Virus record (IMG/VR): IMGVR_UViG_3300032516_000144
Coordinates: 1 to 28,300 of that record
Direction: 5' to 3' (one strand)
Source: a virus
Length of the DNA: 28,300 bases
The translations under genes and the position numbers were made by a program. Within the stretch, counting starts at the first letter, position 1. Each line of letters begins with the position of its first letter. A model generated the notes under the pieces. The model had not been told where the DNA came from, ran no database searches, and worked only from the letters and a program-made list of their open reading frames with translations. Below are positions 1 through 28,300 of the stretch, piece by piece.

Positions 1-571
1 GGATCCCCGAGGAGACGGGGAGCGCCTCCCACCAAAGGGAGAGCTTTTTCGTAACCTCGACGACGCGGACCGTGTCGAGGACTCCAAAATAAACCGTCGA
101 GGGACTCACCCGGAGGTCGACGCCGAAAGTCCGGCTCATGAGGTCGAGCGAGATCTCCGCCCGGAGCTTCCTCGGCGTGATGAACGTCCACGACGAGTCT
201 CCGGCCTCGACGACCGCGGTATCGGCCCGGGTGAGAGTCGTATCTCCCCGGAGCGCGAGGGCGAGGAGCGAGTCCCTCTCCACTACGGCATGATTCAATT
301 TGTGCGCGACGTTGATCCAAAAGGACTCCGCCTCCGCGGCCTCTCCCACAAATTGCTCGAGACTCCTTGATCGCCCTTTTTCTGCGACGAGCTCGCTCGA
401 GATCCCGGAGACAATCCATTGCAGAGAGTCGATCGTTGTCGAGTCGGAGTGAATAATAACAGACGGAGGCAAGGGAACAGACGGCCCCGGGGTCCAGATA
501 AAATGCCCCACGAGGCCGCCCGCCACAAGCATCACGACGGCGAGGACGATTGTCGTCGCGTCGAGCTTCAT
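1..571 (-). CDS. Membrane-anchored protein, possible inner-membrane spanin (partial, 3' end missing)
   Basis: An open frame begins with ATG at 571 and runs without a stop to the window edge, giving 190 visible residues. It opens with MKLDATTIVLAVVMLVAGG, one hydrophobic helix (about residues 7-25) that looks like an uncleaved membrane anchor. This is followed by a Pro-rich linker (WTPGPSVPLPPS) and a soluble, mixed helix/strand part. The start overlaps the stop of the holin-like gene by ATGA, so the two are translationally coupled. A membrane-anchored protein directly after a holin-like gene is the usual place for an Rz-type spanin or a lysis accessory protein, but I see no strong coiled coil and no Rz signature. 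The spanin reading rests on position and topology only; another phage membrane protein is equally possible. Confidence 0.55.
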   Translation of the reverse strand, partial: MKLDATTIVLAVVMLVAGGLVGHFIWTPGPSVPLPPSVIIHSDSTTIDSLQWIVSGISSELVAEKGRSRSLEQFVGEAAEAESFWINVAHKLNHAVVERDSLLALALRGDTTLTRADTAVVEAGDSSWTFITPRKLRAEISLDLMSRTFGVDLRVSPSTVYFGVLDTVRVVEVTKKLSLWWEALPVSSGI

Positions 572-921
572 CTGTATTTTGCCGCTTTCCTCTGAGCCGC
601 GAGGGCCGGGGGCGTGATCTTGAGAAACGTCAGTAACCATTGGACGAGCGGCGTTGCGAATGTCCAGTTACCGACGAGCCCGGTGAGCAGCCCGGTCAGA
701 GCGCCGACAAGATACCACGCATTTCCGCCCTGCCATGCGAGGTCCGCGAAGATCCCGAGGTGGAAACCGGATCCCACGAGCCCGACGAGGATCCCGACGA
801 CGAGCGAGCGGATCTGAGCCGGGACGTCGACGAGCGTCCAAAACTTGTTGATGAATTCCGAGATCGCGACGACGCCGAGCGTCATGGCCGCGAGGGAATT
901 GAAGAGCGTCAAGAAATCCAT
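568..921 (-). CDS. Small three-helix membrane protein, holin-like
   Basis: A 117-residue protein starting MDFLTLFNSLAAM. The start at 921 is preceded by AGGAG at good spacing, whereas the longer in-frame upstream extension has no such site and reads through the intergenic hairpin. Three hydrophobic segments are visible: about residues 5-25, 35-57 and 66-86, rich in Gly, Leu and Val, followed by a basic tail (AAQRKAAKYR). Size, number of helices and charged C-terminus fit class I holins, which open the inner membrane at the end of infection. It sits downstream of all structural genes and is coupled to another membrane protein, as lysis cassettes usually are. No endolysin is in the window. I recognise no specific holin family, so the function is inferred from topology and position. 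Confidence 0.6.
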   Translation of the reverse strand: MDFLTLFNSLAAMTLGVVAISEFINKFWTLVDVPAQIRSLVVGILVGLVGSGFHLGIFADLAWQGGNAWYLVGALTGLLTGLVGNWTFATPLVQWLLTFLKITPPALAAQRKAAKYR

Positions 922-956
922 TGATCTTTTCTCCTTATGTCTCCTCTGAGTGAGTG

Positions 957-1002
957 AAAAAATCTGAGCCCCGGATCCGCGAGGAGTCGTAAGATCCGAG
1001 GC
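957..1002 (-). terminator. Candidate rho-independent terminator between the structural and lysis-type genes
   Basis: On the minus strand the arms GCCTCGGATC (1002-993) and GATCCGGGGC (977-968) pair over ten positions with one U-G wobble, around a 15-base loop. Six T (962-957) follow four to five bases later. It lies in the 116-base gap between the 107-residue protein and the holin-like gene, the largest non-coding gap in the window. The spacer between stem and T-run is a little long, so this may be a leaky terminator or attenuator. Confidence 0.5.
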
Positions 1003-1037
1003 CGCCCCTTGCGGAGCGCGGGGATCACCCTTCCCCG

Positions 1038-1361
1038 TCAGACTACATTGATGAGTACGTTGCATTCCTCCTGCGCGGACTCGTCGTTATTCTTCGCGAC
1101 GACTTGGATCCGCTTGATCCCCGTCGTCGGCGTCTCCGCGTTGGCCCAGATATCGGCGATCGTCAGGACTTGCCCGGAGACGGTAACGACGCTCGAGATA
1201 TCGACGCCCGCCTCGCCCTCCACGGAGGGATATGAAAAACGGAGCGCCGAAACGATCGACGTCCCCGCGAGCGCGAGGGACTCGAGCGTAACGTCGAAGG
1301 GATCCCGGACGTTTGTCGAGATCTCGCCGAAGGATATCACGTTTACGAATTGATCCGTCAT
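1038..1361 (-). CDS. Small beta-rich protein of unknown function, end of the structural operon
   Basis: A 107-residue protein starting MTDQFVNVISFGEIST. The ATG at 1361 overlaps the stop of the large repeat protein by ATGA, and GAGGAG lies about nine bases upstream; the much longer in-frame extension upstream is an antisense-type shadow of the repeat gene. The sequence alternates short hydrophobic strands (SALRFSYPSVEG, VSGQVLTIADIWANAE, GIKRIQVVAKNNDES), which suggests one beta-sandwich domain. I do not recognise the family. Coupling to the adhesin-like gene suggests a small virion protein or an assembly partner for that adhesin. It is the last gene before the candidate terminator. Confidence 0.65.
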   Translation of the reverse strand: MTDQFVNVISFGEISTNVRDPFDVTLESLALAGTSIVSALRFSYPSVEGEAGVDISSVVTVSGQVLTIADIWANAETPTTGIKRIQVVAKNNDESAQEECNVLINVV

Positions 1362-3718
1362 AAATTCTCTCTCCTCTTTTTGACAATGAAGTCGGACTCC
1401 CTCTCGACGACGAAGGGACCGCGACGGAGTCCGATTTGTTCGGCCTCCGGCGCTTCGACGCGGAAATTCTTGTGTCTCGGGACGACGACGATATGCTTCC
1501 CCCCGGCCGGTAGATATTTGAGCCGGACTCCCTGAGCGGTAAGAATGAACGCCCCGGGACCCGCCGGGAGCTCCGGTTGCCCGGATCGCCGGAGGTCCGC
1601 GGATATCCCCTCGAGCGCGATCGGGAGCGCGTCGACGTAGATCCTCCGCCCGTACCGCGTCGCCGCGTCCCTCCCGGAGAACGAGAAAGAGCCCGTTTCC
1701 CCGGGAGTCCGCCTCGAGGCCCGGAGGCCCGCCGCGATTCCAGAGGCGGAAAAGGCCCCGGTCCCCCCTCCTACCACTCGGCCCGCCCGGAGATAGACGC
1801 TCATATCCGATATGTGGAGGTCCCCTGTAGCCGCCGGGAGGATCCGCGAGCGCTTGAGCTCCGCCGCTTGACCGGAGACCGCGAATGCGCCCGTATTCGC
1901 CGGGAGTGTTTTCGCTCCCTCCCCGGACCATACGAGCCCGGCTGCTTGCCCGGCGAGCGCGAGGGCCCCGGCGTCCGCCGCGAGTCGATACGTCCTCCGG
2001 GATCCGGCCGCTTGCCCGGTGAGGGCGAAGGATCTCGCGTCGAGGGCGTCCGCCCGCCTCGAGGCCCGGAGCGTCGCGATCTGTCCGGTGAGGCCGAAGG
2101 ATCTCGAGCTCGTCGCGTCCTGTGTCCGGCCGTAATGGAGCCCGGACGCTTGCCCCGCGAGCGAGAGCCCGAGCGCGTCGACCGGGATCCGCCTCGCCGC
2201 CCGAGTCGTGAACGTCTGCCACGCGAGAGCGAAGGATCCCGCCGCCGCCGGGAGCGTTTTGTCGCCGGTCCCGGAGTAGGTGAGGGCCGCTGCTTGCCCC
2301 GCGAGGGCGAACGTCTGAGCTGTCCCGGCCGAGATCTTCCTCGCCGCCCGGAGGGCCGTCTCGCCCCGCGGCGTGAGCGTGAAGATCGCGGCCGTTTGCG
2401 CGTCGAGACGATATGTACGCTTAAATCCAGTTTCAGCCCGGGGAGTGAGCGTGAAGGTAGCCGCGGATCCGGCGTCGAGCCGGACTCCCTTCAAGAGCCG
2501 CGTCTCCGCCCTCGGCGTGAGGACAAACGTCGCGGCCGTCTGAGCATCGAGGCGATACGTCCGCTTGAGGATCGTCTCCGATCGCGGCGTGAGGACAAAC
2601 GTCGTCGCCGTCGTCGCGCTCTGTTTCCTCGCGATCTTGAGCGACGTCTCCGATCGAGGGGTGAGCGTGAACGTCTGAGCGGTGAGAGCGTCGAGCTTTC
2701 TCCCCCACCGGAGGATCGTCTCCGTCCGGGGAGTGAGCGTGAAGGTCTGAGCCGGGCCGACGACGTATTTCCTTGTTGCCCGGACGTCTGTCTCAGATCG
2801 CGGCGTGAGCGTGAACGTCGTCGCCGTCTGCGCGATCTGCTTTCGCACAAACTTGAGGGCCGTCTCGGTCCTCGGGGTGAGCGTGTAATTCGCAGAGGTG
2901 TCGGCCCCGTACTTTCTCGTTGCCTTGAGGGCCGTCTCCGAGCGGGGCGTCAGCGTAAACGCCGCGGCCGTCGTCGCGTTCTGTGTTGAATTGTTGCTCG
3001 CGGTGGCCGGGACCTCGAATTCCACCCATGAGACCTGAGCGCGAGTATCCGGGATTGTATAGGTGATCGTTACTTGCCCGTTCGCCCCGGCCCCTCCCAC
3101 CTTGACGGGGGTCCCCGTATTGTTCCCCGATCCGCCGCCCGCGCCGCCCGGGAGGAGTCCGGCCGTTCCGTTTCCGTTTGACGCGCCGCCGTTCCCTCCG
3201 GCCCCGGCGTTTGCTCCGCCGTTATTGTTTCCGCCGGTACGGCCGGAGGCCGAGGTCCCCGTCGCTGCTCCCCGCGAGGATCCTCCGCCGCCGCCACCGA
3301 TCCCGGTCAGCGTACCGCCCGCGCCCGCGCCGCCCGCGTAGGTAAATTCGCCGACGCTGTTCGCCGTCGTACCGCCCGCGCCCGCGCCCGCGTTATTGTT
3401 GGACCCTAGAGCTCCCCCCGCCCCCTTAACTTCATTGTTGTTGAAATGCGAATTACCGCCGGCTGTCCCGTTGTTCCTGTTCGACCCGCCCGGGCCTCCG
3501 GCCCCGATCGCAATAGTGTAAACTGTGTTTTTGACGACGGAGACGTTGTTGTTTCGAGCGTACGCTCCTGCTCCGCCACCGGATCCTTCGTTGTTTCCGG
3601 TCCGGTTGGTTGCGCCGCCGCCGCCGCCCGCTCCCCATACCTCGACGACGACTCCCGTCATTGTCGCCGGAGCGGTCCACGAGACGTTTGCGGTGCTGTT
3701 GTAAGTAACGACTGCCAC
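1358..3718 (-). CDS. Glycine-rich, repeat-containing tail adhesin
   Basis: A 786-residue protein with GTG start at 3718; AAGGAG lies about seven bases upstream. Three regions are visible. Residues 1-217 form a glycine-rich domain with a beta opening (VSWTAPATMTGVVVEVWG) followed by Gly/Asn/Ala runs, like the Gly-rich domains of many phage adhesins. Residues 253-468 hold nine repeats of exactly 24 residues, core TFTLTPRSETALK. Residues 469-740 hold about twelve degenerate units near 22 residues, core SFALTGQAAxLRxSR. A basic C-terminus (VKKRRENL) follows. 'TPR' here is a residue string, not a tetratricopeptide. Short beta repeats of this FTLTGQ type recur in phage structural proteins. The likely role is a receptor-binding appendage or its stalk. 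Neighbours are a glycosyltransferase upstream and a coupled small beta protein downstream. Confidence 0.75.
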   Translation of the reverse strand: MAVVTYNSTANVSWTAPATMTGVVVEVWGAGGGGGATNRTGNNEGSGGGAGAYARNNNVSVVKNTVYTIAIGAGGPGGSNRNNGTAGGNSHFNNNEVKGAGGALGSNNNAGAGAGGTTANSVGEFTYAGGAGAGGTLTGIGGGGGGSSRGAATGTSASGRTGGNNNGGANAGAGGNGGASNGNGTAGLLPGGAGGGSGNNTGTPVKVGGAGANGQVTITYTIPDTRAQVSWVEFEVPATASNNSTQNATTAAAFTLTPRSETALKATRKYGADTSANYTLTPRTETALKFVRKQIAQTATTFTLTPRSETDVRATRKYVVGPAQTFTLTPRTETILRWGRKLDALTAQTFTLTPRSETSLKIARKQSATTATTFVLTPRSETILKRTYRLDAQTAATFVLTPRAETRLLKGVRLDAGSAATFTLTPRAETGFKRTYRLDAQTAAIFTLTPRGETALRAARKISAGTAQTFALAGQAAALTYSGTGDKTLPAAAGSFALAWQTFTTRAARRIPVDALGLSLAGQASGLHYGRTQDATSSRSFGLTGQIATLRASRRADALDARSFALTGQAAGSRRTYRLAADAGALALAGQAAGLVWSGEGAKTLPANTGAFAVSGQAAELKRSRILPAATGDLHISDMSVYLRAGRVVGGGTGAFSASGIAAGLRASRRTPGETGSFSFSGRDAATRYGRRIYVDALPIALEGISADLRRSGQPELPAGPGAFILTAQGVRLKYLPAGGKHIVVVPRHKNFRVEAPEAEQIGLRRGPFVVERESDFIVKKRRENL
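1499..2314 (-). repeat. About twelve diverged 66-bp coding repeats (22 residues each)
   Basis: This array continues directly from the 24-residue array but with a shorter unit and another core, such as SFALTGQAAG or AFAVSGQAAELKRSR. Two units carry a small insertion (SGTGDKTLP and SGEGAKTLP) at matching positions. The units are more diverged than those of the first array, so it is probably older. Confidence 0.75.
2315..2962 (-). repeat. Nine 72-bp coding repeats (24 residues each)
   Basis: Nine consecutive in-frame units span exactly 648 bases with no indel. All carry T-P-R-x-E-T after a hydrophobic strand, followed by a basic strand and an Ala/Thr-rich turn. Units 6 and 8 share KRTYRLDAQTAA and are close at DNA level as well. 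The constant length suggests a regular fold in which each unit adds one turn. Confidence 0.85.
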
Positions 3719-3727
3719 GAGATCTCC

Positions 3728-4507
3728 TTATTGTCCGGCTGCTCTCTGTTCTTCCCGCATTTTTTCTTTGACCGCCTCGAGCTCCCCGAGGATCGTCGCG
3801 TCGTAGATCCCGAGCTTGTCGATCTGCCACGCGACGAGTATCCGCTTCATGGCCTCGACCTTCTTCTCGACGGATTCCGTGTAGATATGCCAGAAAAAGT
3901 TAGAGTCTTTGAGCTGAGACTTGTCGAGCGTCTCGATCAGCGTCGTGAAATGCAGCCCGTACTTTGCGATATTCCTCGAGAGGACATAGTCGTCGACGAG
4001 GTGATCCGGGGTAATGATCGTCGCGAGCTCGTTCACCGTCGGGAAGATATTCGAGATCGCCTCGGCCGGAGTAAGGTCGTCCGGCGGCCTCCAAAGATCG
4101 AGGTTCCAATCGCTCCCGAACGTGCACCAGTTGCACGAGCCGATGTTGCGGCCGTCTCGCCGGAAATATTCGTCGTAGCGCCACCGGACCGCGGCGTAAT
4201 CGTTCCCGTTGTGAGCGACGAATTGCTTTCCGCCGAGCATTGGGATGAAGTCGATCGTCTCCGGGTGCACGAGCGCGTCGGCGTCAAAAAATATATTCCA
4301 ATCGTTCTCATGGAGACGGCCGAGCTCGTGGATCTGTAGCTTCTCAAAAACAACCGGCCACTCGGGAAACTTTCTCTCCCGGATCACAAAGAGCTCCGCT
4401 CCGATTTTCTCCGCGTAGCGCTGCATGAGCGGGAGGGTGAGCCGGGTGATCCCGGGAGCATAGTTGTCGACGACAAGAGTGTAGAGCGTTTTTTTCTCGG
4501 ATCGCAT
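3728..4507 (-). CDS. Glycosyltransferase with DXD motif
   Basis: A 259-residue protein starting MRSEKKTLYTLVVDNYAPG. The ATG at 4507 has AGGAG about eight bases upstream; the longer frame upstream lacks a site and overlaps the preceding gene. The first 80 residues read as a GT-A nucleotide-sugar fold: a first strand (TLYTLVVDNY), a segment of FEKLQIHELGRL type, then NIFFDADALVHP with D75-A-D77 as the metal/nucleotide-sugar motif. A later WHIY motif and the overall length resemble the GMA12/MNN10-like galactosyltransferases often found in phages. It would transfer a sugar to an unknown acceptor in the cytoplasm. Its position between two adhesin-like genes suggests that a virion adhesin, or a host surface glycan, is the acceptor; that is inference. 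Confidence 0.8.
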   Translation of the reverse strand: MRSEKKTLYTLVVDNYAPGITRLTLPLMQRYAEKIGAELFVIRERKFPEWPVVFEKLQIHELGRLHENDWNIFFDADALVHPETIDFIPMLGGKQFVAHNGNDYAAVRWRYDEYFRRDGRNIGSCNWCTFGSDWNLDLWRPPDDLTPAEAISNIFPTVNELATIITPDHLVDDYVLSRNIAKYGLHFTTLIETLDKSQLKDSNFFWHIYTESVEKKVEAMKRILVAWQIDKLGIYDATILGELEAVKEKMREEQRAAGQ

Positions 4508-4541
4508 GAGTGCTGCTCCTCTTTGGGTGAAGGGGCGTGAG

Positions 4542-5573
4542 TTATGGATTCTTGTTTGCCTTGAAGCGTACCCGGAGATTTGTCCACGCGCTGATTGTAT
4601 TTGTAACGAGAAAGGACCCGGCCGTCCACGTCGACGAGGCAATCCCGGTGTGTGTGTTGCTTTGGATCGAGCTCGCCCCGTCGTAGAGCGTTACCGTGAG
4701 GTCGATCGTATTCCCGTCGTTGTCTGTTCGGTATCTATATCGGAGCGTTCGGTCCCCGGTCGCCGGAGTCGAGAGACTCGAGAGCTGTACCTCGCACTCA
4801 TCGTTCGAGGGATTCGCCGCCGATTGAATATAGTCCGCGTCGCTGTAGGAAGTCTCGTCTATCTGCGCGTAGAGATTCGTCCCCGCGCTCGAGTCCGTCC
4901 ACGAGGCGTCTGTGACGTCGGCTGTCGGGCGCGCGTACTGAGGTGGCGGTCCCGATGGTGCAATAGGAAGACAACACGCCGCCCATCCCTGATTCTCCGT
5001 GGGATAGTTGTTGGTGTACGTCTGTGTTACAGAACCCGAACCCGTCTTGATGCTTGCCGCGCCCGTATTGAATCCACCTCCACCCTCGAGAGCGTTCCAG
5101 AGTTTCGTCTGGCTCGCACCAAAGTAGGTGTCGGAAGGCGTCATGCCCCAATGGTGACACGAGAGAAAAAGCATATCCTCTCCCGATGACATTGTCTTCG
5201 TCTGAGTCGCCGTCCCCGTCCCGGTGCTCCCGGCGTAGACGCCCGAGAGCGCCGTCTGAGTCGCGTCGTTCCATTCGATGTAGTTGCAACAAGCGTACAC
5301 GTTCCCCGAGAACTCGACAGAGATAGTGCCTGTGGACGCGTCGTTTCTTTCGTAGAGATACACCGCCGTGGCACCACTTTCGCCTGTTGACCCGACGAGC
5401 GTGAGGTTTGTACCACCGAGCGTACATGTGGAGATCGTCGGCGAGCCAGCCTCCGCGTATCTCGTTATCATGACAATGAGTTTCCTACTCGTTCCACTCA
5501 TTTGTGTGAACGAGCAGGACAGGGAAGTTCCTCCGTCGTTGAGCCCAGTTGTTCCCGAAGTGTTGCGTGTCAC
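4542..5573 (-). CDS. Beta-rich adhesin-like tail protein with two domains
   Basis: A 343-residue protein with a GTG start at 5573 that overlaps the previous stop as GTGA. The N-terminal half (residues 1-210) is a Thr/Ser/Gly-rich beta domain with strands such as RKLIVMITRYAEAG and GTISVEFSGNVYACCNYIEW, a type common in phage and secreted proteins. It has several Cys, including two CC pairs. The C-terminal half (from about residue 220) has the DETSYSDADYIQS and TLRYRYRTD motifs of a jelly-roll domain seen in many phage fibres. The likely role is an accessory fibre or receptor-binding protein. Most of the gene (above about 4800) lies in a stretch poor in GATC compared with its neighbours, a sign of acquisition from another source. 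Confidence 0.65.
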   Translation of the reverse strand: MTRNTSGTTGLNDGGTSLSCSFTQMSGTSRKLIVMITRYAEAGSPTISTCTLGGTNLTLVGSTGESGATAVYLYERNDASTGTISVEFSGNVYACCNYIEWNDATQTALSGVYAGSTGTGTATQTKTMSSGEDMLFLSCHHWGMTPSDTYFGASQTKLWNALEGGGGFNTGAASIKTGSGSVTQTYTNNYPTENQGWAACCLPIAPSGPPPQYARPTADVTDASWTDSSAGTNLYAQIDETSYSDADYIQSAANPSNDECEVQLSSLSTPATGDRTLRYRYRTDNDGNTIDLTVTLYDGASSIQSNTHTGIASSTWTAGSFLVTNTISAWTNLRVRFKANKNP

Positions 5574-5986
5574 GGAAGCAAGTCCGCGAATTCAAGGTAT
5601 CCTGCTTGGTAATTCGCGAGTAGGCGGGCTTTGCAATCGACGACCGCCTGTGCCGACGACAATGTAATACCCGCTTTGACTGCGTGGTCGAGCCGACGCA
5701 TGAGAATACAGTCGGCGCGATACGCGGCACGCGCAACCTCCGCAGGTGTCGGTGTCGATGCGGCGACGTCCACCACGCCAATGGGGATGCTTGGCAAAAG
5801 AGCGACCGACGCGGTTGCGGCGTCGAGCCATCCGCGTACCATCGCTTTCATCGTCTCGATTGACCCGTCCGCAGACTCGATGTTGAACGAGTTCTCGATT
5901 TGGTTCGCCCCGTCGTTGGCGCGCACAAGAACCTGTGCGCGCCCGTTCACGATGCCTTTGCTCACAACTGTGACTGTCCACGCCAT
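5570..5986 (-). CDS. Phage protein of unknown function in the fibre region
   Basis: A 138-residue protein starting MAWTVTVVSKGIVNGRAQV, with GGAGG about seven bases before the ATG. The first half is beta-rich (WTVTVVSKG, AQVLVRANDGANQIENSF) and the second mostly helical (PAEVARAAYRADCILMRRLD). I have an impression that similar proteins occur in other tail modules, but I cannot name a family. The stop is shared with the GTG start of the adhesin-like gene (GTGA), so the two are translated together. It may be a fibre chaperone or small structural partner. The gene contains no GATC between 5581 and 5980 by my reading, unlike the genes on its 5' side. Confidence 0.6.
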   Translation of the reverse strand: MAWTVTVVSKGIVNGRAQVLVRANDGANQIENSFNIESADGSIETMKAMVRGWLDAATASVALLPSIPIGVVDVAASTPTPAEVARAAYRADCILMRRLDHAVKAGITLSSAQAVVDCKARLLANYQAGYLEFADLLP

Positions 5987-6015
5987 GACGTTTCCTCCAA
6001 TGTTTACGCGTGTAT

Positions 6016-6441
6016 TTACGCGATTGTCAGCACGCCGTTGGTCGGATCGAAGTCGACCGTGAACGTCTCGCCCGAGGCGAGGGTGATCGAAGATCCGTAG
6101 TCGTAGAATCCGATCAGCTCCTTCGACGTCGCGGTATCATTGTAGAGGATCGCGTAGCGGAACGGACCGATCCCCCCGGCCGTCGCGGTGAAAACGACGT
6201 CCGCGAGGACGAGTTTGTAGGTCCCGGTCGTCTGAGCGCTCGAGGAGATCGTCGCCTGTGTCGCGGAGTAGCCATTCGCCGCGGCCGGAGCCGGGTGAAG
6301 CGATCCCGGGAGGAAGCCGGTATCGGTTGCCGCCGTCGGGGAGGTATTCGAGAGGGCGATCCTGAGAGTGTCCGCTCCGAGATTGTGGGCCTTCTCGGCG
6401 AGGGCCTCGACGAAGGTGTTGAATTTCGTGAATGCTGCCAT
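6016..6441 (-). CDS. Conserved phage structural protein of unknown role
   Basis: A 141-residue protein starting MAAFTKFNTFVEALAEKAHNLG, with an AGGAAGGG site upstream of the ATG. The pattern is one I recognise as widespread in tail modules of marine and other phages: an N-terminal FxxFNxF-type helix, then LRIALSNTSP, ATISSSAQTTGTYKLVLADV, GPFRYAILYNDTAT and ELIGFYDYGSSITLASGE. In those genomes it is usually left as hypothetical. The second part is clearly a beta sandwich with a regular strand pattern. A virion role, such as a fibre tip, baseplate or decoration protein, fits but is not shown by the sequence. It is complete and has the normal high-GATC composition of the phage. Confidence 0.7.
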   Translation of the reverse strand: MAAFTKFNTFVEALAEKAHNLGADTLRIALSNTSPTAATDTGFLPGSLHPAPAAANGYSATQATISSSAQTTGTYKLVLADVVFTATAGGIGPFRYAILYNDTATSKELIGFYDYGSSITLASGETFTVDFDPTNGVLTIA

Positions 6442-6465
6442 GAGTTTTCCCTTCCTGAGTGTGTG

Positions 6466-6810
6466 TTATGGGTGTCCGATTTTGGAGAGCAGCCGCATGA
6501 GCTCGATCTGCGTCTGCTCGATCGCGGTCAAACGCCGGAGGATCTCAATTCTTGTTTGATCCTCGGCCGATTGATCTATGCGGAGCTTCTCGACCTTGTC
6601 GATGTTCTCCTTTTGCCGCTCCCGGAGCGCAGAGATCTCCATTGAGTGTACCCTGAGAACGCTTTGGACCTCCCCGATCGTAACGACGTTTGTGTAATAC
6701 GTCGAGAGGGCCGCCGTTACAACAGCCAATCCGACGACGACGAGCCGGTCGATCATGTGCGCCCGCCTTTCCTCCGCCGCTGTCGGGCCCCCGTTGTGAG
6801 TCTCACTCAT
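6466..6810 (-). CDS. Membrane protein with C-terminal coiled coil
   Basis: A 114-residue protein starting MSETHNGGPTAAEERRAH, with a strong GGAGGGGG site just before the ATG at 6810. The start overlaps the end of the upstream gene by eight bases. One transmembrane helix is visible at about residues 21-42 (RLVVVGLAVVTAALSTYY). It is followed by a charged helical part, residues 48-110, with heptad spacing of hydrophobics, as in SALRERQKENIDKVEKLR. Such one-helix plus coiled-coil proteins occur in phage lysis modules (XhlA-like) and as membrane-bound accessory proteins. Its position between the main fibre and the adhesins does not decide between a lysis, superinfection or assembly role. Confidence 0.6.
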   Translation of the reverse strand: MSETHNGGPTAAEERRAHMIDRLVVVGLAVVTAALSTYYTNVVTIGEVQSVLRVHSMEISALRERQKENIDKVEKLRIDQSAEDQTRIEILRRLTAIEQTQIELMRLLSKIGHP

Positions 6811-7192
6811 TTCCCCCTCCCTCGATTATGAATTCAAGATTTGCAATATCGGCCGCGGTGAGGAGAGATCCCTCGAGGTCCGCGAGCGGGACCTTCATCA
6901 CCGGGAGCTCGACCTCCTCATCGAGAAGCGCGTCCATCTGCTTGCGGAAATCTCCCATTCTCTCCGGGCCGACCTCCGTCTCCCCCTTGCCGTTCTTGAC
7001 GCCGAAGTCGTTGATAAATTTCAGCCGGGCCTTCTCGAGGTCTCCGAGCTCCTTCATGATCTTCTTTGAAAATTTTGTCAGACGATACGACGTTTTGACC
7101 GGGAGCCGGGAGTCGAGCAGCTTCGAGAGCGAGGTCTCGATCGCCTTGAGGTCGCGGATCTTGAATTTGCCGAGAGGGATTGTCGTTTCCAT
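6803..7192 (-). CDS. Helical phage protein of unknown function
   Basis: A 129-residue protein starting METTIPLGKFKIRDLKAIE, with AAGGAG about nine bases before the ATG. It is almost entirely helical and highly charged, with LSKLLDSRLPVKTSYRLTKF and DLEKARLKFINDFG in the first half and an acidic second half. The layout loosely resembles the DUF1617-type small proteins found in the tail/lysis interval of Firmicutes phages, but this is an impression from spacing, not a firm match. It lies directly after the long fibre and overlaps the membrane/coiled-coil gene by eight bases, so the two are probably co-translated. No membrane segment or signal is present. Confidence 0.6.
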   Translation of the reverse strand: METTIPLGKFKIRDLKAIETSLSKLLDSRLPVKTSYRLTKFSKKIMKELGDLEKARLKFINDFGVKNGKGETEVGPERMGDFRKQMDALLDEEVELPVMKVPLADLEGSLLTAADIANLEFIIEGGGNE

Positions 7193-7216
7193 GATTTTTC
7201 TCCTTGAGGGTGAGTG

Positions 7217-10200
7217 TTATGAGACGGTGATCCATCCGTTCGCGGTGTAGATTTTAACGACGGACCCGTTAACCCAAACGTCCCCGAGCGTCCCGAAGGC
7301 CGGAGTCGTTCCTGAATTGTGTACGGTAGCGACCGGCCGGGAGTCGACCATGAGCGAGGCCCCGGTGAGGATCATAGACCCGGAGGTCATCACGCTTTTC
7401 AGCTTGTCTGAGGCGTAGATCTGCAGCCCGGTATCGTTCGCAAAAAGATATGTGTCGTTGTAGATCTCGACCTTCACGTCGTCTACAAAAATGTCCGAGA
7501 GCCCTTGATTGCCCGTCGAGATCGCCGTCCCATAGAACCGTAACGCAAGCTCGAAATAGCTCGTCGCGAGAGACGGGACGACAAAGTCCGCGGTGTATTC
7601 ACTCCACGCGGCCCCCGGGGATCCGACGGAGGTGTGCGTAAACCTCTGGCTCCAATCATGGGCCCCGACGATCGCGACTCCGGGAGGGGCCGCTCCCCCG
7701 TATAGCCAGACGGAAATCTTGATGTGCTTTCCGACCATGAGCAGGAGATCGTCGGAGCGAGTGAATTGTTTGTAGACGACGGCCTCGAAGGCCCCGGTCG
7801 CCGGGCACGTCAGGGAGCTCAAGTTTACCTTGAGCGCCCCCGTCGCGTTATGCCCGGTCGTCCCGTCTCGCGTCGCCGTCGGCCCGCTCGCGTTGACGAA
7901 ACGGATCGACCACCCCCCGGCGGTCGAAAGGAAATTGAGGACGTTCGCGTAGTCGTAGACAGAGGTGCTCATATTCGAGAGCGTCGGGGAGGGAGTGCTC
8001 ATAGCAAATTTCCCGACCTTCAGCCGATCGGTGGATGAAATCGCCACCCCCAGACCGCTGAATCCCGAAGACCCATTCCAAGTCGATTCCAGTCTGACGG
8101 TCGCCGTTCCGTTCGTGTGGGAAAGTTTTGTCGAATCGAACGACCATCCAGCAATAGTGTTGTACGTGTCGTGAATCGCGGCTCCGCTCCCTACCGCATT
8201 GACAAGCGCGCTCAATGTAAAGTAGTCGTTCCCCTCATGATCCATCATTTGCAATCCGTACCACACCCCCACGGACGCGCCTTCCCCGTAGTCCTGCAAC
8301 GTGCGGGAGTTGGGGTTGTTCGTCTTGAGCGTTGTCGCAGAACCCGCGATACGCCCGAGCACGAGGTGCCCAGCGTTGTACGACGACCACCACCGAATCG
8401 AAAATCCCGTGAGGTTCGATTGTGATTGATACCAGTTCGACACGCTGTTCAATCCCGACACGGCGCTTGACATGATGACGGAAGGCTTGCTCGTACCCGT
8501 CGTGTCGGCAGACGCGATACGGTCAAGCGAGAGATTCCACCCAGCGATTGTCGCTGTCCCGCTCGTCGGGAGGCTGATGAACGGCGAAGTGCTCCCAGTC
8601 TTGTACGCGCGGAACCCGTCGGATTTGCTAATGATTACGCCCGTAAACGTGGCAACGCCGTGCGGTGCATAGTTGCCAATATATACGCCGTCGTTTGTCG
8701 AGGACAGATACAACGTGGACGCCGCGGTCTTGACAGAAAGACCTTGCGAGGAAACCGCGACGACGGGATTCTGCATGTACCCGCCGAAGCCGCCGACGTT
8801 CGCCCACATGCCGTACACCTCTGTTGCCGATGACCCTACGCCGTCTGTCGGCTGATACGGCGATGCGTCAGGAGATTCTTCGAGTTGCGCGCCGTACACG
8901 TAGATCGTCGTGGAGTTGTCGCCTTGCGTGAGTTGCGCGTAAACGGTGTAAGCGAGTTGCGCGCCTGTCGCCGTGCTCGTTCCCGTAACGACGTAACGCT
9001 TGAATGCTGAAGTGAGGGTGACCGCGAGCGAGGCGATACCAGCGTAGTCCGTCCATCTGGCGATATCCATTGTGAACGCCTCGCCACCAGAAGCACCACG
9101 CGCCCACACGCTGAGCGTGAACGTCTTCGTGCCGACGGCTGTCGTCGTATTGTTGAAACGGTAGGGGTTTGTACCACCACTCCTCACCCACCGCGTTGCG
9201 TTCTGCCCGCCGTCTGGTGTCAGGATTCCAGCAAATCGGTCGCTCAACGTGATTCCCGAGGAGCCTGGGTCAGTCCACGTTGTAAACAGTTCGCTATCTA
9301 CTGAGAGTAGTTGAACCTTTATCTTGCCAGCGTAGAACGATGGGCTGATTTGCTGTGCGCCTGTCGTCGTCGTGCCGCCGACGGCAAGGGTGCCGACAAT
9401 CTTTGCGTTTCCTTCAAGGTACAAGTTGTTCGAGTAAAGCCCGTATCCCGCGAGCGTGCCGAAGGTCGTCGTTTGAATCGCGACAATGTTTCCGAGACGC
9501 GCCCGTACCGAAAGATTGGTACTCACCGCAGGATGTGTTGTCCATGTCACGATCTGCGCGTACGGCGAGTTCACCGCATTCGCACCGTCAATCGCATTGA
9601 CCTCGTAGTACCCGTTCCCTGTCGTTCCATAGTCCAACGCAAGCGTACCCTCCGGTACGACCTGCGATGTTCCCATATCACCCGCGTTCGGCGCAGAGGA
9701 GCGCAAGAACGTGTACGTCTGTGTCTTCGCGGTCGTATCCGTACTCACCCACGTAATCGTACCCCAACAGTCCCATATTGTCAGGTCGAGATTTGTCCGC
9801 GAGAATGTTCTGATACGGATGACATCGCTATTGACAAACACCTTTGCATCTTGAAACCCCGCAAAACTTTCCACCACCAGTGTTGCAGTCCCCCCTGCGG
9901 CGGGGGATGTGAACGACTTAATCTTGGCGACAGACTTGCAGATGATCTGTCCCCCTGCAAGTGCCTGTTCCAAATCCGCGATGAAACTCTTGACGTGCAT
10001 CTCATCCACGAACAGGTAGCGGAAGTCGGCATCGCCGCTTGCCGTAATTTTCCATCCCGTTGTCTGCGAAGCATAGGTCGGTGAGGAAAGCGCACCTGTG
10101 AACTTGACACCACTATCTGCGGCGGCGATCACGACAGCATTGGCGGCCAGCGCGGTATTGTATATTCTCCACGACGTTCCATCCATGACCGTCTGCCACT

Positions 10201-11128
10201 TCTCGACGCCGGCCACCTGAGCAATGATATCGGGCGTCGTCGTGTTGATTGTGATCTGTCCCGTTTGCCTCGTGTTGCCGCTCGCGTCGATCTGAAATTT
10301 CGGCGTCGCGAGAGTCCCCGAGGATCCGTCGAATTTCAGCACGTTGTCCGAGGCCGTTACTCCGATTCTCCATGCGACGATTGCCGCCTGAGTAATCGAG
10401 ATCGCGCATATCGACCCCGTCGCTCCGCCGACGTTGAAAATCTGCTCGCTCGTTGACGCTCCCGCGCCAACATTCAAGAAACTCGAGATCGTCGCGTTTG
10501 CGAACGTCGGGCTCGCCGCGGTGTGTAGATCCTGCGGCCCGGTGAAGGTCCACGTCCGGTCCGCCGAGAGATCTTGTGCCCCCGTCGGCGATACCGAAAT
10601 GCGGTTCGTCGTCCCGACCATAGTGAGGGACCGCGCCGAGGTCTGAAAAGCTGAGGCGTGATTTCCGTCGAGGAGGTCCGCGTTCAGATTTGTGTTGACC
10701 GTCGTCGAGGTAATGGAGAATGGAGACGTCCCCGTCGCCTGAGAGAGTGTCGCCCGGAGGAATGTCGGAGAGGCCCCGGAGTGAATATCTTGAGGCCCGG
10801 TGAGCGTGATCGTCCCGTCGGCGTCGTCGGTTACGGTAACGCGATTTGTTGTCCCGGAGATCCACGAGGCGGCCGGAGAGGAAACGAGATTTTTCGACCC
10901 GTCCGTTGCGACGAGGCGCGACGCGGTGAGGCCCGAGAGATTGAGTCCGGCGAGGGTGAAAGATCCGGCCGTGATCGAGCCGGAGATCCAGAGGTTCCCC
11001 GTCTGAACGGAGGCCGGAGAGAGAAAGATCGCGTTTGAAATGATGTCGGCGACGCCCGAATTCCATTTCCCGCGCCCGGTGTTCGGCGTGTCTGTTGTCG
11101 CGACGCTTGAGAAAGTCGGTACGCTCAT
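7217..11128 (-). CDS. Long tail fibre / central tail protein with carbohydrate-binding-like domains
   Basis: A 1303-residue protein starting MSVPTFSSVATTDTPN. The ATG at 11128 overlaps the previous stop as ATGA; the longer frame upstream is spurious. Residues 92-123 and 172-209 are two copies of a fibre module (GTTNRVTVT...TGPQDIH.GASPTF), with NLNADLLDGNHASAF between them, all typical of phage side fibres. Around residues 390-420 is YLFVDEMHVKSFIADLEQAL, which I have seen in phage tip proteins. At least two jelly-roll, CBM-like segments follow (near TFTLSVWARG and near HIKISVWLYGG). The last residues (GDVWVNGSVVKIYTANGWI) look like a short tip motif. The likely role is receptor or glycan binding at the tail tip. 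The middle, about residues 330-1030, differs in composition from both ends. Confidence 0.8.
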   Translation of the reverse strand: MSVPTFSSVATTDTPNTGRGKWNSGVADIISNAIFLSPASVQTGNLWISGSITAGSFTLAGLNLSGLTASRLVATDGSKNLVSSPAASWISGTTNRVTVTDDADGTITLTGPQDIHSGASPTFLRATLSQATGTSPFSITSTTVNTNLNADLLDGNHASAFQTSARSLTMVGTTNRISVSPTGAQDLSADRTWTFTGPQDLHTAASPTFANATISSFLNVGAGASTSEQIFNVGGATGSICAISITQAAIVAWRIGVTASDNVLKFDGSSGTLATPKFQIDASGNTRQTGQITINTTTPDIIAQVAGVEKWQTVMDGTSWRIYNTALAANAVVIAAADSGVKFTGALSSPTYASQTTGWKITASGDADFRYLFVDEMHVKSFIADLEQALAGGQIICKSVAKIKSFTSPAAGGTATLVVESFAGFQDAKVFVNSDVIRIRTFSRTNLDLTIWDCWGTITWVSTDTTAKTQTYTFLRSSAPNAGDMGTSQVVPEGTLALDYGTTGNGYYEVNAIDGANAVNSPYAQIVTWTTHPAVSTNLSVRARLGNIVAIQTTTFGTLAGYGLYSNNLYLEGNAKIVGTLAVGGTTTTGAQQISPSFYAGKIKVQLLSVDSELFTTWTDPGSSGITLSDRFAGILTPDGGQNATRWVRSGGTNPYRFNNTTTAVGTKTFTLSVWARGASGGEAFTMDIARWTDYAGIASLAVTLTSAFKRYVVTGTSTATGAQLAYTVYAQLTQGDNSTTIYVYGAQLEESPDASPYQPTDGVGSSATEVYGMWANVGGFGGYMQNPVVAVSSQGLSVKTAASTLYLSSTNDGVYIGNYAPHGVATFTGVIISKSDGFRAYKTGSTSPFISLPTSGTATIAGWNLSLDRIASADTTGTSKPSVIMSSAVSGLNSVSNWYQSQSNLTGFSIRWWSSYNAGHLVLGRIAGSATTLKTNNPNSRTLQDYGEGASVGVWYGLQMMDHEGNDYFTLSALVNAVGSGAAIHDTYNTIAGWSFDSTKLSHTNGTATVRLESTWNGSSGFSGLGVAISSTDRLKVGKFAMSTPSPTLSNMSTSVYDYANVLNFLSTAGGWSIRFVNASGPTATRDGTTGHNATGALKVNLSSLTCPATGAFEAVVYKQFTRSDDLLLMVGKHIKISVWLYGGAAPPGVAIVGAHDWSQRFTHTSVGSPGAAWSEYTADFVVPSLATSYFELALRFYGTAISTGNQGLSDIFVDDVKVEIYNDTYLFANDTGLQIYASDKLKSVMTSGSMILTGASLMVDSRPVATVHNSGTTPAFGTLGDVWVNGSVVKIYTANGWITVS

Positions 11129-11646
11129 GTCAGACTCGAGTAAACATAGGTGGTGTCGCCGAGGGGAGCGACGTCGTCCTGTCCCCACGAGAGCCATGCC
11201 GCAAACTCCCCGATCGGTAGGACCGGCCCGCTCGGAGTCGTGAGACTTTCAAAAACGAGAGTCAGCCCGTCTTTGTAGTCCGTCGTCGTGAGGTGCACCG
11301 GGACGACGTCGGTCAACATAAAAAGCATGTCGGTCGTCGCGTTGAACCGAAACGGATTTCCGTCTCGGAACCTGTAGAGCGAGACCGCCTTTCCCTTGTA
11401 CGCGCAGATCGTCGAATACTTTGTCGACGGGCTCGCGTATTTCCAGAGGTTCAGCGTGATCGCGACGCGCCACCGCTCGGCCCTAAAGATCAGAGCCCGG
11501 TCGAGCGCGATCTCGGACTCGTGCTCGATATACTCCGTCGACGGAGTGAGCTCCGTTACGAGGGCGAAATCGAGGTCGACGGAGACCGCGTCTCCTGCTC
11601 CGCGGTGATAAATGAACCGGGGCCCCTGTGTTCCATGGATCGACAC
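11125..11646 (-). CDS. Tail-tip protein, paralogue B of a tandem pair
   Basis: A 173-residue protein with GTG start at 11646, three bases after the preceding stop. It aligns along most of its length with the 144-residue protein encoded just upstream. Shared features are an N-terminal GxxGxxxPRFIYxxG, VDLxxxxx with a TxYxExxS segment, an LxLxKY strand, KYSTIxxYKGxxVxLY, and a C-terminal LTTTDYKDGLxLxF. The extra 30 residues are at the C-terminus (VLPIGEFAAWLSWGQDD). The position between the hub-like protein and the long fibre, and the beta-rich pattern, suggest a tail-tip or baseplate connector component (Dit-like in position). No named family is recognised. Confidence 0.65.
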   Translation of the reverse strand: MSIHGTQGPRFIYHRGAGDAVSVDLDFALVTELTPSTEYIEHESEIALDRALIFRAERWRVAITLNLWKYASPSTKYSTICAYKGKAVSLYRFRDGNPFRFNATTDMLFMLTDVVPVHLTTTDYKDGLTLVFESLTTPSGPVLPIGEFAAWLSWGQDDVAPLGDTTYVYSSLT

Positions 11647-11649
11647 GGT

Positions 11650-12084
11650 CTATGCCTGTAGGACTGTGTCGGCCGAGACGAAGAGGAGGATGAGTCCGTC
11701 TTTGTAGTCGGTCGTCGTGAGAAAAAATGGAGTGATCTCCTTGAGCACAAAGAGCGCGTCCGTCGTCCCCGTTTTGTAGAACGGGGCCCCGTCGGCGTGG
11801 AGGTAAAGCGTAACGAGCCGCCCCTTGTACGTCGCGATCGTTGAATATTTTCCCGCGGGCGTCGGGGCCGTCGTGTGTTTGTAGAGGTGGTATTTCACCT
11901 CGACCTCCCAATGCGTTCCCCGGGCGAGGAGATCCCGGTCCCCGGTGATCGCGGAGCGCTGCTCGACGTAGTCCGTCGTCGGTTCGCTCCGCTGAATGAT
12001 CCCATAGGTGAGGTCGACTGTAACCTCTCCCCCTCCCCCATGATTGTAGATAAATCGCGGGCACGTCGTCCCGAAAATTCCCAT
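11650..12084 (-). CDS. Tail-tip protein, paralogue A of a tandem pair
   Basis: A 144-residue protein starting MGIFGTTCPRFIYNHGGGG, with ATG at 12084, two bases after the stop of the hub-like gene; no strong ribosome binding site is seen, so it may depend on translation of the gene before it. It shares its whole plan with the next gene, including FIYxxG, WxVxxxxxLxKx, KYSTIATYKGR and FFLTTTDYKDGL. The pair looks like an old tandem duplication, as the proteins are now clearly diverged. A hetero-oligomeric ring at the tail tip would explain keeping both, but that is inference. The function is unknown beyond the structural setting. Confidence 0.65.
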   Translation of the reverse strand: MGIFGTTCPRFIYNHGGGGEVTVDLTYGIIQRSEPTTDYVEQRSAITGDRDLLARGTHWEVEVKYHLYKHTTAPTPAGKYSTIATYKGRLVTLYLHADGAPFYKTGTTDALFVLKEITPFFLTTTDYKDGLILLFVSADTVLQA

Positions 12085-12086
12085 GC

Positions 12087-13385
12087 TTAGGTCCCGAGAT
12101 AGAGAGCGTCGATCTCCGTCTGAGAGTCGGCGATCTTTTTCTTCATGCTGATGATCTGGTATTTGTTGCCGTTGGAATCAGAGAAGCTCTTCGTGAAATC
12201 CATCGTAACGCCCGCGACGACAAAAGAGTCCACCCGGCAAGCGTCGAGGTTCCCTGTGTGCGCGAGCCACCAATTAACTCCATGCTCCCCGTAGTCGTTT
12301 TGGGCCCCGGCGTTGACGTCCGCGCTCCCGACGCGATAGACGTCGTAGGTCGTCGCGGAGCGGACCGCCTTGATGTTCGTATATCTCTCATCGTAGAACG
12401 AGGAGACGAGCGCCGTCCCCCGGTCGAAGCGCTTCTCGTCGAGGGCGTTGTAGGTCCCGGCGCTGTAGGGAACGATCGTAACCCCGCCCGCGAAGACGCC
12501 CATCGAGACGTAGTCGATCGGGAAAAATCGGTACGCGCATTTCCGGGAGAGGATCCGCGGGAGCGTCTGAGTGTTCCCCGAGTCGTAGTAAAATAGCTGA
12601 TGAAAAAACGCTTTCCTCTTGTGGAGGAAGCCGGTGAAGCAGCCCCAATCAATCGCGAGCTTGCGGAGTACGTCGCCCATCGTTTTGAGTCCGTACCCGT
12701 ACTGAAAAAAGAGCGGATCGTCGAGCTGATATAATTCGCTGAAAGTTAGATTGCTGAGGACCGGCGTATTCGCCGGCTTGACGACGCCGTAGTACGTCCA
12801 CCCTTGCCGGACCGTGAGAGAGGAGTCGGCGAGGGCGATCGAGCTGTCCACGAGCTTGTATATCTGCTGGATCAGCCACGGCAAGGAATACCACGTCGAG
12901 GCGGTGAGCCCGAGCGTATTGATCGGCGTCGTCCCGTCAGCCGCGAAGAGCTGCATCTCGTTCAGCTTTATCGACGCGGCCTCGACCTTCATCGAGACCT
13001 TGCGTTCGTCGAGATCGTAGTCAATGGAATCTGAGACGAGTCGCCCGACGTATTCCTCTGTCCCGTTGATCTTGAGCGTGATGAGCGTCTCATACTGCAA
13101 ATTCGTCGCCGGGAAAAGCAGCTTAAAGAGGCAGAGAGTCGGGCCCGAAAAGTCGCCGTCGCGATCGAAGAGAGAGAACGCATACTCGCCCGGGACGATC
13201 AGCCCGTCGTCGAGGGCATAGTCCCACGCGACGGATCCCCAATCCGCGACGCGGATCCCGAGCTCCGAAAACGAGTGAGCACCGCTCCCGCTTTCGTAGC
13301 GCGTGAATTGAATTACAATCTGCGCCGTGTCCCCCGCGGTGTTGATAACCTCCGCTGCCGAGGTGAGTGTCGTATAGACGGCCAT
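12087..13385 (-). CDS. Probable tail hub / baseplate protein following the tape measure
   Basis: A 432-residue protein starting MAVYTTLTSAAEVINTAG, with ATG one base after the tape measure stop. The first 130 residues are beta-rich, with GEYAFSLFDRDGDF and EEYVGRLVSDSIDYDLDE, the pattern of a hub domain in which a short-range deflection is followed by a strand pair. The middle is helical around TFSELYQLDDPLFFQYGYG and LRKLAIDWGCFTGFLHK. The end returns to strands (KYQIISMKKKIADSQTEID). In siphophages the gene after the tape measure codes for Dit or the Tal/hub protein that closes the tube. I read it as a hub-type protein on position and domain style; no peptidase or hydrolase motif is seen. 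Confidence 0.6.
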   Translation of the reverse strand: MAVYTTLTSAAEVINTAGDTAQIVIQFTRYESGSGAHSFSELGIRVADWGSVAWDYALDDGLIVPGEYAFSLFDRDGDFSGPTLCLFKLLFPATNLQYETLITLKINGTEEYVGRLVSDSIDYDLDERKVSMKVEAASIKLNEMQLFAADGTTPINTLGLTASTWYSLPWLIQQIYKLVDSSIALADSSLTVRQGWTYYGVVKPANTPVLSNLTFSELYQLDDPLFFQYGYGLKTMGDVLRKLAIDWGCFTGFLHKRKAFFHQLFYYDSGNTQTLPRILSRKCAYRFFPIDYVSMGVFAGGVTIVPYSAGTYNALDEKRFDRGTALVSSFYDERYTNIKAVRSATTYDVYRVGSADVNAGAQNDYGEHGVNWWLAHTGNLDACRVDSFVVAGVTMDFTKSFSDSNGNKYQIISMKKKIADSQTEIDALYLGT

Positions 13386-13386
13386 T

Positions 13387-16257
13387 CTACCGGACCCTCA
13401 TATAAGACTTCGTCGCCCGCTTGTTCGCGTAGTAAATGTCCTCGCCCTGAATGCGGCCGACGGACTCGACTTTAATCGACCCGGAGACGGACTGCCTCCG
13501 GCTGTTCACGAGGTTCATATTGAGAACGTCGAGCTTTTGGAGCAGCGCCGCCGTCCCGTCCGCGCCCGAGCCCGAGGGACTCCCGGCCGGAGTTACGGAG
13601 ACCCTCTCGCCACTCTCGACCATGAGAGGATATGAGTCGTTTGGAAATCCCCCCGGGACGACGAAGGATCCGCCCCCTGCCATGCGCCGGAGTCCGTGAG
13701 GACCGCCGAGGAACGTCCCGCCCGAGTGAGCGACCCACTCCCCGCCGCCGCCGGAGATAATCTTCCCTCCGCCCGCCGCTCCGCTGAGTCCGAGTGAAGC
13801 CACGTTAAAGAGCGCTTCCATGAACCACGAGGCCGCCATCTCGGCCGCCATGCGGGCGAGCTGCGCGATAACGGAGTCCACGAGCCCGGTGAAGATCCTT
13901 TCGATCCCCTCGGAAAAGTCGATCGTTCCCCGAGTCATTTCGTCGAGCGTCGACCCCCACGACGCGCCGAGATCCCCTTCGAGGCCCTCGAGGGCGCGGG
14001 CGATCTCCTTGTGCTGCTTTCGGAATTGCTCTTTTGCGTGATCCTTTTTCCCTTGTGCATAGACGCCCGCCTGCATCGCGTTTTCTTTTTCTCCCGCGAC
14101 GGCGAAGGTCCCGATATCCCGGAGCTCTTGATTTGTCCCGTTCTTCTTATTGAATTCTTCGATCTCCCGGTTCTTCTCCTCGAGGGCAAGGATCTGATAT
14201 TTCAGTTGATCGTCGAGGTATGCTTTGTATTCGGCGTTCGTGAGCGCGAAGTTTTTGATCTGTTGATCGACGAGCTCCCGGTTATAGTTTTTCATCTCGG
14301 AGGTGTAGGCCGCCTCCTTCGCGAGGATCTCATTCCGGGCCGCCTTTTGTCGATCGACCTCGCGGCGCGTCGCCTCGATCTCCGACTTCTCGTAGGTGAG
14401 CGCGACGGCCCTCCGGTCGTTCGCCTCGGCCTCCGCTGAGTACGCCGTATCTTTCCCCGGCCTTTCCTTCGCGAGCCGCCGCCGGTCGTCGATCTCGCGG
14501 AGCGCGGCTGCCCGGGCGTCGATCGCCTCCTGCATTGAGCGCTGCCACTCCTCTTCGTGAGAGGCCGCGTTGAGGGCGTCCTTCGCGGCGAGATACCGAC
14601 GATATGCCTCGAGCTCCTGCTTGAGCTGCTCTTCCGTTTTTTTCACCGGGTCCAAAGATCCGGGCCGGGCCGGGCCCGCCTTCTCGTCGAGATACGCGCC
14701 GGAGAGGATCCCTTTCTCTTTTTGGATCCCGGAGAGGCGATCGCCGAGAGACTTCACCTTGTCGTTCATCTCCCTGAGCTCCTCGGGCGTGTAGCTCGAG
14801 GGGAGACCCTTCGACGCGCCGCCGCGGTTCATCGAGGTCGTGTAATCGGTGTAGGTCCCTTTCTGGATCTTGAATTTCAGATCCTCCATTTGCGCCTTCG
14901 TGCTCGCCTCGTCCGCCTCGACGGCCTTGAGCTTGATCTCGTTCATATACTTCAGGTGATTTTGCTCCTCGACGATCATGGCGCGGAGCTTGCCAGTATT
15001 GACCGAGATCGCGTTGCCGTATTTATCCCACCCGTCGATCGCCCCGGGGAATGCGTTCGCGAGCTCCTCGATCGCCGCCGTGAGCTCCTTGTCCTCCTCG
15101 AGGTTCCGATTCTGTTTGCTTGAAAGGTAGTCGTAGGTATTCGCCGTCTGCCAGACGTATGCGCCCTGCTTTTGGACCTTCGTCGAGAGCTTGTCGAGCT
15201 CGAGGTTCATATCCTTCGGGAGGGCCTTGAGGAAACCGGCTGCGAGCGGCTCGAGGGCCCCCTCGATCATTTCCCCGACGGAGCGCTTTATCCGGGAAAA
15301 GGCCGCGGAGATCGCTCCCTCATACGCATCCATGTCGTCTTGCGTGTTCCGGGCGAAGCCGCCGATCTTTTTCTCGAGCTTAGCAAAGATCATTTCCTGC
15401 GCCTCGGCCGCCTTGCCGGTATCGACGAGCGCCTGTATCGCCTCCTTCTCGTCCTTCGAGAATTTAATCCCGGACCGCCCGAGCCGGGTGAGACCCTCGG
15501 CCGGATTGTCGAGCGCGATACCGACGGAGAGCGCCGCGCCCTTGAGGTCCGTGTCCATCTTCCGAGAGAGGTCGATCACAATTTGCGTCGCCCGGGGGAG
15601 CGAGTCCTTCGAGATCTTGTCGAAGGTTAAGAGGAACGTAGAGAGATCGAGGACCTCGTTCGTCTTGACGGCGTATTTGTTGAATTCCGCGAGGCGCGTC
15701 GCCATGGAGAGGATCCCGCCCGCGGTGTACTCTCCCTCTTTTCCCATCGAATGAATTGTCGAGTCGACGCCCTTGAGGGCCCGCTTCCTCGCCTCGAATG
15801 CTTCGAGACTCGTCCCGAGGAAATCGAATGCCATCTTTGTAATCTTGATCGCCCCGGCCACGCCGATAAAACCGACGACCATTTTCGTGAGCTCGGGAGG
15901 GAGTCCCATGAAGGGAGCGGCGATCCCCTTCCCGGCCGACACTCCGGCCTTGTTGAGCCCGAGGAGCTTCGCCTCGACTGTCCCGAGGACGTTTCGCGTC
16001 CGGTCGATCGAGGCAATATCCGCGTTGAGGGCAATCTTTTGATCGAGCTTGGATTTGAGCGCCGAGTGCATCTTCTGCACGTCGGCGAGCGACTTCGTCG
16101 CCATGCTGTTGTTAACGGCGAGCTTCGTCCGCGAGAATTCCCCCTCGATCTTCGCGGCCGAGGTCGCCGCGGCCGCCTCGATAGACTTAAATTGCGAGAG
16201 GATCTTGTCGGCCTTCGCCGCGATCTCTACATAAACCTCGCCGAGTTTGTCAGCCAC
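13387..16257 (-). CDS. Tail tape measure protein
   Basis: A 956-residue protein with GTG start at 16257, nine bases after the frameshift product stop, with AGGA in front. The N-terminus (VYVEIAAKADKILSQFKSIE) is the helical opening usual for tape measures. A hydrophobic pair of helices lies near residues 125-150 (MVVGFIGVAGAIKITKMAF). Residues 540-740 are highly charged and helical (EEEWQRSMQEAID, KSEIEATRREVDRQ). The C-terminal part has small-residue helices (MAAEMAASWFMEALFNVAS) and a Gly-rich end with VPGGFPNDSYPLMVESGERV, as in lambda-type tape measures. It sets tail length and helps DNA entry. By the usual 0.15 nm per residue, 956 residues predict a tail of roughly 140 nm. It lies between the chaperone and the tail-tip genes, as expected. 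Confidence 0.93.
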   Translation of the reverse strand: MADKLGEVYVEIAAKADKILSQFKSIEAAAATSAAKIEGEFSRTKLAVNNSMATKSLADVQKMHSALKSKLDQKIALNADIASIDRTRNVLGTVEAKLLGLNKAGVSAGKGIAAPFMGLPPELTKMVVGFIGVAGAIKITKMAFDFLGTSLEAFEARKRALKGVDSTIHSMGKEGEYTAGGILSMATRLAEFNKYAVKTNEVLDLSTFLLTFDKISKDSLPRATQIVIDLSRKMDTDLKGAALSVGIALDNPAEGLTRLGRSGIKFSKDEKEAIQALVDTGKAAEAQEMIFAKLEKKIGGFARNTQDDMDAYEGAISAAFSRIKRSVGEMIEGALEPLAAGFLKALPKDMNLELDKLSTKVQKQGAYVWQTANTYDYLSSKQNRNLEEDKELTAAIEELANAFPGAIDGWDKYGNAISVNTGKLRAMIVEEQNHLKYMNEIKLKAVEADEASTKAQMEDLKFKIQKGTYTDYTTSMNRGGASKGLPSSYTPEELREMNDKVKSLGDRLSGIQKEKGILSGAYLDEKAGPARPGSLDPVKKTEEQLKQELEAYRRYLAAKDALNAASHEEEWQRSMQEAIDARAAALREIDDRRRLAKERPGKDTAYSAEAEANDRRAVALTYEKSEIEATRREVDRQKAARNEILAKEAAYTSEMKNYNRELVDQQIKNFALTNAEYKAYLDDQLKYQILALEEKNREIEEFNKKNGTNQELRDIGTFAVAGEKENAMQAGVYAQGKKDHAKEQFRKQHKEIARALEGLEGDLGASWGSTLDEMTRGTIDFSEGIERIFTGLVDSVIAQLARMAAEMAASWFMEALFNVASLGLSGAAGGGKIISGGGGEWVAHSGGTFLGGPHGLRRMAGGGSFVVPGGFPNDSYPLMVESGERVSVTPAGSPSGSGADGTAALLQKLDVLNMNLVNSRRQSVSGSIKVESVGRIQGEDIYYANKRATKSYMRVR

Positions 16258-16266
16258 GGAGCGTCC

Positions 16267-16832
16267 TCAATTGAAAATTCCTTTGCCCTTATAGTATTCG
16301 ACGAGCTCGTCGAATTCCTCGTACTCTTCGTCGTCTGTTTGATACTTAAAGCCGCCCATGCCGGACTCGAGGGCCGCGACGTTGATCGCCGAGAAAAGCA
16401 TGAGACGATACTCTCGGATCGGCCGGTCCTCGACCTCCTCGAGGGGGATCCCGAATTTTATCGCGATCAGCCCCCGGGAGACTTCCCGCCCTATTGACTT
16501 CCCTCCGGGATCTCCTCGACTTTTTTTTTGTTTCCCTCGAGCTCCTCGACGATATACCGACACGCCGCGGAGAGCTCGGAGACGGAGAGGGAGTCCAAGA
16601 GGAGGACGACGCCCCCGGTCTCAAGAAATTGCCGGTAGCGAAATCCGCGGATCCTCCCGAGGCCTTTGTAGGTGGCCCCGAGAGAATCGCGGACGATCTG
16701 AGCCATGACGAGGACGTTATCCGTCGTGTCCCCTGCTCCGGCCCGCTGCTTTGCCACGGCGACGAGCTCGAGAACCGCCGAAGCCCGACGCTGCGACAAA
16801 AGATACTCCCGCCCTCCGATCTCGAGTATCAC
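16267..16832 (-). CDS. Tail assembly chaperone, frameshift product (gpG-T-like)
   Basis: A -1 shift in the run of nine A near codons 102-104 of the upstream frame joins it to the downstream open frame and gives a 188-residue product. I checked the phase: the upstream codons end AAC AAA AAA AAA GTC, while the downstream frame reads AAA AAA AGT CGA one base back. The added 85 residues (KSRGDPGG... to KGKGIFN) contain LIAIKFGIPLEEVEDRPI and an acidic EEYEEFDELVEYY tail. In lambda, gpG and gpGT made this way coat the tape measure and recruit tail tube subunits. Position between tube and tape measure genes, sizes and slippery site all agree. The downstream frame has no convincing start of its own. 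Confidence 0.85.
16491..16832 (-). CDS. Tail assembly chaperone, short form (gpG-like)
   Basis: A 113-residue protein read without frameshift. The start is GTG at 16832, overlapping the tube gene stop as GTGA, with GGAGG ten bases upstream; the longer open frame upstream is a shadow of the tube gene. The sequence begins VILEIGGREYLLSQRRASAV and is a small alpha/beta protein ending NKKKVEEIPEGSQ. In gpG families the short form is the abundant product and acts as a chaperone for the tape measure protein without entering the virion. Both forms share residues 1-103 here. Confidence 0.82.
   Translation of the reverse strand: MILEIGGREYLLSQRRASAVLELVAVAKQRAGAGDTTDNVLVMAQIVRDSLGATYKGLGRIRGFRYRQFLETGGVVLLLDSLSVSELSAACRYIVEELEGNKKKVEEIPEGSQ
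16521..16529 (-). promoter_or_regulatory. Slippery site for programmed -1 frameshift (nine A on the coding strand)
   Basis: The coding strand has nine consecutive A preceded by C and followed by GTC. This contains A-AAA-AAA, the strongest class of -1 slippery heptamer. The zero frame meets TAG 21 bases downstream, while the -1 frame stays open for a further 85 codons. I did not find an obvious strong hairpin right after the site, but did not fold it. Confidence 0.82.
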
Positions 16833-17755
16833 GAGTAGATCGCCTCCGTCGGAGCGCCTACCCACGCGAGCCCGTATGAGACTTTGCAGATCGAATTGAC
16901 GTCTGCCTCGATCGACTTGCTCATGACGATCGCGTTGCCGGAGATCTGCTTTTGAGTCGACGCGCCCCACCCTTTCCACCGGGCGATCACGGCCGTCGAC
17001 GCGCCCATCGGGAGCATCCGGGCGAGCGTCGAGGTAACGGATCCGACCCACACGAGGTCGTATGCGACTTTGACCATATCGCCCTTCGCGAGCGAGTTGA
17101 TCGACTTCTTCTGGAAGATCGCGCTCCCGGTCAGCGTGAGCCCGGTCCCGAAGGTGAGAATGACCGCCTGAGCCGCCGGACTCGCGATGAGGAGATCGGC
17201 GACCGTATCTTGCATGATGAGCTCGAGCGAGGCCGTTGCTTTCCGGCGGCCGGTGATCCACTCGGTTCCGTCGCCGGTCGTACTGGAGTCCGTCGCGTCG
17301 AATTCCCCGTAGTTCTCGTCGTACTTCATCGACGTCACCGCGGTATTCGCGCCGCCGATCGAGCAGATGATCGACTTCCCGGGGAGCTTCGCGCCGAGAG
17401 GATAGACTTGATTTGAGGCCGAAGCCGTCCCGGTCCCGTCGGAGGTCCAGATCTTTCCGACCGTATTGTAGTTATGCGAGATCGTCGTCTCGACGATCGC
17501 TCCGAGCTGTAGCCGGTAACGAGCTCCGGCCGTGAGGGCCCCCACCACTTTGAGCGCCGCGTCGACGTCCGTCAGATCCATGTCGACCTTTGACGTCCTC
17601 TTCGCCCGGTTCAGGATGAAATCTGTTGCCGGAGTCGGCGTCGCCGAGTCCGTCGTCTCGATCTCGTCCCATGCCCCGTCGAAGGAAACGGAATTTACGG
17701 GATACTCCTGCCCCCCGTACCAGAATTCGAGCGTTGCGCCAGTTACTTTTGCCAT
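16829..17755 (-). CDS. Major tail (tube) protein with internal duplication
   Basis: A 308-residue protein starting MAKVTGATLEFWYGG, with AGGAG eight bases before the ATG. Its position between the tail terminator and the frameshifted chaperone is that of the tube protein in siphophages. The beta-rich sequence carries internal repeats. VNSVSFDGAWDEIETTDS near residues 21-38 matches VTSMKYDENYGEFDATDS near 140, each followed by an R-A/K rich strand. Near the C-terminus GSAIFQKKS...KVAYDLVWVG is repeated as GNAIVMSKS...KVSYGLAWVG. Tube subunits normally form hexameric rings; a duplicated subunit could give pseudo-hexameric trimers. No Ig-like extra domain is obvious. The call is firm on context and fairly firm on sequence style. 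Confidence 0.82.
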   Translation of the reverse strand: MAKVTGATLEFWYGGQEYPVNSVSFDGAWDEIETTDSATPTPATDFILNRAKRTSKVDMDLTDVDAALKVVGALTAGARYRLQLGAIVETTISHNYNTVGKIWTSDGTGTASASNQVYPLGAKLPGKSIICSIGGANTAVTSMKYDENYGEFDATDSSTTGDGTEWITGRRKATASLELIMQDTVADLLIASPAAQAVILTFGTGLTLTGSAIFQKKSINSLAKGDMVKVAYDLVWVGSVTSTLARMLPMGASTAVIARWKGWGASTQKQISGNAIVMSKSIEADVNSICKVSYGLAWVGAPTEAIYS

Positions 17756-17803
17756 GAGTGTCTCTCCTTGTTGAGAATGAATTGCACCGCGTTCGTCCCC
17801 TCG

Positions 17804-18250
17804 TTAGGTGTGAAAAATCACCGAATACTGCACCGCGATATTGTAGGCCCACTCCTCGATCGGGAGCGAGACTTGCGATTGTCGTCGTACCTCGACGACG
17901 CGGTACGCTCCGATCGAGAGCCCCGCCTCCGAGTCCTCCATAACGTCGGTGATGTTTCCCGCGATCGCCTCGCACGTCGCAAGGTCCTCGCTCGAGACGA
18001 GGAATTGAATCCAGACGCGATAGATCTTTGTCGCCGAGTCCCGGTCCGAGTCGATCGGGAGCAGAGTATAGACGACGAAGGGAGGGGCGACGAGCGTCTT
18101 GCCGTCCGGGAGAGCTTGAGGAGCTCGCTCGTAATAGACTTTGTAGTAGGTCGTCCCGTTCACCGTTTTCGCGAGCGCCGCCTTGAGACTGTTGCTCGAG
18201 AGAAGCCGGTCGTAGATACCGTGCCGGACGTCGTTCGCGATATTAGCCAC
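17804..18250 (-). CDS. Tail terminator / tail completion protein
   Basis: A 148-residue protein with GTG start at 18250 (MANIANDVRHGIYDRLLSSN), overlapping the previous gene by eight bases. The layout is that of DUF3168/gp17-type tail terminators: an N-terminal helix that starts IYDRL, VYYERAPQALPDG, a PFVVYTLLPID strand, IYRVWIQFLVSSED, a helix with CEAIAGNITDVM, and a final strand (WAYNIAVQYSVIFH). These proteins form a ring that ends the tail tube and joins it to the head. It stands last in the connector series and directly before the tube gene. A 48-base gap with AGGAG follows. Confidence 0.78.
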   Translation of the reverse strand: MANIANDVRHGIYDRLLSSNSLKAALAKTVNGTTYYKVYYERAPQALPDGKTLVAPPFVVYTLLPIDSDRDSATKIYRVWIQFLVSSEDLATCEAIAGNITDVMEDSEAGLSIGAYRVVEVRRQSQVSLPIEEWAYNIAVQYSVIFHT

Positions 18251-18665
18251 GGATCGCCTTGTTCATTATGAAAAGAATTTTTCCCCGGGCCGCAAAGATC
18301 CCGGCGCGGAGATACGACTTCGCCGGCTGATTGTAGTATCTCCCGAGGGAATCTTTTCCGGTAAATCCGAATTCGACTCGAGCTGCATACTTAACGATCG
18401 AGCCGATCTTGACCCGGAGGCGCTCCGCCGGAGAGAGAGCCCCGCCTGTTTTCGGTGTGCTCCGCTCCCTCGAGGTCGCATAGGCGATCGAGTTCACGAG
18501 ATTTCCGGTCCGCTCGCGCTCGGGCGTGTTCGGCGAATACCAATTTTGCCGCCACCGATCGGCCGCCCACGAGACGCCCTGAGCCCCGATCGCGGCGAGG
18601 CCGTCCTCGACCCGGGAGAGGATCGCTGCATTCATCTCTTCGATCTTGAACGTAATCAGCGCCAT
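18243..18665 (-). CDS. HK97 gp10-like head-tail joining protein
   Basis: A 140-residue protein starting MALITFKIEEMNAAILSR, one base after the head-closure stop, with AGGTG in front. Typical family features are the helix AAILSRVEDGLAAIGAQGVSWA, TGNLVNSIAYATS, VKIGSIVKYAARVEFG and the basic C-terminal helix with KSYLRAGIFAARGKI. The YAxxxEFG strand and the TGxLxxSI motif are the usual hallmarks of the HK97 gp10 group of minor tail or tail-completion proteins. Its place between the head-closure and tail terminator genes agrees. The end overlaps the next gene by eight bases, so the two are translated together. Confidence 0.82.
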   Translation of the reverse strand: MALITFKIEEMNAAILSRVEDGLAAIGAQGVSWAADRWRQNWYSPNTPERERTGNLVNSIAYATSRERSTPKTGGALSPAERLRVKIGSIVKYAARVEFGFTGKDSLGRYYNQPAKSYLRAGIFAARGKILFIMNKAIRG

Positions 18666-18666
18666 G

Positions 18667-18963
18667 CTATTTCACCTGCTTTAGGAGATATCGGAGGTGG
18701 AAATGCTTTAACGCCCACACGACTTCATACTCGACGCCGTCCCCGTCGACAACCCGGTCCCGGAGCGAGAGCGTCTCCTTCGTATAGAGCTCGAGCGTCG
18801 CCAGATTGCCGAGCTGATTATTGCGAAGAACCTCCGCCCCGGAGAGCTCCGCGATATACCCATCGAAGGGCGTGTCGCTCGTCGTCTCCGTGAACCCGCC
18901 CGCCCCGTCCGACGTCTGAGTAACGACACGGCGGAGGAGTGTCTTGTAATAGTCCGAGATCAT
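18667..18963 (-). CDS. Head closure / head-tail connector protein (SPP1 gp16-like)
   Basis: A 98-residue protein starting MISDYYKTLLRRVVTQTSD. The ATG at 18963 overlaps the adaptor stop by ATGA, which rejects the long in-frame extension over the adaptor gene. It is a small beta barrel by pattern: RRVVTQTSDGAGGFTE, FDGYIAELSGAEV, TLELYTKETLSLRDRVVD and GVEYEVVWALKHFH. Stopper proteins of this class (SPP1 gp16, HK97 gp7-like) sit below the adaptor ring and hold the DNA after packaging. Both length and order (adaptor, closure, gp10, terminator) match the family. Confidence 0.8.
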   Translation of the reverse strand: MISDYYKTLLRRVVTQTSDGAGGFTETTSDTPFDGYIAELSGAEVLRNNQLGNLATLELYTKETLSLRDRVVDGDGVEYEVVWALKHFHLRYLLKQVK

Positions 18964-19529
18964 AACGGCCGCCGATATTCGTTGAAGAGCTTCATCACCT
19001 CCGCCTCGCTTTTGTAGATCACGGCGTAGCCCCCGGGGAGCGTCTCCTGAGAGACGAGCTTCCCCGACTTCTCGACGAGATAACGCAAAAGGACCGAGAA
19101 CGGGATCCCGAGGCCCTTCGGCCACCGGAGCCGGGAGAGTACGACAAATTTCCCGGCCGCCTCGGCCTCCGTCCTCACCGCGAGCTCGAGGGTGAGCGTC
19201 CCGGCCGCCGCCGTTTTGACGGTGTAGATCCCGTCGTTGAGCGCGGATCCACGGACCTTGACGTCGCATCCGTCCGAAAATCCCGCCTCGAGAAATCTCC
19301 CGCCCGAGTCGACGATCGTCCCCGGGCCCGCCGGTCCGGTCGTCGGAGCGGTGAACGAGATCCCGACGCCGTAGACTTGGACCCCGGAGGCGAGAAAAGC
19401 CGAGTTGCAATATCGGACGACTCTCTCCTGAGCGCTCGGGAGCAGCGTCTCGAGCAGCGGATCGAGCGTCGCATCCGTCGCCGGGATCTGCATGAGCACC
19501 TTCAATTCGGTGAGCGTAAGAATCGGCAT
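18960..19529 (-). CDS. Head-tail adaptor (gp6/gp15-like) with inserted beta domain
   Basis: A 189-residue protein starting MPILTLTELKVLMQIP, with ATG directly after the previous stop. The first 45 residues (LDPLLETLLPSAQERVVRYC) are the helical pair seen in HK97 gp6 and SPP1 gp15 adaptors, and the last 55 (FSVLLRYLVEKSGKLVSQ, then FNEYRRP) are the matching C-terminal helices. Between them, about residues 50-135, is a beta segment with TIVDSGGRFLEAGFSDG, VKVRGSALNDGIYTVK and EAAGKFVVLSR. This is a small beta module that I associate with phage tail and surface proteins. Adaptors are usually near 100 residues, so the insertion explains the extra length. The adaptor ring docks under the portal. 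Confidence 0.75.
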   Translation of the reverse strand: MPILTLTELKVLMQIPATDATLDPLLETLLPSAQERVVRYCNSAFLASGVQVYGVGISFTAPTTGPAGPGTIVDSGGRFLEAGFSDGCDVKVRGSALNDGIYTVKTAAAGTLTLELAVRTEAEAAGKFVVLSRLRWPKGLGIPFSVLLRYLVEKSGKLVSQETLPGGYAVIYKSEAEVMKLFNEYRRPL

Positions 19530-19745
19530 TTACTTTGTCCCTTTCTTCGGACTCGGAGCCCTCGCGGCCGTCTTTTCTTTCGGAGGATGAGCTTGAGCCG
19601 GAGGACCAGCGGAAGCCGCCTCCCTAAATCCGAGAGCTTTCAAGCATAGGATCGCTCCCGGATCGTCGACGGCCGCCGTCCCGTCCGCAAAATTTGCGAT
19701 CGTCCTGCCTCTCCTCTTTACAATTCCCGTCCCGGTGAAAATCAT
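19530..19745 (-). CDS. Small phage protein with basic Pro-rich tail
   Basis: A 71-residue protein starting MIFTGTGIVKRRGRTIANF. The ATG has AAGGA nine bases upstream, and its stop codon touches the start of the adaptor gene. The first 45 residues form a small folded part (GTGIVK...ANFADGTAAVDDPGAILCLKALGF). The rest is disordered, rich in Ala, Pro and Lys (AQAHPPKEKTAARAPSPKKG). Similar short proteins, with a GKG start, a short acidic loop and a helix ending LGF/LGY, are common next to connector genes, where their role is unsettled. It may bind nucleic acid or serve as a small head completion factor; neither is shown. Confidence 0.6.
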   Translation of the reverse strand: MIFTGTGIVKRRGRTIANFADGTAAVDDPGAILCLKALGFREAASAGPPAQAHPPKEKTAARAPSPKKGTK

Positions 19746-19760
19746 AGGGTGAATTCCTTT

Positions 19761-20192
19761 TTAAAAATGCGACGAAAAAGTCCGTTTCCCGAGGATCATG
19801 AACACACACGAGGCCGCGAGATCCTCCGTCGTCAGCCGCATCTTGATAAACGACTGTTGCAAAAGAAAAGCCCGGGGAGTCGTCCCGATACGGAACGTCG
19901 TCGAGTCGGTCTGCGCCGCCATGTCTGTCAGCGTTTCCTTGTACCACGTTACCCCGTCCGGCGCAAGGAATGAAAACGTAACCGTGTCGATCCCGGCGGT
20001 TGTGTACGCGATCACCGAGTAGGCGTCGAGCCCGAGAGCGTCGCCCTTCATCGAGACCGCGAATGTATCCTTGACGGCGGTGAGAGTGTCGATGTAGACC
20101 GCGCCCCGGGCGAGCGTGTCGACGTTTTGCGTCTGGGCCCCGGCCGTCGAGACGAGGAGGACGAGGAGGATCCCGAGAAATACTTTTTTCAT
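19761..20192 (-). CDS. Putative exported protein with signal peptide, among the connector genes
   Basis: A 143-residue protein with GGAG five bases before the ATG. Residues 1-19 (MKKVFLGILLVLLVSTAGA) are a textbook type I signal peptide: two Lys, a long Leu/Val core, then the A-G-A cleavage site before Gln20; no lipobox Cys is present. The rest is beta-rich, including YSVIAYTTAGIDTVTFSF, APDGVTWYKETLTD and FIKMRLTTEDLAASCVFM, like one jelly-roll or sandwich domain. Head and connector proteins are assembled in the cytoplasm and do not normally carry such signals. It could be an envelope-acting factor (for example superinfection exclusion) inserted into the operon, or a structural protein with an odd N-terminus. 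Confidence 0.65.
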   Translation of the reverse strand: MKKVFLGILLVLLVSTAGAQTQNVDTLARGAVYIDTLTAVKDTFAVSMKGDALGLDAYSVIAYTTAGIDTVTFSFLAPDGVTWYKETLTDMAAQTDSTTFRIGTTPRAFLLQQSFIKMRLTTEDLAASCVFMILGKRTFSSHF

Positions 20193-20217
20193 GTCTGCTC
20201 CGTTGAAAGGAGGGCGA

Positions 20218-20235
20218 GGCCGCCCGGAGACGGCC
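20218..20235 (-). promoter_or_regulatory. Intergenic hairpin upstream of the signal-peptide gene
   Basis: On the minus strand GGCCG and CGGCC pair around an 8-base loop in a 58-base gap; outer bases can extend the stem with a wobble pair. The loop region matches that of the hairpin after the capsid gene over 12 bases (GCCGCCCGGAGA on the plus strand). No T-run follows, so it is more likely an RNA-processing or attenuation element than a terminator. Confidence 0.4.
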
Positions 20236-20250
20236 CCGCTCCCGGTGAGG

Positions 20251-20691
20251 TTACGTCGTGAACGTCTCGACCGACGTCTTCGACGCGACGGTATAGCCGA
20301 GGATCGTCGCGGCCGTAACGGTCAGCGTGTCAGTTTCCGCGTTCAGCCATGCGTTCGCGGATCCCGTTACGACGACTGTTGCGACTCCGTCGGCATACGT
20401 CGCCGTCGTCGAGGGGATCGTCGCCGTCCCGGCGCTCGAGGTATCCCCGACGGAGAATCCCGAGGTGATCGCCTTGTTGAACCATGTATGCAGCTCGCCC
20501 GCCGCCGTCTGCAATTCGACGCGGACCGTCCGCGTCCACGCCCCGGTGATCGGAGTGCGGACGTAGGTCGCCGGAGACACGACGAAAACCAGATCGCCCG
20601 CAAGCGCCTTCGCCATGAGAACGAGGAGGCCCCCGATCCCCTGAGCGTGTCGCCGGGTGATACTCGTGAATGATCTCGGCTGCTGTGCCAT
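20251..20691 (-). CDS. Small beta-rich head-region protein, possible decoration protein
   Basis: A 146-residue protein starting MAQQPRSFTSITRRHAQG, with AAGGA upstream of the ATG. After a basic, Gln/Arg-rich start comes a hydrophobic segment (GGLLVLMAKALAGDLVFVV) and then a beta domain with TRTVRVELQTAAGELHTW, followed by Thr/Ala-rich strands such as ATYADGVATVVVTGSA. The end (LNAETDTLTVTAATILGYTV) is Ig-like or cadherin-like in style. Immediately after the capsid gene one often finds a decoration or head-stabilising protein, which fits. I do not recognise a family. The gene is flanked on both sides by hairpins with the same loop sequence, so its message level may be set separately. Confidence 0.6.
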   Translation of the reverse strand: MAQQPRSFTSITRRHAQGIGGLLVLMAKALAGDLVFVVSPATYVRTPITGAWTRTVRVELQTAAGELHTWFNKAITSGFSVGDTSSAGTATIPSTTATYADGVATVVVTGSANAWLNAETDTLTVTAATILGYTVASKTSVETFTT

Positions 20692-20728
20692 ACGCTTGAG
20701 TCCTTTCTTTTTCTTCTCGAGAGAGACA

Positions 20729-20758
20729 GGGACGCCGCCCGGAGAGGCGCGACGTCCC
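20729..20758 (-). promoter_or_regulatory. Strong hairpin directly after the major capsid gene
   Basis: On the minus strand GGGACGTCGC (20758-20749) pairs with GCGGCGTCCC (20738-20729) over ten positions with one wobble, around a 10-base loop. It begins eight bases after the capsid stop. The sequence following it (TGTCTCTCTCG) is pyrimidine-rich but not a T-run. It may lower transcription past the capsid gene or protect the capsid message from 3' decay. Confidence 0.5.
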
Positions 20759-20765
20759 CGGTTAA

Positions 20766-21791
20766 TTATCCGTTCGTGATGAGCCGGGCAAACCGGATAT
20801 TCTTCGCCATGAAGGCGAGAGTCCAGTTGTCCGCGGCGAGCTCCGCGTCAGACGGCGAGACGCCCGCCATGTCCGCGTCGTAGTAGGAGACGCCACGCGG
20901 ATGAAGCAGGAAATAGCGCCGCGTGATAACGTCGAGCTGTCCCGCACCGGTTCCCTTGAGCGGTTGACGATAGATCTCGAGGGCCGGATCCCCGGTCCCG
21001 AGCGCGATATCGGTCCGGGCGAACGCTCCCGCGCCGAAGAGGAAGGTGTGATATTTCCGCCCGCTCGTCCCGCCCGCGACGTTCGTCATGCCGTCGTCGA
21101 CAAGGACGCGGAGGCCCATATACGTCGGGACCTTCGGATCCTGCGTCGAGAGTACGACGTCGTCGATCAGATCGAGCGCCCGGAGGCGCTTGAAACAGAC
21201 CGAGTGCATGATGATCGCCGTGAATTTGTCGTAGGCGTCGCCGAGCAGGAAGCGCGTATCCTCGATCTGCGAGGATCCGATCAGCTTCGCCGGATCGGTC
21301 GTTGTCGTCTCGCCCGCGACGTCGTTCGAGAGAGCCGTCGCGATCGCCGAGTCCGCGAAGACGCCGGTGAGCGTCTTGAGAAGGAGACGCTGCTCCTCTT
21401 TCTGCCACCATTTCGCGAAACGCGAGATCACGACCTGCGCCGGATCGTCGCCCGCGACGTACCGGACGATCGGCGAGACCGAGAAGGACTGAGTGCGGAA
21501 ATGCTTTACCGCGATATCCTCCCCGGTCGTCAGGCCGTGAGGAGCGAGCGAGGTGTCGTCGTCCGTCGCCACCTTCGAGCGATCCGTTGTCGCGGTGTCG
21601 TGCGAGAGGTCGTCCCAGAACGGCATGGTGCAGATACGCCCGCCCTGCGAGGCGGCCGCGTCGATCTCGGGCGTCGAGCCCGCGATCCCCGACTGAACGA
21701 GGAGAGACTTCTCCGTCGTCATCTCGAGGAAATACTTTGCCCAGATCTCGGGCTCGTAGATATTCGCAATAGCTGTTGCGAGAGCTGCCAT
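20766..21791 (-). CDS. Major capsid protein
   Basis: A 341-residue protein starting MAALATAIANIYEPEIWAKY, with GGAG nine bases before the ATG. The opening IYxPEIWAKYFLE helix, TTEKSLLVQSGI, the segment ICTMPFWDDLSH, DIAVKHFRTQSFSV and AKWWQKEEQRLLLKTLTGVF are the pattern of the SPP1 gp13-like coat family (HK97 fold). Later come the strand KFTAIIMHSVCFKRLRA, PTYMGLRVLVDDGM and the C-terminal LHPRGVSYYDADMAG. Length is normal for this family, and no separate protease gene or N-terminal delta domain is seen, in line with assembly on a separate scaffold. It follows the scaffold gene after 21 bases and is followed by a strong hairpin. Confidence 0.92.
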   Translation of the reverse strand: MAALATAIANIYEPEIWAKYFLEMTTEKSLLVQSGIAGSTPEIDAAASQGGRICTMPFWDDLSHDTATTDRSKVATDDDTSLAPHGLTTGEDIAVKHFRTQSFSVSPIVRYVAGDDPAQVVISRFAKWWQKEEQRLLLKTLTGVFADSAIATALSNDVAGETTTTDPAKLIGSSQIEDTRFLLGDAYDKFTAIIMHSVCFKRLRALDLIDDVVLSTQDPKVPTYMGLRVLVDDGMTNVAGGTSGRKYHTFLFGAGAFARTDIALGTGDPALEIYRQPLKGTGAGQLDVITRRYFLLHPRGVSYYDADMAGVSPSDAELAADNWTLAFMAKNIRFARLITNG

Positions 21792-21812
21792 GATTAAATC
21801 TCCTTCGTGAGT

Positions 21813-22493
21813 TTACGCTTGAGCCAGAGCTTTCAGTTTAGCTGCGAGCTCCGGCCGTGTTTTTGTGAGCTTGACCTGCTCCGAGATATTCAGAGTCGCC
21901 TTCGCGAAAGGATTCTTTTTCCCGTACTCGCCGAGATCGGCCGCCGGGAGATCCCCCTCCGCGTGTTCTTGCCCGGCGAATTTCACCTCCCCGAACATTC
22001 CCGCAAAGGCCTTGTTTTCCTTGACCGGTTTCAGCGCGTCGTCGAATCCCTTGATCTTCCCGGCCGCGTCGATCTCGAGCTTCTCGAGGTCGAATCGGTG
22101 AGAGAGGAGATCCCGGGCGTCGGCGTTCACGACGCCGGCATTGAGGAGTGCTTCCTTGAGCGCGAACTGCTTTCGGACCCGCGCCTCCGCTTGCTCGGCC
22201 TCGGCCTTCGCCGTTTTAGCTGCACTCTGGAGCTGCTCGATCTGTCCGACGAGATCGGTGTTTCCCTCCGCCGCCTTCTTGAGAACCTTCATATCTTTCT
22301 CATACTGCTCAACCTGCGCCTTGAGCGACTCGCTCGCCGAGCGGACCTCGTCGAGACGATATTTCGGGATCAGTTTCCCGTCGTCCACGACGATCTTCTC
22401 GTCCTTCTCAAAGAGGAGCAGCTGTTTGTCGCCGATCTTTGCAGAGACCGAGGCGTAGAGCTCATCACCGAAAAGTTTTTTGAGATCTTCCAT
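21813..22493 (-). CDS. Capsid scaffolding protein (GP20-like)
   Basis: A 226-residue protein starting MEDLKKLFGDELYASVSAK. I choose the ATG at 22493 because GGGAG lies nine bases upstream; the frame could extend ten codons further, without a site. It is mostly charged helix, with a coiled-coil stretch near residues 45-120 (SESLKAQVEQYEKDMKVLKK) and then the part FALKEALLNAGVVNADARDL that is typical of phage minor structural protein GP20/scaffolds. A Lys-rich C-terminal region (KTRPELAAKLKALAQ) would bind the coat. It directly precedes the capsid gene, where scaffolds lie in SPP1-like modules. It guides procapsid assembly and leaves before or during packaging. Confidence 0.87.
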   Translation of the reverse strand: MEDLKKLFGDELYASVSAKIGDKQLLLFEKDEKIVVDDGKLIPKYRLDEVRSASESLKAQVEQYEKDMKVLKKAAEGNTDLVGQIEQLQSAAKTAKAEAEQAEARVRKQFALKEALLNAGVVNADARDLLSHRFDLEKLEIDAAGKIKGFDDALKPVKENKAFAGMFGEVKFAGQEHAEGDLPAADLGEYGKKNPFAKATLNISEQVKLTKTRPELAAKLKALAQA

Positions 22494-22686
22494 TGTGCGT
22501 TTCTCCCTTTGTCCGCTGTCCACTTGTTGTCCCGGTGTGTCCGGTTAACAGGCCGCTATTTGTACCCGCCGCGAGCTTGGGCGGTCGTTGGATCTGATTC
22601 TTGACTTCGAGCTCGACTACCTCTCCGTCTACCGCGTCCGCTAAACGCTGCGCCTCTCGGCGCGAGGTGAATACCGCGACGATCAT
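22465..22686 (-). CDS. Small protein of unknown function before the scaffold
   Basis: A 73-residue protein with GAGGAGG six bases before the ATG, which overlaps the previous stop by ATGA. The first 30 residues (MIVAVFTSRREAQRLADAVD) make a compact strand-helix-strand unit. The remainder is polar and probably disordered (KLAAGTNSGLLTGHTGTTSG, ending NGRSQKTFR). The strong ribosome binding site and coupling argue that it is translated. The end overlaps the scaffold start by 29 bases. I recognise no family; small genes of this kind often lie between the minor head protein and the scaffold. Confidence 0.55.
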   Translation of the reverse strand: MIVAVFTSRREAQRLADAVDGEVVELEVKNQIQRPPKLAAGTNSGLLTGHTGTTSGQRTKGETHNGRSQKTFR

Positions 22687-22907
22687 ACGTCCTCCTCAAA
22701 ATCCCTCGGCCCCTGCTCAAACGTAACGTTCGTCGTCTCCGTCCCGAGGAGGACGAGGTGCAGATCGTCGCCGTATGCGATATCCTCCGGGATCCCGTCC
22801 GGGAACGCCCGGCAAAAATTCCTCTCATCCCGCTCGAGAGGTCCGTCGTCCTTGACCCCCCCGTAATGCTTGCACTCGCGTTTGTAACAATTCGGCTCGA
22901 GGATCAT
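22683..22907 (-). CDS. Small Cys-containing protein, unknown function
   Basis: A 74-residue protein starting MILEPNCYKRECKHYGGVK, with its ATG overlapping the stop of the MuF gene by ATGA. It has three Cys (C7, C12 and one near residue 32, in ERNFCRAFPDGIPE) and a nearby His, which resembles a small metal-binding or redox cluster. The C-terminal part (AYGDDLHLVLLGTETTNVTF) is strand-rich and acidic. Short Cys-rich proteins with CxxxxC-x(n)-CxAFPxGIP patterns occur near portal and MuF genes of many phages, but the function is not known to me. The tight coupling implies expression with head genes. Confidence 0.65.
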   Translation of the reverse strand: MILEPNCYKRECKHYGGVKDDGPLERDERNFCRAFPDGIPEDIAYGDDLHLVLLGTETTNVTFEQGPRDFEEDV

Positions 22908-24823
22908 TTTTTAACCTTCGGAGGTTTGTACGCTTTCGTTTTCATGAGGTTATCAAAATATCTCTCGACTCTCCCGGGGAGGCGGAATTTCGGCGCGAGC
23001 GCTTTGTAGCCGTGTCCGGTGTAAATGTCATAGGAGACCGCGAACGCTTCCCGGACGTCCTTCGCGGCGTACTCGGCTACGTAGTGTTTCCAGTAACGGG
23101 CCCCTTTGTAGGGATCCCCGAATTGCCCCGTCTCTATGTCAAGCCAGAGGTTCATCCAATCGTGCGGGACCTCATTCGTATGCCAGTAGATGTTTCGTTT
23201 TGCTCTCTCGGAGAGCGAGCCCCTCTCGGTCAGCGCTCGAGCTGCGAAATCGGAGTCCGTCATCCCCCCGGGAGCGACGGGAGCGTGGAAGCCCCCCTCG
23301 TTCGTATATTGTTTCAGGCGGAAATGCACGTGATGTCCGAATTCGTGCCGAGTCGTTGTGTCGACCCCGCTCGGCGTATTAAATCCCCCCTTGCCGTTCG
23401 TCGCGACGGAGGGCCCCTGGGCCCGGGCGAGTTGAGCGTGTCCGTCGATCTCTATCGCGTCGGTTTTGATCTTGACGCTCTTCGGCATTCCCTTCGGCGT
23501 GTACCACGGCACCTGAGTCGGTTGAATGCTTCCCTCCGCGAGAGGGAAATATTGTCCAATAAAACCGCTCGACCCTCTCCCCTTCATGACGACGTACTCG
23601 ACGGGATATCGCTGCGAGATCTCCTTCGCGAGCTTCATCTCTCGCTGCATGAGGACGAGCTCGTCGTGGATCGCGTTCGCTACCTCGGAGTAATGCGAAA
23701 CGCCCGCCTTTGCGTACCCTCCCTCGACCCGGAAATTCGCGTTAAACTTCTTTTGGAAATCTCTCGCAATAGCCGCCTCCGCCGTGTCGAGGCGATAGGG
23801 TGAGAGGAAGATCGGTTCCGGCTCCTTGATTTTTTTCGCGATCACCTCGGGCGCGGGAGCGGGAGCGGGCTCGGGCTCGGGAGGCGGGGCGACCGGCTCG
23901 GGAGGGATCACGCCGTCCTCGTTTACGCGATCGAGGCCCTTGATCTGAAACTGAGCGGAACAATGACAATAGATATCTTCCTCCGGGAGGCCGGAGAGTC
24001 CCGGGGCCTCCGTCGAAAACGTCCCGCCCTTTTCCGCTTGGACGACAAACGCTTCTTTCGTCCCGACCTCTTGCCCGTCCGCCGCGAGGTGCCCCGGGCG
24101 AGGATCCCCGATCCCGTTGTGCTTCCATACCTTCACGCTCTCGAGGCCGATCCGGCCCGCCGCGTCCGATCCCTTGAGGATCCCGACGAGACGCCCGGCG
24201 GAGTGTCCCTTGTGCATCTCCGTGAAGGTTATCATGCGGGCCCGCGTCGCCGCGACGTCGAATCGCCCCTTGATCGCCTTCGCCACCTCCCGGTACGACT
24301 TTCCCTGCGCGAGTCCGGCGGTAACTTCTTGCCGGGCGTTCGTCCTGAGCGTCGTCTCGAATTCGCGCTTGACGTCCGAGAGCAGCTTCCCGCTCGAATT
24401 ATTGAGGGCGTCGAGCCACAAATTGTCCGTGATCTCGTAACGGATCGCGTCCGTCGGGAGCTTGTCAAAACCGAGACTCATCCCCGTCCCGAGCTCGAGC
24501 GCTGCGCCGGTATCCGTGTACGATTTCATAAACGCTTTCTTCGTCCCTTGATCCGTTACATTGACGGCGATCTGAGTGAGCGCCTTGATCTCCGCGGCGA
24601 TCTGCTTCTCGATCGAGGCGAGGCGGCCGAGCTTCCGCATCTCCGTGATCGTCGGATTTTCATTCCCGGCGAATACCTTTGCGATCGTCCCTTGCACCTC
24701 GTCGAGCGTCTTTCGGTACGCTTGCAATAGGCGCTGCTCCGTAACCCCCTGAGTGCGAAGGAGCATAGCGTCCGCGTCGTCGAGGAGCTTTTGGATCCTC
24801 GCGTTTGCCTCGGGATCTGTCAA
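22904..24823 (-). CDS. MuF/SPP1 gp7-type minor head protein fused to a putative zinc metallopeptidase
   Basis: A 639-residue protein with TTG start at 24823 overlapping the portal stop (TTGA). Residues 1-150 are helical. Residues about 150-290 form the MuF domain: FETTLRTNARQEVTAGLAQG, RARMITFTEMHKGHSAG, KVWKHNGIGDPRPGH, DGQEVG, and C286-H-C288 where the family often has C-x-C. A Pro-rich linker follows (near 300-330, PEPVAPPPEPEPAPAPAP). The C-terminal half carries H493-EFG-H497, the HEXXH zinc site, and a downstream REAFA with E592 as a likely third ligand. MuF proteins are head components linked to the portal. The peptidase could be packaged and injected, or mature the head; this is inference. 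Usual MuF proteins are about 300-400 residues, so the fusion is clearly longer. Confidence 0.85.
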   Translation of the reverse strand: MTDPEANARIQKLLDDADAMLLRTQGVTEQRLLQAYRKTLDEVQGTIAKVFAGNENPTITEMRKLGRLASIEKQIAAEIKALTQIAVNVTDQGTKKAFMKSYTDTGAALELGTGMSLGFDKLPTDAIRYEITDNLWLDALNNSSGKLLSDVKREFETTLRTNARQEVTAGLAQGKSYREVAKAIKGRFDVAATRARMITFTEMHKGHSAGRLVGILKGSDAAGRIGLESVKVWKHNGIGDPRPGHLAADGQEVGTKEAFVVQAEKGGTFSTEAPGLSGLPEEDIYCHCSAQFQIKGLDRVNEDGVIPPEPVAPPPEPEPAPAPAPEVIAKKIKEPEPIFLSPYRLDTAEAAIARDFQKKFNANFRVEGGYAKAGVSHYSEVANAIHDELVLMQREMKLAKEISQRYPVEYVVMKGRGSSGFIGQYFPLAEGSIQPTQVPWYTPKGMPKSVKIKTDAIEIDGHAQLARAQGPSVATNGKGGFNTPSGVDTTTRHEFGHHVHFRLKQYTNEGGFHAPVAPGGMTDSDFAARALTERGSLSERAKRNIYWHTNEVPHDWMNLWLDIETGQFGDPYKGARYWKHYVAEYAAKDVREAFAVSYDIYTGHGYKALAPKFRLPGRVERYFDNLMKTKAYKPPKVKK

Positions 24824-26532
24824 GCCGGGACCTTCGCCTTTTTAACGGGCGTCCCCGGGATCGGGGCCGGAGCCCCGGGAGCCCGGGCCGGTTTTATCGG
24901 TTGCCCGTTTTCATCTCGTTTGATCTGCTCCGCCGGGACCGGGTCCTCGGACCCTATCGGCCCGGGAGGGACCGGATCCCCGTTCTCATCGAGCGGTTGT
25001 ACCCTCCCGAGATCGACCATGCCCTTCTCGAGGCGGTCCTGCTCCTCGGCGTCGAGGCGCTTCTGCTCCTCTTCCACGTCGTCGACGTAGGGGTGATTTT
25101 CGAGGATCGTCTGCTTTGAGAGGATCGACTCGGAGGCGATCAGCGCGTCGATCTTTTCCTTTTCGTTGAAGATCACGCTCTTGTTGAAGGTAAACCGGAC
25201 CTCCGTCGAGTCGTATTTCGTCCCATGAGTCCGATTGAGATACTCGACGACAAACCAGACGAATTCGCCGAGGGCCTTTTTGAATTTACGGATCATGCGG
25301 TTCGCCTTGAGATCGAGCGAGGTGTAAAGAAATTTGAGCGCGATCCCGGAGGGCGATTGGATCTTTTCGGAGTCGACGTCCACGCCCTCGGCGAAGAAAA
25401 ATATCTCTTTCCGGGTGATCGCGAGGAAACGGTCCTTTGCCTCAATCGGGATATCGAATTTGAGCGGCTCGACTCCGCCGTCGTTGGAGACCGAGATCAC
25501 CTTTTGCGTTTTCAGGTTCTTGACGAAGGCCGCGAGATCCGAGAGCCCCTCCCTCGCGTTATCCGTGAGCGGCGCATATCCCTTGAGGACGAGGATCAGT
25601 TCCTGAAAGTCAACGAGATCGTTTACCCACCCCGATTTCACCTTGTCGTATGCGTCGATCAGCGCCTTCACCGGCTCGAGGTCCGTCCTCGAGTCCGTGT
25701 TATTATCGAGGCGGACAAAGGGAGGACGCCCCCACGAGTGCGGGGCCTTCTCGGCCGGAGCGAGCGTGTTGAATGAATACCAATGCGGCGCGGGATTCGC
25801 CTCGTAAAACGGGTCATGAACATACGTCCCGTCGAGCTGCTCTTCCCAATATTCGACGCCCGACCCGTCCCACCATTCGACTTTATAGCGTTGATTGATC
25901 TCGCCCTTCTCGGAGACGATATCGTAGACGTAGAACCGGACGACGTAGATGAGATTTTTCTGATATTGCGTGTCGTAGACCGGGATCACCTGCTCGCCCG
26001 GGACGATACAAAACTGCAGATCCCCGTCGGGATCAATGTAGACATGCATCCACTCGACGCCCTTGTTGGACGCCCCGACGGCCCAATCGTTGAGGAGGTC
26101 GTCGAATTCGTCGGAGATCTCGTCGAGGAGCAGCTCCTGAAATTCGTCCACGCTCTCCTGAGCCGACTCCTCTTCGGGCGTCAGACTCTTCGGATCCTCG
26201 ACCTCCGGCTCCGCGACCGAGATAACGATCGGATTGCCGATCATGTAGGCAATCTTTTGATCGACGAGGATCTTGTGGAACGGGTGCGGGACCCGGGCAT
26301 TCGACTTCACGGTATCGGTGTACTCGATCCCGTCGAGAAAGTAGGTGTTGCGGTGATCGAGGATATCATGCGCGGAGTCGTAGTAACGGACGCCCTCGGC
26401 CATGCGCTGCTTCCCCGGACTCGCGACGTCCGTCCCGATCAGATCCTTGAGGCGCGTCGTATCGAGCGTCGCCTTGTCGGCCATGATCTTCGCGTTGATG
26501 AGGTGCGTCAGACTGATAAATCCTGTAGTCAT
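24820..26532 (-). CDS. Portal protein (SPP1 gp6-like)
   Basis: A 570-residue protein starting MTTGFISLTHLINAKIMAD. The ATG at 26532 overlaps the terminase stop by ATGA, with GGAGG eight bases upstream; an internal Met at residue 17 is the alternative. The family pattern is plain: YYDSAHDILDHRNTYFLDG near the start, NARVPHPFHKILVDQKIAYM, EWMHVYIDPDGDLQFCIVPG, then SRTDLEPVKALIDAYDKVKS and the stem/wing segments with LKFLYTSLDLKANRMIRKF. The final 65 residues are Pro-rich and probably disordered (DPVPPGPIGSEDPVPAEQ). The dodecameric portal sits at one capsid vertex and works with the terminase. It lies between the terminase and the MuF gene, as in SPP1-like phages. Confidence 0.93.
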   Translation of the reverse strand: MTTGFISLTHLINAKIMADKATLDTTRLKDLIGTDVASPGKQRMAEGVRYYDSAHDILDHRNTYFLDGIEYTDTVKSNARVPHPFHKILVDQKIAYMIGNPIVISVAEPEVEDPKSLTPEEESAQESVDEFQELLLDEISDEFDDLLNDWAVGASNKGVEWMHVYIDPDGDLQFCIVPGEQVIPVYDTQYQKNLIYVVRFYVYDIVSEKGEINQRYKVEWWDGSGVEYWEEQLDGTYVHDPFYEANPAPHWYSFNTLAPAEKAPHSWGRPPFVRLDNNTDSRTDLEPVKALIDAYDKVKSGWVNDLVDFQELILVLKGYAPLTDNAREGLSDLAAFVKNLKTQKVISVSNDGGVEPLKFDIPIEAKDRFLAITRKEIFFFAEGVDVDSEKIQSPSGIALKFLYTSLDLKANRMIRKFKKALGEFVWFVVEYLNRTHGTKYDSTEVRFTFNKSVIFNEKEKIDALIASESILSKQTILENHPYVDDVEEEQKRLDAEEQDRLEKGMVDLGRVQPLDENGDPVPPGPIGSEDPVPAEQIKRDENGQPIKPARAPGAPAPIPGTPVKKAKVPA

Positions 26533-27818
26533 CGTCCCGTCCTCCCGTTGCTGCTCAAGAATCGGATCCCGGGCCGGGTCATATCGGCCTCGAGCGAATA
26601 CCTCGTCGCGTCGATCGAGTGATTTTCCTTGTCCTCGAGCCGGGCCAGCATCTCTCCATCCGGCCCGACTTTGTAGTCTATATTTTCAAATTCCCTCGCG
26701 ATATTCGGAGTGCGCGTTGGGTCAATCACAATTTCCTCGAGGTCGTCGAGCCAGTTCTCGCCATGCTCGACGGATCCCTCGCCCTTGATCGCCCCGGAGA
26801 TCTTGACCTCGAGATCCTCGAGGTCCGCGATCGACTTCGGCTCGGCCGAGTCCGCGACCGTTTTCGTCGTATGATATCCCCGGGCCTTGATCCTCGAGGC
26901 GAGCTCCCGGTTGCTCATTTTCACGCCGTAGATCTCGTCGAGAAAGTAGACGATCCGCCGGGCCCGATCGTAGTGCAGCCGGACGAAACAGACGGGATCG
27001 ACGGCGTATCCCCAATCGAGCCCCTGTCTGATGTTATCGAAACGCTCGAGCTCCTCCTGAGTGATCCGGCGGAAATTCAGATTGTTGAACGGCACGACGC
27101 CGCCCCCCGAGGGCTCGCCGAGGTAGATCCATCGAAACTTGGCCTCGTTCGTCGCCCGAACATACTCCATCTCGGCGATCGTCTGAGCCGAAAGAAATCG
27201 GTTCGTCGCATACGTCGAGTGATGAACATAGGTATTGCCCGGGACGACGTGCCCCTCGTACTTTTTGTTCACCCAATGCTGCTTTCGCTTCGGAGGATTG
27301 TACGAGTACGCGATTTTGTAGGTGATCCCCTCGGGGAGCTCGGCCCGGAGGATCGAGTCCGTGATCGTCTGCAATTCCTCCTCGAGCTTAAACTCGGTGA
27401 GCTCCTCGATCCACGCCCGGGCGATCGGGAAATTCGAGGTCTTGATCGACTTCATCTTTTGCGGGTCGTCGGCCCCGCGGAAAATAATGTAGTTCCCCCG
27501 GGGAGTGTAGACGATACGGAGCGGCGACTTCATGAAGGCAAAGGACCCGGCGACCCCGAGCTGTATCGTCGCCTCCTTGAGCTGCTCGTAGACGGACTCC
27601 TGTAACGTGTTCGATACCTTGCGAATGCAGAGGCCGTTGACCGGGAGGGCGATCAGATCGAGAATAAACCTCTGCGCGATCGTCGTCGACTTCGCGCTAT
27701 TGCGCCCCCCTTTGCAAACGTAGAACGTGTAGGACCCGTCGCGCCACGCCCGCCAGAAGTCGAAGAAACTCTCGACGACAACCTCCCGCGTATTTACCTC
27801 GAGGATCCCGTCGTTCAT
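26529..27818 (-). CDS. terL: Terminase large subunit
   Basis: A 429-residue protein starting MNDGILEVNTREVVVESFF, coupled to the small subunit by an ATGA overlap. The ATPase part has Walker A GGRNSAKST (about residues 37-45) and Walker B ARAWIEELTEF (near 133-143, with E138/E139). The C-terminal nuclease domain has the RNase H-like acidic set: GLDWGYAVDP (D268), VADSAEP, and the final NHSIDATRY. This is the PBSX/SPP1-like terminase group. It cuts and pumps DNA into procapsids through the portal. Length is normal, and all catalytic motifs appear intact. Confidence 0.96.
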   Translation of the reverse strand: MNDGILEVNTREVVVESFFDFWRAWRDGSYTFYVCKGGRNSAKSTTIAQRFILDLIALPVNGLCIRKVSNTLQESVYEQLKEATIQLGVAGSFAFMKSPLRIVYTPRGNYIIFRGADDPQKMKSIKTSNFPIARAWIEELTEFKLEEELQTITDSILRAELPEGITYKIAYSYNPPKRKQHWVNKKYEGHVVPGNTYVHHSTYATNRFLSAQTIAEMEYVRATNEAKFRWIYLGEPSGGGVVPFNNLNFRRITQEELERFDNIRQGLDWGYAVDPVCFVRLHYDRARRIVYFLDEIYGVKMSNRELASRIKARGYHTTKTVADSAEPKSIADLEDLEVKISGAIKGEGSVEHGENWLDDLEEIVIDPTRTPNIAREFENIDYKVGPDGEMLARLEDKENHSIDATRYSLEADMTRPGIRFLSSNGRTGR

Positions 27819-28228
27819 ATCGAGTCCGTAATTACCTTGACGCTTGCGTTGAGGTTCATGTCTTGGACGTCCCGCCAGCCGGCGACGTTTTTCAGCGCGA
27901 AGATCGGCATGGACGGATTAAACTTTTTCGAGAGGCCGAGGCGGACGAGCTTCGACTCCTGCATCTCCTTCGCGATCCCGAGGAGGTAGGCAAAGTATTC
28001 ATTCCGGGCCGAAAACTCCGAGATCCGGGCCGCGCCGATCATGCGCGAGATCGCAAAATCCTTCATCCAGATGTTGTTTGCCTCTCCGAACCACTCGAGG
28101 AGCTCCTCTCCGATCAGCTCGATCTCCTCGTCGGTGTACTTTTTCGAGAATTGATTGCCCCATTTCCGGGCCCGCGCCCTTTTTGAGGGCTCCGAAGCAG
28201 CCGCCTTTTTCTTCCTCTTCGCCTTCAT
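27815..28228 (-). CDS. terS: Terminase small subunit
   Basis: A 137-residue protein. I place the start at ATG 28228 (MKAKRKKKAAASEPSKRARA), because it overlaps the preceding stop by ATGA and has GGAG seven bases upstream; a start nine codons earlier is possible but without support. After the very basic N-terminal tail comes a helical core (EEIELIGEELLEWFG, DFAISRMIGAARISEFSA), with a likely DNA-recognition helix and oligomer segment. The C-terminal motif MPIFALKNVAGWRDVQD is the one found in many small terminases. It recognises the packaging start and regulates TerL. The packaging site may lie in or near this gene, as in SPP1. Confidence 0.85.
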   Translation of the reverse strand: MKAKRKKKAAASEPSKRARARKWGNQFSKKYTDEEIELIGEELLEWFGEANNIWMKDFAISRMIGAARISEFSARNEYFAYLLGIAKEMQESKLVRLGLSKKFNPSMPIFALKNVAGWRDVQDMNLNASVKVITDSI

Positions 28229-28300
28229 AATCCGACTCCGCAAAGATCGGGACAATCACCGCATTTCCCGAGGTAGACCTTTTCGTCGTGCAGGGAGACC
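28225..28300 (-). CDS. C-terminal end of an unknown protein (partial, start outside the window)
   Basis: The frame enters from the right edge and ends in TGA at 28225, overlapping the terminase start. The visible 24 residues include VYLGKCGDCPDLCGVGL, with three Cys in a CGDCPDLC pattern that resembles half of a zinc ribbon. The overlap with the terminase start is the same 4-base type as eleven other junctions here, which supports it as a real gene. Too little is seen to name it; a small Zn-binding regulator would fit. Confidence 0.5.
   Translation of the reverse strand, partial: VSLHDEKVYLGKCGDCPDLCGVGL

Follow-up and report, generated by a model that had tools for sequence, protein, structure and literature searches.

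Introduction

In crAss-like phages, tail-associated BACON repeats have grown by internal duplication and have been proposed to serve in host binding (PMC6949934). Glycine-rich receptor-binding tips are described for Pam3 gp24 and for gp38 of phage S16 (PMC9608196). While repeat stalks in phage proteins are already known, we describe here a 22-residue repeat family to which nothing in the curated protein libraries we searched corresponds, although about a hundred virus contigs or more contain it. We analyzed it from a window (the whole stretch of DNA studied, 28,300 bases), which is a complete IMG/VR virus record and encodes an array of nine 24-residue units. What makes the locus of value is the unnamed family behind these nine units more than the units themselves.

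Results and Discussion

The window carries a tailed-phage structural region on its minus strand, in which a terminase large subunit (Pfam), a major head protein (PHROG) and a tape measure protein (PHROG) were recognized. Close to the end of this region lies an ORF of 786 amino acids (1358–3718, minus strand, GTG start), which is composed of a Gly-rich N-terminal domain, a linker, two repeat arrays, called array 1 and array 2, and a C-terminal tail. The Gly-rich domain (residues 10–220; 3059–3691, minus strand) matches Pfam PF21722, Gly_rich_2, with an E value of 3.7e-15 and 57 bits (cut-off 24.3). It additionally gave a weak match to phrog_863 and a weak one in the PDB to the tail fibre of Pam3 (E 3.7e-5), the latter being a match that says little about ancestry in such Gly-rich sequence. 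None of the other fetched ORFs showed this domain of the window protein. In the linker, the motif QVSWVEFEVP (residues 228–237; 3008–3037, minus strand) is found a second time close to the terminus of a non-repeat tail-region protein of another phage (contig L002, 3387–5255), and from the sequence it is a possible module boundary. The same contig has two tail-region ORFs in common with the window. The C-terminal tail (residues 741–786; 1361–1498, minus strand) is non-repetitive and was modelled with low confidence. Opposite the arrays, the plus strand contains an open frame of 470 amino acids (1577–2989), which is probably a side effect of the GC-rich coding of the minus strand.

Array 1 was confirmed as the preliminary description had reported it, with nine consecutive 24-residue units that all keep a TPRxET core. 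The array runs in frame from 2962 to 2315 on the minus strand (residues 253–468) with no indel, and unit n extends from 2962−72(n−1) down to 2891−72(n−1), hence 24 residues or 72 nucleotides each, of the type xFxLTPRxETxLK..RK..A.TAx. Six positions (L4, T5, P6, R7, E9 and T10) are invariant in 9/9 units and position 2 is F in eight and Y in one of them, so that all units share the motif F/Y-x-LTPRxET. Pairs of units are 38–83% identical as protein and 49–74% as DNA. The self-identity of residues 241–750 is 0.28 at lag 24, 0.32 at lag 48 and 0.26 at lag 72, compared to 0.12–0.16 at the next-best lags, which puts the periodicity far above chance. On the DNA level Tandem Repeats Finder missed array 1, because its copies are too diverged as DNA; a DNA repeat search did detect the 72-nt spacing. 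The phase of the array is a matter of choice. Unit 1 is preceded by a half-unit STQNATTAA (residues 244–252; 2963–2989, minus strand), which is like the ends of the 24-residue units and whose site is paired with unit ends by a 16-nt repeat (family D11), and the F-to-F spacing of 24 carries on into array 2. For TPRxET arrays elsewhere, searches of viral contigs by alignment and with two DNA patterns gave only chance matches among those listed.

Units 6 and 8 had been described as near-identical and taken as signs of recent copying or recombination. As protein they are indeed alike (20/24 residues, 83%), but as DNA they are only 68% identical, and they use the same codon in 7 of the 20 shared residues, while codon usage alone predicts 8.9. 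The codons thus rule out recent copying of this pair and show that likeness of repeat units on the protein level can mislead on this point. For array 1 as a whole, a tandem duplication caught in the act would account for the exact unit length and the mean identity of 56%. A slight excess of shared codons over all unit pairs (248 vs 213 expected) points the same way, although it is marginal, as it was reached in 73 of 2000 simulations (about 4%). Since units 6 and 8 fall below the codon prediction and no pair exceeds 74% DNA identity, we regard such a recent event as highly improbable. The best reading is that array 1 is old at the DNA level and is maintained by selection on the protein rather than newly copied.

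Array 2 (residues 469–740; 1499–2314, minus strand) follows directly and contains about twelve units of the type GxFxLTGQxAxL with lengths, in order, of 26, 22, 23, 23, 22, 26, 22, 22, 22, 22, 24 and 18 (partial) residues. Together with array 1 this gives 21 tandem units in the protein with no phase break between the arrays. A unit HMM built solely from other phages gave 46.9 bits for array 2, while the best of about 240 shuffles reached 7.1, which at the sequence level identifies array 2 as a member of a 22-residue phage repeat family with the unit GxFxLTGQxAxLxxxxxLxAxx. The TerL closest to that of the window (71%) is on a contig that also encodes a 617-residue protein; most of the 15 units of this protein have 22 residues, and its repeats match array 2 with an E value of 2e-18. 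This family protein, too, is encoded close to where the structural genes end.

The family DNA was collected with a pattern for GxFxLTGQxA in viral contigs, and all family counts are lower bounds. Searching the fetched DNA with an HMM yielded at least 111 family ORFs, of which at least 99 are distinct; their unit number ranges from 2 to 52, and nearly all come from contigs of uncultured viruses. Examples are L037:12316–14169, L048, L054 and gp72 of EBPR siphovirus 2. The longest array seen, with 52 units, is that of a 2771-residue ORF (L093:1850–10162). Among annotated phage records, the repeats of a relative matched 5 of 50,697; these are four Manatee Spring records and EBPR siphovirus 2, and a host is named for none of them. 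A tblastn search of annotated phages with the whole window protein gave no match, not even when E 10 was allowed for its repeats; as those of the relative did match five records, this empty result is explained by divergence and possibly by the low-complexity filter. In the members scanned, no family of Pfam, NCBIfam or PHROGs covers the 22-residue unit, and a search by motif text found no paper on it. Some relatives do show Pfam matches (YscD, SH2 and others), but these look spurious and most are without any individually significant stretch.

Outside of viruses, the same DNA pattern found at least 117 stretches in bacterial genome contigs, none with a family ORF among the matches listed, and the sole match in plasmids was an autotransporter (E 2e-6). 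In the genomes of one bacterial class, a weak match was obtained in 1 of 289, while 6 of 6 virus records matched as the positive control. A genome of this class (G039) contains a 437-residue ORF (L281:658–1971, E 6e-10) in which a few degenerate units follow a different N-terminal part, and which is possibly a prophage protein.

We compared array 1 with the family by alignment, using as control array 1 units whose 24 columns were permuted identically in every unit. Array 1 aligns with array 2 at a score of 108 (scrambled 49 ± 11, maximum 95; 0 of 500 reach it) and with 12 relatives at 119 (scrambled 56 ± 8; 0 of 200 reach it). Over the order-scrambled controls, the agreement with the residue order of the family amounts to z = 5–8. 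In the alignment, F-x-L-T and the R/K-rich second half are in register, and the extra residues are located around TPRSE and in the second half. Array 1 differs from the FxLTGQ family in that it has 24-residue units and TPRxET in place of TGQxA; some family units (in L141 and L143) have TP instead of the usual TG. In addition, RTYRL is common to unit 6 of array 1 and the array 2 unit at residues 563–584. The tests are of unequal strength: a stricter profile-column test was marginal (4% and 2.5%), and with the family HMM array 1 scores no higher than shuffles. We conclude from these sequence comparisons that both arrays probably belong to one repeat family, with array 1 as its 24-residue variant. 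Array 2 had been described as a second array with another unit length; rather than being independent, it probably belongs to the same repeat family, whose unit length is variable. The associated idea of two stacked generations of expansion retains weak support, as array 1 is the more homogeneous of the two (mean unit identity 56% in array 1, 40% in array 2 and 26% between the arrays). This greater homogeneity is compatible with stronger constraint, or with one variant having spread locally at an earlier time.

Eight 22-residue family units were modelled by AlphaFold2 from 22 aligned sequences as an all-beta, solenoid-like structure (pLDDT 90.4, pTM 0.85), in which every 22 residues contribute about one long strand region and one turn. 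For repeats, a known bias of AlphaFold2 is to predict beta-solenoids too readily and with confidence; the published warning concerns near-perfect repeats (PMC11795689), and because the family repeats are diverged, the concern is lessened, yet not removed. A fold search of the PDB gave no match better than E 0.45, the weak matches being mostly beta-solenoids, and the best viral fold match was an uncharacterized caudoviral protein (E 3e-4). The unit lengths of the family are nearly always even, with 1140 even vs 45 odd (253 vs 45 when the 22-residue units are excluded), and are mostly 20, 22, 24 or 26. Beta structure with alternating inward- and outward-facing side chains would tolerate steps of two residues and hence fits these even lengths, by which a beta fold can be recognized simply from sequence. 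A regular repeat fold, as had been suggested earlier from the equal unit lengths, is likely.

For the window protein itself, where only array 2 is well covered by aligned relatives, AlphaFold2 gave an unreliable model (pLDDT 52.5, pTM 0.45), in which array 1 is drawn as strand plus helix at a pLDDT of about 50–65; in units 1–5, the strand corresponds to FTLT and the helix to SETALKATRK. Taken at face value, this would make array 1 a separate strand–helix (beta/alpha) repeat of an origin unrelated to the all-beta array 2, to which it would have been joined by domain shuffling. TPRxE is a usual helix start, and the family HMM did not detect array 1, both of which speak for such a separate origin. 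However, the model is too uncertain in just these units, and the agreement in residue order, the phase that continues across the array boundary, the shared RTYRL and the TP found for TG in the family all connect the two arrays, so that we consider a separate origin unlikely and retain a common family for both.

Growth and shrinkage of the array had been anticipated as well. Whole-unit change does occur in the repeat family, as gaps between relatives show; for the window locus, no relative showed a different unit count, as a search that included other tail genes found no close relative of the window phage. Over 2.45 kb, L054 shares about 93% identity with L046/L112, and the only gap between them is one of 132 nt, which is exactly two units. 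At the site of this gap, L054 has two units with 86% DNA identity that lie two units apart. Other family relatives show gaps of 22, 24, 44 and 68 residues, L053 contains two adjacent units with identical DNA, and in L058 a block of three units is duplicated.

The ends of the family proteins vary: the repeats begin at the start or after a domain of at least 150 residues, and the tail is mostly short. A basic C-terminal tail was considered as a family trait and discarded (25 of 88 vs a background of 30%). The ending RRRN(V/I)L(I/V)F is found in L067, L069, L088, L096, L102, L110, L122, L126 and others, and is not family-wide. Among the matches listed, 57 of 110 family ORFs have a phrog_644 homologue no more than 4 kb upstream, and one is also present in the window (6016–6441, minus strand, E 5.9e-15). 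This frequent neighbour, the position late in the structural gene region and the varied ends of the family fit a modular stalk, and the window protein is probably such a stalk, of adjustable length, behind a Gly-rich N-terminal domain. The label adhesin, under which the protein had been introduced, is unproven, as only the N-terminal Gly-rich domain (PF21722) points to it; by analogy, this domain and its likeness to the Gly-rich tips of Pam3 and S16 suggest a role in attachment. We know of no protein of the 22-residue family with a tested function. In L067 (3219–6536), the repeat blocks of a family protein flank NF048003, a phage head spike fibre domain, and some members may accordingly be head rather than tail appendages.

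Directly upstream of the repeat ORF lies an ORF of 304 amino acids (3728–4642, minus strand), which contains FFDADALVHP and has homologues in only two contigs outside the window among the DNA fetched (L002 and L003). The label glycosyltransferase found no support, as the motif is DxD-like by eye only and neither Pfam nor PHROGs gave a match. L002 also encodes a protein of 536 amino acids (6020–7627) with a different tandem repeat of about 14 residues, which is rich in Thr, Ser and acidic residues and of which VTTTAATSRTEDED is an example. This neighbourhood raises the question of whether the arrays could be a surface scaffold, for example for the glycosylation of Thr/Ser-rich repeats, or a flexible linker, and not a rigid stalk. 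The adjoining ORF with its DxD-like motif and the pairing of its homologue with another Thr/Ser-rich repeat protein in L002 would fit such a role, but no profile backs the enzymatic label, the ORF accompanies so few contigs, and the repeats, like folded units, have hydrophobic positions (F, L, L). We thus judge a scaffold or linker to be quite improbable and continue with the stalk.

Conclusion

In summary, we think it fairly probable that array 1 is a stretch of 24-residue variants within a 21-unit family array that forms a beta-solenoid-like, length-variable stalk in the tail region. Each unit would then be one coil of a beta-solenoid-like rod, steps of two residues would lengthen the coil and leave its inward-facing side chains unchanged, and the rod would stand as a stalk in the tail region of the virion, carrying or following the Gly-rich N-terminal domain. 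Unequal recombination or slippage between similar units would alter the length of the rod. One may also speculate, and we would sooner doubt this than assert it, that many uncultured phages use a common unnamed class of 22-residue beta-solenoids as a length-adjustable stalk, which changes by whole units and by two-residue steps and in which the TPRxET variant coil has spread here. If this is true, stalk length would be a trait under selection besides the binding tip. The family, with up to 52 units and with relatives that are one, two or more units apart, provides a natural series for the study of stalk length vs infection.

The repeat unit of curlin has about 22 residues. The predicted fold of the family would resemble the beta-solenoid of curlin (PF07012) in unit length and in the strand–turn–strand plan; the curlin motif is different from that of the family, and eight family proteins scanned gave no Pfam curlin match. 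Like Pam3 gp24 and S16 gp38, the window protein has a Gly-rich domain joined to another fibre part, although this domain is the distal tip in the former two and N-terminal in the window protein. Finally, the window repeats are, like the BACON repeats, tail-associated tandem repeats in uncultured phages, but while BACON repeats are whole Ig-like domains, the family described here is built from single short units, whose copy number varies by 20–26 residues at a time.
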